NCBI GenBank assembly: GCA_024698585.1
Contig: JAILRB010000028.1
Coordinates: 1-64,000 of the forward strand
Origin: Eubacterium sp.
GTDB taxonomy: Bacteria; Bacillota; Clostridia; Lachnospirales; Lachnospiraceae
DNA: 64,000 bases
Direction: 5' to 3'
How positions within the stretch are numbered: position 1 is the stretch's first letter; every line of letters begins with the position of its first letter. This document shows positions 1 through 64,000 of this stretch, one piece after another. The notes beneath the pieces were generated by a model. The model saw only the letters and a program-made list of their open reading frames with translations. It was not told where the DNA came from and ran no database searches. The translations under genes were made by a program, and so were the position numbers.

Positions 1-1
1 G

Positions 2-130
2 GTAATTTCATTAGCCTTTTCCATAGTGATTGAGCAAATAAAAAAATGGATTCGCTATGAAAAACTAATAGATAGAATACAGCTTTTTTTGAATAACTTA
101 GTTGATGGTTTTTGTAATGAAGATGTATAG
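2..130 (+). CDS. C-terminal end of an unidentified protein (partial at window edge)
   Basis: An open frame runs from the window edge to a TAG at 128-130 and encodes the last 42 residues of a protein. The visible part begins with a short hydrophobic stretch (VISLAFSIVIEQ), continues with basic residues (IKKWIRYEK) and ends NNLVDGFCNEDV. This could be the end of a membrane protein whose last helix is followed by a cytoplasmic tail. No family can be assigned from so little sequence. It lies on the same strand as the dehydrogenase that follows 53 bases later. The call rests only on the open frame and its plausible composition. Confidence 0.4.
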   Translation, partial: VISLAFSIVIEQIKKWIRYEKLIDRIQLFLNNLVDGFCNEDV

Positions 131-183
131 AATTTCATTGAGGAAACGATAATGAAACTATAAAGAAATTGGGAGGTTATAAT

Positions 184-1299
184 ATGACAGAAAGTAGACC
201 GTTTGTAGAGTGGGATTTAATGAACCGATTCATGGTAGATGCCTTTTCGGGGTATGGTGTTCCAAGAGAGGATGCAGAGATTTGTGCGGATGTATTGTTG
301 GAATCAGACAGAAGAGGTATTGAGAGTCATGGATGTAATCGGTTTAAACCGATTTATATTGACCGAATTAAGAAAGGAACGTTACTCCCGGTTACAAACA
401 TTGAAATATTAAAGGAAACTCCAACTACGGTGGTAATGGATGCCCATGATGGAATGGGAATGGTAGCCAGTCATAAAATAATGAAAATGTTAATTGAAAA
501 AGCGAAAACTTATGGTATGGCTGGAGGGGCTATCAGAAATTCAACGCATTACGGAATTGCAGGCTATTGGTCTTCTATGGCAAGCAAAGAAGGGTTGATT
601 GGTATTACTGGAACGAATGCCAGACCGTCGATTGCACCGACTTTTGGTGTGGATAATATGATGGGAACCAATCCTTTAACATTTTCACTTCCGACAGATG
701 AAGAATTTCCGTTCTGTCTGGATTGTGCCACATCCATTGTGCAGCGTGGAAAAATAGAATATTACGCCAGAGAAGGAAAAGAAACTCCAAAAGGAATGGT
801 TATTTCCAGAGACGGAACGGCCATGACGGATAGTGAAGAAATATTAAAGGCGTTAGTCGATGAAACAGCAGCATTGGCACCGCTTGGAGGGATTGGAGAA
901 GAACTGGCGGGATACAAGGGATATGGATATGCTGCAGTGGTTGAGATATTGTCAGCAGCGTTATCCGGTGGACAATTCATGAAAGCCTTAACCGGAGTGG
1001 ATCCGGAAGGAAATCCGCAGATGTATCATTTAGGACACTTCTTCTTTGTAGTGGATCCGGAAGCTTATATGGGATTGGAAACATTTCGAAAGACTGCCGG
1101 AGATATTTGCCGTGCACTTAGAAATTCGACAAAGGCTCCGGGAGAAAGCAGAATTTACACTGCAGGGGAAAAAGAATACGATACCTGGTTATTTAGAAAA
1201 GATAAGGGTGTTCCGGTAGGAGAAGCAGTGCAAAAAGATATTTTGGACGTTCGGGATGAATTAGGGCTTTCTTATCATTTTGATTTTGAAAAAGAATAG
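184..1299 (+). CDS. Malate/L-lactate dehydrogenase family (Ldh2/YbiC type) oxidoreductase
   Basis: The 371-residue protein belongs to the Ldh2 family of NAD(P)-dependent 2-hydroxyacid dehydrogenases, which is unrelated to the Rossmann-fold malate and lactate dehydrogenases. Visible family motifs are the N-terminal RRGIESHGCNRF segment, the STHYGIAGYW segment carrying the conserved His, and DCATSIVQRGKIE in the cofactor-binding part. The length is close to the usual 340-370. I chose the ATG at 184 because GGGAGG lies 7 bases upstream; an in-frame TTG at 169 precedes that ribosome-binding site. The substrate cannot be read from sequence; malate, lactate, ureidoglycolate and 2,3-diketo-gulonate are all used in the family. 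It is probably a soluble cytoplasmic enzyme, followed by two hairpins. Confidence 0.85.
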   Translation: MTESRPFVEWDLMNRFMVDAFSGYGVPREDAEICADVLLESDRRGIESHGCNRFKPIYIDRIKKGTLLPVTNIEILKETPTTVVMDAHDGMGMVASHKIMKMLIEKAKTYGMAGGAIRNSTHYGIAGYWSSMASKEGLIGITGTNARPSIAPTFGVDNMMGTNPLTFSLPTDEEFPFCLDCATSIVQRGKIEYYAREGKETPKGMVISRDGTAMTDSEEILKALVDETAALAPLGGIGEELAGYKGYGYAAVVEILSAALSGGQFMKALTGVDPEGNPQMYHLGHFFFVVDPEAYMGLETFRKTAGDICRALRNSTKAPGESRIYTAGEKEYDTWLFRKDKGVPVGEAVQKDILDVRDELGLSYHFDFEKE

Positions 1300-1320
1300 A
1301 GAGTTCGCATTGCGAACTCT
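1300..1320 (+). repeat. Perfect inverted repeat just after the dehydrogenase stop codon
   Basis: AGAGTTCGCA and TGCGAACTCT form a 10-bp perfect inverted repeat separated by one base. It starts right at the stop codon. No clear T run follows, so it may be an mRNA 3'-end stabilising hairpin rather than the terminator itself, which appears to be the next hairpin. Confidence 0.55.
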
Positions 1321-1352
1321 CCAATAATGTTTTGTTTGCATAATGAGCTTTG

Positions 1353-1380
1353 ACGCTCCGAATAGGAGCGTTTTCTTTTG
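1353..1380 (+). terminator. Rho-independent terminator after the Ldh2-type gene
   Basis: The stem ACGCTCC / GGAGCGT (1353-1359 and 1365-1371) closes a 5-base loop and is followed by TTTCTTTT. It lies between the dehydrogenase and the convergent gene ending at 1385. Confidence 0.8.
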
Positions 1381-1384
1381 CACT

Positions 1385-2239
1385 TTATTTTTCGATTGTC
1401 GTGTGAAACAGCTCATTATAATCCGCATCACTACAGGTTAATTCCATTGAAACCTTCTTTATGGAATTACTGGAAATACCATCGGTAGTTACCGGAAAAT
1501 AGAAAATGCAATTCGGATAAATTTCCGAGTAAGAAAAATTATTTAGGTCTGAGTCATTGACAAAGATTCCTAAGATTTCTGTTGTAATTAAGGAATCAGA
1601 ATTGTTTTCAATGATTACGTAACGTTCTGCGTTGTTGTCTGCATTGTCTTTAAAGTCAGTGGCTGAAATGTCGATGCTCTTTTCGGTATACAGTGTTTTG
1701 GCAGAATCATCAGGAAGATAGGCATAATTGAAATCACCGAAATCAAAAGTCTGGACGTCTCCGGAGAAAAGGACTTCATCCTGAATATTAGTACAGATAA
1801 AATCAAGGGTGATGTTTTTGATGTCTTCTGATTTTTCAATTCCGCAAAATGCACTGTATTCTTCCAAAGAAATGGTGACATCTTTTATTTCGCCGGCGTT
1901 TACACTTTCAAGAATCATAAGCTGTGTCATGACTTTATTGATGGCTATGCTGTGACAAGAAGCTGTGACAGACTGTTCAGTCTGATTTTCAATGGAAAAT
2001 ACGATGGAAGAATCTTCCAAGCTTTTTATAGAAAGCTTTAGACCGTTTCCGGAAAAGAGTTCGAGCAAAGTGTTATCTGCTGTTGCAGAAACTGGTTTTG
2101 CCTTGGTTTCTTTCACTTGGGTTACAGGGGATGTCTGATATACTTTTTTTGAATGTATTCCAAAGAAAGCAACGCATAAAATGATTGCGCATATCAGAGT
2201 GATACATCCGATGATTGAAATAATAATTTTATTATTCAT
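1385..2239 (-). CDS. Membrane-anchored protein of unknown function
   Basis: The 284-residue protein starts with a short basic segment and one strong hydrophobic helix (about residues 5-27, IISIIGCITLICAIILCVAF), so it is probably an N-terminally anchored extracytoplasmic protein. The outside part is acidic and rich in beta-prone repeats, with three similar stretches of the type ...LFSGNGLKLSIKSLEDSSIVFSIENQ and ...ISLEEYSAFCGIEKSEDIKNITLDF. I recognise no named domain. The ATG at 2239 is chosen because AAGGAGT lies about 7 bases upstream; the open frame extends further but without a ribosome-binding site and into the divergent gene. It is transcribed away from the GTPase-NYN gene, with a promoter at 2276-2304. 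Confidence 0.7.
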   Translation of the reverse strand: MNNKIIISIIGCITLICAIILCVAFFGIHSKKVYQTSPVTQVKETKAKPVSATADNTLLELFSGNGLKLSIKSLEDSSIVFSIENQTEQSVTASCHSIAINKVMTQLMILESVNAGEIKDVTISLEEYSAFCGIEKSEDIKNITLDFICTNIQDEVLFSGDVQTFDFGDFNYAYLPDDSAKTLYTEKSIDISATDFKDNADNNAERYVIIENNSDSLITTEILGIFVNDSDLNNFSYSEIYPNCIFYFPVTTDGISSNSIKKVSMELTCSDADYNELFHTTIEK

Positions 2240-2275
2240 ACAAATACTCCTTTTTGTCATTCTATTGTCCGAAAA

Positions 2276-2304
2276 AGTATACTTGATTTTGGAGTAAGAA
2301 ACAA
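2276..2304 (-). promoter_or_regulatory. SigA-type promoter for the membrane-anchored protein
   Basis: On the minus strand TTGTTT (2304-2299) and TATACT (2281-2276) are separated by 17 bases, about 35 bases upstream of the start codon at 2239. Confidence 0.6.
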
Positions 2305-2319
2305 ACAATATAGGTATTG

Positions 2320-2350
2320 AATTAGTTGATTTATAAAACAAATTAGTTGA
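2320..2350 (+). repeat. 10-bp direct repeat with 21-bp period before the GTPase-NYN gene
   Basis: AATTAGTTGA occurs at 2320-2329 and again at 2341-2350, so the copies are 21 bases apart, about two helical turns. The second copy ends 10 bases before the start codon. The arrangement suits a dimeric regulator, but no known box is recognised. Confidence 0.55.
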
Positions 2351-2360
2351 AAGAGGAATT

Positions 2361-4976
2361 ATGAAACAAATAACATTAGGAATCTTAGCGCATGTAGACG
2401 GTGGGAAGACCACATTGTCGGAGTCGTTATTATATAATACAGGGAAAATAAAGGCGTTAGGACGAGTTGATCATAAAAATACATATTTAGACAATTTTTC
2501 CATGGAGAGAGAACGAGGTATTACCATTTTTTCAAAACAGGCTGTTTTTGAATATGGGGATACAACGTTTACTCTGTTGGATACTCCGGGACATGTGGAT
2601 TTCTCCACAGAAATGGAACGTACCCTGCAGGTGCTTGATTATGCAATTTTGATTGTCAGTGGCAGCGAAGGGGTTCAGGGGCATACGGAAACTCTTTGGA
2701 AACTTTTGAGAAAATATGAGATTCCTACATTTATCTTTGTAAATAAAATGGATATGCCAAGAACCAATAAGGAATTTAGCAGTGAAAACATGCGTGTTTG
2801 TCTGGGGGACGGGATCGTGGACTTTAGTCTTGAAAAACCAGACTATGAGCAAATTGCCATGTGCGATGAACAGGCATTGGAATATTATATGGAACATGAT
2901 ACTCTGACAGATGAAATTCTTTGTAGTCTGGTTCAAAACCGTCAATTGTTCCCGTGCTATTATGGTTCTGCGTTAAACAATAAAGGCGTCATGGAATTAT
3001 TGGAGGGTATTTGTCGGTACAGCTATGAGCCGGTTTATTCGGATGATTTCGGAGCCAAGGTATATAAAATCACGAAAGATTCTGCAGGAAACAGATTGAC
3101 TCATATGAAAATCACTGGAGGCAGTTTAAATGTTCGAGATGAAGTGAAAGGAATATCTAATGGTGAGGAATGGGCGCAAAAGGTAAATGATATTCGAATT
3201 TATTCCGGAGAAAAGTATTCTTTGGTTCAAACAGTGAATGCCGGGGAAATCTGTGCAGTTGCCGGATTGGAGGAAACCTATTCCGGACAAGGACTAGGTT
3301 GTGAGTCAGAGACTGAAGAACCGGATTTGAAACCGGTTTTGTCTTATAGTGTCTTGTTGCCGAAAGGTTGCAATGTCAATCAAGTGTATCAGCAGTTAAA
3401 GGAATTAGAAGAAGAGGATCCAACTTTAAATTTACGATGGAATGAAGAAACTTCTGAAATACATGTCAGGGTTATGGGACCGATTCAGATTGAGTTGTTA
3501 AAAACTCAGATTCAGGAACGATTTGGAATAGAGGTTTCTTTTGGAACAGGGAAGATTTTATATAAGGAAACAATTCTAAATACCGTGGAAGGTGTAGGGC
3601 ACTTTGAACCTTTGCGCCATTATGCAGAAGTCCATTTATTATTGGAGCCGGGAGAACCGGGAAGCGGAATTACTTTTGAGTCAAAAGCAGACAGTAATAG
3701 TCTGTCCAGAAATTGGCAACGTCTAATTATGACTCATTTGGCAGAACGGGAGCATCGTGGTGTGTTAACCGGAGCACCGGTTACGGATATCCATTTTACA
3801 TTAATTGCCGGAAAAGCGCATTTGAAACACACGGAAGGTGGCGATTTCCGACAGGCGACATACAGAGCTGTTCGTCAAGGACTAAAAAAGGCGGAAAGCG
3901 TTTTGTTGGAACCTTATTATGATTTTGTTCTGGATATTTCTTCGGAACAGGTAGGACGAGCTATGACAGATTTGGGAAATATGAACGGGCATATGAATCC
4001 ACCGCAAATTGTGGGAGAAAAAACCAGACTTACCGGATATGCTCCGGTTTCTGAAATTGGAGACTATCAGATTCAGGTTAATGAATATTCTCACGGGAAG
4101 GGGACATTGACCTTGAAATATAAAGGGTATGCACCATGCCATAATCAGGAACAGGTGATTGAGGAAAAAGGATACGACAGTGAAAAGGATATGAGAAATC
4201 CTACCGGTTCTGTTTTTTGTACACATGGTGCCGGATTTTATGTTCCTTGGGATGAAGTGGAACAGTATATGCATGTGAAGACGGATTTAAAATCTAATCA
4301 ATCTTTTGATGTGGTACCGAAAATTTCAGAGGAAATCAGACCGAAAAAAGAAAAGGATACTTATGCTACGGATCAAGAACTTATGGCGATTTTCGAGAAG
4401 ACATTTGGACCGGTAAGGCGAAAACGATATCAGGAAAAGCGAAGCAGTGTTTATGAAAAACAAAAGAAACCGGTTTATCGGAAAAAGGGACCTAATTTAC
4501 CGTCTTGTCTTCTGGTAGACGGTTATAATATCATTTTTGCATGGGAGGAACTGAAGACGCTTGCAGCAAAAAATATTGATGCAGCCAGGGACAAATTATT
4601 GGATATGCTGTCGAACTATCAGGGATATACCGGTACAACAGTAATCGCAGTGTTTGATGCATATAATGTGAAGCGTCATAAAGAAACTATTTACCGTCAC
4701 CAAAATGTATACGTTGTTTTCACAAAAGAAGCGGAAAGTGCGGATATCTACATTGCAAAAACAACGCATCAATTGGCAAGTAAATATAAAATCACCGTCG
4801 CAACATCGGATGCTTTGGAACAGTTGATTATTATGGGACATGGAGCTCTTCGAATGTCAGCAATGAACTTTTATGAAGAGTACCAAAGGGTGGAAAAAGA
4901 AATATCCGGATATCTGAATCAAAAGAATCAATTGGGAAATTATGTTGTTTCCGAGGATGAACTCTTAAACGGATAA
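2361..4976 (+). CDS. Tet(M)-like translational GTPase fused to a Rae1/YacP-like NYN endoribonuclease domain
   Basis: The 871-residue protein has two recognisable parts. Residues 1 to about 650 follow the EF-G/ribosomal-protection architecture: P-loop AHVDGGKTT (10-18), RGITI (52-56), DTPGH (74-78, with the catalytic His) and NKMD (128-131), then domains II to V. A basic linker (about 660-712) follows. Residues 715-850 match the NYN fold of Rae1/YacP: LVDGYN with D720, VFDAY with D766, SADIYI with D795 and ATSD with D817 keep all the acidic residues. Rae1 is known to cut mRNA in the ribosomal A site. The combination suggests a GTPase that brings a nuclease to the ribosome, but this is inference. 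Classical tetracycline-resistance proteins are about 640 residues and lack the nuclease. Ribosome-binding site GAAAGAGGA; convergent 12-bp overlap with asnB. Confidence 0.85.
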   Translation: MKQITLGILAHVDGGKTTLSESLLYNTGKIKALGRVDHKNTYLDNFSMERERGITIFSKQAVFEYGDTTFTLLDTPGHVDFSTEMERTLQVLDYAILIVSGSEGVQGHTETLWKLLRKYEIPTFIFVNKMDMPRTNKEFSSENMRVCLGDGIVDFSLEKPDYEQIAMCDEQALEYYMEHDTLTDEILCSLVQNRQLFPCYYGSALNNKGVMELLEGICRYSYEPVYSDDFGAKVYKITKDSAGNRLTHMKITGGSLNVRDEVKGISNGEEWAQKVNDIRIYSGEKYSLVQTVNAGEICAVAGLEETYSGQGLGCESETEEPDLKPVLSYSVLLPKGCNVNQVYQQLKELEEEDPTLNLRWNEETSEIHVRVMGPIQIELLKTQIQERFGIEVSFGTGKILYKETILNTVEGVGHFEPLRHYAEVHLLLEPGEPGSGITFESKADSNSLSRNWQRLIMTHLAEREHRGVLTGAPVTDIHFTLIAGKAHLKHTEGGDFRQATYRAVRQGLKKAESVLLEPYYDFVLDISSEQVGRAMTDLGNMNGHMNPPQIVGEKTRLTGYAPVSEIGDYQIQVNEYSHGKGTLTLKYKGYAPCHNQEQVIEEKGYDSEKDMRNPTGSVFCTHGAGFYVPWDEVEQYMHVKTDLKSNQSFDVVPKISEEIRPKKEKDTYATDQELMAIFEKTFGPVRRKRYQEKRSSVYEKQKKPVYRKKGPNLPSCLLVDGYNIIFAWEELKTLAAKNIDAARDKLLDMLSNYQGYTGTTVIAVFDAYNVKRHKETIYRHQNVYVVFTKEAESADIYIAKTTHQLASKYKITVATSDALEQLIIMGHGALRMSAMNFYEEYQRVEKEISGYLNQKNQLGNYVVSEDELLNG

Positions 4977-6779
4977 ATGATATTTTCTCATCCAATAACC
5001 AATCTGTAACAAATAGGCCAATAATTGCGGACCAGCCATTAGCTGGCCGAACCATGGTTTACCATAATCTTTCGGGGCAGAAACAAACTGCTCCACCTTA
5101 GAAGAATCTAAAATCATTTGCAAGGATGCATTGGAATGTAATTCATCCAAAAGCATTTTGCCTAATAATAGCTCATATCCCGGATCATAAGTTTTGGGAT
5201 ATGGGCTTTTTTTACGATAGAGTATTTCTTTCGGGAGATATTTTTTCCCGCATTCTACAATGAGACTTTTGGTCTGTCCCCGATAGCACTTATATTCCCA
5301 TGGAATATTGAATACATATTCTAGAATTCGATAATCAGCATAAGGAACTCGTGCCTCCAGTCCGGAATACATGCTGCATCGGTCCATTCGGTTCAACAAT
5401 GTCATCATGAACCACCGGATGTTTAACCATGACATTTTTCTCCGTTTTGTTTCTGTTGAAGAATCGGATTCCAAAAGAGGACACTGATCCATGGATTGAT
5501 GATATTGCAAAGAAATGTATTCTTCCAAGGGAAGAGATTTTATGAAATCTTTTTGAAAAAGTGCAGTTCTGGCAGGTAAATCAAAGGACCATGGGAAGGT
5601 GTTTTTTTCCAACAAATCCTTTTTGTGAAACCATGGATAACCGCCAAAGATTTCATCCGCACATTCGCCGGTTAAGGTTACCTTACATTCCTTTGCAACA
5701 ATGCTGCAAAAGTACAGCATGGAAGCCTCCACATCTGCCATACAAGGCATATCTCTGGCATCTACTGTCCGGTACAGACAATCCAATTGGGTTTTGCTAT
5801 CGCATTCCAAATAGTGATGCTTACTATTTACGTAATCCTTCATCAAATCCACGAAAGGACGATCCATGGAACATTGATATGGGTTGGCTTTGAAATTCTT
5901 CTGATTGTCTACGAAATCAAAAGAGAAGGTCGTAAGAGGTGTCTCGCCGAATTCCTTTGCTACAATGGCAGTCACCAGACTGGAATCTAATCCGCCGGAA
6001 AGAAACGTACAAATAGGAATATCCGAAACCATCTGGCGTTTGATACTGTCCTCAATGAGAAAACTGCAATGAGAAATGGTTTCCTCGTAGCTTTCCGTGT
6101 GCTGTAAACTCTTGAGCCTCCAGTAACAATGGTCTTCAAATCCTTCGGAGGAAATCAACAGATAATGACCTGGAAGAACCTCGTTGATTCCCTGAAAAAC
6201 TCCGTTGCCCGGAGTGTGTGCCGGACCAAGGCCAATGATTTCGCACCAGGAATTCTGGTCGATTTTCGGAGTAACCCCGTAAGAAAAAATCCCTTTGATT
6301 TCCGAAGCGAACACAAATTCCTCTTTTTGATTCCAGTAAAACAATGGCTTTACGCCAATATGATCCCGACAGAGAAGTAGGCGATTATCTTCATAAATGG
6401 CAAATGCAAAGATTCCGTTTAATTCTGAGAAAATTTTTGCTCCGAAGACCAGATAGCAGTAGAGAATTACCTCGGTATCACTGTGCCCCTCAAAACGAAT
6501 CGAAAAAGGAAGCAGGCGATATTTTAATTCCTGTAAATTATAGATTTCTCCATTGTAAACAATCGTAGCTGTCCGGCCGTGAAAAGTTCGGGTCATGGGC
6601 TGTCTGCCACCGGATAAATCCCGAATGGATAATCGCGTATGACATAGCCCGCAATTATTTGTGACAAAACTTCCCCAGTCATCCGGCCCACGATGTTTCA
6701 GAGAAGTTTTCATGGTTTCTAGTTGCTGTGTAGCGTTGGTGTTTGGAATTCTTTGAAAGTAACCGGCAATTCCGCACAT
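4965..6779 (-). CDS. asnB: Asparagine synthase (glutamine-hydrolysing)
   Basis: The 604-residue enzyme makes asparagine from aspartate, ATP and glutamine. Starting at the ATG at 6779 gives MCGIAGYF, placing the nucleophilic Cys at position 2 after Met removal, as the class II amidotransferase domain requires. AAGGAG lies just upstream, which rejects the in-frame ATG at 6794. The N-terminal half holds the glutaminase domain (RGPDDWG, the NGEIYN segment). The C-terminal half carries the pyrophosphate loop SGGLDSSLV of the synthetase domain. The length fits AsnB/AsnO proteins. It lies 63 bases downstream of dpaB on the same strand with no clear terminator, so it may be co-expressed during sporulation. 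Its last codons overlap the GTPase-NYN gene tail to tail. Confidence 0.93.
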   Translation of the reverse strand: MCGIAGYFQRIPNTNATQQLETMKTSLKHRGPDDWGSFVTNNCGLCHTRLSIRDLSGGRQPMTRTFHGRTATIVYNGEIYNLQELKYRLLPFSIRFEGHSDTEVILYCYLVFGAKIFSELNGIFAFAIYEDNRLLLCRDHIGVKPLFYWNQKEEFVFASEIKGIFSYGVTPKIDQNSWCEIIGLGPAHTPGNGVFQGINEVLPGHYLLISSEGFEDHCYWRLKSLQHTESYEETISHCSFLIEDSIKRQMVSDIPICTFLSGGLDSSLVTAIVAKEFGETPLTTFSFDFVDNQKNFKANPYQCSMDRPFVDLMKDYVNSKHHYLECDSKTQLDCLYRTVDARDMPCMADVEASMLYFCSIVAKECKVTLTGECADEIFGGYPWFHKKDLLEKNTFPWSFDLPARTALFQKDFIKSLPLEEYISLQYHQSMDQCPLLESDSSTETKRRKMSWLNIRWFMMTLLNRMDRCSMYSGLEARVPYADYRILEYVFNIPWEYKCYRGQTKSLIVECGKKYLPKEILYRKKSPYPKTYDPGYELLLGKMLLDELHSNASLQMILDSSKVEQFVSAPKDYGKPWFGQLMAGPQLLAYLLQIGYWMRKYHLSV

Positions 6780-6842
6780 AGAATCTCCTTTCAATCATTA
6801 TGATAATAGTGTATTCGCCGAATGTCTTAATCATGAATCGGT

Positions 6843-7442
6843 TTATTCTTTTATATGAGGACTTTTAATGACCGGTTGGATTTGCTTTCCCTTCAAGGCC
6901 ATTGCAATGGTATCTTCAATCAAGTCCATATGGGCAATCATGGAATTTGGTTTACTGACATAATTGTCCTGCCCGAAGGGAACGAAATAGATGTTTTTTG
7001 TGTTTAATAAGATTCCGATATTTTTCAGGTTCATCCCCAAGGCGTCATTAGTGCTTAAGAAAATCACCAGTGGCCGATTATTTCTTAAATGAGCCTTGGC
7101 AGCCATAAGAACCGGCGTATCGGATATTCCGTTGGCTAATTTGGAAAGTGTATTTCCGGTACAGGGGGCAATAATCAATAAATCCAATAGCCCTTTAGGG
7201 CCAATCGGTTCTGCTCCGGGAATTGTGGTAATTGGATTTTTATGGGTAATTTCTTTGGCACGTTGCAGAAAGGTTTCGCTTTTTCCAAAACGACTGTCTG
7301 TGGTTGCGGCCTGATTAGAAAAAATCGCTGTGATATTTGCCTGTGTTTTTGCAAGGTGTTCTAAAGCCTTGAAAATATTGTCATAAGTGCAGAATGATCC
7401 GGTAAGACCAATGCCGATATTTATGTTGGAAAAATCATACAT
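6843..7442 (-). CDS. dpaB: Dipicolinate synthase subunit B (SpoVFB)
   Basis: The 199-residue flavoprotein-like subunit works with DpaA to oxidise dihydrodipicolinate to dipicolinic acid in the mother cell, and the product is then moved into the spore core. The N-terminal IGIGLTGSFCTYDN motif and the later APCTGNTLSKLANGISDTPVL segment are typical of SpoVFB and its flavoprotein fold. The length matches the family (about 200). It starts 7 bases after the dpaA stop codon, so the two are an operon in the usual dpaA-dpaB order. This is strong evidence that the organism makes dipicolinate-containing spores. Confidence 0.93.
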   Translation of the reverse strand: MYDFSNINIGIGLTGSFCTYDNIFKALEHLAKTQANITAIFSNQAATTDSRFGKSETFLQRAKEITHKNPITTIPGAEPIGPKGLLDLLIIAPCTGNTLSKLANGISDTPVLMAAKAHLRNNRPLVIFLSTNDALGMNLKNIGILLNTKNIYFVPFGQDNYVSKPNSMIAHMDLIEDTIAMALKGKQIQPVIKSPHIKE

Positions 7443-7449
7443 GGTTTTT

Positions 7450-8259
7450 TTACATCCTTTCTAAATATGATACGACTTTTATTGCAATGATTTCCCCTGC
7501 CGTCTTCGGATTATACTTACCCGGTAGGCCGGGGCATGTATATAAAGAAAGAGCATTGGCTTCTGCAAAATCCAGGTTTAACCCATAGGGATAAGAGGAT
7601 ATATCATATAGTACACAGCTTTTTTGAAATTGTTCATATTGTTCCGGTGAAAGAATTTCTTGTGGAACCGTGTTAATCAAAAGGTCAGCTTCTAACAGTC
7701 TGGCGGATAATTGTTCCGGGGCTAATGCTTGGAATCCGAAGGAGGATGCACGGGAACGATTTGCCTCATGATGGTCATAAACATAGACAGTGCTTTGGAA
7801 TCCTTTGAACAGCATTGCAAGGTTCATGCCGCATCGGCCAAATCCCAGAAGAATTATTTTAGCATCACGTAAGGAGAAGGCAGTTTGGGTAATGATCTTT
7901 CCAAGTAATGCTTCGGCAGTCAGATATGCGTTTTGCCATACGATTTCTGAGTCTTTCAGAAAGTCAACGGCGGTGATTCCTCTCTCCGCGAATTGTCCGG
8001 AGATTGATTCCGGAATCGCACCGGCAAACATCAGCTGTCCGTTTTTTAATAACCGGATCAATGTTTCAACCGGAAAGGCGGATTGAAAGTCGCAGTTTAC
8101 GTATTCGCTAAATTTCAGGAATGGGGTAGAGGCTAAAATAACATCTGCATCCTGAAGATTGAAATTTGAAACAAGTTCCACGTCATAATCCATTTTACGT
8201 AAGTAAGCCCAGGCATAGTATTGTCGTTGGTCACCTGAAATGATTTTTATTTTCTTCAT
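7450..8259 (-). CDS. dpaA: Dipicolinate synthase subunit A (SpoVFA)
   Basis: The 269-residue NAD(P)-binding subunit of dipicolinate synthase has a Rossmann-like segment IILLGFGRCGMNLA in its second half and a family-typical start (KIKIISGDQRQYY). The protein is slightly shorter than Bacillus SpoVFA. The ATG at 8259 is chosen because TGGAGGTGAAT precedes it; the in-frame ATG at 8271 overlaps that ribosome-binding site. A sequence matching the SigK promoter consensus lies directly upstream (8276-8302), in keeping with mother-cell expression known for spoVF in Bacillus. It is followed by dpaB and then asnB. Confidence 0.92.
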   Translation of the reverse strand: MKKIKIISGDQRQYYAWAYLRKMDYDVELVSNFNLQDADVILASTPFLKFSEYVNCDFQSAFPVETLIRLLKNGQLMFAGAIPESISGQFAERGITAVDFLKDSEIVWQNAYLTAEALLGKIITQTAFSLRDAKIILLGFGRCGMNLAMLFKGFQSTVYVYDHHEANRSRASSFGFQALAPEQLSARLLEADLLINTVPQEILSPEQYEQFQKSCVLYDISSYPYGLNLDFAEANALSLYTCPGLPGKYNPKTAGEIIAIKVVSYLERM

Positions 8260-8275
8260 ATTCACCTCCATAATT

Positions 8276-8302
8276 TAATATATGAATCGGAAAGTTGATG
8301 GT
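8276..8302 (-). promoter_or_regulatory. Candidate SigK promoter of dpaA
   Basis: On the minus strand an AC dinucleotide (8302-8301) is followed by 16 bases and CATATATTA (8284-8276), matching the SigK pattern AC-N16-CATANNNTA. The predicted transcript start would be very close to the ribosome-binding site at 8269-8263, leaving a leader of only about 10 bases, which lowers confidence. Confidence 0.4.
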
Positions 8303-8366
8303 TCAAAGAACAGAAAACATAAGAAATGTTAACGGTAAAATTAAGGGTTTTAAAAATGTTTTTAAA

Positions 8367-8375
8367 TGGTATAAT
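8367..8375 (+). promoter_or_regulatory. Extended -10 promoter element of the CotH-like gene
   Basis: TGGTATAAT at 8367-8375 is a perfect extended -10 (TGN-TATAAT), 28 bases before the start codon. No good -35 hexamer is seen at 17 bases, as is common with extended -10 promoters. Confidence 0.5.
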
Positions 8376-8402
8376 GAAGAAAAATGTGTATCGGAGGTTA
8401 CA

Positions 8403-10226
8403 ATGAAAAAGAAGATTTTATGGATAATGTTTCTGGCCATGGTTGTGGCATTGGGAACAGGAAAAAATGTCCGTGGAGAAGAAAGTGGATATGCTTCATC
8501 GGACATTAACAGAATTTATATCACTTCAGAAACACCGCTGAAGAGTCTTGTGAAGGAATATGCTGTGGCGAAGGTAGAAGTGGTAAAAAAAGATGGAACC
8601 ATTGAAATCGCAGATGATGCTGCCCAGGTGAAATTAAGAGGTAATTCCACATCCAAGGCGGAAAAGAAACCATTTAATGTGAAGTTTAGTTCGAAACAGA
8701 GCGTGTTTGGAATGGACAAGGGAAAGAAGTGGAATTTGCTGGCTAATGCATTTGATAAGACTTTGATTCGTAATAAGCTTGGTCTTGATCTTGCAACAGC
8801 TACCGGACTTTCTTATATCAGTCAGAGTACCTTTGCGGATGTGTACTATAATGGTGTTCTGATAGGAAATTATCTGGTTACGGAACCGGTGGAAGCAGGA
8901 ACCACGAAAGTGGATATTGATGAATCAGAAACATCCAAGGATTTCATGATTGAGGTGGAACGGGAACGTTACGAAAGTGATGTTACATACACAACCACAA
9001 AAACAGGAATCCGCTTTGCCATTAATGTTCCGGAAGAACCATCTGCTGCCCAGGTGACAGGAATTGAATCCTTCCTTTCAAAAACAGATGCTGCGATTCG
9101 AACAAAGAAAGCATCTGAATACACGAAATACATTGATATGGATTCCTTTGTGAATTATTACATTGTATCGGAATTGTTTAAGGCAGTGGATTTTAATTAC
9201 AGCTCCACACGATTCTATGTGAAGAATGGAAAAATGTATGCCGGACCAATCTGGGATTTGGATTTATCTTCCGGTAATGCTTCCAAAAGATTTTATAAGG
9301 CATATTATAACGGAGATATCAGTTACCAGGGATTATACTGTACGGAACTGAAATGGTATTCATATCTGATTCGCAGTGATGAGTTTGTGAAAAAAGTGAA
9401 TGACCGAATGAAAGAGTTGTTCCCGACTATTGAGAATCTTTATCAGACCAATGCCAAGGGAAAAAATCGCATTGATACCTTATTAACTGATTTCGGCCCG
9501 GCATTTAACCGAAACTATCTCAGTATTGTTGAAGGAGGAGCAGGCTGGAGTCTTACCAAACGTTATTCTACTTGCGACAATGCGACCGGTCTCGAATATG
9601 ATAACCATCCGGCCACCTATCAGGCGAATGTAGAACTGTTACGAACCTGGTTAAAGAATCGTGCAAATTACCTTCAGAAAGAATGGAAGACCATTAAGAA
9701 CAATAACGTGGAAGATATGATTGTATCGAAAAAGTCCGCTACCAGTGTGAAACTGGAATGGTACAATAATGGTGTGTCTGATGGAAATGAAATCTATGTG
9801 AAGGCAGAAAACGGAACCTTTAAACGGGTGAAAGTGATTACAGACGGAGACAAGCAAAGCTGTGTAATCAAAAAACTATCACCGGGAATTAAATATACCT
9901 TCCGGGTCCGTTCCTACGTGAAAAACGGAACCGAAACAGTTTACACCGATTTTGTAGCAAAAACTAAGAAGATTCCGTTCAAATCACCGAAAGCCAAGGT
10001 GAAAAATCTTGGAAACAATAAGCGGAAAGTGTCTTGGAAGAAAGTGTCCGGCGCACAGGGATATCAGATTCTTGGTGGCAAGTCAAAGAAAAAAATGAAG
10101 GTTCTGAAAACTTTCAAGGGAAACAAAAAATTATCTTACACGAAGACAGTAAAGGAAGGAGCAAAGTATACCTTTAAAGTTCGTGCTTTTGTAAAACTGA
10201 ACGGAAAGAAATATTATAGCGAATAA
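8403..10226 (+). CDS. Secreted CotH-family protein with C-terminal Fn3 modules
   Basis: The 607-residue precursor has a signal peptide (KKKILWIMFLAMVVALGTG) and then a CotH-type kinase-like domain, recognisable from the VKLRGNSTSKAEKKPF motif near the start and the GPIWDLDLSSGN motif that holds the metal-binding acids. CotH in Bacillus phosphorylates spore coat proteins, but secreted relatives occur widely in polysaccharide-degrading Clostridia. Two Fn3-like modules follow (from about residue 435), the last very Lys-rich. The final module stops at KYYSE, before the last beta-strand that equivalent modules in this window carry. The ATG at 8403 follows CGGAGGTTA. It stands divergent from dpaA. 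Its substrate is not readable from sequence, and a link to sporulation is only positional. Confidence 0.8.
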   Translation: MKKKILWIMFLAMVVALGTGKNVRGEESGYASSDINRIYITSETPLKSLVKEYAVAKVEVVKKDGTIEIADDAAQVKLRGNSTSKAEKKPFNVKFSSKQSVFGMDKGKKWNLLANAFDKTLIRNKLGLDLATATGLSYISQSTFADVYYNGVLIGNYLVTEPVEAGTTKVDIDESETSKDFMIEVERERYESDVTYTTTKTGIRFAINVPEEPSAAQVTGIESFLSKTDAAIRTKKASEYTKYIDMDSFVNYYIVSELFKAVDFNYSSTRFYVKNGKMYAGPIWDLDLSSGNASKRFYKAYYNGDISYQGLYCTELKWYSYLIRSDEFVKKVNDRMKELFPTIENLYQTNAKGKNRIDTLLTDFGPAFNRNYLSIVEGGAGWSLTKRYSTCDNATGLEYDNHPATYQANVELLRTWLKNRANYLQKEWKTIKNNNVEDMIVSKKSATSVKLEWYNNGVSDGNEIYVKAENGTFKRVKVITDGDKQSCVIKKLSPGIKYTFRVRSYVKNGTETVYTDFVAKTKKIPFKSPKAKVKNLGNNKRKVSWKKVSGAQGYQILGGKSKKKMKVLKTFKGNKKLSYTKTVKEGAKYTFKVRAFVKLNGKKYYSE

Positions 10227-10233
10227 AAAGTGC

Positions 10234-10263
10234 TTGTATAATTTTATAAAAATCATATATAAT
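10234..10263 (+). promoter_or_regulatory. SigA-type promoter of the LCP gene
   Basis: TTGTAT (10234-10239) and TATAAT (10258-10263) with an 18-base spacer, 39 bases before the start codon at 10303. Confidence 0.65.
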
Positions 10264-10302
10264 AATCGTTGCTGTATAAAAAGATGAATGGAGAGAATAG
10301 AA

Positions 10303-11916
10303 ATGTCGAATACAAAAGAAACAGTTACAGATGTTGTTGGCAAATGTAAGAAGTTAAAGGTGGCATCCATTGTATTAAACGTAATCTTTCTTATGGCAAC
10401 GATTATTTTTAATGGCTTTATGTACCGTTGGATTTCTGCAAACGATTATCTCGCAGTACAATATTTAGGTTACAAGAAATTGATTTTTGCTGAATCAGTT
10501 CTATTATTGATTTTCTTTATTGCGGTAGCGCTGAAAGGTGGAAAGAAACGATATATCTTTTCCATTGTGATTTCCGTGATTATGATTATTGCTTTAATTG
10601 CCGGAAGTATTCTGGAAGTAATTTATCACAATAAGATTGTCAATGTTTTCAATAAGGCCGATAAAACATTAGATACGATTGTAGAACAGTCAAAACTGAG
10701 TACCGACGAGTATGGTTTTTATGTTTTAAAGGACAATAAGGCAGAGAGCCTTGCAGATATTAAGGATTATAGCATCGGGATCAGCCAAACGTATCCGAAA
10801 GAGGATCTTCAGGTGATTGAGGACGCTTTTGAAAAAGAAGTTTCTCAAAAGATGGAAAAACAGGATTTCAAAGATCCAATGGAAATGGCTAAAAGACTTT
10901 TGGAAAATGAAGAAACAAAAGTTCTCGTATTGAATAATGCAATGATTGAATTAATTGAAAATGCCGGGGACGATGACAATGACGATAAGAAAAATGGAGA
11001 GTATGCAGATTTTTCATCTAAAATCCGTTGTATTTATACCGTATCTGTAAAAAATGCGGTTAAGACGAGGTCCAATGAGAAAAAAGTAACTTCAGAATGT
11101 TTCACTGTCTATGTCAGCGGTATTGATGTAGAAGGAGATATTACAACAAAGAGTCGAAGCGATGTAAATATCATTATGACCATTAACCCGGTAACACATC
11201 AGGTGCTTTTGGTTTCCACACCGCGAGATTATTATGTTCCGCTGTCAATTTCCGGAGGCTCCTGCGATAAGTTAACGCATGCAGGAAATTATGGAATTGA
11301 TGTATCCATAGATACGCTGGAGCAGTTGTATGGAATTGAAATTGACTACTTTGTTCGAATGAACTTTACCGGATTTGTCAATATCATTGATGCATTAGGT
11401 GGTATTGATTTAGATTCAGACTATACCTTCTATACCCATGGATGTCAGTTCTATGAAGGATTAAATGAAGATGTTCCGGGAGATAAGGCAATCTGGTTTG
11501 CCAGAGAACGTCATTCCTTTGCAGATGGAGACAGACAAAGAGGAAAGAATCAGATGAAAGTGATTGAATCCGTAATTAAGAAGTGTATGTCGCCTACGTT
11601 ATTGAAACGCTATGACGACATTATGAATTCTGTAGCGGAAAGCTTCCAGACGAACATGGGAAAAGGGGATATTCGTGCACTGGTAAATTTCCAGGTTGAT
11701 GAATCTCCGAAATGGAAAATTCAGACGTATAGTGTTAGTGGAACCGGAGGAAAAGCGACAACGTATTCCGTTCCAAATGCTTATGCTTATGTAATGTATC
11801 CGGATGAGGAATCCGTGAATACAGCAAAAGCATTTATGGATGATATGAATCACAATAAAAAAATTAAAGTTCCGAAAGATGATGATGAAGAGTCAGAAGA
11901 AACTTCGGAAGAATAA
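10303..11916 (+). CDS. LytR-CpsA-Psr (LCP) family cell-envelope phosphotransferase
   Basis: LCP proteins transfer lipid-linked anionic polymers such as teichoic acids or capsule onto peptidoglycan outside the membrane. This 537-residue member has three predicted N-terminal membrane helices (roughly residues 20-45, 60-78 and 85-110) instead of the usual one. A divergent extracytoplasmic segment follows, then the LCP domain with SDVNIIMTINP, the Arg-Asp pair in STPRDYYVPL, and RERHSFADGDRQRGKNQ, which holds the conserved Arg residues binding the pyrophosphate. The tail is strongly acidic (DDDEESEETSEE). The ATG at 10303 is chosen over 10288 because GGAGAG lies 8 bases before it. It is a single gene with its own promoter and terminator. 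Confidence 0.9.
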   Translation: MSNTKETVTDVVGKCKKLKVASIVLNVIFLMATIIFNGFMYRWISANDYLAVQYLGYKKLIFAESVLLLIFFIAVALKGGKKRYIFSIVISVIMIIALIAGSILEVIYHNKIVNVFNKADKTLDTIVEQSKLSTDEYGFYVLKDNKAESLADIKDYSIGISQTYPKEDLQVIEDAFEKEVSQKMEKQDFKDPMEMAKRLLENEETKVLVLNNAMIELIENAGDDDNDDKKNGEYADFSSKIRCIYTVSVKNAVKTRSNEKKVTSECFTVYVSGIDVEGDITTKSRSDVNIIMTINPVTHQVLLVSTPRDYYVPLSISGGSCDKLTHAGNYGIDVSIDTLEQLYGIEIDYFVRMNFTGFVNIIDALGGIDLDSDYTFYTHGCQFYEGLNEDVPGDKAIWFARERHSFADGDRQRGKNQMKVIESVIKKCMSPTLLKRYDDIMNSVAESFQTNMGKGDIRALVNFQVDESPKWKIQTYSVSGTGGKATTYSVPNAYAYVMYPDEESVNTAKAFMDDMNHNKKIKVPKDDDEESEETSEE

Positions 11917-11920
11917 TTGG

Positions 11921-11955
11921 AAAAAAAGACAGTTTTTGATAGCTGTCTTTTTTTT
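11921..11955 (+). terminator. Terminator after the LCP gene
   Basis: The stem AGACAG / CTGTCT is extended by an A run pairing with an eight-base T run, with a loop of about 10 bases. Confidence 0.85.
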
Positions 11956-12114
11956 GCCCTTTATATGGGGGTTGTAACGTTTTAAAGAATAAAAACACTT
12001 TTTAGAAAAAAGTGCACCTCAAAAAAAATTGGCGCACTGAAAATGTGATATAGGTATGATAACATAATGCTAACTATGGGAGAAAAATGCAAAAAAATTG
12101 ATTGGAGGAGATTT

Positions 12115-15100
12115 ATGTTGAAAAAATTCTTTCGGGGAGCAGTGGCTATCACTATGTCTATTTCAATGTTATCAGTGATGACATTGACGAACTTTTCTTT
12201 AGGTTCTGAAAACGTTACAGACGTAATGGCGGCTGCTAACTCAACACAGACTATTGGTGGGGGAAGCATCGGAATCGGAACCGATAGTCAGTTAGCTTCT
12301 AAGCTTCCTACTTATTCAAATCAGGGAACTTATCGTTTTACCACGGATAATTACAATAACAGCCATCCGGCCATTGATACAACGGATTGGGCTACCAACT
12401 ACTTGTGGTGTCTTTCAGGAAACCGTATCAACAATGAAATATCAGGTAGTGCTTATGCGTTTCCACTTTGTTATTTGATGAAACAGGATGGTTTGCGTGT
12501 GACAAAAGCATCTATGCTTAGTATGTCTACCAGACGTGAAGGCGAGAATGTTTATCCGGCAAACGTTTCTGCATATAACATTTTAGATAATGATACATTG
12601 TGTGATTTTAAATTGTCTCCGAATTGGAACAGCACACAGTGTAATATTGATGATTCTACAGATTGGACTTATACATCGATTGTAAAAAATCCTGATAATT
12701 CCAGCCAGAGTATGAAGACTATTATGTCTCATGGAAGTCCGTTTACTTATTTTGAATTATCAAACAGCAATGTTTTCTATTTAGAAAAATTACGTGTTAC
12801 ATTCCCAAGTGAAATTGTATATGAACAAAATTATAATGGTGTGAAGATAATTGTTTTCAGAACAAATGATATTACTAGTGCTGTCAATGGTTATCCGGCA
12901 TCAGCTTATCAGTATTACGCATTATATATGCCAGAGAATTCTTCCGTAGAACATTTGGGAACACAGGACACAACACATAATGATGGAATCGGTCGTTTAA
13001 AGATTACTTTACCATCAAACAAGACATATCTTTCATTTGCTTGGTTATGTGAAAGTCAGACAGTGGATAATTCCAAGGGAATTGATGTTGCTAAGGAATA
13101 CAGACCTTATGCATTTAACTTCATCACAGATACAAGAGCTGATTACTCTTACAATGAAAGCAACAGCACATTGACCACTACATATTCTTATACAGTATCT
13201 AAGAAAGCTGAAAGTACAGCGGATGGAACTGTAATGGGTATTTTACCTCATCAGTATAAGAACATGACTGGTTATACTTATATGAATCATACTGCACATA
13301 CCTTAAGAGGTTATATGAAGTTCTTAACAGGAAGTTCATATCAGACAAAGATGCAGTATACAGGCATTTTGCCTTACATGCCAGCATTACCAAGTTCAGA
13401 TAATGCCGGAAAGACTACATTACAGAATTATGTAAATCTTTTTGCTGATTCTGAATTGTTAACCCCATCTGATGTAACAAAGGATACCTATTGGAGAGGT
13501 AAGGCATTAAACAAGAGTGCACAGGCAATCGCTGCGGCTGCAGCTGTAGGTGATACTACAAATGCCAACGAAATCTTAGAAGGACTAGAATATGAATTAA
13601 ATAACTGGTTCACATATTCAGGAGCCGGTGATGATAAATACTTTACTTATTACGGAAACGGTGTAGGAAGTTTATTAGGATTCCCAGAATCATTTAATTC
13701 CGTAGATCAGTTAAATGACCATCATTTCCATTACGGATACTTTATTGAAAGTGCAGCCTGCGTAGGTATGTGGGATCCGGACTGGTTAAGTAAGTATGAG
13801 GGTGTGGTTAAGCAGTTGATTTATGATATTGCTTGCCCTTACAGAGATAACAGCGAATCTAAGTGTGGTCATGCTTATCCATACTTAAGATCCTTTGATC
13901 CATATGAAGGACATTCATGGGCATCAGGATACGAAGATGAAAGAACCGGTAATAACCAGGAATCTACATCAGAAGCATTAAATGCCTGGGCTGGTATCAT
14001 TCTTTTCGGTGAAGTGACCGGAAACACAGAAATCAGAGATTTAGGAATTTATCTTTACACAACAGAAGTAGCAGCAACACAGGATTATTGGTTTGATATG
14101 GATGAAGACATCTACCATTCCGAAGGAAGTAATTACAATGAAGTTATGGCTTCCATGGTATGGGGTGGAAAAGCTGATTATTCTACATGGTTTGGTGCTG
14201 ATAAGACTCAGGGAATTCAGATTTGTCCAATGCAGTCATGGTCTTTCTATTTCTTAAAGGATGCAAAGAACATTACCGGTGCAAATTACATCAGAAAGTA
14301 TTTTAATGCAGATCGAACTTCTGTCGCAGCCAATGGTGGTAGTACACAGGCTTGGAATGATATGTGGGCAGCATACTATGCATTGGTTGACCCATCTTAT
14401 GCAATGAATACATTATGGACAAAGAATACAATCAATGATGGTGAGTCTCAGGCTCATACCTATCATTTCATTCAGTCCATGATTGATTATGGTACACCGG
14501 ATGTATCTTATAAATGTTCTAGTGTATTAGGAAACGTATTTGTAAAGAACGGTACACCGACTTATGTTGTGGCTAACCCATCAACATCAAACAAGACGGT
14601 TACCTTTACCGCAGCAAATGGCTCTACAAAGACTGTTACAGCAACAGCCAGAGCAACAACCGTAGTAACAGGAAATAATTCTGTAAATAATGCATCTGTA
14701 ACACAGACAATTGATCGTAATTCACAGGGTGGTGTAATTACAGCAAAGACTTCTGTACCTAAGCCATTTGGTTTAGTTTCTAGCCCGATTAGCGATAATC
14801 AGATCAATGTCGTATGGGGTGCAGGAACAGTAAATAACTACAACGTATATATTGATAATGTTCGTGTATTATCAAATGTACCAGCGGCATCATACAATAT
14901 CGATGACATTTCTTCCGGAACACATACAGTTATGGTTAAGGCTTACGATGGAACCAATGAGTCCTTAGGTGCTTATGTGACTGTTACTGTTGGCGGTGTT
15001 CAAATCGAAACAACTGCACAGCAACAGAATCCAACCACACAGACTCCTACAACTCAGACTCCGACAACACAGAAGCAGGTAGAAGTAATTGATCCTTCGA

Positions 15101-16881
15101 CAATTACAGATTGGAATGATGTAAGATTCAGTGATAAGATTGATTATTATTGTGAAGCAGGTGATAAAGTAAGCGTTACTCCTGAAATTCATGGTGATGT
15201 TGTTTATGCAGCTTATTCAATGGCTGCAGCGTTTAGCTCCGTGACATTCGATGGAAATACAATTACTCCAAGACAAGGCGCAGATGTGGAAGTTCCTGTG
15301 AGCAGCTTTACTCCAGGTTATCATACATTAACAGTTGTTGATTTCTATGGAAGTAATAGTTGTACTATATACTTTAAGGTTGCTGAAGAACAGGTTACTG
15401 AAGCACCAACAACAGCTCAGCCAACAACAGCTCAGCCTACTTCTGCAGAAGAATCTTCTGAACAGAGTGGAGAAGGTACCCCATTAGTTCCATTTGGATT
15501 AAGCGTATCTTGTGATGATGATAATACAATTGCTGTTGTATGGGGACAGGATAACGAGAGAATTGCGTTAGGTCAGTTATACAATATCTATGTGGATGAT
15601 GAATTAAAATTATCCGGTGTAGGATGTAACAGATATGTCTTAAATAACATCGCAGCTGGAACTAGAACCGTTAAGGTTACTGCTGTATTAAACGGAAATG
15701 AATCAGCACCTGTAACCGGAACAGTTACTGTAACAGGTTCCGGTGAAGTTGTTACATCTGAGCCAACAACAGCTCAGCCAACAACTGCAGAATCAACAAC
15801 AGTTGTTGAAGATGATTACATTTCTTTAGGAAATGCAGATAAGACTCAGGTAGTAGGTGACTTTACTTTATATCAGGGTCCTTCATGGGCAGGTGGTTCC
15901 TTACTTTCATACAAGGGTACCGGAACAAACCTGGATATGTCATTACGAGTAGATAACAGCGGAGCAGGTCTTTGGGGACTTCAGGTGAAGTATCCGTTAA
16001 GTGGAATCGAAAATAATGAGACATATAACTACACAATTAAATACACAGCTTCAAAGGCTGGAAATATGAATATCAAGATTGAAGGATTTGAAAACACAGA
16101 TCCGACACCGGTAGCAGCAACAGTTGGACAGAATACCTATTCAGGAACTGCTACAAAGAGCTTTGACGCCAATGCATTAGTTGTATTTGCTTTATATGGC
16201 TTTGAAGCCGGAACAATCATTGATATTGATGAAATTACATTTACAAAGGTATCTGAAGCCCCTACAGAAGCTACAACAGAAGAACCAACACAGCCGAACG
16301 GAGTTGTTGTTTCTGATGATGCAGTCGTAGAAGGATATCAGATGAGCACAACTATTAAGGATAGCAAGAATCGTGTAGGTGGTGTTCGTGTCGTTGCATC
16401 TGTTGAACCGACAATCAATAATAAAACAGTAGTATCTTATGGATTGGTTTATTCTTTAGTTCAGTTTAACGGAACAAACTTTGATGTTACAGAAGATGAC
16501 ATGGTCGTTGGAAACGATAATGAATATGTTCGTGACTATGCTTCAACCAGTGATGGTCAGCTGAATGTAGCTTTGGGTAATTCCCAGACTGCAAACTATT
16601 TTGCGATGACTATGACATTTGGTGGATCTTCTGCAAAAGTGTTATCAGCTACTTATAAGGTTCGTACCTATGCTGAATTAGAAGACGGAACTTATGTATA
16701 TAGCGATATTGATACCTATTCTGTGAATAGTGTAGCAGATTACTTATATCAGAATAATAGGATGTCTACAGAAGAAGGACATAACTTCTTATATAACAAT
16801 ATTCTGAGAGTTGTTAATCCGGCTTACAAAGCAATTGAATTCACATGGGGCAATGCTGTCGCAAAACCAAACGAAATCTAA
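12115..16881 (+). CDS. Secreted multidomain endo-beta-1,3-glucanase (GH81)
   Basis: The 1588-residue precursor has a signal peptide (LKKFFRGAVAITMSIS) and a GH81 catalytic domain over about residues 40-800. The motif NDHHFHYGYF supplies the probable acid D535, and NNQESTSEALNAW supplies E616 and E620; this spacing fits known GH81 enzymes, which cut beta-1,3-glucan internally. After it come an Fn3-like module (about 882-970), PTTQT repeats, a beta-rich unknown module, a PTTAQPT linker, a second Fn3-like module (about 1122-1210), a CBM-like jelly-roll segment (about 1235-1380) and a C-terminal module (about 1395-1588) also found at the end of the amylase in this window. The ATG at 12115 follows GGAGGAG. 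Likely substrates are laminarin, callose or fungal glucan. Confidence 0.9.
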   Translation: MLKKFFRGAVAITMSISMLSVMTLTNFSLGSENVTDVMAAANSTQTIGGGSIGIGTDSQLASKLPTYSNQGTYRFTTDNYNNSHPAIDTTDWATNYLWCLSGNRINNEISGSAYAFPLCYLMKQDGLRVTKASMLSMSTRREGENVYPANVSAYNILDNDTLCDFKLSPNWNSTQCNIDDSTDWTYTSIVKNPDNSSQSMKTIMSHGSPFTYFELSNSNVFYLEKLRVTFPSEIVYEQNYNGVKIIVFRTNDITSAVNGYPASAYQYYALYMPENSSVEHLGTQDTTHNDGIGRLKITLPSNKTYLSFAWLCESQTVDNSKGIDVAKEYRPYAFNFITDTRADYSYNESNSTLTTTYSYTVSKKAESTADGTVMGILPHQYKNMTGYTYMNHTAHTLRGYMKFLTGSSYQTKMQYTGILPYMPALPSSDNAGKTTLQNYVNLFADSELLTPSDVTKDTYWRGKALNKSAQAIAAAAAVGDTTNANEILEGLEYELNNWFTYSGAGDDKYFTYYGNGVGSLLGFPESFNSVDQLNDHHFHYGYFIESAACVGMWDPDWLSKYEGVVKQLIYDIACPYRDNSESKCGHAYPYLRSFDPYEGHSWASGYEDERTGNNQESTSEALNAWAGIILFGEVTGNTEIRDLGIYLYTTEVAATQDYWFDMDEDIYHSEGSNYNEVMASMVWGGKADYSTWFGADKTQGIQICPMQSWSFYFLKDAKNITGANYIRKYFNADRTSVAANGGSTQAWNDMWAAYYALVDPSYAMNTLWTKNTINDGESQAHTYHFIQSMIDYGTPDVSYKCSSVLGNVFVKNGTPTYVVANPSTSNKTVTFTAANGSTKTVTATARATTVVTGNNSVNNASVTQTIDRNSQGGVITAKTSVPKPFGLVSSPISDNQINVVWGAGTVNNYNVYIDNVRVLSNVPAASYNIDDISSGTHTVMVKAYDGTNESLGAYVTVTVGGVQIETTAQQQNPTTQTPTTQTPTTQKQVEVIDPSTITDWNDVRFSDKIDYYCEAGDKVSVTPEIHGDVVYAAYSMAAAFSSVTFDGNTITPRQGADVEVPVSSFTPGYHTLTVVDFYGSNSCTIYFKVAEEQVTEAPTTAQPTTAQPTSAEESSEQSGEGTPLVPFGLSVSCDDDNTIAVVWGQDNERIALGQLYNIYVDDELKLSGVGCNRYVLNNIAAGTRTVKVTAVLNGNESAPVTGTVTVTGSGEVVTSEPTTAQPTTAESTTVVEDDYISLGNADKTQVVGDFTLYQGPSWAGGSLLSYKGTGTNLDMSLRVDNSGAGLWGLQVKYPLSGIENNETYNYTIKYTASKAGNMNIKIEGFENTDPTPVAATVGQNTYSGTATKSFDANALVVFALYGFEAGTIIDIDEITFTKVSEAPTEATTEEPTQPNGVVVSDDAVVEGYQMSTTIKDSKNRVGGVRVVASVEPTINNKTVVSYGLVYSLVQFNGTNFDVTEDDMVVGNDNEYVRDYASTSDGQLNVALGNSQTANYFAMTMTFGGSSAKVLSATYKVRTYAELEDGTYVYSDIDTYSVNSVADYLYQNNRMSTEEGHNFLYNNILRVVNPAYKAIEFTWGNAVAKPNEI

Positions 16882-16905
16882 AAAAATGACAAAATGTAAT
16901 ATTTA

Positions 16906-16934
16906 GGTCGAGGAGAAATCCTCGACCTTTTTTT
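16906..16934 (+). terminator. Terminator after the GH81 gene
   Basis: The stem GGTCGAGGA / TCCTCGACC closes a GAAA tetraloop and is followed by eight T residues. Confidence 0.92.
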
Positions 16935-17033
16935 GCGTATATAGAAAAAGAATGAAAAAAGCGATACATAAAGGAGAAAACTCGTTGCTAAGTGTTACAA
17001 AAAGCGACAAAAATTACAAAAACAATTATTAAA

Positions 17034-17050
17034 TGTTACAAATATGTAAT
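17034..17050 (+). promoter_or_regulatory. Candidate WalR (YycF) box before the 3D-domain gene
   Basis: TGTTAC-AAATA-TGTAAT matches the WalR consensus TGTWAH-N5-TGTWAH at every defined base and ends 6 bases before the -35 hexamer. A half-matching copy (TGTTAC then AAAAA) begins at 16993. The consensus is from Bacilli; whether this organism has WalR is not visible here. Confidence 0.6.
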
Positions 17051-17056
17051 ATTTCA

Positions 17057-17085
17057 TTGACAAAGCGTAACAAATGTTATATATT
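17057..17085 (+). promoter_or_regulatory. SigA promoter of the 3D-domain gene
   Basis: TTGACA (17057-17062), a 17-base spacer and TATATT (17080-17085), 44 bases before the start codon. Confidence 0.8.
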
Positions 17086-17129
17086 ACCACTTGGATGCAA
17101 CAATAAGTGTACAGAAAAGGAGTGTAAAT

Positions 17130-17840
17130 ATGAATCATTTAAAATTCATTGCCGGTGGTATGTTATTAGCTACATCTATGATGACAATCGTCTCATTTCA
17201 TTCTGTAACTCCAGAAGTCAAAGAAACTTCAATGGAAGAAGCAGAAACATTAAAAGTAGTAAAACTGGTCAATGAAGCAAATCTATTACAATCAGCGAAT
17301 GACACGAATGAAAAATCCACTTTAGTATTTAATACAGAATCTGAAACTTCAACAGTAGAAGTTACAGAAGGAAAGCTGGTCATTGAAGAAAAGACCATTG
17401 AGACAGAAGAAACGACTAAGAAAGAGAAGAACGTAAAGAAAACGAAGAAAACTAAGAAAAGCAAAGTGAAAAAAGCCAATAAAACAAAAAAAGTAAAAAA
17501 GGCTAAGAAAAGAAAAAAAGCATCTAATAAAAAAAGTAAAAAAGAAGCATACACTTATGTAGGAGAATTTAAGATTACAGGATATTGCGGTTGTGCATCC
17601 TGTTGTGGAAAAACAAATTGTATTACAGCATCCGGTACCCGTGCAACAGCAGGAAGAACTATTGCTGCAGATACATCACGTTTCTCTTTTGGAACAAAGC
17701 TAAAAATTGGCGATAATGTTTATACGGTTGAGGATCGCGGTGGTGCGATTCATGGAAATCGAATTGACATATTCTTTGCCTCACATTCCGAGGCGTTACA
17801 GTGGGGTGTTCGCTACTGTGAAGTCTATGTGAAAAACTAA
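17130..17840 (+). CDS. Exported 3D-domain cell-wall protein with Lys-rich linker
   Basis: The 236-residue precursor has a signal peptide (HLKFIAGGMLLATSMMTIV), an acidic Thr/Glu segment and a very basic linker of repeated KK and KKAKK runs (about residues 100-145). It ends in a 3D domain, the double-psi barrel named for three conserved Asp residues (ADTSRF, VEDRGG and NRIDIFF). The same domain occurs in B. subtilis YocH and YabE and in MltA, and is linked to peptidoglycan cleavage. Four Cys residues sit in a GYCGCASCCGKTNC cluster at the domain start. The basic linker probably binds anionic wall polymers. AAAAGGAGTG precedes the ATG at 17130. The WalR-like box upstream agrees with YocH being a WalR target in Bacillus. 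Confidence 0.87.
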   Translation: MNHLKFIAGGMLLATSMMTIVSFHSVTPEVKETSMEEAETLKVVKLVNEANLLQSANDTNEKSTLVFNTESETSTVEVTEGKLVIEEKTIETEETTKKEKNVKKTKKTKKSKVKKANKTKKVKKAKKRKKASNKKSKKEAYTYVGEFKITGYCGCASCCGKTNCITASGTRATAGRTIAADTSRFSFGTKLKIGDNVYTVEDRGGAIHGNRIDIFFASHSEALQWGVRYCEVYVKN

Positions 17841-17852
17841 ATAAAAAGTGCA

Positions 17853-17887
17853 AAAAAAAGCGTTCCCACGGAACGCTTTTTTTTTAT
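17853..17887. terminator. Bidirectional terminator between the 3D-domain gene and the LEA-like gene
   Basis: A run of As, the stem GCGTTCC / GGAACGC with a CAC loop, and a run of Ts form a symmetrical element that can serve the plus-strand gene ending at 17840 and the minus-strand gene ending at 17884. Confidence 0.9.
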
Positions 17888-18696
17888 AAATCTTCTAATT
17901 CATCTTCTAAGATTTCATCGATATTTACATCATCTTCTGTTTCAGTAGCTGCATCTTTTGTATCGTCAACCTTATCAGCAACCTCTGCAACGGTTTCTTT
18001 TACAGCATCCTTAGCATCTTCAGCTTTTTCTTCAGCAGCTTCTTTGACTTCTTCAACTTTTTCTTCGGCAGCTTCGACAACTTCCTCGACAACATCTTCT
18101 ACGTCATCAACAAGATCCTGGGCTGCATCTTCAGCAGAATCAGATTTTTTGATTTTATCAACTGTTTCAGTAACTTTTTCCTTTGCAACGTTTGCAGCGT
18201 CTGTCGCTTTATCTTTTGCAGTGTTAGCAAATTCAGTTGCTTTTTCTTTTGCGGTATTTGCAAATTCATTTGCCTTTACCTTGGCATTTTCGATTTTTTC
18301 CTCGCCGATCTTTTCAACCGCAAAATCTTTAGCGCTATTTGCTGCGTCTTTAGCCTTTCCGGTAAATTCATTTACCTTTTCCTTTGCTAAATCAACTTTT
18401 TCTTCTCCAAGCTTTTCGGTTACGGTTTCAACAGCCATGTCCTTGGCATCCAGGATTCTATCAGCAACCATATCAGCAGATTTCTTAATCTTTCTAGTGT
18501 TAATTGTAATGCTGATTTTCTGTGCGTCTTCATCGTTCTTCTGAATATCAATGATCTTATCGTCGGATAAATCATCAAATTCCTCAAACGCACTTTCCGT
18601 AACTCGTTCATTCTGGCGTTTCTTTAAATAAGCCGCTCCACCTACAGCAGCACCTGCTACTGCAGCAAATTTGAATAAATTTTTAAACATTCCCAT
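17884..18696 (-). CDS. LEA-like alanine/lysine/glutamate-rich repeat protein
   Basis: The 270-residue protein begins with a short hydrophobic, glycine-alanine helix (FAAVAGAAVGGAAYLKK) and is otherwise almost entirely charged helix. Four tandem 11-residue units are visible, AKVKANEFANT, AKEKATEFANT, AKDKATDAANV and AKEKVTETVDK, with looser copies before and after. This pattern is that of group 3 LEA and related amphipathic-helix proteins that protect membranes or proteins under drying or stress. The tail is acidic (VDDTKDAATETEDD). The start at 18696 is set by GGAGG 8 bases upstream; an ATG two codons later is the alternative. Function is inferred from composition only. It is convergent with the 3D-domain gene and shares its terminator. 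Confidence 0.75.
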   Translation of the reverse strand: MGMFKNLFKFAAVAGAAVGGAAYLKKRQNERVTESAFEEFDDLSDDKIIDIQKNDEDAQKISITINTRKIKKSADMVADRILDAKDMAVETVTEKLGEEKVDLAKEKVNEFTGKAKDAANSAKDFAVEKIGEEKIENAKVKANEFANTAKEKATEFANTAKDKATDAANVAKEKVTETVDKIKKSDSAEDAAQDLVDDVEDVVEEVVEAAEEKVEEVKEAAEEKAEDAKDAVKETVAEVADKVDDTKDAATETEDDVNIDEILEDELEDL

Positions 18697-18781
18697 ATTG
18701 ATGTCCTCCATATATGTTTGATAAATCAATTATAATACTATTTTGTGCGAAAATAAAGCAATAATGTATAAAGATTTTGTG

Positions 18782-18852
18782 AATCATTCATTCAAATAAA
18801 AGGAAAAGATGGATGATTTCGAACTGATATCAATTAGCCGGAATGAATGATT
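18782..18852. repeat. 12-bp inverted repeat in intergenic DNA
   Basis: AATCATTCATTC (18782-18793) and GAATGAATGATT (18841-18852) are perfect reverse complements 47 bases apart, between the LEA-like gene and the HAD gene. No T run follows. It could be a regulator site or a loose hairpin. Confidence 0.5.
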
Positions 18853-18870
18853 GAATTTAGCACTGAAATC

Positions 18871-18899
18871 TTGCATTTACCCATTGGAAATGGTACGAT
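18871..18899 (+). promoter_or_regulatory. Promoter of the HAD phosphatase gene
   Basis: TTGCAT (18871-18876), 17 bases, TACGAT (18894-18899) with TGG just before the -10. Confidence 0.5.
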
Positions 18900-18931
18900 T
18901 ATGCGGTATTTGAGAGTGTTAGGAGAAGTAG

Positions 18932-19723
18932 ATGAAACAAAAAATTATTTTTTTTGATATTGATGGAACGATTTATCATTATAAACATGGAATGCCGAAA
19001 GATACCTATGAATCAATTTGTCGATTAAAGGAAAAGGGACATATTCCGGTGATTTGTACCGGAAGAACAAAGTGCATGATTTACCCGGGACATATGTCTC
19101 CCGGATTTGAATATATTATTGCTGGAGCAGGAACCCACATCGTGGTACAAAACAGAGAAATCTATTTGTCGGAAATGAAGAAGGGACGGGTTAATGAATT
19201 ACAGGAAATCTGTCGGAACTCCGGAATGATTGAAATCGGAGAAGGAAAAGATTATCTTTACCTGGGAAAGGGCAGTGAGAAACTGGAGGGTGAGTTAAAG
19301 ATTATTCGGGATTCGTACATCAAAGAAATTGGTGAGCAAATTAAAGTTTTTGACTCATGTGAAAAGAGATTGTCGAAGATGAGCGCTTTTCTTGTACCGG
19401 GTTGTGATATGGAGCAGGTAATCAATCAGACGAAGGATGCATATCATTTAGTGAACCATAAAGGGTTATTATTGGAATTTATTCCAAAAGGCGAGGGAAA
19501 AGCACAGGGAATTGAACGCATGATTCAAGAATTGGGAATGCGTCGGGAAGATACGATTTCCTTTGGAGATAGTCATAATGATTATGATATGTTAGAGTAT
19601 ACCAATATTTCCGTTGCCATGGGAAACGGAGATGAGGAAATCAAGCAAATGGCAGATTATGTGACCGCGCCATTTGATCAAGGCGGTGTCACAATGGCAT
19701 TAAAAAAATTAAATCTTATATAA
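18932..19723 (+). CDS. Cof-type HAD-superfamily phosphatase
   Basis: The 263-residue hydrolase has HAD motif I FFDIDGTIY (residues 7-15, nucleophile and acid Asp), motif II in VICTGRTK, and motif IV GDSHNDYDML near residue 215. The cap insertion between the motifs is of the C2 type found in Cof/YkrA sugar-phosphate and flavin-phosphate phosphatases. The length is normal. Its substrate cannot be told from sequence. TAGGAGAAG precedes the start codon. It is a single gene between the LEA-like gene and groES. Confidence 0.88.
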   Translation: MKQKIIFFDIDGTIYHYKHGMPKDTYESICRLKEKGHIPVICTGRTKCMIYPGHMSPGFEYIIAGAGTHIVVQNREIYLSEMKKGRVNELQEICRNSGMIEIGEGKDYLYLGKGSEKLEGELKIIRDSYIKEIGEQIKVFDSCEKRLSKMSAFLVPGCDMEQVINQTKDAYHLVNHKGLLLEFIPKGEGKAQGIERMIQELGMRREDTISFGDSHNDYDMLEYTNISVAMGNGDEEIKQMADYVTAPFDQGGVTMALKKLNLI

Positions 19724-19762
19724 TATGAGGAGGAAAAAATATCCTAAAATGAAAAAAGATGG

Positions 19763-19790
19763 TTGCATTTATTGCGGAACGTGATAAGAT
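19763..19790 (+). promoter_or_regulatory. Promoter of groES-groEL
   Basis: TTGCAT (19763-19768) and TAAGAT (19785-19790), 16 bases apart, directly upstream of the CIRCE element. Confidence 0.55.
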
Positions 19791-19802
19791 ATGTATTAGT
19801 GG

Positions 19803-19829
19803 TTAGCACTCAAAAGAAAAGAGTGCTAA
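19803..19829. promoter_or_regulatory. CIRCE operator (HrcA binding site)
   Basis: TTAGCACTC-N9-GAGTGCTAA is a perfect CIRCE inverted repeat, 26 bases before the groES start codon. HrcA bound here represses groESL until heat shock. Confidence 0.97.
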
Positions 19830-19854
19830 TAAAATGTTGAATGGAGGTTATATT

Positions 19855-21770
<1,916 letters not shown>

Positions 21771-21790
21771 GAAGAAATTTATTATAAAGT

Positions 21791-21825
21791 CACAAAAAAA
21801 GCGCCGATTTGGCGCTTTTTTTGTG
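21791..21825. terminator. Terminator of the groESL operon
   Basis: A 15-bp perfect stem, CACAAAAAAAGCGCC paired with GGCGCTTTTTTTGTG around a GATTT loop, with the T run forming the descending arm. Confidence 0.93.
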
Positions 21826-21912
21826 AAAAACGTTTTTATTGTAGATTGTTAAAAAGAACTATGATAAAATTGTACACATCAGGATTTTTGAGAAAAGAAA
21901 GGAAAAGGAAAG

Positions 21913-24627
21913 ATGAAATTATTAAAAAACAAAATTGTTGCTCTTTCATTAACAGCTGCGATGGTGTTTAGCGTTTACTCACCGAATCCGTTAAATACAA
22001 CAGCTGCTACAGGAACAGTTCCAACAAATCTGAGTTTTTCAGTTGAAAATGATGGTAGTGCCACCATTCGCTGGAACAGTGTTAGTGGTGCAACTTCATA
22101 TGTTATTTATGAAGCAAAAAGCCGTTTTGCTAATTATGAAGTAGTTGCTACTGTTGATGGCACATCTTATACGGATGATACATACACAGATGGTTATTAT
22201 AAAGTTGCAGCGGTTGTAAATGGTTCAACAAAAGAAAAGTCTGAAGCAATTTCATATGAAATTCAGACATTTGGTACGGATACATACATCTTTGAAGATA
22301 CAGATACAACCAGTGAGATTCAGAATGTCATTGATACAACATATAAACTTACCGGAAGTGGTGAAGGACAGTTCTGCAGTCAGAGAACAGCGTTTATGTT
22401 TAAACCAAGTTCCAAGACATATGATGTAACTGCAGATGTAGGATTCTATACTCAGGTTTCCGGTCTTGGTATTTCACCGGATGATGTTACCGTTAAGCAG
22501 ATTCAGTCAAAAGCACGTTGGATGGTTGGAAAGAAGTACGATGGCTCTGTAAACTACAGTGCATTATGTAACTTCTGGCGTGAAGTGGAAAATATGTCTA
22601 CTCCAGCCAATGATACTGTATGGGCTGTTTCACAGGCTACATCTATGAGAAGAATGGATTTAACCGGTTCTTCAAAGAAGGTGAATGAGTATTCTTATAA
22701 TGCGAACTCAAAGAAATGGGAAAGAAGCGGTTCACATGTGGACCCTAATAATGGAATTTTATATCTCCATGATGAAGGTGGATACGCCAGCGGTGGATTT
22801 TTAGCAGATACAAAGATTGCCACAAAGGTTGAAAGTGGATCTCAGCAACAGTGGTTAAGCAGAAATATTGTATCCGGTGCTAAGGCATACTCGGAAACAG
22901 ATGATAACTATTCAGCTGCTGTTTGGAACAATGTTTTAGTAGGTTGTAAAACATCCATTAAAGAATCTAATTGGCCACAGGGTTCCAGCACAGTTGTGGA
23001 TAAGACTCCTGTGATTGCTGAAAAGCCATTTATGATATACAATTCCGATTTAAATGAATATGGAATTGTTGTTCCTAAAATCAAGAAAGATACTCAGGGT
23101 GTTTCTTGGGAAAACATGACAGAAGAAGACTATACTTATATTAGCATTAAGGATTGTTATGTTGCAAAACCTACGGATTCTGCAGCAAAAATCAACGAAG
23201 GAATGGGTGGAAAGAAAGCCTTGATCTTAACACCTGGTATTTATGAAGTAGATCAGCCAATTGAAGTAGAACAGCAGGATATGGTTGTTCTCGGACTTGG
23301 ACTTGCAACCATCAAGCCAACCAAGGGAAACCAGTGCATAAAGGTTGGAAATTCAGAAGGTGTTCGCATTGCGGGTGTATTATTTGATGCAGGTCGTGTT
23401 CAGTCCGACGTTTTACTGACTGTTGGAGTAAAAGGAATGGATGCTGATCATTCAGCAAATCCTGTTGTATTGTCTGACTGTTTCTTCCGTGTAGGTGGTG
23501 CGGATAATGCAAATTGCAGAACTAAAACTTGTGTAATCATTAATACCAATGATGTAATTTGTGATAACTTCTGGGTTTGGAGAGCAGACCATGGTGCAGG
23601 TGTAGGCTGGGATAAAAATACTTGTGATAATGGTGTAATCTTTAACGGAAGAAATATTACTGCTTACGGCTTAATGGTTGAACATTTCCAAAAGGTTCAG
23701 ACACAGTGGAATGCAGACGGTGGAAGATGCTTCATGTACCAGAGCGAACTTCCGTATGATATTAAGAGCCAGAGTGTATGGAATGAACCAGGTTCTTATG
23801 GATATACAGATTATAAAGTTGCAAATAATGTTAAGACTCATGAAGGTGTAGGAATTGGTGTTTACTCTTGCTACCAGAAAGCACAGTGCTTCTTGAAATC
23901 AGCAGTTACTTGTCCAAATACTCCAGGTGTTAAGTTTACAAATGTTTGTACTTATTCCTTAGTTGGAAATGGTGGAATTGATTACGTAATTAACAATGCA
24001 GGTTATTCTGTATTAAAGAGTAGTGAAATGAGTAAGGTAATGTCTTACTGCAATGGTGTTGCAAAGGCTGATCGTGAAGGAAGTAAAGCGAAGAAGCATT
24101 TATTCTCAAGTAACATTTCCATTACAGGAAAGAGTCGTTATGAAAGCACCTTTAAAAAGAGCTATACAGGAAAGAATATTTGTCCTACAGTTACAGTTTC
24201 TTATAGTGGAATTACATTAAGACCGGGTGTGGATTATACTGTTTCTTATGCAAACAACAAAAATATCGGAACCGGTAAAATCACTATCAAAGGTGCAGGA
24301 CAGTTTGAATTCTTAAGCGGAGCTGAAGTATATAAGTTTAAGATTGTTCCTGCTAAGGTTGTAATTGCCAAGAAGAAATCCAAAGTTACAAAGAAGGCAA
24401 TTAAATTGTCTTGGGGTAAAGTCAAGGGCGCTAAGAAGTACGAAGTAAAATATTCTACAAAGAAGAGCTTCCCTAAGAAGAAAACAATTACAAAGATTGT
24501 AAAGAAAAATAAAGTTACAATTAAGAGAAAAGAAAAAGGAAAATATTTTGTGAAGGTTCGTGCGTTCAAGAAAGTTGGAAAGAAGAACTTTTACGGAAGC
24601 TTTAGTAAAAAATTTATAGCGAAATAA
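21913..24627 (+). CDS. Secreted parallel beta-helix protein, GH55-like, with Fn3 modules
   Basis: The 904-residue precursor has a signal peptide (VALSLTAAMVFSVYSP), an N-terminal Fn3 module (about residues 35-115) and a large central region ending in a right-handed beta-helix with segments such as DNFWVWRADHGAGVGWDKN, NGRNITAYGLMVEHF and WNADGGRCFMYQSELPYD. These resemble bacterial proteins related to GH55 exo-beta-1,3-glucanases that are often misnamed adenylyl cyclase. A Big-type segment (about 740-815) and a Lys-rich Fn3 module (about 820-904) end the protein. I cannot name its catalytic residues, so the enzyme activity is inferred. A beta-1,3-glucan role would fit the GH81 gene 5 kb upstream. 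The start codon follows AAAGGAAAAGGAAAG. Confidence 0.65.
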   Translation: MKLLKNKIVALSLTAAMVFSVYSPNPLNTTAATGTVPTNLSFSVENDGSATIRWNSVSGATSYVIYEAKSRFANYEVVATVDGTSYTDDTYTDGYYKVAAVVNGSTKEKSEAISYEIQTFGTDTYIFEDTDTTSEIQNVIDTTYKLTGSGEGQFCSQRTAFMFKPSSKTYDVTADVGFYTQVSGLGISPDDVTVKQIQSKARWMVGKKYDGSVNYSALCNFWREVENMSTPANDTVWAVSQATSMRRMDLTGSSKKVNEYSYNANSKKWERSGSHVDPNNGILYLHDEGGYASGGFLADTKIATKVESGSQQQWLSRNIVSGAKAYSETDDNYSAAVWNNVLVGCKTSIKESNWPQGSSTVVDKTPVIAEKPFMIYNSDLNEYGIVVPKIKKDTQGVSWENMTEEDYTYISIKDCYVAKPTDSAAKINEGMGGKKALILTPGIYEVDQPIEVEQQDMVVLGLGLATIKPTKGNQCIKVGNSEGVRIAGVLFDAGRVQSDVLLTVGVKGMDADHSANPVVLSDCFFRVGGADNANCRTKTCVIINTNDVICDNFWVWRADHGAGVGWDKNTCDNGVIFNGRNITAYGLMVEHFQKVQTQWNADGGRCFMYQSELPYDIKSQSVWNEPGSYGYTDYKVANNVKTHEGVGIGVYSCYQKAQCFLKSAVTCPNTPGVKFTNVCTYSLVGNGGIDYVINNAGYSVLKSSEMSKVMSYCNGVAKADREGSKAKKHLFSSNISITGKSRYESTFKKSYTGKNICPTVTVSYSGITLRPGVDYTVSYANNKNIGTGKITIKGAGQFEFLSGAEVYKFKIVPAKVVIAKKKSKVTKKAIKLSWGKVKGAKKYEVKYSTKKSFPKKKTITKIVKKNKVTIKRKEKGKYFVKVRAFKKVGKKNFYGSFSKKFIAK

Positions 24628-24635
24628 TTTGTTTT

Positions 24636-24675
24636 GAAACCTGTCATTTTTAAATGACAGGTTTCTTAATTTTTG
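24636..24675 (+). terminator. Terminator after the beta-helix protein gene
   Basis: A 14-bp perfect stem (24636-24649 with 24652-24665) containing AACCTGTCATT, followed by TTAATTTTT. Confidence 0.88.
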
Positions 24676-24698
24676 TGGGTGGTTGCTTGTGTGCTTCA

Positions 24699-24727
24699 TT
24701 GAAAACTATCACAACATATGGTATTAT
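24699..24727 (+). promoter_or_regulatory. Promoter of the recG-ddl-murF operon
   Basis: TTGAAA (24699-24704), a 17-base spacer ending in TGG, and TATTAT (24722-24727), 19 bases before the recG start codon. Confidence 0.65.
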
Positions 24728-24745
24728 GAATCGTGGAGAATTATT

Positions 24746-26770
24746 ATGCAATTAAGTGATTTATCAGGGATTGGAAAAAAAACAGAACAGGTTTTTAAGC
24801 GTGCCGGAATTGAACGGGTTGAAGATTTAGTATCTTATTATCCACGATATTATGATACTTTTGAAGAACCGGTATTGGTTCCGGATTTAGAATGTGATAA
24901 AACACAGGCTGTTTATGCCACCGTGGTGCGAGAACCAGTGATTCGTCGTGTGAAGCGATTGGTGATCGTACAGGGATTTCTGCGAGACCAGCAGGGGAAC
25001 GGTCTCCTTGCTACTTGGTTTAATGCCCCTTTTTTGAAAGGAAAATTAACAATTGGCAGTAAATTCGTTTTCCGAGGATTCGTGAAGGAAAAAAATGGAA
25101 GTTTTGTAATGGACCAGCCTAAGATGTTTGGAATTCAGGAATATGAAAGGAAGATGGGAACCATGCAACCCATTTATCCATTGGTTTCAGGCTTGACAAA
25201 CAATATGGTTCAAAAAGCGGTAAAACAGGCGTTTTCCCTCGTACCGGTGGAAGAAGTTCTTCCTATGGAATTGATTGCAAAGAATCAGTTCATTGGAAGA
25301 AAAGAAGCATTGTATCAGATTCATTATCCGAAAAATACAAAGGAAATGATTGATGCGAGAAACCGACTGGTCTTTGATGAGTTTTTCTTTTTCATTTATT
25401 CTCTGAAACAATTAAAAGAAAATAATCAAAGATTGACGAATAAGAATCTTTTGGAAGAACCGAAAGAGGTTCGGGAATTGATTGATTCCCTGCCGTATGA
25501 ACTGACGAATGCACAGCTTCGAACCTGGAACGAAATCAAAGAGGATTTTCTTTCGAACCGGGCAATGAACCGATTGGTTCAGGGAGATGTAGGTTCAGGA
25601 AAAACGATTATTGCAATGCTTGCGTTAATTACCGCAGCGCTGAATGGGAAACAAGGCGCACTGATGGCACCTACGGAAGTTTTAGCCAGACAGCATTTTG
25701 AAAACCTGGTGGAACTGTTAGAAGAACACCAGATTCCAATTACACCGGTTGTTTTAGTCGGTTCTATGACTGCAAAAGAAAAAAGAGAAGCGTATGCAAT
25801 GATTGAGTCAGGACAAGCACAGATTATCATTGGAACCCATGCCCTAATTCAGGAGAAGGTAACCTATGACCGCCTTGCTCTTGTGATCACGGATGAACAG
25901 CACAGGTTTGGTGTGAGACAGAGAGAAGCAATTTTTGAAAAAGGTGATGCACCACATGTTCTTGTTATGAGTGCCACGCCAATTCCAAGAACGCTGGCGA
26001 TTATTATGTATGGGGATCTGGATATTTCTATTATCGACGAACTTCCTGCAAATCGACAGCCGATTGCCAATTGTGTTGTAGGAAAAGATTATCGACCGAA
26101 TGCATATGATTTTATGAAGAAACAAATTGCTCAAGGGAGACAGGTTTATGTAATCTGCCCGACGGTGGAATACAGTGAAGCGGTTGAGGGAGAAAATGTC
26201 ATCGAGTATGCGGATAAGCTTACGAAATTGATGCCTCCATCCATTCAGGTTTCTTACCTGCACGGTAGAATGAAGGCAAGCGAAAAAAATGAAATCATGG
26301 AGCGGTTTGCGAAGAATGAAATTCAGATTTTAGTTTCCACTACAGTGGTTGAGGTCGGAGTGAATGTTCCGAATGCAACTGTGATGATGGTAGAAAATGC
26401 TGAACGATTCGGTCTTGCACAGTTACACCAGTTACGAGGTCGAGTAGGTCGAGGAAAACATCAGTCTTACTGCATTTTTATGAATGGCAGCGGGAAGAAA
26501 GATGCCTCGGAGCGATTGAATATTCTATGTAAGTCCAATGATGGATTTTTTATTGCCAATGAAGATTTAAGACTTCGAGGGCCGGGTGATTTCTTTGGTG
26601 TCCGCCAAAGCGGAGATTTTGAATTCCGATTAGGAGACATCATGAATGATTCTAACACGTTAAAAAAAGCTTCCGATGCGGTGAATGAAATCTCAGATGG
26701 TAAAATCGAACTTTCTGAGCCAGCATTGAAAACTTTGAATCAATATAATCAAAACCAAATTAACATATAA
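24746..26770 (+). CDS. recG: ATP-dependent DNA helicase RecG
   Basis: The 674-residue helicase remodels stalled replication forks and branch-migrates Holliday junctions. The N-terminal wedge/OB domain is followed by the helicase core: Walker A GDVGSGKTI (about residue 285), the DEQHRFGVRQRE motif II, MSATPIPRTLA motif III, and the LRGRVGRGKHQSYC segment typical of the RecG/TRG region. The length is close to Bacillus RecG (682). The ATG at 24746 is used because GTGGAGAA precedes it; the open frame upstream has no ribosome-binding site. It is the first gene of a close-packed group with ddl. Confidence 0.96.
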   Translation: MQLSDLSGIGKKTEQVFKRAGIERVEDLVSYYPRYYDTFEEPVLVPDLECDKTQAVYATVVREPVIRRVKRLVIVQGFLRDQQGNGLLATWFNAPFLKGKLTIGSKFVFRGFVKEKNGSFVMDQPKMFGIQEYERKMGTMQPIYPLVSGLTNNMVQKAVKQAFSLVPVEEVLPMELIAKNQFIGRKEALYQIHYPKNTKEMIDARNRLVFDEFFFFIYSLKQLKENNQRLTNKNLLEEPKEVRELIDSLPYELTNAQLRTWNEIKEDFLSNRAMNRLVQGDVGSGKTIIAMLALITAALNGKQGALMAPTEVLARQHFENLVELLEEHQIPITPVVLVGSMTAKEKREAYAMIESGQAQIIIGTHALIQEKVTYDRLALVITDEQHRFGVRQREAIFEKGDAPHVLVMSATPIPRTLAIIMYGDLDISIIDELPANRQPIANCVVGKDYRPNAYDFMKKQIAQGRQVYVICPTVEYSEAVEGENVIEYADKLTKLMPPSIQVSYLHGRMKASEKNEIMERFAKNEIQILVSTTVVEVGVNVPNATVMMVENAERFGLAQLHQLRGRVGRGKHQSYCIFMNGSGKKDASERLNILCKSNDGFFIANEDLRLRGPGDFFGVRQSGDFEFRLGDIMNDSNTLKKASDAVNEISDGKIELSEPALKTLNQYNQNQINI

Positions 26771-26782
26771 AGGAGAAAAAAG

Positions 26783-27814
26783 ATGAATATAGTTGTACTT
26801 TGCGGAGGAATTAGTACGGAAAGAGAAATATCCATTACTTCAGGATATCGTGTATGTGAGGGGTTGCGTTCTTACGGACACAATGCAGTAATGATGGACG
26901 TATATTTTGGAAATGAATCTTTGGACATTCTTGAGAATGCCAAGGAGGAATATGATTTAGAAAAAGAAAAAGCAATCATTGAAGGATATACAGAGATTCT
27001 GGAAGAAGAAATGAAAAACAGATCCCTTTTCTTTGGTAAGAATGTTATTGCAATTTGTCAGAAGGCAGATATTGTATTTATGGCATTACATGGAAAATGC
27101 GGCGAGGATGGATTATGTCAGGCTGCATTTGATTTGAATGGAATCAAATATACCGGTTCTGGTCATTTGGCAAGTGCCATTGGAATGGATAAAGGTGTTA
27201 CAAAGCAGATGTTTAAAGCTTATGGAGTTCCGACTCCCGAAAGTATGTGGATTAGAAAATCAGATCAGATGAATTATGATGAATTGAATCTGAAATATCC
27301 GGTGGTTGTTAAAGCTTGTAATGGTGGCTCCAGCGTAGGTGTAATTATTGCACAGAACAGAGAAGAATTTGATGATGCGATTCAGACCTGTTTTGAATTA
27401 GACGATGAAGTACTGATTGAAAAGTACGTGAAAGGAAGAGAATTTTCCGTTGGTGTGGTTTCCGGAAAAGCATTGCCAATCGTGGAAATTATTCCGAAAA
27501 ACGGATGGTATGACTATAAGAATAAATATCAGGCAGGTGCAACAGAAGATATTTGTCCGGCACCATTATCAAAGGAACTGACAGAAAAAATGCAGAAAAT
27601 CGCAGAAGATGCATGTGATTCCATTGGTGTAGTAGCATATGCAAGAGCTGACGTTTTAATGGATGACGAGGAAAATATGTATTGTCTGGAAGTAAATACT
27701 TTACCGGGAATGACTCCAACCAGCCTTGTGCCAATGGAAGCAAAAGCAATCGGATTCGATTTTCCGGAATTATGTAATATGCTGGTAGAGCTTTCCCTAG
27801 AAAAATATCAGTAG
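26783..27814 (+). CDS. ddl: D-alanine--D-alanine ligase
   Basis: The 343-residue ATP-grasp ligase joins two D-alanines for peptidoglycan precursors. Visible motifs are LCGGISTEREISITSG at the N-terminus, HGKCGEDGLCQ, VVKACNGGSSVGV in the ATP-binding loop and YCLEVNTLPGMTPTSLVP near the C-terminus with metal-binding Glu and Asn. The sequence reads Tyr/Phe-type rather than the vancomycin-resistance D-Ala-D-Lac type as far as can be judged, but this was not aligned. It begins 12 bases after recG and is followed at once by murF, its pathway partner. Confidence 0.95.
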   Translation: MNIVVLCGGISTEREISITSGYRVCEGLRSYGHNAVMMDVYFGNESLDILENAKEEYDLEKEKAIIEGYTEILEEEMKNRSLFFGKNVIAICQKADIVFMALHGKCGEDGLCQAAFDLNGIKYTGSGHLASAIGMDKGVTKQMFKAYGVPTPESMWIRKSDQMNYDELNLKYPVVVKACNGGSSVGVIIAQNREEFDDAIQTCFELDDEVLIEKYVKGREFSVGVVSGKALPIVEIIPKNGWYDYKNKYQAGATEDICPAPLSKELTEKMQKIAEDACDSIGVVAYARADVLMDDEENMYCLEVNTLPGMTPTSLVPMEAKAIGFDFPELCNMLVELSLEKYQ

Positions 27815-27827
27815 AATGGAGAATAAC

Positions 27828-29189
27828 ATGAAAGATTTAACACTGGAACAAATAGAAAAATGTACCGGCGGAGTTTACATTGGAGATGAATCATTAAAAC
27901 AGAAAGAAATCACTGGTGTGGAGAAAGACAGTCGACTGATTGAAGAAGGATTTCTATACCTTCCTTTTGTAGGGGCCAGAGTCGATGGACATGACTTCAT
28001 TGATCAGGTTTTCGAAAAGGGAGCATTAGCTACTTTATCCGAGAAAGATTTAGAACAGCCGAAAGGTCCATACATTAAGGTGAATTCCGTAGCCCAGGCT
28101 TTGAAGGATATTGCGGAATATTATCGAAGTACTTTGGATTGTAAAATTATTGGAATTACCGGAAGCGTTGGAAAGACCAGTACTAAAGAAATCATTGCAT
28201 CTGTTTTAAGTGAAAAGTTTGATGTGTTAAAGACAGAAGGAAATTATAATAATGAAATTGGAATGCCACTTACGATTCTGAAAATCAGGGAGCATCACCA
28301 GATTGCTGTCATTGAAATGGGAATCAGTGGATTTGAAGAAATGCATCGTTTGGCGAAGGTGGCGCGCCCGGATGTATGTGTCATCACAAACATTGGAACT
28401 TGTCATTTGGAAAATCTCGGTGACAGAGATGGTGTTTTTCGGGCTAAGACGGAAATGTTTGACTATGCGAAAAATCCATGCTTTGTCGTTTTGAATGGGG
28501 ATGATGATAAACTGATTCAGGTTCAGGACGTGCATGGAAATGTACCGGTATTCTTTGGCATTGAATCGAATCAGGCAGTGAAAGCCACAGATTATAAGGC
28601 TAACGGTATTATGGGAACAGATGTAACCATTCAATACTATGATGAGGTATTTCAGACCAGAATTCCGATTCCGGGATTTCATATGATTTATAATGCCATG
28701 GCGGCATTATGCATCGGAGTTCATTTTGGAATGAACTTTGAGGAAATTGATCGTGGAATCAGAAAGCTTCAGGCTATTTCCGGAAGAAATAATATTTTTG
28801 AAAACAAGGGAATCGTAGTAATTGATGACTGCTATAACGCGAACCCAATGTCCATGGAAGCTTCCTTAAAGGTTCTGGCTAACGGTTCCGGAAGAACGGT
28901 TGCTATTTTAGGAGACATGTTTGAATTGGGAAAAGACGAAGAAGCTCTTCATTATCATGTAGGAAGAGTGGCAGCCAGAGAGCAGATTGATTTGGTAATT
29001 TGTATTGGTAAATTGTCCGTTAAAATTGCAGAAGGTGCAAAGACCGGAGATGGAGAAGTTTTGTATTTTGAAACGAAGGATGCTTTTGAAAACTCCATGA
29101 ATCAAATTCTTAAAGAAGGAGACACGGTTCTGGTTAAGGCATCAAACGGAATGCAGTTTAAGACAATTGTTTCAAAGCTGAAGGAGTAA
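27828..29189 (+). CDS. murF: UDP-N-acetylmuramoyl-tripeptide--D-alanyl-D-alanine ligase
   Basis: The 453-residue Mur ligase adds the D-Ala-D-Ala made by the upstream gene to the UDP-MurNAc-tripeptide. It shows the ATP loop GITGSVGKTSTKE (about residue 105), NYNNEIGMPLT, the VIEMGISGFEEMHRL segment with the metal-binding Glu, and DDCYNANPMSMEASL typical of MurF. The start at 27828 has TGGAG 7 bases upstream; an ATG at 27816 overlaps that site. Together ddl and murF form the D-Ala-D-Ala branch of wall synthesis, here coupled to recG. Confidence 0.95.
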   Translation: MKDLTLEQIEKCTGGVYIGDESLKQKEITGVEKDSRLIEEGFLYLPFVGARVDGHDFIDQVFEKGALATLSEKDLEQPKGPYIKVNSVAQALKDIAEYYRSTLDCKIIGITGSVGKTSTKEIIASVLSEKFDVLKTEGNYNNEIGMPLTILKIREHHQIAVIEMGISGFEEMHRLAKVARPDVCVITNIGTCHLENLGDRDGVFRAKTEMFDYAKNPCFVVLNGDDDKLIQVQDVHGNVPVFFGIESNQAVKATDYKANGIMGTDVTIQYYDEVFQTRIPIPGFHMIYNAMAALCIGVHFGMNFEEIDRGIRKLQAISGRNNIFENKGIVVIDDCYNANPMSMEASLKVLANGSGRTVAILGDMFELGKDEEALHYHVGRVAAREQIDLVICIGKLSVKIAEGAKTGDGEVLYFETKDAFENSMNQILKEGDTVLVKASNGMQFKTIVSKLKE

Positions 29190-29192
29190 CGA

Positions 29193-30113
29193 GTGAAAAC
29201 AAAATTCCTGCTGCTGGTAGTTGGTTTGTTGATTTGTTTTGGAAGCAGTATTACTGTGAATGCAATGTCTGAAAAATACTATCAGCAATTAAATTCAGAT
29301 CAAAAGAAGATATACAATGAAATGTTAAATCATTTCTACGGTGCAGATTCAACGGAATTTTATAGTGATATTAATCGGACCTTTACAGGAATTCCAATGG
29401 ATATCGCAATTGAGCCGTATAAGAATAATGCGCTGATTGCTTATTCGGCATTGTTAAATGATTACCCTGATTTCTATTGGGCAACACAAATTTCTTTATC
29501 CTTTACCGGTGGAAATTTAATGTCTGAGTCTGAAGTGAAGTCTTCCACAATCTATAAGGTCTTGTATTATTTAAATGTGGATTCCACAGTGACAAAGCAG
29601 GAGGTATATGAAAAGAACTTATTAAAGGCGATTCGTGCCATTAATAAGAAGACAAAAAAGAAAAAATCTGATTATCAACGAATTTTGGCAATTCATAAAT
29701 ATATCTGCAAGAACACAAAGTATGACATAAAACATGTCGGAAATACTGCGGCGAAATATCATTATCTACATACAGCCTATGGTGTTTTTGTAAAAAAGAA
29801 GGCAGTATGCGATGGTTATTCCATAGCGTTTAAGGAATTATGTGATTATTATAAAATTCCTTGTATGATTGTCTATGGAAGAGTAAAGAATAAATATGGT
29901 GTCTATGAAAACCATGCGTGGAATGTTGTGAAGCTGAAGAAGAAATGGTATGCAGTGGATTCCACCTGGGATGATAGTTCCAAGTCCAAAACGTGGTTTT
30001 TATGTGGCAGAAAACAATTAAAGAAAACACATATGGAAATTACGGCGAATGCAGATGTTTTGCAAAAAGGTGTATTCTCGTATCCGAAAATCAATAAAAA
30101 ATCTTACAAATAA
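29193..30113 (+). CDS. Exported transglutaminase-like domain protein
   Basis: The 306-residue protein begins with GTG and a signal peptide (KFLLLVVGLLICFGSSITV). Its second half is a transglutaminase-like cysteine-protease fold with an intact triad: C206 in KAVCDGYS, H241 in ENHAWN and D256 in VDSTWDD. Such proteins act on peptides or wall-bound proteins outside the membrane; the exact reaction is not known. It starts 3 bases after murF with AAGGAG in front, so it probably shares that transcript and may act on the cell wall. It is not the spore-coat enzyme Tgl, which is unrelated in sequence. Confidence 0.82.
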   Translation: MKTKFLLLVVGLLICFGSSITVNAMSEKYYQQLNSDQKKIYNEMLNHFYGADSTEFYSDINRTFTGIPMDIAIEPYKNNALIAYSALLNDYPDFYWATQISLSFTGGNLMSESEVKSSTIYKVLYYLNVDSTVTKQEVYEKNLLKAIRAINKKTKKKKSDYQRILAIHKYICKNTKYDIKHVGNTAAKYHYLHTAYGVFVKKKAVCDGYSIAFKELCDYYKIPCMIVYGRVKNKYGVYENHAWNVVKLKKKWYAVDSTWDDSSKSKTWFLCGRKQLKKTHMEITANADVLQKGVFSYPKINKKSYK

Positions 30114-30159
30114 TAACAGTCCTTCATAAAGTTTCCAGTGTATTTCTAAAAGATATACA

Positions 30160-30166
30160 CATAATA
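30160..30166 (+). promoter_or_regulatory. Candidate SigG -10 element of the SASP gene
   Basis: CATAATA fits the SigG -10 pattern CATNNTA, 68 bases before the SASP start. A weak -35 (GTGTA, 30138-30142) lies 17 bases upstream. Forespore control would be expected for a SASP. Confidence 0.35.
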
Positions 30167-30234
30167 CTAGTGTAACAACTTCAATTGAACAGTTGCAAAG
30201 TTTAAAAATGGATGAATATATGGAGGATATTATT

Positions 30235-30435
30235 ATGGATAACAATTCAAGAATTAATGTTCCTGAAGCAAAAAGTGCTTTAAACCGTTTTAAGATGGAA
30301 TGTGCATCTGAAGTCGGAGTACAGTTAAAGGATGGTTACAATGGTCATTTAACATCTGCTGAAGCAGGTTCTGTTGGAGGACAGATGGTTAAAAAGATGA
30401 TCGAAGCTCAGGAAAGACAGATGAGTGGAAGATAG
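30235..30435 (+). CDS. Alpha/beta-type small acid-soluble spore protein
   Basis: The 66-residue protein coats spore DNA and protects it against UV and heat. The family signatures are visible: FKMECASEVG around the germination-protease cleavage site (consensus E-x-A-S-E-x-G), and GYNGHLTSAEAGSVGGQMVKKMI with the conserved Gly residues of the DNA-binding helix-turn-helix. The start at 30235 follows GGAGG; the frame stays open further upstream, but those starts lack a ribosome-binding site. It stands alone between the transglutaminase-like gene and a terminator. Confidence 0.95.
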   Translation: MDNNSRINVPEAKSALNRFKMECASEVGVQLKDGYNGHLTSAEAGSVGGQMVKKMIEAQERQMSGR

Positions 30436-30448
30436 CTTAAAGAATAAC

Positions 30449-30480
30449 AAAAGGATTCACTGAAATATGTGAATCCTTTT
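30449..30480. terminator. Bidirectional terminator between the SASP and YprB-like genes
   Basis: AAAAGGATTCAC (30449-30460) and GTGAATCCTTTT (30469-30480) form a 12-bp perfect stem with an 8-base loop. It abuts the stop codon of the minus-strand gene at 30481. Confidence 0.9.
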
Positions 30481-31575
30481 CTATTTCTTTGGCTTTATGG
30501 TCAGATGATTAAATATATTCTGTACATAATCAGAGATGTTTTCTTCTGATAACAGGGAATATTCCAGAAAACCTAAGGCATCCGAAGGATTATCCCGAAA
30601 AACAGGACCAAGAGAACAATCGCCCCAGACCGGAAGAAAGGAACTGTTTTTCTTTTCATAGCAAGTGGCTTTCGTTGCCTGTTTTCGATATTTGGAATCT
30701 ACAAAGGACGCAATGCTTTTATGAATTGCCCGGTCTTCTAATGGAAGATAGTAGTAATTCTTATAATCTTCAAAAAAGAATTTCCGTTCTCCGGTAAAAA
30801 CCTGCACGGTTATTTGAGCTTTATGCTGTGATGCAATCAGATACACTCCATCCAATTGATAAGAAATCCTTGTAGGAATTTCGGAAACCGTCCGTAAGGT
30901 AATTCGCAACTCCTGTTCCAAAGAATCCTTGGATAACTGATCCAGAGAGAAATCTTCCACCTGGAACTTCCCGGTAAGTAAATCCGGAAGGGAGAGCAGG
31001 GAAAGAAGTTTTCCCATATTCCAAACATCTTCCTTATTATGAAGTAATAAAGGAAAAAGAAGCTTGGCATCCTTGGTTCTTAAAAACTCAAAATAGACTT
31101 CCACTAACTCACCACCTGTAAAAGGATCTTTTCGGTTAATTCCCAACAGGGTTTCAAAGGATTTTTGCCTTGTATTTTCAAGTCCGAATAAATGTTGCAG
31201 TTTTGATACTGGTTTATAAATATCAAGACTATTCATGGACGCAAAATCAAAATCCAGTCGAATCTTTTCTCCCCGGGCTTTTACAAAAGGAATATCAAAG
31301 GTATTTCCATTAAAATGAATGATGGTACGGAAAGGCTGCATAAACTTATGGAAAGCCATAAGAACATTGGCCTCGTCGTTTTTTGTTTCTGCAAGCCACT
31401 GTGTATACATTAAGGTATCGCCGATGTAGTACATACATCCAATCAGGTAAATAAAACATTTGTCTCTGGAAAAACCGGTGGTTTCAATATCAAAAAACAG
31501 CACTTCGTTTTTCGAAGCCAATGTTTCAATTGGGTATTCAATTTTAAAATCGACCTTTTCTCTAAACACTAACAT
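30481..31575 (-). CDS. YprB-like ribonuclease H-fold exonuclease
   Basis: The 364-residue protein resembles B. subtilis YprB, a member of the DnaQ-like DEDD family. The N-terminal FFDIETTGFSRDK motif supplies the first two metal-binding acids (Asp, Glu), HFNGNTFDIPFVKAR a further Asp, and HNKEDVWNM the last. In Bacillus the yprA/yprB pair, now mrfA/mrfB, acts in repair of mitomycin lesions. No helicase partner is next to it here. No clear ribosome-binding site precedes the ATG at 31575, but the N-terminus reads like the family from the start. Probable cytoplasmic nuclease. Confidence 0.82.
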   Translation of the reverse strand: MLVFREKVDFKIEYPIETLASKNEVLFFDIETTGFSRDKCFIYLIGCMYYIGDTLMYTQWLAETKNDEANVLMAFHKFMQPFRTIIHFNGNTFDIPFVKARGEKIRLDFDFASMNSLDIYKPVSKLQHLFGLENTRQKSFETLLGINRKDPFTGGELVEVYFEFLRTKDAKLLFPLLLHNKEDVWNMGKLLSLLSLPDLLTGKFQVEDFSLDQLSKDSLEQELRITLRTVSEIPTRISYQLDGVYLIASQHKAQITVQVFTGERKFFFEDYKNYYYLPLEDRAIHKSIASFVDSKYRKQATKATCYEKKNSSFLPVWGDCSLGPVFRDNPSDALGFLEYSLLSEENISDYVQNIFNHLTIKPKK

Positions 31576-31660
31576 AGCAATAGTTTAGCATATTTTTCCC
31601 AAAATACATCAAAAATGTTAAAAAAATAACAAAAAAACAGAAAAAGGAACGGATATTTGA

Positions 31661-31689
31661 TTGAAGAAACATTCGAAGTGTATTAGAAT
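31661..31689 (+). promoter_or_regulatory. Promoter of the rnf operon
   Basis: TTGAAG (31661-31666), 17 bases, TAGAAT (31684-31689), with a leader of about 65 bases before the rnfC start. Confidence 0.6.
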
Positions 31690-31759
31690 ATAAAATTGAA
31701 TGCAAAAAATCAACTGTGAAAAACGAAAAAATTTATGATAGAAAGAAAGGTATGAGAAG

Positions 31760-33073
31760 ATGTCGTTATTAACCTTTAAAGGTGGCGTCCATCCATATGA
31801 TGGAAAGGAACTGACCAAAGATGTTCCTGTTAAGAAAATACTGCCACAGGAACAGGTAGTAATTCCGGTTGCTCAGCATATTGGTGCACCGGCAAAACCG
31901 GTTGTGGAAATCGGAGAACGAGTTTTGAAAGGACAACTGATTGCAGAAAGTGCAGGATTTGTATCTGCCAATATTCATTCTTCTGTATCAGGCACTGTGA
32001 AAAAGATTGAACCGAGACTTGTAACCAATGGTTCAAAGGTTCTTTCCATAATTATTGAAAATGACGGACAGTATGAAGAAGTTTCTTATGATGCTTCTCC
32101 GGCACCATGGAGCAAGGAATATATTCGAGAAGCAGTCAAGGACTGTGGTGTCGTAGGTTTGGGTGGTGCCTGCTTCCCGACTCATGTGAAGTTGACACCA
32201 AAGGATGATAGTGCCATTGATTATGTCATTGTGAATGCTGCAGAATGTGAGCCATATATCACAGCGGATTATCGTCGATTAAAGGAACAGCCACAGGAAG
32301 TCATTGATGGATTGAAAATCATCTTAAGTCTTTTTGACAATGCACAGGGTGTTATTGCTGTGGAAAACAATAAAGCCGATGTCATTGAAACCTTAAAGGA
32401 AATGACAAAGGACGAAGAAAAGATTTCCGTTGCGGCCTTAAAGACCAAATATCCACAGGGTTCCGAAAGACATATTATCTCTGCGGTAACCGGAAGGAAA
32501 ATTAATTCCAAGATGCTTCCGGCAGATGCAGGATGTATTGTAGATAATGTGGATACGGTATATAACGTGTATCAGGCAGTGAAATTCCATAAACCATTAA
32601 CAGAACGTATCATGACAGTTTCCGGAGATGGTGTGAACAATCCGGGGAACTTTTTGGTATCCTTCGGTACATCTCATGAGCAGATTATGAATGAAGCTGG
32701 TGGAATGGATGAACAGACAGAAAAATTATTGTCCGGTGGACCAATGATGGGGCAGGCTTTGTTTACTCTGGATGTTCCGGTAATCAAAGGATCTTCTGCA
32801 ATGCTTGCATTGAAAACGGATGATGTGGCTCATGCCAAGCAGACAAATTGTTTGAACTGTGGAAAGTGTGCTCAGGTTTGTCCGGAAGGATTGATCTGTG
32901 CGAAACTGGCACAGGCTGCAGATGCAGATGATATGGAACTGTTTGTGAAGTTGCATGGCATGGAATGTATCGAATGTGGTACATGTAATTATAACTGTCC
33001 TGCAAATAGAAATATTACTCAGTCTGTACGTACTATGAAACGTAAGGTTCAGGCTGCACGTAGGAAAGGGTAA
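31760..33073 (+). CDS. rnfC: Rnf complex subunit RnfC
   Basis: The 437-residue subunit is the peripheral NADH-binding part of the Rnf ferredoxin:NAD+ oxidoreductase. The first half has the FMN/NADH-binding segment (LGGACFPTHVKL, NAAECEPYITADYR). The C-terminal part has two 4Fe-4S motifs, NCLNCGKCAQVCPEG and ECIECGTCNYNCPAN. The length agrees with clostridial RnfC. It opens a six-gene operon in the order C-D-G-E-A-B that is usual for Clostridia, where the complex couples reduced ferredoxin to NAD and exports Na+ or H+. Confidence 0.97.
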   Translation: MSLLTFKGGVHPYDGKELTKDVPVKKILPQEQVVIPVAQHIGAPAKPVVEIGERVLKGQLIAESAGFVSANIHSSVSGTVKKIEPRLVTNGSKVLSIIIENDGQYEEVSYDASPAPWSKEYIREAVKDCGVVGLGGACFPTHVKLTPKDDSAIDYVIVNAAECEPYITADYRRLKEQPQEVIDGLKIILSLFDNAQGVIAVENNKADVIETLKEMTKDEEKISVAALKTKYPQGSERHIISAVTGRKINSKMLPADAGCIVDNVDTVYNVYQAVKFHKPLTERIMTVSGDGVNNPGNFLVSFGTSHEQIMNEAGGMDEQTEKLLSGGPMMGQALFTLDVPVIKGSSAMLALKTDDVAHAKQTNCLNCGKCAQVCPEGLICAKLAQAADADDMELFVKLHGMECIECGTCNYNCPANRNITQSVRTMKRKVQAARRKG

Positions 33074-33085
33074 GGGTGAAATCAA

Positions 33086-34054
33086 TTGTTTAATGTATCT
33101 TCAAGCCCTCATGTTAAGGCGAAACTGACAACACAGAGAATTATGATTGATGTTGTTCTTGCCATGATACCGGCAGCCGCTTTTGGTGTTTATAACGCGG
33201 CAAATTTATTTGGTACAAAATATGGAATTCGAGCATTGCTTTTAGTTCTGGTTACGGTTGCCAGCTGTATGCTCTCAGAATTCTTATTTAATCAGATTAC
33301 AAAAAGAGAAAGCACTTTATTTGATTTTAGTGCCGTAGTAACCGGAATGATTCTTGCATTGAATCTCCCGTGCACCTTCCCTTATTGGAAAGCTGTATTA
33401 GGTGGTGCTTTTGCAATTATTATCGTAAAACAGTTGTTTGGTGGTCTGGGTCAGAACTTTATGAATCCAGCTTTAGGGGCTAGATGTTTTCTGGCATTAT
33501 CCTTTGCTGCTGATATGACAGCATTTTTCCCGAAGGATGTTCCGGGAGTAGATGCGGTTTCCAGCGCGACACCACTGACTGCATTAAAGAATGCAGGAGA
33601 AACAGCTACCTCCTTAATGGATTTATTCCTTGGAAAATATGCTGGTACCATTGGTGAAACCAGTGTTCTTGCATTACTGATTGGGGTACTGTATCTGGTG
33701 GTTCGTAAGATTATTGATTTAAGAATCCCTCTTACATATATTGCGGTATTTGCAGTTTGTATCATGCTGTTTCACGGAAAATATGATGTGGATTTCCTGC
33801 TTCGTCAGGTTCTTGGCGGTGGTCTTGTTTTTGGTGCCTTCTTTATGGCGACAGACTATACCACATCTCCGATTACCAAGAGGGGGCGTTATGTGTTTGG
33901 AATCTTTCTTGGTTTATTAACTGCGATTTTCAGAACCTTTGGAGCCAATGCAGAAGGTGTTTCCTTTGCAATCATCTTCTGTAACCTGCTTGTTCCATTG
34001 ATTGAAAAATATACGATTCCAAGAGCTTTTGGTATTGTGAAAGGAGAACAATAG
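33086..34054 (+). CDS. rnfD: Rnf complex subunit RnfD
   Basis: The 322-residue membrane subunit carries covalent FMN. The SSATPLTALK motif (about residues 155-165) contains the Thr that forms the phosphoester link to FMN. Several hydrophobic helices are visible, in line with about ten in the family. It starts with TTG at 33086, with AAGGGTGAA in front, 12 bases after rnfC. The C-terminal half includes FFMATDYTTSPIT, typical of RnfD/NqrB. Confidence 0.96.
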   Translation: MFNVSSSPHVKAKLTTQRIMIDVVLAMIPAAAFGVYNAANLFGTKYGIRALLLVLVTVASCMLSEFLFNQITKRESTLFDFSAVVTGMILALNLPCTFPYWKAVLGGAFAIIIVKQLFGGLGQNFMNPALGARCFLALSFAADMTAFFPKDVPGVDAVSSATPLTALKNAGETATSLMDLFLGKYAGTIGETSVLALLIGVLYLVVRKIIDLRIPLTYIAVFAVCIMLFHGKYDVDFLLRQVLGGGLVFGAFFMATDYTTSPITKRGRYVFGIFLGLLTAIFRTFGANAEGVSFAIIFCNLLVPLIEKYTIPRAFGIVKGEQ

Positions 34055-34055
34055 A

Positions 34056-34709
34056 ATGAAAAATATGATAAAAGATACGTTGATATTGTTTGCCATCACA
34101 TTGATTGCCGGGCTGGGATTAGGTGTAGTCTATAACGTGACGAAAGACGCCAGAGCTTCTCAGGAAGAGAAGGTGAAACTTGCGGCATATAAGGAAGTTA
34201 TGCCGAACATGAAGGATTACAAGGAACTTTCCGACGTAAACTATAGTGATGTGGATAAAGAGGTTTCAAAGAAGATTTCTGAGAATGAAAAAAACAACAA
34301 GATTTCGACCATTAAACCGTTCAACGCGGAAATTAATGAGGCTGTTTCTGCAATGGATCAGAACGGGGAAGAAATTGGTTATATTGTGACTGTAACAGAT
34401 AAAGAAGCTTATGGTGGAAGCCTCCAGATGACAGTTGGTATTTTAAAGGACGGCACGGTGAAGGGGATCTCATTCCTGTCATTGAATGAAACACCGGGTC
34501 TTGGAATGAAAGCAAAAGAAGATTCCTTTAAACAGCAGTTTAAGGATAAAAAGGTAGATTTCTTTGCATACAATAAAGCAGGAGCCATGGCTGAAAATGA
34601 AATTGATGCCATCAGTTCCGCAACCATTACCACCAATGCAGTAACCCATGGGGTAAACGCTGCAATTGCCTGTGCAGATTATATTCAGGGAGGTGACCAG
34701 AATGAATAA
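34056..34709 (+). CDS. rnfG: Rnf complex subunit RnfG
   Basis: The 217-residue subunit has one N-terminal membrane helix (TLILFAITLIAGLGLGVVYNV) and an extracytoplasmic FMN-binding domain. The motif DAISSATITTNAV near the C-terminus holds the Thr to which FMN is covalently attached. It begins one base after the rnfD stop, with AAAGGAGAA as ribosome-binding site, and overlaps rnfE by 8 bases, so translation of the two is probably coupled. Confidence 0.96.
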   Translation: MKNMIKDTLILFAITLIAGLGLGVVYNVTKDARASQEEKVKLAAYKEVMPNMKDYKELSDVNYSDVDKEVSKKISENEKNNKISTIKPFNAEINEAVSAMDQNGEEIGYIVTVTDKEAYGGSLQMTVGILKDGTVKGISFLSLNETPGLGMKAKEDSFKQQFKDKKVDFFAYNKAGAMAENEIDAISSATITTNAVTHGVNAAIACADYIQGGDQNE

Positions 34710-35391
34710 GTATGTAGAACGTTTATTTAACGGAATCATTAAGGAAAATCCTACATTCGTTCTGATTCTTGGAATGTGTCCGACCCTTGCGGTAACATCA
34801 TCCTTGATGAATGGTGCAGGAATGGGTCTGAGTACCCTGGCCGTTTTGGTTATGTCCAATATGGTAATTTCAATGCTTCGAAAGATTATTCCGAATGGTG
34901 TGCGTGTGCCGGCATTTATTGTTGTCGTAGCTAGTTTCGTTACCATTCTTCAGTTCTTATTGCAGGCGTATCTGCCATCTTTAAATGAATCGTTGGGAAT
35001 TTATATTCCTTTGATTGTAGTAAACTGTATTATTTTAGGTAGAGCAGAAAGCTATGCTTCAAAAAATCCTGTAATCTTATCCATCTTGGATGGTCTCGGA
35101 ATGGGTCTTGGATTTACCATTGCCTTATCCTTATTGGGAGCGTTCCGTGAAATCTTAGGTGCAGGTACTATTTTGGGACACAACATTCCGTCCTGGGATG
35201 GAATTGGTATTTTTGTCATGGCACCGGGGGCCTTCTTTGTATTGGCATTTCTGGTTGCTACACAGAATTATATTCGTATGAGACAGGGCAAGAAGCCTAG
35301 AAAACTTCAGTGTGAACAGGGCTGTGCCGGATGTTCCGGATGTGGAAATGATTATACCGCTTGTGAGAAAGCAGAAAAGGAGGAGGCATAA
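34702..35391 (+). CDS. rnfE: Rnf complex subunit RnfE with Cys-rich tail
   Basis: The 229-residue integral membrane subunit has about six hydrophobic helices and the paired motif NPTFVLILGMCPTLAVT in the first helix, where the Cys belongs to the membrane-embedded iron centre shared with RnfA. GGGAGGTGACC precedes the ATG at 34702, inside the end of rnfG. The C-terminus carries an unusual soluble tail with five Cys residues (CEQGCAGCSGCGNDYTAC), which is absent from many RnfE proteins and might bind metal. Position and order in the operon confirm the assignment. Confidence 0.95.
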   Translation: MNKYVERLFNGIIKENPTFVLILGMCPTLAVTSSLMNGAGMGLSTLAVLVMSNMVISMLRKIIPNGVRVPAFIVVVASFVTILQFLLQAYLPSLNESLGIYIPLIVVNCIILGRAESYASKNPVILSILDGLGMGLGFTIALSLLGAFREILGAGTILGHNIPSWDGIGIFVMAPGAFFVLAFLVATQNYIRMRQGKKPRKLQCEQGCAGCSGCGNDYTACEKAEKEEA

Positions 35392-35967
35392 ATGGTTCAG
35401 TTATTATTAATTGCTGTTGCGGCAGCACTGGTAAACAATGTTGTTCTTAGCCAGTTCTTAGGTTTATGTCCGTTCCTCGGCGTTTCCAAGAAAACTGACA
35501 CCGCAGCCGGAATGGGTGCTGCAGTTATCTTCGTTATTCTGATTGCATCTGCGGTAACTTATGGTGTTTATTATGGTGTCCTGGTTGCTTTAGGACTGGA
35601 GTATCTTCAGACCATTGTATTTATTCTTGTGATTGCAGCTTTGGTTCAGTTAGTGGAAATGATTTTGAAGAAGTTTGTAAAGCCATTGTATCAGGCATTG
35701 GGAGTATACCTTCCATTGATTACCACAAACTGTGCAGTATTAGGTGTTGCAATTTCAAATATTGATAATGGGTACAGCTTTTTACAGAGTATGGCTTGTT
35801 CCCTTGGAACGTCCGGAGGTTTCCTGATTGCTATCGTAATTCTTGCGGGAATTCGTGAAAAATCAGAAATGAACGATATTCCAAAGCCGTTTCAGGGTAC
35901 CCCGATGGTATTGCTGGCTTCCGGATTAATGGCAATTGCTTTTACCGGATTTACAGGAGTTATTTAA
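35392..35967 (+). CDS. rnfA: Rnf complex subunit RnfA
   Basis: The 191-residue membrane protein is the structural twin of RnfE, inserted in opposite orientation. Its first helix has NNVVLSQFLGLCPFLGVS and a later one ITTNCAVLGVA, whose Cys residues help hold the membrane iron-sulfur cluster. It starts directly after the rnfE stop, with AAGGAGGAGG in front. Length and helices match the family. Confidence 0.96.
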   Translation: MVQLLLIAVAAALVNNVVLSQFLGLCPFLGVSKKTDTAAGMGAAVIFVILIASAVTYGVYYGVLVALGLEYLQTIVFILVIAALVQLVEMILKKFVKPLYQALGVYLPLITTNCAVLGVAISNIDNGYSFLQSMACSLGTSGGFLIAIVILAGIREKSEMNDIPKPFQGTPMVLLASGLMAIAFTGFTGVI

Positions 35968-36002
35968 GAAGATTTAGTGATTGATATAAATGGAGGAGTA
36001 AA

Positions 36003-36788
36003 ATGGAAGTATTTTACGCTGTATTGATAGTAGGCGGAGTTGGCCTTCTGATTGGAATTGCGCTGGGTATTGCCGGTAAATTCCTGGCTGTGGAAGTGGA
36101 TGAAAAAGAGGTTGCAGTACGAGAAGCGTTGCCGGGAAATAACTGTGGCGGTTGTGGATATCCTGGTTGTGATGGTCTTGCTGCAGCAATTGCAAAAGGA
36201 GAAAGTGATCCGGCTGCCTGCCCGGTAGGTGGTGCACCGGTTGCCAAAGTGATTGCCGAAATCATGGGAGTGGAAGCAGAAGTTGTTCCGAAAATGGCAT
36301 ATGTAGCCTGTGCGGGAGATTGTGAAGTTTCCAAAAATAAATATAATTACCACGGAAATATGTCCTGTCAGGACGCAGCGAATATTCCGGGAGGCGGAGC
36401 GAAAGCCTGCGACTATGGTTGTTTAGGATTAGGTTCCTGTGTCAAGGTTTGTGAATTTGATGCGATTCATATTGAAAACGGAAAAGCTGTCGTTGACAGA
36501 GAGAAATGTAAGGCATGTGGAAAATGTGTGGATGCTTGCCCGAAGGGATTAATTTCTATCATTCCACAGGATACTAAGTATATGGTAAAATGTTCTTCCA
36601 AGAACAAAGGAAAAGATGTAATGCAGGCATGTAGTGTTGGTTGTATTGGATGCGGTATGTGTGCAAAAATCTGTCCGGTCAATGCGGTTCAGTTTGATTA
36701 CAACATTGCCTGGATTCAGCAGGACATCTGTGAATGGTGTGGAGCCTGTGCAGAAAAATGTCCAAAGAAAATCATTGAAAAGCTATAA
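36003..36788 (+). CDS. rnfB: Rnf complex subunit RnfB
   Basis: The 261-residue ferredoxin-accepting subunit has one N-terminal membrane helix, a 4Fe-4S-type motif NCGGCGYPGCDGLAAAI, and a ferredoxin-like part with further clusters (KACGKCVDACPKG, IGCGMCAKICPVN and CEWCGACAEKCPKK). It takes electrons from reduced ferredoxin into the complex. It is the last gene of the operon, 35 bases after rnfA, and is followed by a strong hairpin. Confidence 0.96.
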   Translation: MEVFYAVLIVGGVGLLIGIALGIAGKFLAVEVDEKEVAVREALPGNNCGGCGYPGCDGLAAAIAKGESDPAACPVGGAPVAKVIAEIMGVEAEVVPKMAYVACAGDCEVSKNKYNYHGNMSCQDAANIPGGGAKACDYGCLGLGSCVKVCEFDAIHIENGKAVVDREKCKACGKCVDACPKGLISIIPQDTKYMVKCSSKNKGKDVMQACSVGCIGCGMCAKICPVNAVQFDYNIAWIQQDICEWCGACAEKCPKKIIEKL

Positions 36789-36815
36789 TGAAATATTGAT
36801 TCATGTATATTTTTT

Positions 36816-36853
36816 AAAACACCTCACACAATAAATACAGTGTGAGGTGTTTT
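36816..36853 (+). terminator. Terminator of the rnf operon, overlapping the gerA-like ribosome-binding site
   Basis: AAACACCTCACAC and GTGTGAGGTGTTT (36840-36852) form a 13-bp stem with a loop of about 10 bases. The descending arm contains GAGGTG (36844-36849), the ribosome-binding site for the ATG at 36856, so terminator and translation start share bases. Confidence 0.85.
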
Positions 36854-36855
36854 GC

Positions 36856-38277
36856 ATGGAAATAGAAAAATTTATTACCGGAAATTTTGAAAAAGATACA
36901 GATAAAATTGATCAGCTGTTACGGATTCAGGACAGTTTTGATTTATTAAAAAAGGAGACGGAAATTGGTGGCAGAAAAGCCGCGTTTTATTTTATTAACG
37001 GATTTTGTCAGGAAGATCTGATGCAGCGTCTACAGGATAGTTTTTATCAGGTGAAACCGGAGCAGGTGGGGGAGGATCCCAAAAGGTTTTCGGATTGTTT
37101 CATTCCTTATGTGGAAGTGGATCTTTATGGGGATGAGTACAATGTCATAACCTTATTGTTGTCCGGTGTAACCTGTATGGTTATGGATGGCTTTGATCAG
37201 GCTTTTCTCATTGATACGAGACAGTACCCGGCCAGAAACGTCATGGAACCGGAAAAGTATAAGGTGCTCCGTGGTTCCAGAGACGGTTTTGTAGAGACTA
37301 TTGTCTATAACACCGCTTTAATTCGAAGACGAATCCGTAGCCCGAAATATATGTGTGAAATTGTCCGGGTGGGAACCAGTTCCCGAACGGATATTGCAAT
37401 CTGTTATATGGCAGACCGGGTGGATGTGAATCTTTTGTCACGAATTAAAAAGCAGTTAAGCAGAATTGAAATTGATTCCCTTCCCATGAATCAGGAAAGT
37501 CTGGCGGAATGTCTTTATAAGGGACATTGGTTTAACCCTTTTCCGAAGTTTCGTTATACAGAGAGACCGGATACGGCTGCTGCGGAAATTCTGGAAGGGC
37601 AGGTAGCCATTCTGGTAGACAATTCTCCGGCGGCAATGCTTTTACCTACAACCATTTTTGATGTGATTGAAGAAGCGGATGACTATTACTTTCCGCCGAT
37701 AACAGGAACCTATTTGCGTTTGGCCAGAGCCTTTATGGCGGTGATGTCCTTTGTCCTCATCCCCTTATTTCTTCTTTATGCCAATCATCCCGGGATGGTT
37801 CCGGATTGGCTGAGTTTTGCCCAATATAATCAAGTGGACCATATTCCGATTTTCTGGCAAATTATTTTGTTGGAACTATCCATTGACGGATTAAAACTGG
37901 CGGCAATCAATACGCCCAGCACGTTGAACACGCCTCTCAGTTTAATTGCTGCAATTGTCATCGGAGATTATGCGGTGCAGACCGGTTGGTTTAACCCACA
38001 TACCATGTTATATATGGCAGTAGTGGCAATCGCCAATTTTACTCACGAAAACTATGAACTTGCCTATTCCATAAAATTCCTGCGAATCATTGCAGTGATT
38101 TTAACGCAGTTGTTTGGTCTTTGGGGATTTATTGCAGGATGTATTGTCGGAGTACTTGCTATTGTGATGAATCGGACGATTGCACAGACCAGCTATATTG
38201 AACCTTTGGTTCCGTTTCGCTCCAGAGAATTTTTGCAACGATTTTTCCGGGTATCAATTAAAACAAAAAACAAATAA
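36856..38277 (+). CDS. GerA-family spore germination protein (A-subunit type, SpoVAF-like)
   Basis: The 473-residue protein belongs to the GerA/SpoVAF family of spore inner-membrane proteins. The N-terminal soluble half contains GGRKAAFYFINGF and DRVDVNLLSRIKKQL. The middle has the family motif ILEGQVAILVDNSPAAMLLPTT, and the C-terminal half has several membrane helices and the NTPSTLNTPLSLIAAIVIGD segment. Members form nutrient receptors or, as SpoVAF, assist ion release in germination. No gerB, gerC or spoVA genes are adjacent, so it is an orphan. The ATG at 36856 has GAGGTG 7 bases upstream; an in-frame GTG at 36847 is less likely. Transcription independent of the rnf terminator is expected. 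Confidence 0.85.
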   Translation: MEIEKFITGNFEKDTDKIDQLLRIQDSFDLLKKETEIGGRKAAFYFINGFCQEDLMQRLQDSFYQVKPEQVGEDPKRFSDCFIPYVEVDLYGDEYNVITLLLSGVTCMVMDGFDQAFLIDTRQYPARNVMEPEKYKVLRGSRDGFVETIVYNTALIRRRIRSPKYMCEIVRVGTSSRTDIAICYMADRVDVNLLSRIKKQLSRIEIDSLPMNQESLAECLYKGHWFNPFPKFRYTERPDTAAAEILEGQVAILVDNSPAAMLLPTTIFDVIEEADDYYFPPITGTYLRLARAFMAVMSFVLIPLFLLYANHPGMVPDWLSFAQYNQVDHIPIFWQIILLELSIDGLKLAAINTPSTLNTPLSLIAAIVIGDYAVQTGWFNPHTMLYMAVVAIANFTHENYELAYSIKFLRIIAVILTQLFGLWGFIAGCIVGVLAIVMNRTIAQTSYIEPLVPFRSREFLQRFFRVSIKTKNK

Positions 38278-38278
38278 G

Positions 38279-38316
38279 AAACCGATGGTATTTCTTAGAT
38301 ACCATCGGTTTTTCTT
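38279..38316. terminator. Terminator between the GerA-like and amylase genes
   Basis: AAACCGATGGTAT and ATACCATCGGTTT (38279-38291, 38299-38311) form a 13-bp perfect stem followed by TTCTTTGTTT. It serves the plus-strand gene and may also serve the minus-strand amylase. Confidence 0.87.
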
Positions 38317-38319
38317 TGT

Positions 38320-40896
38320 TTAATAGTTTATGATTTGGTATTGAGGATTCAACCTTGATAAAATTCTTTCGTATAAGTACTGATGTGAGGAAAGACTGTT
38401 CATTTTCTTATTTTGATAGAGATAATTTGCAATCTGATAAACAGTTATTTCCTGAATGTCTCCATAGAGAATGGTTCCATCTTTTTTCTCTAAGTATCCA
38501 CGTATATAAATTGGAGCGTTAAAGAAATTCTTATTCAATGAACCATATTTCATAGTCATCATATATCGGTTTGTTCCAACACTCGTAGAAGTTTCCAGTA
38601 AAGAATCTGTATAGCTTCCGGAAATTCCGGTGCTGGAATCGCTGTAGGAAAATACAGTTTTGTTGGAACTGTTTAAAACCATATCTGAAGTTGCTGCATG
38701 GTCTTTCAACCCGTAAATCAATCCGATTGATTGAACATTCGTCTGGCTACCGGTAATGGTAAAGACTGTTCGGAATCCCTCCACCGAAGGATTAATCTGG
38801 AAGCCTGCAATTTTGATTTCCGGAGTTTCCTCTGTAGTCGGTTCCGGTGTGGTAGTTTCCTCCTTAGTTGTAATTTCTTTTGTGGTTGGTTCCGCAGTAG
38901 TTGGTGCTACCGTGGTGGTTTCTTCACCTTGAACATCCACGTCAAAAGTAACTTTATCGGATTCAAAACCATTTAGTACACCAGACAAGCTTAAGGTATG
39001 ATGTCCCGGTGTGATTCCGGTGTAAGTATATTGTGCCAATACCACATTCTCCCGGAAGACTCCGTCCAGATATACATTATAAGTCTGACCATTCAATGGA
39101 TTTCCCATAACAAAGGTAATACTTCCCGGTGCGTTGCTTGTCACCAAAACCCCGGTTGGTACAACTGGACGTTCCAAAGGTGCGGAAGTGGTTGTTTCCG
39201 TAGGCTTCTCAGTCGTTACTTCATTAGGATTAAATTGTTTCCATACGCCGTTCTGGTAAAGCCAGTTTGCACCACCATCCATGGAGAGTCCTTCCTGCTG
39301 ATCCCCGGGATAGCGGTTGGTAGAACTACTATAGAAAATAACACGAGGAGTTGTGATATTGTCCGGGATTTCGTATTTATAGTAGCCGGTTTTAGAATCG
39401 TATGTCATGGCGACCCCAGGCCATCCTGCATTGGTTGTTCCTTCAATTTGGTCATAGACATAGCAGGAAACCGGAGTGCTCCAACCGGAAGGCAAATCGA
39501 TATATGCCGTATGAGTTGTGGAAGTAATACTATTTTCGTAATCATATACCACAGCAATTCCGGTGCTTCCTACCGTACCGGAAATAGTAGAAGAGGTAAC
39601 CGTAAAGGTGTTTCCTGTGATTTCGTCTTTGTATGTTCCCGGTTCCACTAAAGAACCGCCATTCGGAATGGAAACAGCACCGCTACCGGAACCCATGGCA
39701 ATAACAACACCTTTTTCCCTGCAGACTGCTGCCACATTATTGGAAGAAACAAAATATTCGCTTTGTCCCACCATAGCATTATGGAAGTGATTGATTGCGG
39801 AAACCTCAGCACTCTTAAAATGTGTACTTCCTTTGGCACCCGCCATAATCTGTGTTTTGACCGCAGAAGAAGGACGGGACAAGTATAAGGCAGTGGCCGA
39901 TTGTCTGCTGGCAGCCATTGCGTAGGCACGGTCAATAACATTCTGGGTCATTTCGTTGGAATATCCGGATTCTTTATCATTAGACCAGGTGTCGTGACTT
40001 TCTCCCCAGTAGACCAATTTGTTTGGATGAATTCCTTTGGTGGTCCAGTTTCCGTAACTGGTTGGCGCCTTTCCTTCGTTAAAGGCATTTCTAAGACTCT
40101 GACCGTAGGAACTGTCTGTAACGCTCATATAACTGGTATATTCGCCCATTAATTCATTATTTTTGGAAGCTGTGGAAGCCCCGGGTTCTCCTAAGATTTC
40201 TCCGTAGTGGTAAAGTCCGGAATTCTGACATACCGTAGACCAGAATCCACATCCTTCACTTGAAAGACCGATATGTTTTGCAGCATCCCAACGGATTCCA
40301 TCGACTCCAAGAGATTTTAAATCCAGAATATAGTTTCGAACCAGTTGCTGAACATATTCGTTTTCTGAAGCAATATCCTGCATTCCAAGGTCGCCGTATG
40401 TGACAGCGTAACGGTCGGAATAATTATTGATTTGTCCGTAGGTGTGCCAATATTTGCTGTCTTTCAAATCACTCTGGATATTGGTGTGATTTCCTGCAAG
40501 ATGATTGGCAACAACATCTACAATAACCTTAATTCCGTAACGTTCTGCTTCTGTACATAATTGCTGTAGTTCACTTCGGGTTCCAAGGTCATTGGATGAT
40601 ACAGAAAATCCCAGAGGCTGATAGAGCCAGTACCAGATTCCGGAATTAACACCGGTCTGTGCCGGAGAAGTCTGAATACTGGTAAATCCGGCTTTGGCGA
40701 TGTTTGGTAATTCGGCCTTGATGTCATTGTAAGTCCAGTCAAAGCAATGAAGAATGACGCCGTCCTGAATATTATCCTGCAAACCATAGTTGTTGATGGT
40801 TTCAGCATTTGCCGGAACCACATAAAATTCTTCTGTTACAGAGATACTGCAAAGTAACAGAAGAAGGGACATAATAATACATATTTTTTCTTTCAT
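38320..40896 (-). CDS. Secreted alpha-amylase (GH13) with CBM26-like, Fn3-like and C-terminal modules
   Basis: The 858-residue precursor has a signal peptide (KEKICIIMSLLLLLCSISV). The GH13 domain shows the four conserved regions: VDVVANHLAG, GIRWDAAKHIG (nucleophile Asp), YGEILGE (acid Glu) and GESHDTW (third Asp). IQTSPAQTG near the start resembles B. subtilis AmyE-type (GH13_28) enzymes. It is followed by a CBM26-like starch-binding segment ending GGANWLYQNGVWKQF, an Fn3-like module (about residues 575-655), a Thr/Glu/Pro linker and a 165-residue C-terminal module that resembles the end of the GH81 protein. It should cut starch or glycogen outside the cell. It is a single gene; no clear promoter is named here. 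Confidence 0.94.
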   Translation of the reverse strand: MKEKICIIMSLLLLLCSISVTEEFYVVPANAETINNYGLQDNIQDGVILHCFDWTYNDIKAELPNIAKAGFTSIQTSPAQTGVNSGIWYWLYQPLGFSVSSNDLGTRSELQQLCTEAERYGIKVIVDVVANHLAGNHTNIQSDLKDSKYWHTYGQINNYSDRYAVTYGDLGMQDIASENEYVQQLVRNYILDLKSLGVDGIRWDAAKHIGLSSEGCGFWSTVCQNSGLYHYGEILGEPGASTASKNNELMGEYTSYMSVTDSSYGQSLRNAFNEGKAPTSYGNWTTKGIHPNKLVYWGESHDTWSNDKESGYSNEMTQNVIDRAYAMAASRQSATALYLSRPSSAVKTQIMAGAKGSTHFKSAEVSAINHFHNAMVGQSEYFVSSNNVAAVCREKGVVIAMGSGSGAVSIPNGGSLVEPGTYKDEITGNTFTVTSSTISGTVGSTGIAVVYDYENSITSTTHTAYIDLPSGWSTPVSCYVYDQIEGTTNAGWPGVAMTYDSKTGYYKYEIPDNITTPRVIFYSSSTNRYPGDQQEGLSMDGGANWLYQNGVWKQFNPNEVTTEKPTETTTSAPLERPVVPTGVLVTSNAPGSITFVMGNPLNGQTYNVYLDGVFRENVVLAQYTYTGITPGHHTLSLSGVLNGFESDKVTFDVDVQGEETTTVAPTTAEPTTKEITTKEETTTPEPTTEETPEIKIAGFQINPSVEGFRTVFTITGSQTNVQSIGLIYGLKDHAATSDMVLNSSNKTVFSYSDSSTGISGSYTDSLLETSTSVGTNRYMMTMKYGSLNKNFFNAPIYIRGYLEKKDGTILYGDIQEITVYQIANYLYQNKKMNSLSSHQYLYERILSRLNPQYQIINY

Positions 40897-41060
40897 TTTT
40901 TCTCCTTTTCCTACATTTTCGTGCGTTATTTTATTGGTTCTATTCTATCAAAAAAATGACGAAACAGATGGAAAATAGAAAAATGAGTACTAAAAAGAAA
41001 TATGGAAACCAGCGAAAGATTTCTCAGAGAATGGAGCCCGTGATAAGGGATAGATTTTAT

Positions 41061-41089
41061 TTGTATAAATATAAGAAATGTGTTATGAT
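41061..41089 (+). promoter_or_regulatory. Promoter of ruvAB
   Basis: TTGTAT (41061-41066), 17 bases, TATGAT (41084-41089), 67 bases before the ruvA start. The rest of the 260-base gap between the amylase and ruvA shows no gene. Confidence 0.65.
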
Positions 41090-41156
41090 ACGAGGGAAAC
41101 ATTTGTTCTGCTTTGGGCGCTTGTTTTAAAGACAATCATATGAAATGGAGTTAATT

Positions 41157-41756
41157 ATGATTTCCTACATAAAAGGTATTATAGAAGAAATTGAATTGGA
41201 TCAGGTCATTGTGGATCATGAGGGAATAGGATATAACATTTTTATGCCACAGTCTGATTTGGAAATTTTAGGAATTGGGGAAGAAGTGAAAATTCATACG
41301 TATCTCAGCGTCCGTGAGGATGCCATACAATTATTTGGATTTTTATCGAGAGAATCACTGAAACTTTATAAAATGCTGTTGGGAGTCAGCGGGGTAGGAC
41401 CGAAAGGTGGTTTGGCAATTATTTCTGCCTGCCCGGGTGACAGTTTACAAATGGCAATTATTTCCGGGGATTCTAAAGCCATTGCAAAGGCACAGGGAAT
41501 TGGAAATAAAACGGCACAGAAAGTGATTCTAGAATTAAAAGATAAGATTTCCATTGAAGAAGTGATTGCTTCTCCTGGAACGGAAACATTTGGAAAAAAT
41601 ACTGCGTCTTCTGCACAGACAGATGCCATCGAGGCATTAACGTCCTTAGGATATTCCCAGACGGCGGCATTCCAGGCGGTGAAAAGTGTTCCGAATTCCG
41701 AAACAATGGATGTGGAGGAACTTTTAAAACTTGCATTGAAAAATATTGCTTTATAA
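41157..41756 (+). CDS. ruvA: Holliday junction branch migration protein RuvA
   Basis: The 199-residue DNA-binding subunit holds the Holliday junction in a square form for RuvB. It has the N-terminal OB fold (MISYIKGIIEEIELDQVIVD), helix-hairpin-helix segments LLGVSGVGPKGGLAII and AKAQGIGNKTAQKVILELKD, and the small C-terminal domain that contacts RuvB (TDAIEALTSLGYSQTAAFQAV). The start at 41157 has GGAG 6 bases upstream. ruvB follows after 24 bases. Confidence 0.97.
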   Translation: MISYIKGIIEEIELDQVIVDHEGIGYNIFMPQSDLEILGIGEEVKIHTYLSVREDAIQLFGFLSRESLKLYKMLLGVSGVGPKGGLAIISACPGDSLQMAIISGDSKAIAKAQGIGNKTAQKVILELKDKISIEEVIASPGTETFGKNTASSAQTDAIEALTSLGYSQTAAFQAVKSVPNSETMDVEELLKLALKNIAL

Positions 41757-41780
41757 AAAATGAAAATCAGAGGTTGATTT

Positions 41781-42779
41781 ATGACAAAGAGAATTATTCA
41801 GACAGAAGCTATGACCGAGGATAAAATTATTGAAAATGGGTTGAGACCTAGCCGGTTGAGTCAGTATGTCGGACAGGAAAAAGTGAAGAATAATTTAAAG
41901 ATATTTATTGAAGCAGCAAAAACCAGAGGAGAGTCTTTGGATCATGTTCTGTTTTACGGTCCGCCCGGATTAGGAAAGACCACATTGGCTACCATAATCG
42001 CAGAAGAGATGGGAGTGAATATTAAAACGACATCCGGTCCTGCCATTGAGAAACCAGGGGAAATGGCTGCAATTTTAAACAATCTGGCACCGGGAGACGT
42101 GTTGTTCATCGATGAGATTCATCGACTGAACCGACAGGTGGAAGAGGTCTTGTATCCAGCTATGGAAGATTATTCCATTGATATCATGATTGGAAAAGGA
42201 CAGGCTGCTCGTTCCATTCGTCTCGATATTCCGCAGTTTACCTTGGTTGGTGCCACCACTAGAGCGGGACTTTTGACTGCACCGCTGAGAGACCGATTTG
42301 GAGTCATTAATAAACTGGAATTCTATACTGTGGCTGAATTAAAACAGATTATTCTGCGTTCTGCAGAAGTGTTAGGAGTAGAAATACAGGAAAAAGGCGC
42401 TGAAGAAATGGCGAGACGTTCCAGGGGGACGCCACGTCTTGCAAATCGTCTTTTAAAAAGAGTAAGAGATTTTGCAGAAGTGCGTTATGATGGTGTGATC
42501 ACAGAAGAAGTGGCAAAAACCGCATTGGATTTACTGGAAGTGGATAAATTAGGTTTAGATAAGGGCGACCGTAGCATCCTGGAAACGATTATTTTTAAAT
42601 TTGCGGGGGGACCGGTTGGCCTGGATACTCTGGCGGCTGCGTTAGGGGAAGATTCAGGAACGATTGAAGATGTGTATGAGCCATATCTATTACAGAATGG
42701 ACTGATTCAAAGAACACCGAAAGGAAGGATTGCCACCTTACGTGCCTTTGAGCATCTAGGTGTTGAAAAAGAAGAATAA
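41781..42779 (+). CDS. ruvB: Holliday junction branch migration helicase RuvB
   Basis: The 332-residue AAA+ motor drives branch migration with RuvA. It shows [16 protein letters not shown] near the start, Walker [10 protein letters not shown], Walker [16 protein letters not shown], the sensor region [19 protein letters not shown], and a C-terminal winged helix with [16 protein letters not shown]. Length and motifs are standard. GAGGTTGATTT precedes the start. No ruvC is present, as is common in Firmicutes. Confidence 0.98.
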
Positions 42780-42827
42780 AAATGGTAAACTTATTATTAT
42801 CATAAAATTATAAAGGAGAATGGAAAA

Positions 42828-44135
42828 ATGAGAAAAATTTCAAAGAAATTAGTCGCTGTTGCTGTATCCGCAACTATGATCGTTGGTTCAGCAATGTCTG
42901 TTTCTGCGGCTGTAAGTACAGGAACTGATGTGGTTTCCACAGGAAAGGCTTGGTCTGGTTATTCTATTTATACACATGAAGATCATGTGGCAGGTGAATC
43001 AAAGGCGAAAAAGAATATCTGCTGGTATCATAGCCTTCTTAATACTGGAAATACTTTAACAGATCAGCATTATGTAGGCGATAAGGTTACAGATGCTCAG
43101 TTAAAAGCATTAAATGATGCGATTAAAGAAAATAACAAGAAGAAAGGAACCAGTGATCCTACTGTTTCTAAACATGCAGATACATGGGGAGTTCAGGATT
43201 CACATAAATGTTTTGGTGAAAATGCAAGCATCACTGCTAAATCTGCTAATGGATTCACAATGAACGTAGTAAGTACTGGATGGAGTGCTACATGGACTCC
43301 AATGGGAACTGTTGCACAGTCTAACCCATGGGGCGTTACAGCTACTAAGATTATTAATGTTGACAGAGGTCGTACATATAATGTATCTTTCAAAATTAAG
43401 AGCACATTAAAGAATGAATTGGAAAAAGAAGTAGAACGTAAGGATAAAACATACTACAACGAAGGAACAGGAAAGTTCAATTATATTAAGCATGTTCACT
43501 TTAAGATGTATGATGACACAGATGCAGACGGAGCTGCTTTAAAACTTAAAGGCTTAAAGGCTACTCAGGCTGGAAAGAGTGTTGTTGAAACTAATAAGAC
43601 TGTATTAAAAGATTTCTCTAGCTTCGTTAAGTTAGACAGCAGCAATACAGCTGGTGACGGCTGGGTTAATGTAACATTCAGCGTTAAGATTCCAAGTTCT
43701 GTTGCTACATATCAGGCTAAGAGAAAACAGGCGACTGTTGGATTTAAATTTGCATTCGGTGCATTCTTAAAAGAATATATTAATGAAAATAACATGTCCG
43801 GAACAATTGAAGTAAAAGACATGAAGGTTGTTGCAGGTGCACAGGGTCCTGTTGCTCCAGCTACAGTTAAGGTTAAGAAAATTAAGAAAACATCTGTAAA
43901 GATTTCTTTCAAGAAGGGAATCTCCGCTAAGAAGTATGAAGTTCAGTATGGAACAAAATACGATAAAGAAAAGAACAAAATCAAAGGTGGAAAAGTATTA
44001 AAGGCTACAAAGAAGAAATCTGTTACAATTAAGAAATTAAAATCTAACAAGAAATACTTCATCCGTGTTCGTAGTGTAAACGGAAAGCAGAAGAGTGATT
44101 GGAGTAAGGTTGTTAAGGCTAAAACTAAGAAATAA
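42828..44135 (+). CDS. Secreted protein with jelly-roll-like domain and basic Fn3 module, function unknown
   Basis: The 435-residue precursor has a signal peptide (KKLVAVAVSATMIVGSAMSVSAA). The middle part (about residues 30-345) is unknown to me. It contains WSGYSIYTHEDH and ICWYHSLLNTG, followed by a beta-rich stretch (VDRGRTYNVSFKIKSTL, WVNVTFSVKIPSS, GTIEVKDMKVV) that looks like a carbohydrate-binding jelly roll. The last 85 residues are a very Lys-rich Fn3 module ending SDWSKVVKAKTKK. No catalytic motif stands out. Its codon choice looks as even and AT-ending as that of groEL, hinting at good expression, though I did not measure it. AAGGAGAATGG precedes the start. It lies directly after ruvB, but its role is unrelated. 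Confidence 0.7.
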   Translation: MRKISKKLVAVAVSATMIVGSAMSVSAAVSTGTDVVSTGKAWSGYSIYTHEDHVAGESKAKKNICWYHSLLNTGNTLTDQHYVGDKVTDAQLKALNDAIKENNKKKGTSDPTVSKHADTWGVQDSHKCFGENASITAKSANGFTMNVVSTGWSATWTPMGTVAQSNPWGVTATKIINVDRGRTYNVSFKIKSTLKNELEKEVERKDKTYYNEGTGKFNYIKHVHFKMYDDTDADGAALKLKGLKATQAGKSVVETNKTVLKDFSSFVKLDSSNTAGDGWVNVTFSVKIPSSVATYQAKRKQATVGFKFAFGAFLKEYINENNMSGTIEVKDMKVVAGAQGPVAPATVKVKKIKKTSVKISFKKGISAKKYEVQYGTKYDKEKNKIKGGKVLKATKKKSVTIKKLKSNKKYFIRVRSVNGKQKSDWSKVVKAKTKK

Positions 44136-44173
44136 TTGATTGTACGTTAATATCGAGAAACAAGGAGAAAAAG

Positions 44174-44572
44174 ATGTCATCGAAGAATTATATCGACGTA
44201 ATTATTGACGGGAAAATTTATAATATCGGAGGCTTTGAAAGCGAAGCATATTTGCAGAAAGTAGCTTCATACATTAATAATATGATTATGGAGTTTAAGC
44301 AAAATGACAGCTATCGGATGCAGAAGATGGACATGCAGAGAATTCTTCTTGAAATCAATATAGCGAATGATTACTTTAAAGCAAAAAAACAAGCTGATTT
44401 GTTGGAAAGTGATTTGGAAATCAAAGAAAAAGAAGTTTATGATTTAAAGCATGAACTGATTATTTCCGATTCTAAGGCTGAAACAGCAAAGAAAGAATTG
44501 GAGGAAGCTTTGGAAAAGATCAAATCACTGGAAAAAGAAGTTGTAAAACTTCAAGCAAAAATCAAGAAATAA
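44174..44572 (+). CDS. zapA: Cell division protein ZapA
   Basis: The 132-residue protein fits ZapA, which cross-links FtsZ filaments. The N-terminal globular part contains VIIDGKIYNIGGFESEAYLQKVASYIN, and the rest is a coiled coil (QADLLESDLEIKEKEVYDLKHEL and following heptads). CAAGGAGAAAAAG precedes the start. In many Clostridia zapA stands upstream of a U32-family gene, as here. Confidence 0.88.
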   Translation: MSSKNYIDVIIDGKIYNIGGFESEAYLQKVASYINNMIMEFKQNDSYRMQKMDMQRILLEINIANDYFKAKKQADLLESDLEIKEKEVYDLKHELIISDSKAETAKKELEEALEKIKSLEKEVVKLQAKIKK

Positions 44573-44576
44573 ATGT

Positions 44577-44606
44577 AAGCGATCAGGTATTTTTGCCTGG
44601 TCGCTT
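44577..44606 (+). terminator. Possible terminator after zapA
   Basis: AAGCGATCAGG and CCTGGTCGCTT pair with one G-U, around an 8-base loop. The T run afterwards (AATCTTTGTTT) is weak. Confidence 0.6.
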
Positions 44607-44665
44607 AATCTTTGTTTTAGGATTGAAATTGATAAATTTTGGACTGTTTGATTGAGGATATGAAT

Positions 44666-46843
44666 ATGAAAGTTGAGTTATTAGCTCCAGGTGGCAGTTA
44701 TGAAAGTGTCATTGCTGCACTGAATGCCGGTGCAGATGCTGTATATACTGGCGGAGAATTGTTTGGAGCCCGAGCCAGTGCAAACAATTTATCCATGGAA
44801 GAATTGTTGGATGTTATTGCATATGCACACCTACATCACAAAAAAATATATTTAACAATTAATACTTTACTTAAAAATAAAGAAATTAAAGAGCGGTTAT
44901 TTGACTTTCTAAAACCGTTATATGAGGCAGGATTGGATGCAGTCATCGTTCAGGATTATGGAGTACTTCGATATGTACACCAGTCCTTTCCGGATTTACC
45001 GATTCATGCCAGTACTCAGATGACCATTATGGGATATCGAACCGCGGAAGACTTAAAAAAGTATGGCGTTACCAGAATTGTTACTCCGAGAGAATTATCT
45101 TTCGGAGAAATAAAAAATATTTATGATAAGACTCATATGGAAATTGAAAGTTTCGTTCATGGGGCATTGTGTTATTGTTACTCAGGTCAATGTATGATGA
45201 GTAGCTTTATAGGAGGACGAAGTGGAAATCGAGGTCGTTGTGCACAACCTTGCAGAATGGAGTATGATTTACGAAAAGATTCTAAAACGATAAATCAAAA
45301 AAATGAAAAATATATCATCAGTCCAAAAGATATTTGTACAATAGAGATTCTTCCTAAAATTATTGAATCCGGTGTTTATTCGTTGAAAATTGAAGGTCGA
45401 ATGAAAAAACTGGAATATATTGCCGGTGTTGTTGAGATATACCGAAAATATTTAGATTTATATCTGGAAGATTCGGAACATTATCAGGTGTCAAGGGATG
45501 ATTATGAAAAATTGCTGAGCCTTTTTCAACGGAATGGATTCAGTGAAAGCTATTATAATCAGCATAATGGCAGAAATATGATTTCCTTGAAAAAGGTCGA
45601 GTTTCGAAAAGAAAATGAAAGCTACACGGAATATTTAAAGAAAGAATATTCCGGAAAGAAATTAAAGGAACCATTAAATATTTCTGTTTACTGTAGAAAA
45701 GGAGAGCCTTTATCTATTCAGACGAAAATTGGTCTGGAAACGGAACCGTACGAAAAAGAAATCATCGTCTGTGGTGCTCAGCCGGAAACTGCTGAAAAGA
45801 AGCCGTTAGATGAAGAGACCTTACGAAAACAAATCGCAAAATTAGGAAATACAGATTTTGTGGCTAAAAAAATCGAAATACAAATGGATGAAGATGTTTT
45901 TTTACCGATTGGCGAAATAAAAGAACTTCGTCGAACGTTTATAAAACAGATAGAACAGGAAATTCTTGGTCAGTTTCAAAAACAAAATGCTGTTCCAATG
46001 AATTCTGAAAGAAAGCCGGTAAAAACGGTAATATCCAAAGAGACCAGTGTGAGTGCGACTGTTTGGAACAGGGAACAGTTTCAGGCGGTATTGGATTATG
46101 ATTTTCTAAAGACTATTTATTTGGAAGCAGCACAGTTTTCTTTGGAAAATATGAAAGCATGTATTACTTTGGGAAAGAAGCAGAACCGGAAAATATTTCT
46201 GGCTTTGCCGTATGTATTCCGAATGAAGAATGAACAATTCTTTGAGAAGAGATATTTCAATCTTCTTAGTCAGGTAGATGGAGTCTTGATTCGAAATATC
46301 GAAGAATATTATTGGATTCAGGAACAATCGTTGAATCTTGAAATTCGTTTTGACTATAATATCTATATGATGAATGATTTTGCTACGGACTTTTATGAAC
46401 AGTTTCAGGGAACTACAACGTTGCCGGTGGAATTGAATGCAAAGGAATTGAGAAATCTAAACTGTCAGGATAGCGAAATGATCATTTATGGATTTATTCC
46501 GTTGATGATTTCCGCAGGATGCGGCTTGAAAACATTAAATCAATGTGATAAAAATAATCAAAGATACGAACTAAAGGATCGGAAAGGAAATTTATTTACG
46601 GTACAGTGTGTTTGTGATTATTGCTATAATTTAATGTTGAATTGCAAGGCACTATCCTTATTTAAATTTGCAGAAGAACTAAAAGGAATGTCCGTTTCTT
46701 CATTTCGGGTTTCGTTTACAACGGAATCAAAGAATGAGGTTTGCGAAATTATGGAGAAAGCAGAACAGGCTCTGATTCAGAATCAGAAAATTCAGGAAGA
46801 TGAAAATACAACAAGGGGGCACTATACCAGAGGCGTCCTGTAA
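44666..46843 (+). CDS. U32-family protein with DUF3656-like C-terminus (RlhA/TrhP-type RNA hydroxylase)
   Basis: The 725-residue protein has the U32 domain with the signature ESFVHGALCYCYSGQCMMSS and the later Cys-rich RGRCAQPCRMEYD. Members once called collagenase-like peptidases are now known as RNA hydroxylation factors: TrhP for tRNA uridine 34 and RlhA for 23S rRNA cytidine 2501 in E. coli. The long C-terminal part (about residues 400-725) fits the two-part architecture of RlhA/YdcP better than the shorter TrhP. Cys residues in CVCDYCYNLMLNCKAL may add to a cluster site. The start at 44666 is chosen because GAGG lies 8 bases upstream; the ATG at 44660 is too close to it. Which RNA it acts on is not readable. 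Confidence 0.85.
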   Translation: MKVELLAPGGSYESVIAALNAGADAVYTGGELFGARASANNLSMEELLDVIAYAHLHHKKIYLTINTLLKNKEIKERLFDFLKPLYEAGLDAVIVQDYGVLRYVHQSFPDLPIHASTQMTIMGYRTAEDLKKYGVTRIVTPRELSFGEIKNIYDKTHMEIESFVHGALCYCYSGQCMMSSFIGGRSGNRGRCAQPCRMEYDLRKDSKTINQKNEKYIISPKDICTIEILPKIIESGVYSLKIEGRMKKLEYIAGVVEIYRKYLDLYLEDSEHYQVSRDDYEKLLSLFQRNGFSESYYNQHNGRNMISLKKVEFRKENESYTEYLKKEYSGKKLKEPLNISVYCRKGEPLSIQTKIGLETEPYEKEIIVCGAQPETAEKKPLDEETLRKQIAKLGNTDFVAKKIEIQMDEDVFLPIGEIKELRRTFIKQIEQEILGQFQKQNAVPMNSERKPVKTVISKETSVSATVWNREQFQAVLDYDFLKTIYLEAAQFSLENMKACITLGKKQNRKIFLALPYVFRMKNEQFFEKRYFNLLSQVDGVLIRNIEEYYWIQEQSLNLEIRFDYNIYMMNDFATDFYEQFQGTTTLPVELNAKELRNLNCQDSEMIIYGFIPLMISAGCGLKTLNQCDKNNQRYELKDRKGNLFTVQCVCDYCYNLMLNCKALSLFKFAEELKGMSVSSFRVSFTTESKNEVCEIMEKAEQALIQNQKIQEDENTTRGHYTRGVL

Positions 46844-46858
46844 ATAATGGAGAAGAAT

Positions 46859-48247
46859 ATGGAAACTTTTATTAATGTGATTTCAAAATATTTATTTATC
46901 GTCCTCATGTTTTTTTATACATGGGAATCTTTTAGTGCTTTGCGGCATAAAAGACCGGAAGATAAAGCTGGCATTTTCCAGCGACAGAATGCGGCAATAT
47001 TTCTGACGTATCTGTTGGGGATTTTTTTGGTATATATGAATCAGACGGACACCAGTGAGTTAAATGTCATTATTTTAGGCGGTGTACAGTTATGTTATCT
47101 GATTATTGTTTTAGGGGTATTTCCGATTATTTATCCGAATATCAATAAAGCTATTTTAAGTAATATGTGTATGTTATTGACCATTGGCTTTATCGTTCTT
47201 GCAAGATTGGGAATGGAACGAAGCATTATGCAGTTCATGATTGTATCGGTTATGACCATTTTCTCCTTGATGGTTCCGTTCTTTATGAGCCGGTTCGAAT
47301 GGTGGAAGAACCTGACATGGGTTTATTGTTTTGTGGGAATCGGTTTGTTAGTAGCGGTTATTATTCTTGGATCTATGATTAACGGTGCAAGACTTTATAT
47401 CATCATTAGTGGTGTGCGAATTCAGCCATCTGAATTTGTAAAGATTATATTTGTATTTTTTGTTGCAGCGGTATTAGGTGAAACCGCTAATTTGAAACAG
47501 GTGTTTGTTTCTGCAATTTTTGCAGGAATCTATGTAATTATTCTTGTATTTTCCACGGATTTGGGAAGTGCCTTGATTTTTTTTACAATGTATCTGTTTA
47601 TGGTTTATGTTGCTTCCAGAAAATCAATTTATCTGTTTTTGGGAGGCGGCGGAATGGCTGTGGCATCTTATGTAGCGTATCATCTGTTCCCGCATATTCA
47701 GGTTCGTGTTCAAGCATGGCAGAATCCGTTGGCAGAAGAAACTGTTAACGGATCCAGTCATCAGGTGGCCCAGTCCTTATTTGCTTTAGGAAGTGGAGGA
47801 TTATCCGGTACCGGGTTATATCAGGGATTTCCGAAAAAAGTTCCTTTGGTAGAAAATGACTTTATTTTCTCAGCAATCGGTGAGGAGTTTGGTGCCATTT
47901 TTGCAGGACTTTTAATTCTTGTATGTTTAAGTTGTTTTATTGAATTTTTGGCGACGGGAATGGAACAGGAAAGCACATTTAATCGTCTTGTGTGTGTAGG
48001 ATTAGGTGTTGGATATGCAATTCAGGTAATCCTGACCGTTGGTGGTGCAATTAATATGATACCATCTACTGGTGTAACGCTTCCATTAATCAGTAGTGGT
48101 AGAAGTTCCATTGTCAGCATCCTTTTAGTCTTTTCGATTATTCAGGGCCTGGCAATTGTCGGAAGTAAGAAAAAAACACCAAAACAACGTAAAAAACCAA
48201 TGAAAGGAGAACGTTATGTCTCGACAGAATTACAAGAAAGATATTAA
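46859..48247 (+). CDS. FtsW/RodA/SpoVE-family peptidoglycan glycosyltransferase
   Basis: The 462-residue membrane protein of the SEDS family polymerises peptidoglycan with a partner transpeptidase. About ten hydrophobic helices are visible. The conserved loop ...GSGGLSGTGLYQGFPKKVPLVENDFIFSAIGEEFG and the SSGRSSIVSILLVFSIIQG end segment identify the family. The ATG at 46859 has TGGAG upstream. The next gene, a class B penicillin-binding protein, overlaps it by 32 bases, which is the usual SEDS-PBP pairing. Whether it serves division, elongation or sporulation cannot be decided from sequence; zapA nearby hints at cell-cycle work. Confidence 0.9.
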   Translation: METFINVISKYLFIVLMFFYTWESFSALRHKRPEDKAGIFQRQNAAIFLTYLLGIFLVYMNQTDTSELNVIILGGVQLCYLIIVLGVFPIIYPNINKAILSNMCMLLTIGFIVLARLGMERSIMQFMIVSVMTIFSLMVPFFMSRFEWWKNLTWVYCFVGIGLLVAVIILGSMINGARLYIIISGVRIQPSEFVKIIFVFFVAAVLGETANLKQVFVSAIFAGIYVIILVFSTDLGSALIFFTMYLFMVYVASRKSIYLFLGGGGMAVASYVAYHLFPHIQVRVQAWQNPLAEETVNGSSHQVAQSLFALGSGGLSGTGLYQGFPKKVPLVENDFIFSAIGEEFGAIFAGLLILVCLSCFIEFLATGMEQESTFNRLVCVGLGVGYAIQVILTVGGAINMIPSTGVTLPLISSGRSSIVSILLVFSIIQGLAIVGSKKKTPKQRKKPMKGERYVSTELQERY

Positions 48248-49709
48248 GCAAAAACGAAAAGAAGAAAGACGACTGAATAAACAAACTCTTGTAACTACCA
48301 TTATATTTTCCTTCATTTTTGTTTTTATGCTTGGATATTACGTTCATTTTGTGTTAAAAGATGCACCGACGGTGATTTCCAGCTCTCAGAACGGACGAAT
48401 TAAAGAGCAGGCAAAGAAGGTTGTTCGTGGAACCATTTATGCGAAGGGCGGGGAAGAATTAGCGTATACAGATACCAATGAGACTCCGGATGATTTTGAA
48501 GATGATGTCAGAAGATATCCTTATGGAAAGACATTCGCTCAGGTTGTTGGATATACAACAAAGGGATTCACCGGTTTGGAAGATGTTTGTAATTATGACC
48601 TGGTGATGCCAAAGAAGAATCCGCTGAAACAGATTGAAGATGATTTTACAGGCAAGGTTCTTCAGGGATGTAATATCAATACTACATTGGATGTTGATTT
48701 GCAAAAAACAGCCTATGATTCCTTAGGAGATTTTAAAGGGGGGATTTTTGTTATGGATCCGGATACGGGAGCTGTTTATGTTTCTGCGTCCAAGCCATCG
48801 TACAATCCGGAAAATTTAGAAGAAAACTGGGAAAAATTAAATAAAAAGACCAATGCCCCGTTTATGAATCGCTCCACACAGGGACGATATATGCCGGGTT
48901 CTGTATTTAAAATTGTAACCACTCTGGCTTATATGCGACAAAATTCGAATTATAAAGATTTCCAGTTCCAATGTAATGGAACCACTTCGTTTGATCATTT
49001 TAAAATGAAATGTTATAACGGCAATGTTCATGGAAGCGAAAGCCTGGAAGAAGCCTTTGCTAATTCTTGTAATGGTGCTTTTGCATCCATGGGATTGGAA
49101 ATTGATACAGATGTCTTTAATCGTACGGCAGAAGATTTATTGTTTAATAATCCGCTTCCGCTTAGTGATTTAAAGACCGGAACTACTTCCTATGTGAAGA
49201 GTGGTAGTTTTGAATTAGATGAAACATCAGAAAAATACAATGATTACTATGTTGCAGAATCCAGTATTGGTCAGCAGGATGTTCTTGTTTCTCCGGCTCA
49301 GATGGCAATGATTGCTTCTGCAATTGCAAATCACGGTGTGATGATGAAACCGTACCTTATTTCTGAAGTGGTTACGGATGATGGAGCAGTCGTGAAAGAG
49401 GCGCATCAGTCGGAGGCAAAAACGCTGATGACAGAGAAGGAAGCAAAGCAACTGTCAAAATATATGGCTGCGGTATGTCAGTACGGAACTGCAAAGATTT
49501 TTGCAAACTGTGACTATAAGGCATACGGAAAGACCGGTACTGCGGATTTACATTCATCCGGAGATGGAAATGTTAACTCCTGGTTTGTAGGATATGCGAA
49601 AAAAGGAGATAAAAAGCTGGCAATTGCTGTTGTTCTTGATAATATTGATGATTCTCAAGGTTCGGCAAAGGAATGTGCGAAAAAAGTTTTTGACCGTTAT
49701 TTCAATTAA
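48216..49709 (+). CDS. Class B penicillin-binding protein (PbpA-like transpeptidase)
   Basis: The 497-residue protein has one N-terminal membrane helix (TLVTTIIFSFIFVFMLGYYVHF) and a transpeptidase domain with all three active-site motifs: S229-V-F-K232 (the SxxK), S284-C-N286 (the SxN) and K439-T-G (the KTG). It lacks the long N-terminal dimerisation domain of PBP2/FtsI, so it is the short PbpA type often paired with RodA/FtsW in Clostridia and Actinobacteria. AAAGGAGAACGTT precedes its start, inside the end of the SEDS gene. It cross-links peptide stems outside the membrane. Confidence 0.92.
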   Translation: MSRQNYKKDIKQKRKEERRLNKQTLVTTIIFSFIFVFMLGYYVHFVLKDAPTVISSSQNGRIKEQAKKVVRGTIYAKGGEELAYTDTNETPDDFEDDVRRYPYGKTFAQVVGYTTKGFTGLEDVCNYDLVMPKKNPLKQIEDDFTGKVLQGCNINTTLDVDLQKTAYDSLGDFKGGIFVMDPDTGAVYVSASKPSYNPENLEENWEKLNKKTNAPFMNRSTQGRYMPGSVFKIVTTLAYMRQNSNYKDFQFQCNGTTSFDHFKMKCYNGNVHGSESLEEAFANSCNGAFASMGLEIDTDVFNRTAEDLLFNNPLPLSDLKTGTTSYVKSGSFELDETSEKYNDYYVAESSIGQQDVLVSPAQMAMIASAIANHGVMMKPYLISEVVTDDGAVVKEAHQSEAKTLMTEKEAKQLSKYMAAVCQYGTAKIFANCDYKAYGKTGTADLHSSGDGNVNSWFVGYAKKGDKKLAIAVVLDNIDDSQGSAKECAKKVFDRYFN

Positions 49710-49723
49710 CATACGTAGTTTAC

Positions 49724-49752
49724 TTGCAATAAGTAACTTATTTTTGTATACT
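49724..49752 (+). promoter_or_regulatory. Promoter of the Nudix gene
   Basis: TTGCAA (49724-49729), 17 bases, TATACT (49747-49752), 64 bases before the start codon. Confidence 0.65.
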
Positions 49753-49816
49753 TAAATCAATGAATAGTAACGAAAATCCGTGATGGTGCGGCACACATGA
49801 AACAGGAGGAATCGCT

Positions 49817-50254
49817 ATGGAAAAAGCGGTCAGTTGTGGCGGTGTGGTTATATTTCGTGGCAAAATTTTACTGCTATACAAAAATTGTCGTAACAGATAT
49901 GAAGGATGGGTTTTACCGAAAGGTACTGTGGAAGCAGGAGAAACGCATGAGCAGACAGCGTTAAGAGAGGTACGAGAAGAAACTGGAGTAAAAGCGAAGA
50001 TTATTGAATATGTAGGAAAAAGTGAATACTCATTTAACATTCCAAGGAATGTGGTAGAAAAAGAGGTACATTGGTATTTGATGTCCGCCGAAAATTATTT
50101 CAGTAGACCACAGCGTGAAGAATTTTTTGTTCATTCGGGGTACTATCGATACATTGAAGCAATCCATTTGCTGAAATTCCCGAATGAGAAAATGATCTTA
50201 AAAAAGGCATATCAAAAGTATTTGGAATTGAATAAAAAGGATATGCGTAAGTAA
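49817..50254 (+). CDS. Nudix hydrolase
   Basis: The 145-residue protein has a full Nudix box at residues 36-58 (GTVEAGE...REVREETGV) that meets the GX5EX7REUXEEXGU pattern, so its metal-binding Glu residues are intact. It starts MEKAVSCGGVVIF. Nudix enzymes cleave nucleoside diphosphates linked to another group; the substrate here is unknown. GGAGGAATCGCT precedes the ATG. It has its own promoter and terminator. Confidence 0.9.
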   Translation: MEKAVSCGGVVIFRGKILLLYKNCRNRYEGWVLPKGTVEAGETHEQTALREVREETGVKAKIIEYVGKSEYSFNIPRNVVEKEVHWYLMSAENYFSRPQREEFFVHSGYYRYIEAIHLLKFPNEKMILKKAYQKYLELNKKDMRK

Positions 50255-50265
50255 GAGCATGAATG

Positions 50266-50302
50266 GCTGTTGCGTTTGTTTTTTCAAGCGCAACAGTTTT
50301 TG
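50266..50302 (+). terminator. Terminator after the Nudix gene
   Basis: CTGTTGCG and CGCAACAG, extended by CGTTTG against CAAGCG with one wobble, form a stem followed by TTTTTGTG. Confidence 0.8.
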
Positions 50303-50348
50303 TGTCGATTTTCAGTGATTAGAGACAGGAGCATTTTGGAGAAGTAAC

Positions 50349-50981
50349 ATGTATAAAATTAATTATCAAAAAGTTTTGGAAATGAAATTAAAACAGATTG
50401 AAAAAGAAGAAAAGAAGCCTAAGCTTTTACTTCATGCCTGCTGTGCACCTTGCAGTAGTTATGTTTTGGAGTATCTGTCTCAATACTTTTTGATTGATGT
50501 GTATTATTATAATCCGAATATTTCATCTAAGGATGAATATCAGCAGCGGGCATTTGAACTGGTGCGTTTCGTAAAGGAAAAGGAATTTCCGAATCCTGTT
50601 AAGGTGATTATTGAAGATTATAATCCGGAGGAGTTTTATGAAATCGCTCATGGATTGGAAGCCTGCGAAGAGGGCGGAAAGCGTTGCTTTGAATGTTATA
50701 AACTGCGACTGGAGCGTACTGCGGAAAAAGCTTTGATTGGTGGATACGATTATTTTACAACCACATTGTCCATTAGTCCGTTAAAGAATGCAAAGAAACT
50801 GAATGAAATCGGTGCGGACTTGCAGCATGATTATGGCATTCATTATTTGTTCTCTGATTTTAAGAAGAAGGATGGATATAAGCGTTCCATTGAATTGTCT
50901 AAAGAATTTAATTTATATCGACAGCGTTATTGTGGCTGTATTTTTTCGAAAAAGAATACTGCTGTTTGTAAAACAGAGTAG
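50349..50981 (+). CDS. queH: Epoxyqueuosine reductase QueH
   Basis: The 210-residue enzyme of the DUF208 family reduces epoxyqueuosine to queuosine in tRNA, replacing QueG. The motifs are HACCAPCSSYVLEYL near the N-terminus (adjacent Cys pair and CxxC that hold the 4Fe-4S and catalytic Cys), KRCFECYKLRLE and RYCGCIFSKKN at the end. Length and motif order match the family. The start codon at 50349 is preceded by TTTTGGAGAAG. No other queuosine gene is nearby. Confidence 0.93.
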   Translation: MYKINYQKVLEMKLKQIEKEEKKPKLLLHACCAPCSSYVLEYLSQYFLIDVYYYNPNISSKDEYQQRAFELVRFVKEKEFPNPVKVIIEDYNPEEFYEIAHGLEACEEGGKRCFECYKLRLERTAEKALIGGYDYFTTTLSISPLKNAKKLNEIGADLQHDYGIHYLFSDFKKKDGYKRSIELSKEFNLYRQRYCGCIFSKKNTAVCKTE

Positions 50982-51031
50982 AATGTGATATATTTTAGCG
51001 TAGAAAAAATGAGTAAGGAAGGTTTAGGAAT

Positions 51032-52522
51032 ATGATTTGTCCAAAGTGTGGGAAACCGGTTCGAGAATCCATGAGGACTTGTCCTCATTGTGGAGTAAAG
51101 CTTACAGCATATGCCGGTGGAAGAAAGGGACTTTCTAATGAAAAAATCAAATCATCCATAGTGGAAGGAATTGATTTGGATGATGAATTGGTAGATGAGT
51201 ATAAAGGTAGAAATATCAATAATTATAAAAAGAATTCCGGTGGGAATAAGGCAGGAGCCAAAGTTCCACAGAATAAGGGAAATCAGAAACTAAAAAAGAA
51301 TATGAATACAGAATCGAAAAAGAAAAATAGCAAGAAAAATACGTTTCTTGTTATTTTAATTGCCTTAGCGGCTGTTTTAGTTTCTGTGGCAGGAACCTAT
51401 TTGTTCCGTGAGAATGAAATGAAAAATAAGTACCAGAAATACATAAAAGAAGGACGGGCTTACTATAATCAGGAAGATTATTCTAATGCCAGAACCCGAT
51501 TCATTGAAGCAGCAAGAAATGCTTCGTCCAATGAGCAGCAATTAGAGGTTTATTCCCTGTTATACAATATTGACGTTGTTACTGTTGGGGACTACAAGGA
51601 AAAAATCGAATTTTTGGAAAAATTAATTCAATTAGACAACACAGAAGTTCAGTACTATAAGGACTTATATGTTCTGTATCAGAATCATGATATGGAATCT
51701 CAGATTGATACCTTGAAGGCATCTGCACCACCTAGTGTACGTACGGAATTAGATAAGTATGTTGGTACGATTCCTAGGGCAAATCCGGAATCTGGAGAAT
51801 ATAATACAAAGATTAATCTGGAATTGCTTGCAGACGATGATGTAACGATTTACTACACAAAAGACGGCAGCGACGTTACGGAAAGCGACAGTAAAATCGA
51901 ATATAGCGGACCGATTAAATTAAAGAAAGAGGGAAGCTATACGATTCGTGCCTGCTCCATTGATAAGCATGGGGTATCCAGTAAGGAAGTAATCTATACA
52001 TATACAATTTCTTTTGTTCATGTGGAAGAACCTGAAATCTCAGTGGAAAGTGGTTCTTATCGTGATATGAAGAAGATTGAAGCAACTGCGGAAAAGGGAT
52101 GCACCATCTATTATACAACAGATGGAAGTACTCCGAATAAAAATTCCAAGAAGTATAAGAAACCGATTGAATTTGAACGTGGAAATAATTTATACCGTTT
52201 TGTAGCCATTAACGAAAACGGAATTCCAAGTGAAGTAGTGGATCGAGTTTATGATTATACTCCAAAGTATGATTGCACATATGATTCTGCAGTGAAGACG
52301 GTAAAAGCCAAATATGGTGAGTTAGACGAATATAATGAAACCGCAGATGGAAAAACTGCAAGTTTTGATTTTGTGGAAGTTGCAGAAATTGATAAGCAGG
52401 ACTATTACATTATTGAATATTCCGGAGAAGAAGATGATGATCATCAGAAGTATGCTGTATCAACGAAAGATGGAAGCTGTCATAAAGTTTCCGGAAGCAA
52501 TGGTGATTATGATTTGAAATAA
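51032..52522 (+). CDS. Zinc-ribbon membrane protein with two chitobiase-type (CHB_HEX_C) beta modules
   Basis: The 496-residue protein starts with a zinc ribbon (Cys 3, 6, 17, 20 in CPKCG and CPHCG). A charged linker and a membrane helix at about residues 106-126 follow. The outer part has a short TPR-like helical stretch (YYNQEDYSNARTRFIEAARN). Two homologous beta modules come next, recognised by TIYYTKDGSDVTESD and TIYYTTDGSTPNKNS, the hallmark of the C-terminal domain of chitobiases and hexosaminidases. No catalytic domain is seen. Similar proteins are common and unstudied in Clostridia; a role in sensing or binding at the cell surface is only a guess. Confidence 0.82.
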   Translation: MICPKCGKPVRESMRTCPHCGVKLTAYAGGRKGLSNEKIKSSIVEGIDLDDELVDEYKGRNINNYKKNSGGNKAGAKVPQNKGNQKLKKNMNTESKKKNSKKNTFLVILIALAAVLVSVAGTYLFRENEMKNKYQKYIKEGRAYYNQEDYSNARTRFIEAARNASSNEQQLEVYSLLYNIDVVTVGDYKEKIEFLEKLIQLDNTEVQYYKDLYVLYQNHDMESQIDTLKASAPPSVRTELDKYVGTIPRANPESGEYNTKINLELLADDDVTIYYTKDGSDVTESDSKIEYSGPIKLKKEGSYTIRACSIDKHGVSSKEVIYTYTISFVHVEEPEISVESGSYRDMKKIEATAEKGCTIYYTTDGSTPNKNSKKYKKPIEFERGNNLYRFVAINENGIPSEVVDRVYDYTPKYDCTYDSAVKTVKAKYGELDEYNETADGKTASFDFVEVAEIDKQDYYIIEYSGEEDDDHQKYAVSTKDGSCHKVSGSNGDYDLK

Positions 52523-52526
52523 AAAG

Positions 52527-52562
52527 AAAAAGAATCGGGAGTTGATTCCCGATTCTTTTTTT
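52527..52562. terminator. Bidirectional terminator between the zinc-ribbon gene and tRNA-Leu
   Basis: AAAAAGAATCGGGA and TCCCGATTCTTTTT form a 14-bp perfect stem with a 6-base loop, flanked by A and T runs, so it can end the plus-strand gene and the minus-strand tRNA. Confidence 0.92.
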
Positions 52563-52578
52563 GTGCAAAAAAAAGAAA

Positions 52579-52660
52579 TGCGGATGGCGGGACTTGAACC
52601 CGCACGCTTTGTGGGCGGCAGATTTTGAGTCTGCTGCGTCTGCCATTCCGCCACATCCGC
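52579..52660 (-). tRNA. tRNA-Leu (anticodon CAA)
   Basis: On the minus strand the gene begins GCGGATGTGG and ends CATCCGC plus the discriminator A. The 7-bp acceptor stem GCGGATG/CATCCGC is perfect. The anticodon stem CAGA/TCTG closes loop CTCAAAA with anticodon CAA. A long variable arm and the T arm GCGGGTTCAAGTCCCGC identify a class II leucine tRNA. CCA is not encoded. A TTGACA-type promoter lies just upstream. Confidence 0.96.
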
Positions 52661-52672
52661 ATAACAGTAGAA

Positions 52673-52701
52673 ATATTATCATTTCTTTGTGAAAATGTCA
52701 A
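52673..52701 (-). promoter_or_regulatory. Promoter of tRNA-Leu
   Basis: Minus-strand TTGACA (52701-52696), 17 bases, TAATAT (52678-52673), 13 bases before the mature tRNA 5' end. Confidence 0.8.
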
Positions 52702-52737
52702 GATGAAATTGTGAGTTTTCGGAAAAATATTTTAGGG

Positions 52738-52766
52738 TTGCAATATACCCCGAGGGGGTATATAAT
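52738..52766 (+). promoter_or_regulatory. csoR-copA promoter with CsoR operator in the spacer
   Basis: TTGCAA (52738-52743) and TATAAT (52761-52766) are 17 bases apart. The perfect inverted repeat ATATACCCC-GAG-GGGGTATAT (52743-52763) fills the spacer; it is the typical C/G-rich CsoR box. CsoR bound here would block polymerase until Cu(I) binds. Confidence 0.9.
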
Positions 52767-52796
52767 GCATTTAATCCAGGAAAGGGAAATAGATAT

Positions 52797-53102
52797 ATGA
52801 AATGTGAAAATAATGAATGTTGTTCTAAGATAAAAATCCGTGAGGAAAAAGAATATAAAGATATGATTCACCGATTAAACAGAATTGAAGGACAGGTACG
52901 AGGAATCAAGAGAATGGTGGAAGAAAATGCATATTGTACCGACATTCTGATTCAGGTTTCGGCGATTCATTCTGCATTAAACAGTTTTAATAAAAGACTG
53001 CTTTCGAATCATATTAATACTTGTGTGGTTGAAAAAATCAAAGAGGGAGATCAGGAAGTAGTGGACGAATTGGTGGACACACTTCAGAAATTGATGAAAT
53101 AG
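52797..53102 (+). CDS. csoR: Copper-sensing transcriptional repressor CsoR
   Basis: The 101-residue helical repressor of the CsoR/RcnR family releases DNA when it binds Cu(I). The three copper ligands are present as C47 (AYCTDIL), H72 and C76 (NHINTC), the pattern that separates copper sensors from nickel or formaldehyde ones. The N-terminal helix holds [16 protein letters not shown]. It is followed after 11 bases by the copper ATPase and preceded by a CsoR box, so the operon is self-regulated. Confidence 0.95.
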
Positions 53103-53113
53103 GAGAGAAGAAC

Positions 53114-55366
53114 ATGAAAGAATATCAGGTAAAAGGAATGAGTTGTGCTGTTTGTCAGGCACGGGTAGAAAAAGCTGTAAAAGATCTTCCGGGGGTGGAT
53201 TCGGTACAGGTAAGTTTACTGACGAATTCCATGCAGGTTCAGGGAGATATTTCTGAAAAAGAAATTGAGAAGGCTGTCAAGAATGCCGGATATCATGCAA
53301 AGGCAGTAAAATCGGGAAAAGAAAACGGACAGGATTCTGAAATGGAAGATCAGGAAACAAAACGGATGATATTACGTCTTGTGGCATCCTTAACATTATT
53401 ACTTCCGTTAATGTATCTTTCCATGGGACATATGATGTGGAACTGGCCTCTTCTGAAGGGATTAGCGGAGAGTCATGTAGCCATGGGAGTGGCAGAACTA
53501 TTATTGACTCTTGGAGTCCTGATCATTAATAAGAAGTTTTTTATTAACGGATTTTCGGGACTGATTCACCGCTCACCGAATATGGATACGTTAGTGGCAA
53601 TGGGTTCCTTTGCATCTCTGGTTTATAGTATCTATGTGTTATATGCAATGATTCATGCACAGCAGTTGGGAAATCAGGATAAAGTTATGGAGTATATGCA
53701 TGATTTTTATTTTGAGTCGGCGGCAATGATTGTTACGCTGATTACAGTTGGAAAAGTTTTAGAGTCTTACTCAAAAGGGAAAACAACCACTGCATTAAAG
53801 GGATTGATGCAGTTGAAAGTTCCAACAGCCACAATGATTGAAGTTCAGTCTGATGGAAGCCATGTTGAGAAAATCGTGGATGTAGAAGAAATTAAAGTGG
53901 GAACTCTGTTTGCAGTAAAACCAGGAGAAACCATACCGGTTGATGGAGTGGTAATGGAAGGCACTTCTGCAGTAAATGAATCTTCATTAACAGGGGAAAG
54001 CGTTCCGGTAGATAAAAAAGTGGGAGATGGGGTATCATCGGGCACCATTAATCAATCAGGATATTTGATTTGTAAAGCATCCCGTGTAGGGGAAGATACT
54101 ACCATTGCACAGATTATTAAACTGGTTCGGGAAGCATCGACTAGTAAAGCACCAATTGCAAAGGTTGCTGATAAAGTGTCCGGTATTTTTGTTCCGGTCG
54201 TTATGGGAATTTCCCTGATTACAATTTTCGGTTGGTTGATTGCCGGTGAAACTGTTGGATTCGCACTTGCAAGGGGAATTTCAGTGTTGGTAATCAGTTG
54301 TCCGTGTGCCCTTGGTTTAGCCACACCGGTGGCAATTATGGTAGGGAGCGGTGTCGGTGCAAGAAATGGTATTTTATTTAAAAATGCCACAGCACTGGAA
54401 AATGCAGGAAAAATTAAATCTATTGCTTTTGATAAAACCGGTACTATGACTGAAGGAAAAACTGAAGTGACGGATATGTTCTGTGAGAATTTAGCGAATC
54501 TGTTAGAAGTTGCTTATTCCTTAGAAGATAAAAGTGAACATCCATTAGCCAAAGCGATTGTGAATTATGCGAAACTTCAGGGAATTAAAAAGAAGCCGAT
54601 AGAAAATTTTGAGGTTGTTGTGGGAAATGGGTTAAAAGCTACTATGGATGGCTCTGTGATTTATGGAGGAAGCAAGAAGTATATGGACAGCTTATCTTTA
54701 AAACCTTGTGATGAATGTATGAAACTGGCGGAAGAGTACTCGAAACAGGGAAAGACCACCTTGTTTTTTGCCAAGGATAATCGAACAATAGGTATGCTTG
54801 CAGTGGCTGATCGGTTAAAGGGTGATAGTAAGATAGCAGTTCGTCAATTACAGGATATGGATATTCAGGTAACAATGCTTACAGGAGATAATCAACAGGT
54901 GGCAGAATATATCGGAAAGGAAGCCGGTGTAGAAAATGTTGTGGCAGAAGTTCTTCCACAGGAGAAGGAACAACGAATTCGGGAATTCAGCGAAGCAGGA
55001 ATGGTTGCAATGGTAGGTGATGGAATCAACGATGCACCTGCGTTAACCAGGGCGGATATCGGAATTGCCATAGGTGCAGGAACCGATGTAGCAATGGATG
55101 CTGCAGATATAGTTCTGGTGAAAAGCAGTTTAAGGGATGTACCTGCTGCCATTCGTCTAAGTCGTGGAGTTTTAAAAAACATTCATGAAAATCTGTTTTG
55201 GGCATTTATATATAACATAATTGGAATTCCACTTGCGGCTGGGGTATGGTATCCTCTGTTCGGTTTGAAATTAAGCCCAATGTTTGCTGCTGCTGCAATG
55301 AGTTTATCAAGCGTCTGTGTGGTGACTAATGCTCTACGTCTTAATCTGTTAAAAATCAATAGATAA
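53114..55366 (+). CDS. copA: Copper-translocating P-type ATPase
   Basis: The 750-residue P1B-type ATPase exports Cu(I). It has one N-terminal heavy-metal domain (GMSCAVCQ, C11 and C14), the membrane CPC motif in [13 protein letters not shown], the phosphorylation site [12 protein letters not shown], the HP motif in SEHPLAKAI and the hinge [10 protein letters not shown]. The CsoR gene and operator upstream support copper as the substrate. Length and motif order are those of CopA. GGAGAGAAGAAC precedes the start. Confidence 0.96.
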
Positions 55367-55368
55367 CC

Positions 55369-55397
55369 TTGTCACTACTCCTTTAAACAGTTATAAT
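55369..55397 (+). promoter_or_regulatory. Promoter of polA-coaE
   Basis: TTGTCA (55369-55374), 17 bases, TATAAT (55392-55397), starting 3 bases after the copA stop codon. Confidence 0.7.
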
Positions 55398-55419
55398 AAA
55401 TTCGATAGGAGATAGTGAT

Positions 55420-58050
55420 ATGAGCAAGTTAGTTTTAGTCGATGGACATAGTATTTTAAACAGGGCATTCTATGGAGTTCCTTTGATGACCAATTCAGAA
55501 GGAATTCATACCAATGCAGTGTTTGGATTTTTAAATATTTTATTTAAGATTATTGATGAGCAACAGCCTGATTATCTGGCTGTTGCTTTTGATGTACATC
55601 AGCCTACATTTCGACATGAAATGTATGATGCGTATAAAGGAACGAGAAAGCCGATGCTTCCGGAATTGAAGGAACAGGTACCTCTCATTAAGGAAGTCCT
55701 TCAGAAAATGAATATTTCAACGGTGGAACTTCCGGGGTATGAAGCGGATGATGTGTTGGGAACCTTGTCTTTAGAGGGAGAAAAAGAAGGCTTTGATGTG
55801 GCGGTTTATTCCGGAGACCGGGATTTGCTACAGCTGGCATCGGAAAAGGTAACGATTTGTATTCCGAAAACAAAGAAGGGTCAGACGACCATTGAAAAGT
55901 ATAATACCCAGGATGTTATTGATTTATATAAGGTTTCACCGAAGGAATTCATTGATGTGAAGGCTTTAATGGGAGATTCCTCCGATAACATTCCGGGGGT
56001 TCCTGGAATCGGGGAAAAAGGAGCCACGGCCATTATTGCACAGTTTGGCTCCATTGAAAAAGCTTATGAAAATGCCGAGGAAATTACAAATACGAGAAAT
56101 CGTAATGCGCTGATGGAGCATTTTGATAAGGCGCAAATGAGTAAAGAACTGGCTACCATTAACCGTCAGTCACCGGTGGAAGTAGATGTGAAGGACTGTG
56201 TTTTTGGAGAGATTTATACAGCAGATGCGCTGGAAATGATTAAACGATTAGAGTTTAAGAGTATGATTTCGAAATTCTCCGATGTTTCTTTCTCCAATGA
56301 TTTGGAAGAAGGATTTACACTGATTTCAGACTATTTTGAGGCGGATGAAATTTTCAAGGAAGCATTGGAAAAGAAGGAAATTGGAATTTTTATTAAAAAA
56401 GAGAACGGATTTGGTGTTGCTGTGGCCTTCGCTGGTGAAAAAACATATTTTATCACCGAAGAAGGATTTATTACAAAAGAATACTTAGTGGATCAGATTC
56501 GAAACCTGATGACAGAAAAGGTGTCTATCAGTATTTGGGGCATTAAGGAAAACAATGATTTTCTCCAGGCTTCTGAGGAGGCGGATTTGTTTGATGTTTC
56601 CCTGGCAGCATATCTCATCAATCCATTACAGAAAGTGTATGAATATGATGACATTGCCAGAGATTATCTTGGAATGACAGTGCCGTCTTATTCAGAGATT
56701 TTTCCAAAGGTGAAAAAAGGAGAAACTCCTTCCGGGGAAATTCCTGAAAATATCTTAAAATATGCCTGCTATCAGGCTTTGATTGTATACCGGGCAAAGG
56801 ATGCCTTGCAAAAGAAATTACAGGAAGAAGAAATGTGGTCCGTTTACACAGATATGGAGCTTCCGCTGACCTATGCATTGTATGATATGGAACAGGCGGG
56901 AATTCGTGTGGAAGCTGATCAGTTAAAGGAATACGGAGAAAGACTTCAGGTTGGCATTGAAACACTGGAAAAGGAAATTTATGAAGAAGCAGGTCATGAA
57001 TTCAATATTAATTCTCCGAAGCAGTTAGGAGAAATCCTGTTCGGAGAAATGAATCTTCCGGGTGGAAAGAAAACAAAAACCGGATATTCCACCTCAGCTA
57101 TAGTTCTGGAAAAATTGGAACCGGAGTATCCTTTTGTTGGGAAAATTTTGGAATATCGTCAATTAACGAAGCTGAAGTCTACTTATGCTGACGGTTTAGC
57201 AGGATATATTTCTGAAGATGGAAGAATTCACGGAACATTTCATCAGACCATTACTGCCACAGGACGAATTAGTTCTGCGGATCCGAATTTACAAAACATT
57301 CCGGTTCGTATGCCGTTAGGAAGAGAAATTCGAAAAGTTTTTGTCCCTAAGGATGGATGCGTCTTTGTAGATGCAGATTATTCACAAATCGAATTACGTC
57401 TGTTGGCACATATGTCCAATGACAAGAATCTGATTGAGGCCTATAAGGGGTCCAAGGATATTCATGCTGCCACAGCATCGTTAGTTTTCAAAACACCAAT
57501 CGATGAGGTAACCAAGGAACAGCGTAGAAATGCGAAGGCAGTAAACTTTGGAATTGTTTATGGAATCAGTTCCTTTGGACTGAGTCAGGGGTTGTCCATC
57601 AGCCGAAAAGAAGCTGAGCAATATATAAACGATTATTTTGAAAGTTATCCGGGAATCAAGAATTATTTGAATCAGTCCGTGGCTGATGCCAAGGAAAAAG
57701 GATATTCCGTTACTATGTTTGGTAGAAGACGACCGATTCCGGAACTGAAAGCCGGAAACTTTATGCAGCGGCAATTTGGAGAGCGTGTGGCAATGAATGC
57801 ACCGATTCAGGGAACTGCTGCAGATATTATGAAAATTGCCATGATTCAGGTGGCAAGAGAATTGAAAGAAAAAAAACTGAAATCCCGTATCGTGTTACAG
57901 GTTCACGATGAATTGTTGATTGAAGCATATGAGGATGAAGTGGAAGTGGTAAAAGAACTGCTTGTCCGTAATATGAGTGAAGCGGCTGATTTACATGTTC
58001 CATTGGAAGTGGGCGTGGAAGTAGGCGCAAATTGGGATGAAGCACACTAA
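55420..58050 (+). CDS. polA: DNA polymerase I
   Basis: The 876-residue enzyme has an N-terminal 5'-3' exonuclease domain (VDGHSILNRAFYG, DNIPGVPGIGEKGA), a middle domain and a C-terminal polymerase domain (TGRISSADPNLQNIPVR, VDADYSQIELRLLAH, KAVNFGIVYGISSFG and QVHDELLIEA). In the middle domain the Asp-x-Glu pair of proofreading polymerases is missing (IGIFIKKENGFG stands there), so the 3'-5' exonuclease is probably inactive, as in Bacillus and Thermus enzymes. The O-helix has Phe rather than Tyr at the sugar-selecting position. coaE follows 17 bases later. Confidence 0.97.
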   Translation: MSKLVLVDGHSILNRAFYGVPLMTNSEGIHTNAVFGFLNILFKIIDEQQPDYLAVAFDVHQPTFRHEMYDAYKGTRKPMLPELKEQVPLIKEVLQKMNISTVELPGYEADDVLGTLSLEGEKEGFDVAVYSGDRDLLQLASEKVTICIPKTKKGQTTIEKYNTQDVIDLYKVSPKEFIDVKALMGDSSDNIPGVPGIGEKGATAIIAQFGSIEKAYENAEEITNTRNRNALMEHFDKAQMSKELATINRQSPVEVDVKDCVFGEIYTADALEMIKRLEFKSMISKFSDVSFSNDLEEGFTLISDYFEADEIFKEALEKKEIGIFIKKENGFGVAVAFAGEKTYFITEEGFITKEYLVDQIRNLMTEKVSISIWGIKENNDFLQASEEADLFDVSLAAYLINPLQKVYEYDDIARDYLGMTVPSYSEIFPKVKKGETPSGEIPENILKYACYQALIVYRAKDALQKKLQEEEMWSVYTDMELPLTYALYDMEQAGIRVEADQLKEYGERLQVGIETLEKEIYEEAGHEFNINSPKQLGEILFGEMNLPGGKKTKTGYSTSAIVLEKLEPEYPFVGKILEYRQLTKLKSTYADGLAGYISEDGRIHGTFHQTITATGRISSADPNLQNIPVRMPLGREIRKVFVPKDGCVFVDADYSQIELRLLAHMSNDKNLIEAYKGSKDIHAATASLVFKTPIDEVTKEQRRNAKAVNFGIVYGISSFGLSQGLSISRKEAEQYINDYFESYPGIKNYLNQSVADAKEKGYSVTMFGRRRPIPELKAGNFMQRQFGERVAMNAPIQGTAADIMKIAMIQVARELKEKKLKSRIVLQVHDELLIEAYEDEVEVVKELLVRNMSEAADLHVPLEVGVEVGANWDEAH

Positions 58051-58067
58051 AAGAAGGGTGAGCGTTT

Positions 58068-58652
58068 ATGATTATTGGAGTAATTGGAGGCGTTGGTAGT
58101 GGAAAATCAACGGTTCTTGACTATTTAGAAAAGCAGTATGGTGCTGACATTATTAAGTCTGATGATGTGGCGAAGGAACTGATGCTTCCGGGAAAAGAAA
58201 TCTTTCAGAAAGTCGCAGAAGAATTTCCTGAGGTCGTAGACGAAAATGGGATTAACAAAGAAAAGATGGCCACACTTATTTTTAGCAATGAGGAGCGAAG
58301 AAAGAAAATTAATTCCATTTCTCATCCGGCAACAATTCAGGAAATCAGAAAACGGATGAAGGAGTCTCAGGCAGATATTGTCGTGGTGGAATCTGCATTG
58401 TTAATTGGAACCGGACTGGAAGAAGAGTGTAACGAAATCTGGTTTGTATTCTGTGAACGGGATAAGAGGATTAAACGGCTTATGGAAAGTCGTGGGTATT
58501 CCAAGGAAAAGTCAGAGAGCATCATTGATAAACAACCTACTGACGAAGAGTATAACCTGGTGGCGGATGAGTTTTTAGATAACTCCTATGCACCGGTGGA
58601 TACCCAGGAAAAAATCGACATGATTCTTTCTACACTACCTTGTGGATTTTAA
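58068..58652 (+). CDS. coaE: Dephospho-CoA kinase
   Basis: The 194-residue kinase phosphorylates dephospho-CoA at the 3'-OH, the last step of coenzyme A synthesis. The P-loop IGGVGSGKSTVLDYL, SDDVAKEL, SHPATIQEI and VVVESALLIGTGLE are visible in family order. It is downstream of polA, a pairing common in Gram-positive bacteria. The start codon is ATG at 58068 with AAGGGTGAG in front. Confidence 0.95.
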   Translation: MIIGVIGGVGSGKSTVLDYLEKQYGADIIKSDDVAKELMLPGKEIFQKVAEEFPEVVDENGINKEKMATLIFSNEERRKKINSISHPATIQEIRKRMKESQADIVVVESALLIGTGLEEECNEIWFVFCERDKRIKRLMESRGYSKEKSESIIDKQPTDEEYNLVADEFLDNSYAPVDTQEKIDMILSTLPCGF

Positions 58653-58670
58653 AGTTTTGAGGAAAAATTG

Positions 58671-58699
58671 TTGACAGTAAATTTTAACGGAGTTACAAT
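58671..58699 (+). promoter_or_regulatory. Promoter of the marR-ABC cluster
   Basis: TTGACA (58671-58676), 17 bases, TACAAT (58694-58699). The -10 lies inside the left arm of the palindrome at 58690-58725. Confidence 0.75.
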
Positions 58700-58725
58700 G
58701 TGTAGCGTGCTACATGTTGTAACTC
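58690..58725. promoter_or_regulatory. Long palindrome: probable MarR operator, also terminator-like
   Basis: Two 17-base arms, beginning GAGTTACAA and ending TTGTAACTC around a GT centre, match except at two inner bases. The palindrome covers the -10 and transcript start of marR. It is followed by TTTTTATG, so as RNA it could also end the polA-coaE transcript. Confidence 0.6.
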
Positions 58726-58760
58726 TTTTTATGTTAAAAGTGAAAAAAGGAGAATGTTCA

Positions 58761-59231
58761 ATGGAGTATTTAGGTTATCGATTTAAGATTATTGATAAAT
58801 TATTTAAAATCAGAATGAATAAACGACTGGAAAAATACAATATCACGGAAGCGCAGATGTGCGTCCTTTTTTATTTGGATCATCATGAAAATGAAAAGAT
58901 TACCCAGAAAGTTCTGGCTCAGGAATTTTCCATCAAGCATTCTACCATGTCCGGAATCTTACAGCGATTGGAAGAAAAGGGATATATCGAAATCACAGTG
59001 GATGAGGAAAATAAGCGTTTTAAAAACATCCGAAAAACAGAGCTGGTTCAGTCGTTTCATGATGAAATGCATCATCACAGGGATGAAACGGAAAAGATTT
59101 TATTAAACGGATTTAATGAAGAAGAAAAAGAACGGTTAAGGACTTACCTGGACCGGATTTACCATAATTTGATGGAACATACTGATTTATCAGAAGAAGA
59201 AATGAAATGTTTTGAAAGGAGAGAGAAATGA
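58761..59231 (+). CDS. MarR-family transcriptional regulator
   Basis: The 156-residue winged-helix protein has the MarR layout: LGYRFKIIDKLFKIRMNKRL dimer helix, ITEAQMCVLFYLDHHENEK, the recognition helix SIKHSTMSGILQRLEEKGYIE and the wing VDEENKRFKNIRKTE. AAAAGGAGAATG sets the start at 58761. Its stop overlaps the first ABC gene by 4 bases, so it is the first gene of the operon and probably represses it through the palindrome that covers its promoter. The inducer is unknown; such regulators usually sense small toxic molecules. Confidence 0.9.
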   Translation: MEYLGYRFKIIDKLFKIRMNKRLEKYNITEAQMCVLFYLDHHENEKITQKVLAQEFSIKHSTMSGILQRLEEKGYIEITVDEENKRFKNIRKTELVQSFHDEMHHHRDETEKILLNGFNEEEKERLRTYLDRIYHNLMEHTDLSEEEMKCFERREK

Positions 59232-60994
59232 TACGTACGTTAGCAAAAGAGATTAAAGAATATGAAGTGGTATCTTTACTGACACCGCTTGGCATGCTGG
59301 CTGAAGTTATAGTAGAAAACTTTATTCCTCTTTTAATGGCAAAGATTATTGATTCCATTGGAAAAGGAGACTTAAAAACTGTTTATATTACAGCCGGAAT
59401 TATGTTACTATTGGCGCTTGCCGGATTATTATCCGGTTTTATGGGAGGTGTCTGGGGAGCAAAAGCTTCTACCGGGTTTGCTAAAAACTTAAGAAAGGCC
59501 ATGTTTGAAAAGATTCAGACCTATTCCTTTTCCAATATTGATAAATTCAGTTCTGCCGGATTGGTTACCAGATTAACGACTGATGTAACCAATATTCAGA
59601 ATGCATACCAGATGATTTTACGTATGTGTGTCAGAGCACCTTTTAGTTTAATTACAGCAATGGCTATGGCGTTTTTCGTGTCACCGAAAATGGCTCAGAT
59701 TTATTTATATGCAGTGTTGATTTTAGCGGTATTTATCGTGATTATTACCATTAATGCCCATAAATATTTCACACAGGTATTTAAGAAATACGATGCAATG
59801 AATGAAAGCGTACAGGAAAATGTTACATCCATGCGTGTGGTAAAGGCCTTCGTTCGAGAAGATTACGAAAAAGGAAAATTTGGAAAAGCAAGTTATAACA
59901 TTTATAAAATGTTCATTCGTGCAGAAGGAATTGTATCCTTAAACGCACCAATGATGATGCTAATGGTTTATTCCTGTATCTTGTTAATTGGATGGACCGG
60001 TGCTCATTTGATTGTAAAGAGTGGAAATAATCCGGCTTTGGGATTAACCATTGGTGATATGACTTCTTTATTGGCTTATTGTGTAAATATTCTGATGAGT
60101 CTGATGATTCTTTCATTGATTTTTGTTATGGTTACCATGAGTGCAGCCAGCGCAGAAAGAATCGCAGAAGTATTAAATGAAGAGCCGGATATCACAAATC
60201 CGGAAAATGCCTTGACAGAAGTACCGGATGGTTCCATTGAATTTAAGGATGTGGTATTTCGTTATAACAAGACCAGTGAAAAACCGGTTCTGGAAAATAT
60301 CAATTTACAGATTCAATCCGGAGAAACCATTGGAATTATCGGAGGAACCGGTAGTGCAAAATCCAGTCTGGTAAACCTGATTTCCAGATTATATGATGTG
60401 GAAGACGGTGAAGTTCTGGTAGGGGGCAATGATGTCCGTTCTTACGATTTAGATACCCTTCGTAAGGAAGTAAGCGTGGTGTTGCAGAAGAATGTATTGT
60501 TCTCCGGAACTATCTTAGATAACCTACGTTGGGGTGATGAAAATGCAACGGATGAAGAATGTATTCGTGCCTGTAAATTGGCTTGTGCCGATGAATTCAT
60601 TGAGAAAATGCCGGATCAATACAATAGCTACATCGAACAGGGCGGAACCAATGTATCCGGTGGACAGAGACAGCGTTTGTGTATTGCAAGAGCTTTAGTT
60701 AAGAAACCGAAGGTGCTGATTTTAGATGACAGTACCAGTGCTGTAGATACTGTGACGGACAGTAAAATCCGTCAGGCCTTCCGGGAGGAAATTCCGAATA
60801 CAACAAAGATTATCATTGCGCAGCGTATTTCCAGCGTTCAGGATTCGGATCGAATCATTGTCATGGATGACGGAAAGATTCATGGAATCGGAACCCATGA
60901 AGAATTATTAAAGAATAATGAAATTTATAGTGAAATCTACACACAGCAGACTACTGATAATGCTGACTTTGATAAAAAAGGAGGTGTACAGTAA
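59228..60994 (+). CDS. ABC exporter subunit (degenerate-site half of a heterodimer)
   Basis: The 588-residue protein fuses a six-helix membrane domain (about residues 20-300) to an ATPase domain. The Walker A is GGTGSAKSS, with Ala where the last Gly is usual. The signature NVSGGQRQRL is canonical, and Walker B ends LILDDSTSAVD with Asp in place of the catalytic Glu. Such partial degeneracy marks one half of heterodimeric exporters of the BmrCD/LmrCD/TM287-288 type. It is paired with the next gene, which starts on its stop codon. The substrate is unknown, probably a drug or lipid. Confidence 0.92.
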   Translation: MIRTLAKEIKEYEVVSLLTPLGMLAEVIVENFIPLLMAKIIDSIGKGDLKTVYITAGIMLLLALAGLLSGFMGGVWGAKASTGFAKNLRKAMFEKIQTYSFSNIDKFSSAGLVTRLTTDVTNIQNAYQMILRMCVRAPFSLITAMAMAFFVSPKMAQIYLYAVLILAVFIVIITINAHKYFTQVFKKYDAMNESVQENVTSMRVVKAFVREDYEKGKFGKASYNIYKMFIRAEGIVSLNAPMMMLMVYSCILLIGWTGAHLIVKSGNNPALGLTIGDMTSLLAYCVNILMSLMILSLIFVMVTMSAASAERIAEVLNEEPDITNPENALTEVPDGSIEFKDVVFRYNKTSEKPVLENINLQIQSGETIGIIGGTGSAKSSLVNLISRLYDVEDGEVLVGGNDVRSYDLDTLRKEVSVVLQKNVLFSGTILDNLRWGDENATDEECIRACKLACADEFIEKMPDQYNSYIEQGGTNVSGGQRQRLCIARALVKKPKVLILDDSTSAVDTVTDSKIRQAFREEIPNTTKIIIAQRISSVQDSDRIIVMDDGKIHGIGTHEELLKNNEIYSEIYTQQTTDNADFDKKGGVQ

Positions 60995-62907
60995 TGGCAG
61001 AAAAAGTGAAAGAATTTAAAGGAATGCGTGGAGGCGCAAGAGGACCGAGACCAAAAGTGGAAAACCCGATGAAAACTGTTTCTAGACTTCTTCGGTTTAT
61101 GGGAAAGCATTATGCAGTTCATTTGGTGATTGTATTACTTTGTATTTTAGTAAGTGTGTTTTCCAATATCCAGGGAACCTGGTTTACAAAATCCCTGGTG
61201 GATGTTTATATTAAGGGGATTTTAAATCATGAGAAAACCTTTGCTGATTTGGCACAGGCCATGACCAGAGTCGTTGTTTTCTACGGCATCGGAATTGGTG
61301 CTGCGTTGATTCAGGCAGAAATCATGGTATTTGTAACACAGGGGACTTTAAAAGATTTGAGAAACGAAATGTTTAATCATATGCAAAGTCTTCCGGTGAA
61401 ATATTTTGATACTCACAGTCATGGTGACATCATGTCCATGTTCACCAATGATATTGATACTTTAAGACAGATGATTAGTCAGTCCATGCCACAGATGATT
61501 AACAGTTTAATTACCGTTGTCAGTGTTTTGGGTTCCATGTTTGTTTTAAGTATCCCCCTGACATTGATTTCTGTTGGTATGATTGGTGTCGTGTTATTTA
61601 CCTCGAAAAAACTGACTTCCTTATCCGGAAAATACTTTGTGGCACAGCAGAAGGATTTAGGTGCTGTGAATGGTTATATTCAGGAAATGATTACCGGACA
61701 AAAAGTTGTTAAGGTTTTTTGTCACGAAGACGAGTCCATCGAAGAATTTAATCGGTTAAATGACCAGTTATGTGAATCTGCGTATAAGGCAAACAAGTTT
61801 GCCAATGTTTTGGGGCCAACCAATGCTCAGCTTGGAAATGTGAGTTATGTACTTTGTGCATGTTTAGGAGCAGTTCTTGCTATTGCTCATCCATTAGGAT
61901 TTTCCATGACAGCCGGTGCATTAATCAGTTTCCTGACATTTAATAAACAGTTTTCTCAGCCAATTAATCAGATTACCATGCAGATTAACAGTATTGTTAT
62001 GGCAATCGCCGGTGGAGAACGTATTTTCAAATTATTGGATGAAGAGCCGGAAGTGGACGATGGATACGTTACTTTAGTTCGTGCCAAGAAAGAAGACGGT
62101 CGTCTGGTGGAATGCAAGGAACGTACCGGAATTTGGGCGTGGAAGCATTTCCATAAGGATACCGGTGAAACCACTTATGTGGAAATGAAAGGTGAAATTG
62201 TCTTTAATGGTGTTGATTTCGGATATGACGATGAAAAGATTGTTCTTCATGATGTGAAGATGTATGCGAATCCTGGAGAAAAGATTGCCTTTGTCGGTTC
62301 CACCGGTGCAGGAAAGACGACGATTACCAACCTGATTAACCGATTCTATGATATTCAGGATGGAAAAATCCGATATGATGGAATTAATATCAATAAAATT
62401 AAAAAGTCAGATTTAAGAAAATCTTTGGGAATGGTATTACAGGATACCCATTTGTTTACCGCAACAGTTATGGAAAATATCCGCTACGGAAATCTGGAAG
62501 CTACGGATGAAGAAGTCATTGCTGCAGCAAAGCTTGCTAATGCTGATAGTTTTATTCGTCGATTACCGGAAGGATATAACACCATGTTGACCGGTGACGG
62601 AGGAAACTTAAGTCAAGGACAGAGACAGTTGTTGTCTATTGCCAGAGCAGCTGTTGCAAATCCACCGGCATTGATTCTTGATGAAGCAACATCTTCCATT
62701 GATACCAGAACAGAGCGTATGGTTCAGGAAGGAATGGATTCCTTAATGAAAGGACGTACCACTTTTGTTATTGCCCATCGATTATCAACAATTAAAAATA
62801 GTGATTGCATTATGGTGTTAGAACAAGGTAGAATAATAGAGCGTGGAAGTCATCAGGAATTGATGGAAGCGAAAGGTACATATTACCGTTTACAGACAGG
62901 AAATTAA
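60994..62907 (+). CDS. ABC exporter subunit (catalytic-site half of a heterodimer)
   Basis: The 637-residue partner has a membrane domain and an ATPase domain with canonical Walker [10 protein letters not shown] and Walker [12 protein letters not shown] (with the catalytic Glu), but a changed signature [10 protein letters not shown] (Gln for Gly). The two subunits thus form one full and one degenerate ATP site, as in TM287/288. The start ATG shares its A with the upstream stop codon (TAATG), so translation is coupled. The N-terminus begins with a basic Gly/Arg-rich cytoplasmic segment. Export is likely controlled by the MarR protein. Confidence 0.93.
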
Positions 62908-62926
62908 AATCAGGAGGATGAACGAA

Positions 62927-63298
62927 ATGAAAAAAATCAGTACAGATAAGGCACCTGCTGCCATTGGACCATATTCACAGGGAATTATTACAGGAAACCT
63001 TTTATTCTCATCAGGTCAGATTGCGTTAAATCCGGCTACAGGAGAAGTTGTAGGAACTACCATTGAAGAACAGACTGAACAGGTTATGAAAAACCTTGGC
63101 GCATTGTTGGAAGAAGCAGGTTCTTCTTATGAAAAGGTAGTGAAGACAGTTTGCTTCCTGGATGATATGGGAGACTTTGCAGCATTTAATGAAATTTACG
63201 GAAAGTACTTTACAGAAAAGCCGGCTAGAAGCTGTGTAGCAGTAAAGACACTTCCAAAGAATGTTCTTTGCGAAGTGGAAGTAATTGCTGAGGTGTAG
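62927..63298 (+). CDS. RidA-family imine/enamine deaminase
   Basis: The 123-residue protein belongs to the YjgF/YER057c/UK114 family. RidA proteins hydrolyse reactive 2-aminoacrylate formed by PLP enzymes. The motifs are [12 protein letters not shown] near the start and [23 protein letters not shown] at the end, including the conserved Arg. Starting at 62927 gives [10 protein letters not shown], the family start, with AGGAGG about 9 bases upstream; the ATG at 62918 touches that site. It follows the exporter after 19 bases and may be co-transcribed. Confidence 0.93.
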
Positions 63299-63300
63299 AC

Positions 63301-63720
63301 ATGATTGATCAGAAACATTTGGAAGTAACAAGTTATGACGGAGAAGGATATTTACCGTTAATTGATTTTGAAAGCTGGAGAGTCGCAGAACTTCGTTACT
63401 GTGAAGAACTGGAAGTGGATTTATTAAAGGATATGCAAAAACATGACGAATCCGATGAAGTTTTCGTTCTTCTTGCCGGAGAATTCACCTTGTTCTTAGG
63501 AGGACAGGGAGATACCATCGGTGAAATCGAAGCAGTAAAACTGGAACCGTTGAAGTTATATAATGTAAAAAAGGGTACCTTCCATACCCATACGCCGGAA
63601 AAAGGGTCCACGGTATTGATTGTAGAAAACAGAAATACCTGTGATGACAATTCACCGAAGGTAAAACTGACTCCGGAGCAGAAGGCTACCATTAAAAAAT
63701 TATATGAAGCGTTACAGTAA
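63301..63720 (+). CDS. Cupin-domain protein
   Basis: The 139-residue protein has a single cupin-like barrel: LLAGEFTLFLGGQGD in the first motif region and KKGTFHTHTPEKGSTVLIVENRN in the second. The metal-binding His set looks incomplete (only the HTHT pair is clear). It begins 3 bases after RidA, with GAGGTGTAGAC in front. Function is unknown; it may help in the same detoxification role as RidA. Confidence 0.78.
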   Translation: MIDQKHLEVTSYDGEGYLPLIDFESWRVAELRYCEELEVDLLKDMQKHDESDEVFVLLAGEFTLFLGGQGDTIGEIEAVKLEPLKLYNVKKGTFHTHTPEKGSTVLIVENRNTCDDNSPKVKLTPEQKATIKKLYEALQ

Positions 63721-63745
63721 CGTTTGCATAAACAATGGAAAAATC

Positions 63746-63785
63746 AAAAACACTCTATAGCGATGCTAGGGAGTGTTTTTTTGCT
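63746..63785 (+). terminator. Terminator after the cupin gene
   Basis: AAAAACACTC (63746-63755) and GAGTGTTTTT (63771-63780) form the stem, with a T run continuing. The loop region contains a further short inner stem. Confidence 0.85.
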
Positions 63786-63851
63786 GTAAAATCATATGGG
63801 ATTATGGTAAAATGACTTGTGAGTTTACGATAGAAGAAAGAAGAGTTGTAG

Positions 63852-64000
63852 GATGAGATTAGATAAGTATTTGACTACCATGGGCATTGGTTCCCGGAGT
63901 CAGGTAAAAGAATACATCAAAAAGGGAAAAGTGAAGATTAATGGTGAAATATTAAAGGAGCCTGAGTACCATGTTGATGAAGAAAATGATATAATAGAGT
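63852..64000 (+). CDS. RsuA/RluB-like pseudouridine synthase, N-terminal part (runs off the window)
   Basis: The visible 49 residues start MRLDKYLTTMGIGSRSQVKEYI and continue KKGKVKINGEILKEP. This is an S4 RNA-binding domain of the type at the N-terminus of 16S rRNA pseudouridine synthases such as RsuA. The catalytic domain lies beyond the end of the window, so another S4 protein is possible, though the start is typical. Confidence 0.72.

Follow-up and report, generated by a model that had tools for sequence, protein, structure and literature searches.

The gene at positions 2361..4976 (+ strand) of the window, by which we mean the whole 64-kb stretch of DNA analysed, raises the question of why a translational GTPase should be joined in one polypeptide to a Rae1/YacP-type NYN nuclease. 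The first-pass annotation had described such a joined protein, and the gene is indeed a single ATG-started frame of 871 aa plus stop, with a likely ribosome binding site, AAAGAGG, read from the sequence at 2350..2356 (+). A search of the 64-kb window with Rfam at the gathering threshold gave a single tRNA and nothing else. Pfam matched GTP_EFTU at residues 4-220 (3.9e-51), EFG_III at 324-395, EFG_IV at 397-512, EFG_C at 514-597 and NYN_YacP (PF05991) at 717-857 (1.9e-46, 158.6 bits against a curated cut-off of 24.6); an EF-G_D2 match at 232-306 scored 20.8 bits, under the Pfam cut-off of 27. From these matches and the alignments the G domain occupies residues 1-220 (2361..3020, +), with the P-loop AHVDGGKTT at 10-18, DTPGH at 74-78 and NKMD at 128-131. 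Domains II and III follow at residues 227-396 (3039..3548, +), placed by Pfam, the AlphaFold model and Foldseek. Domain IV, placed by alignment, covers residues 397-513 (3549..3899, +) and bears the tip loops GHFEPLRHYAEV (413-424) and HLKHTEGGDFR (487-497), both of them distinct from those of Tet and EF-G, and domain V covers residues 514-597 (3900..4151, +; Pfam). With its G motifs and domains II-V, the N-terminal part is a translational GTPase of the EF-G superfamily.

Two further segments lie between the GTPase and the nuclease. The first is an extension after domain V, SVFCTHGAGF...YMH (residues 596-640, 4146..4280, +), which was recognized by alignment and is folded in the AlphaFold model. 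The second is a fast-evolving, flexible tether (residues 644-710, 4290..4490, +) that is disordered in the model, with pLDDT under 50. Within the tether a short helix is predicted by the model at residues 669-682 (4365..4406, +), around DQELMAIFEKTFG; a related pattern was found in 56 of the 80 tethers of the best 80 of 145 relatives, and E673 is invariant in 33/33 aligned fusions. The NYN domain then extends over residues of about 715-857 (4503..4931, +; Pfam and alignments). With the disordered tether in between, the model (pTM 0.60) does not fix the position of the NYN domain relative to domain IV.

A fusion of this kind could have been a misassembly confined to one genome. A scan of genome contigs gave 145 confirmed relatives, and the best 80 of these all carry the fusion, each in a frame of 815-985 aa with a P-loop and an NYN match (the P-loop of one, L074, reads SHVD instead of AHVD), which rules out a misassembly or one-genome curiosity. 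Six of the best 80 come from cultured strains by title, and the nearest relative, from Lachnospiraceae, is 98% identical; culturable holders of the fusion include Ruminococcus albus and Pseudobutyrivibrio. Many gut and rumen Clostridia carry the fusion. Its surroundings gave no clue to function, as no neighbouring gene is widely shared among the best 80 of 145 loci: asnB is a neighbour in 8 close relatives, a dpaB-like gene in 8 and a dpaA-like gene in 7, and beyond these the largest neighbour clusters, of 13 and 9 loci and in both orientations, resemble common transporters. Among 72,556 plasmid records only 2 contain at least 80% of the fusion, and both are large replicons classed as non-mobilizable; among 50,697 phage records there are likewise 2, faecal 'Bacteriophage sp.' entries without annotation. 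There is therefore little sign of a mobile or phage element, in agreement with the earlier remark that the gene stands alone.

The GTPase half had been claimed to be intact and EF-G- or Tet(M)-like. The first part of this claim stands: H11-D13, G15-T17, D74-H78 and N128-D131 are invariant in 33/33 aligned fusions, and in one Foldseek run the best match of the fusion model was S. aureus EF-G (E 6.2e-53), the NYN half having no match among the 50 best rows listed. The canonical EF-G model (NCBIfam TIGR00484) was not reached, with 284.2 bits against a cut-off of 659.4. Identity as a ribosome-protection protein, in contrast, was not borne out. Atkinson 2015 suggested that such a protein combines Tet-type ribosome protection with an extra RNase, as an antibiotic-resistance factor. 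Tet(O) is the best sequence match among solved structures (E 1.8e-73), tet_protect is the best-scoring NCBIfam model, and some members are labelled 'TetM/TetW/TetO/TetS family' by NCBI. However, the fusion scores 429.2 bits on the Tet model NF012153, far below the curated cut-off of 775, where a Tet(M) of a relative, used as a control, scores 874.2. The Tet tip loops dislodge tetracycline (PMC4342817), and loop III of domain IV reads HLKHTEGGDFR in the window protein rather than YSPVSTPADFR as in the Tet type; position 490 is H in 43/43 fused rows and in the intermediate row L201, and V in both Tet rows. In a tree of 43 of the 135 fused loci, 11 free-standing GTPases, two of three Tet rows with the intermediate L201, and four EF-G rows, the fused and free GTPases formed one clade (100/98) with Tet and EF-G outside, a separation that is to be read with the warning of long branches and with a Tet side of two rows and one intermediate. 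The fusion also occurs in 140 of 391 genomes of the class, against its two plasmid records. A Tet-type resistance role is not supported by these data, and we regard it as highly improbable; the tetracycline-resistance labels on some fusion genes are unsupported here and could inflate resistance counts in gut surveys.

The GTPase appears instead to belong to a lineage of its own. The extension at 596-640 is shared with the free-standing GTPases, and the Tet and EF-G rows have gaps there. Among the modules, conservation is highest in domain IV, with 39 of 117 columns at 97% or more in a comparison that left out L074, which the motif pattern had missed. An unfused member from Ligilactobacillus nests among the fused rows. 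Free GTPases of the clade were found in 2 of 15 genomes without any yacP and in 7 of 48 genomes with free yacP, so that an obligate pairing of free GTPase and free Rae1 is not supported. Since free GTPases are about equally frequent in both settings, the GTPase must have an independent role.

The NYN half aligns with B. subtilis YacP (5mq8/5mq9; E 3.3e-28). The earlier prediction that this half reads like Rae1/YacP and keeps all four acidic residues was upheld: D720, D766, D795 and D817 align with D7, D53, D81 and D104 of B. subtilis YacP, numbered by counting from the printed alignment, and all four are D in 35/35 fused and 38/38 free NYN rows. The dN/dS of the NYN was 0.03 and 0.06 in the two of four comparisons where it could be computed, which shows purifying selection. 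The C-terminal tail of free Rae1 is absent from the window protein, whose match ends at model position 151 of 176. The tail was reached, to within 8 positions of the model end, in 36/36 free rows but in only 27/135 fused ones, leaving 108/135 fused NYNs without it; the model was built from the same 36 free rows later tested on it, and the 135 fused loci are a sample biased towards the window's relatives. Loss-of-function suppressors in B. subtilis Rae1 include R166P and a deletion of nucleotides 469-473 (PMC6613710). A stretch that is needed in free Rae1 and missing from most fused NYNs therefore seems dispensable once fused.

Whether genomes with the fusion also keep a separate yacP had been proposed as a check, and the answer was nearly uniform. 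Among 391 genomes of the class, 139 have the fusion only, 107 free yacP only, one (G330) has both and one was unresolved, which places 248; another 142 gave no match to either form, and a weak match in G248 was dropped. States were assigned by frame length, frames of at least 700 counting as fused and those of up to 230 as free, and both halves in a single frame were confirmed at the sequence level for 40 survey loci. Twelve intermediate frames were settled by a module search, 11 as fusion type and one (G332) as free. Seven of the 11 are cut by contig ends, one (G221) has an upstream part that was not covered, and three (G341, G051 and G320) are interrupted as assembled, so the frame is broken in at least 3 of the 139 fusion genomes. 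G224, free by length, was set aside because a contig ends at its NYN. Fisher's test on the co-occurrence of the two forms, which ignores kinship, gave 38.7 genomes expected against the one observed. The exclusivity is partly shared ancestry; within the six families showing both states, 41 genomes have the fusion only, 11 free yacP only and one both. The sole free-only genome of one family, G243, has a fused-type NYN, with the NYN and the GTPase as separate genes. The genome of the window itself (92.9% complete) has one PF05991 match, the fusion, and none beside its rlmB. That fusion genomes almost always lack free-standing Rae1 suggests that the fusion took over the Rae1 job, and this job is not needed everywhere, as 142 of the 391 genomes have neither form.

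The native site of yacP was then compared between the two groups. In 22 genomes with free yacP, G330 included, the order rlmB-yacP-sigH was found in 17 and rlmB-yacP with no sigH in reach in two; of the other three, one had yacP-sigH only, one a contig break and one yacP elsewhere. None of 18 fusion-only genomes had an NYN match adjoining rlmB. In nine of them sigH comes next after rlmB, with no yacP separating the two; in the other nine, the genome of the window included, sigH lies outside the stretch examined, so that no empty site is demonstrated there. A swap within one genus was seen in G059 (free) and G201 (fusion), which are colinear with 74-79% DNA identity on both sides, and where G059 has yacP, G201 has 197 bases without a match.

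The source of the fused NYN was sought in two trees, one with 35 fused and 38 free rows and the other with 28 and 31. One clade (99/98) unites the fused NYNs with three free ones from the order to which the window belongs; outside it falls the native yacP of four families in which other members have the fusion. The fused NYN thus groups with Lachnospirales-type yacP. A single clade of fused rows was not rejected (AU p 0.197), though one origin is not thereby proven. On an rlmB tree of 38 genomes, in which G330 was counted as fusion, the fusion/free label changes nine times (7-9 in bootstraps), at least three changes being forced; the figure of nine is only rough because the long row G332 is oddly placed. 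The clade of fused NYNs with three free ones, taken together with these label changes, points to one source and repeated displacement, and loss of the native yacP has probably recurred.

What, then, would the fusion do? We consider it rather likely that the cell has no other Rae1 and that the fusion is an mRNA endonuclease associated with the ribosome, brought to the A site by its own GTPase. The GTPase, of an EF-G superfamily lineage distinct from Tet, would dock on ribosomes whose A site is vacant or stalled, at the factor-binding site, and domain IV would insert towards the decoding centre. The NYN nuclease, on its tether of ~65-70 residues, could then reach and cut the A-site mRNA. GTP hydrolysis would reset the factor, and tmRNA (which is present in the window's own genome) or other rescue systems, with exonucleases, would complete the job. 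The fusion would thereby replace free-standing Rae1. We infer ribosome docking, A-site cleavage, a role for GTP and functional equivalence to Rae1, with docking and then cutting as the best reading; the conservation would also fit another ribosomal role. A broader version is that this unnamed GTPase lineage senses the unfilled A site and delivers the nuclease in cis to the A-site codon, and that the fusion, formed a single time from a yacP of Lachnospirales type, moved from family to family and took the place of native Rae1 again and again; we put this forward tentatively, as possible. If it holds, about a third of the Clostridia drawn here would run GTP-gated mRNA cleavage on the ribosome, and a GTPase acting in trans may assist free Rae1 in other bacteria.

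The two halves could also react separately, the GTPase as, for example, an elongation or back-translocation factor and the NYN as an ordinary Rae1, joined for co-expression only. The long disordered tether would allow this, the GTPase occurs without NYN in genomes with or without free yacP, and the separate genes of G243 and the nested unfused Ligilactobacillus member fit it as well. Against this, the fusion has persisted across many families with a near-total lack of free yacP, and most fused NYNs lack the tail, as if the GTPase had taken over docking, which makes a merely co-expressed pair seem rather unlikely. In a third account, the fusion would serve rRNA or tRNA processing, its GTPase taking the NYN to precursor RNA of the ribosome or to an intermediate late in assembly. 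The genes mrnC and rlmB, which yacP adjoins, serve in rRNA maturation and modification. YacP itself has been proposed to take part in rRNA/tRNA maturation (Anantharaman and Aravind 2006, cited in PMC4342817). The studied member, Rae1, is however reported to attack A-site mRNA (PMC12320835, PMC10100781, PMC6613710), and we give this account little chance. Known substrates of Rae1 are S1025 (PMC11780869) and the cryptic ORF of the bmrCD mRNA. The A-site activity of Rae1 is called shown in one source (PMC6613710), and its entry into the A site is called proposed in another (PMC10100781). For the preferred reading, of a nuclease carried by its own GTPase, a natural fusion that displaced the free enzyme is a covalent handle on how Rae1 enters the ribosome; the GTPase half can be mutated separately, and the ribosome complex may be easier to trap. 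If correct, common gut and rumen bacteria would have a GTPase-coupled nuclease among the factors acting on stalled ribosomes.

Ten species of Clostridiales have been described as having 'Tet proteins' that also carry a YacP-like NYN (Atkinson 2015, PMC4342817), very probably in the same architecture. That report files them under Tet and guesses at antibiotic resistance, unlike the separate-clade placement obtained here, and the portions of it consulted make no mention of free yacP loss, the NYN source or a separate GTPase clade. In a limited literature search, the genome counts, the yacP swap, the NYN source, the separate GTPase clade and the missing tail were not found in print. The fusion resembles Tet(M)/Tet(O) as an EF-G-like GTPase of about 30-32% identity and differs from them in its tip loops, its extension after domain V, its score under the curated cut-off and its clade. 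It shares that clade, the C-terminal extension and, almost unchanged, the tip loops with the NYN-less 'Translation factor GTPase family protein' of Clostridia and of Ligilactobacillus salivarius megaplasmids, which differs in having no nuclease and frames of about 640-720 aa (from a phylum draw that shares genomes with the class draw). With B. subtilis Rae1/YacP it has in common the NYN family, the four acids and the stretches TKE..AD, TSD..EQ and G.GALR.SA, and the near-exclusive occurrence of the two suggests the same job; unlike Rae1, it has its NYN fused to the end of a GTPase, is not encoded between rlmB and sigH and in most cases lacks the C-terminal tail. Like the RelE-type ribosome-dependent mRNases, which have an unrelated fold and no GTPase, the fusion would cut mRNA in the A site.

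The forward-strand frame at positions 2361-4976 of the window is a single open frame of 871 codons. Pfam placed an EF-Tu-type G domain at residues 4-220, EF-G domains III, IV and V downstream of it, with the match to EF-G domain II falling under its cut-off, and a YacP-like NYN domain at residues 717-857 (158.6 bits, cut-off 24.6). In sequence, the front half matched Tet(O) and EF-G best and the back half B. subtilis YacP, with D720, D766, D795 and D817 of the fusion aligning with D7, D53, D81 and D104. The joining of a GTPase to an NYN nuclease, claimed in the first-pass annotation, was thus borne out. An AlphaFold2 model, for which 33 fusion sequences served as input, had a mean pLDDT of 78.7 and a pTM of 0.60; most ten-residue blocks of the GTPase and NYN domains scored 60-94. 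EF-G structures took the top Foldseek ranks. The model also predicted a folded extension after domain V (residues about 596-640) and a disordered tether (residues 644-710, pLDDT < 50) containing a short helix (residues 669-682, DNA 4365-4406). Elsewhere in the window, a 904-aa frame (21913-24627) gave no Pfam match at 1e-5.

Relatives were sought with six peptide patterns in genome_contigs, and this pattern-based scan of 84,980 species confirmed 145; the best 80 of these each had a P-loop and an NYN match in one long frame. In a phylum draw of 398 genomes, some of them shared with the class draw, 29 had a match with an E-value of 1e-120 or lower, the frames being at least 857 aa in 23 and 651-721 aa in 6. 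One genome, 61% complete, had two fusion-length frames of 894 and 890 aa (G133). In three others (G341, G051 and G320; loci L250, L252 and L253) the fusion modules were spread over more than one frame as assembled, perhaps through sequencing errors or decay of the copies.

In the class draw of 391 Clostridia genomes, 249 had PF05991 matches. After two follow-up searches and the resolution of 12 intermediate frames, 139 genomes were found to carry the fusion only, 107 free yacP only and one both (G330); the rest comprised 142 without a match, one of undecided state (G224) and one whose weak match was dropped (G248). In the window's own genome (92.9% complete) the fusion was the sole form found. 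Within the six families containing both states, 41 genomes had the fusion only, 11 free yacP only and one both. Fusion and free yacP therefore nearly exclude each other. The genome with both genes (L225, L173) has its yacP at a canonical rlmB-yacP-sigH locus, which matches the expectation for an intermediate of replacement.

The usual yacP site was inspected with rlmB as anchor and probes for mrnC, sigH and NYN, in 22 free-yacP genomes (G330 included) and 18 fusion-only genomes. The order rlmB-yacP-sigH was found in 17 of the 22, rlmB-yacP with no sigH in reach in two and yacP-sigH in one; in G110 the site was split by contig ends, and in G243 yacP lay elsewhere. No NYN match lay by rlmB in any of the 18 fusion-only genomes. 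In nine of them (G201, G021, G348, G041, G026, G087, G331, G113 and G279) rlmB was followed by sigH, the gap being only 5 bases in G026 and a slight frame overlap in G331; in the other nine, the window's own genome included, no sigH lay within the stretch examined, and the contig of G295 stops about 520 bases past rlmB. G059 and G201, which share a genus code, are colinear around the site at 74-79% DNA identity; G059 holds yacP there and G201 holds 197 bases without a match. No GTPase match was found in G059 at 1e-60.

In a first NYN tree, 37 free rows clustered (99/99); the remaining rows, 35 fused plus the free NYN from G243, stood opposite them. In a second, with 28 fused rows and 31 free ones, the fused NYNs clustered (99/98) with three free NYNs belonging to the window's order, from G160 (rlmB-yacP-sigH), G262 (beside sigH) and G243 (elsewhere), apart from the native yacP of four families (f24, f25, f29 and f55) whose other members hold the fusion. 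The AU test did not reject a single clade of fused NYNs (p 0.197). Mapped on a 38-genome rlmB tree, the state switched 9 times (bootstrap 7-9), and well-supported branches force at least 3 switches. That tree comes from a single gene with 243 columns and has a few odd placements, so the number is rough. The simplest story would be one fusion in a Lachnospirales-like ancestor, then transfer, with the native yacP lost repeatedly. G243, of the window's family, carries its fused-type NYN as a free 190-aa frame and a free GTPase elsewhere (L104/L223, L199/L224). Since the NYN nests among fused ones and the GTPase is free-type and at a different place, this looks like a possible fission and would be useful as a natural control.

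Domain IV was the most conserved module, 39 of its 117 columns reaching at least 97%; the counts were 47 of 220 in the G domain, 16 of 145 in NYN and none of 65 in the tether. Synonymous sites were often saturated; dN/dS was computable in two of four comparisons for NYN (0.03 and 0.06) and in two of four for the GTPase (0.06 and 0.14). The extension after domain V carries conserved Cys and His (window residues 593, 620 and 638, DNA 4137-4274; L192-L200): across 33 aligned fusions C593 and H638 are invariant and C620 and H622 nearly so, the H622 position being K in four of six free GTPases among the rows listed. One possible reading is a compact element that binds metal or has a structural role. 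A short DxELxxIF-like pattern recurs in 56 of the tethers of the best 80 of 145 relatives, in a tether otherwise variable; modelled as a helix, the pattern is a possible docking motif.

EF-G-family factors place domain IV in the ribosomal A site. Two papers (PMC12320835, PMC10100781) describe Rae1 as an enzyme that enters or attacks this site. A tail model built from the 36 free rows was reached at its C-terminal end by all 36 of them but by only 27 of 135 fused rows, and in B. subtilis, according to an extract of PMC6613710, Rae1 mutants in this tail region are loss-of-function suppressors. We read this as a move of the docking role from the Rae1 tail to the GTPase. The GTPase would dock, and the 67-residue tether should be long enough for the NYN to get from domain V to the A site; as the window's own genome carries tmRNA, the cut message could go to trans-translation. 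The mechanism that we infer is open to direct test in B. subtilis.

The GTPase-NYN architecture is not new and has been noted before. A limited literature search found nothing on yacP displacement, the empty site, the NYN source or a separate GTPase lineage. The present data are fresh evidence that the fusion, a new variant of Rae1, takes the place of the free enzyme in 139 of the 391 genomes of the class draw.

The interpretation in the first-pass annotation was partly supported: the relationship to a Rae1/YacP nuclease was, the Tet-type label was not. With the Tet model, one fused and four free proteins scored 408-451 bits and the window's protein 429, far below the cut-off of 775, and an intermediate (L201) scored 606; a Tet resistance label is thus not earned by that measure. 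Of 65 genomes searched with the fused-GTPase profile, nine held free relatives (770-812 bits), one of the nine holding two copies; Tet-type genes reached 373-386 bits, and two intermediate proteins scored 503 and 439. Some records call such free GTPases 'translation factor GTPase family protein', others 'TetM/TetW/TetO/TetS family'. In a GTPase tree holding two Tet rows and one intermediate, with a warning of long branches, fused and free GTPases formed one clade (100/98) outside Tet and EF-G; the sole free row within its fused part was a Ligilactobacillus plasmid gene. A free GTPase on the Ligilactobacillus salivarius megaplasmid NZ_CP117984.1 (L220) adjoins a copy of rpsN and a gene annotated 'putative metal homeostasis protein', neighbours that hint at a link of the free lineage to metal limitation. 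By its sequence, the GTPase half is a lineage of its own: nearly all fused and free GTPases have GHFEPLRHYAEV in loop I, HxKHTxGGDFR in loop III and an SVFCxHG/KG extension, whereas the Tet and EF-G rows have different loops and gaps where the extension stands.
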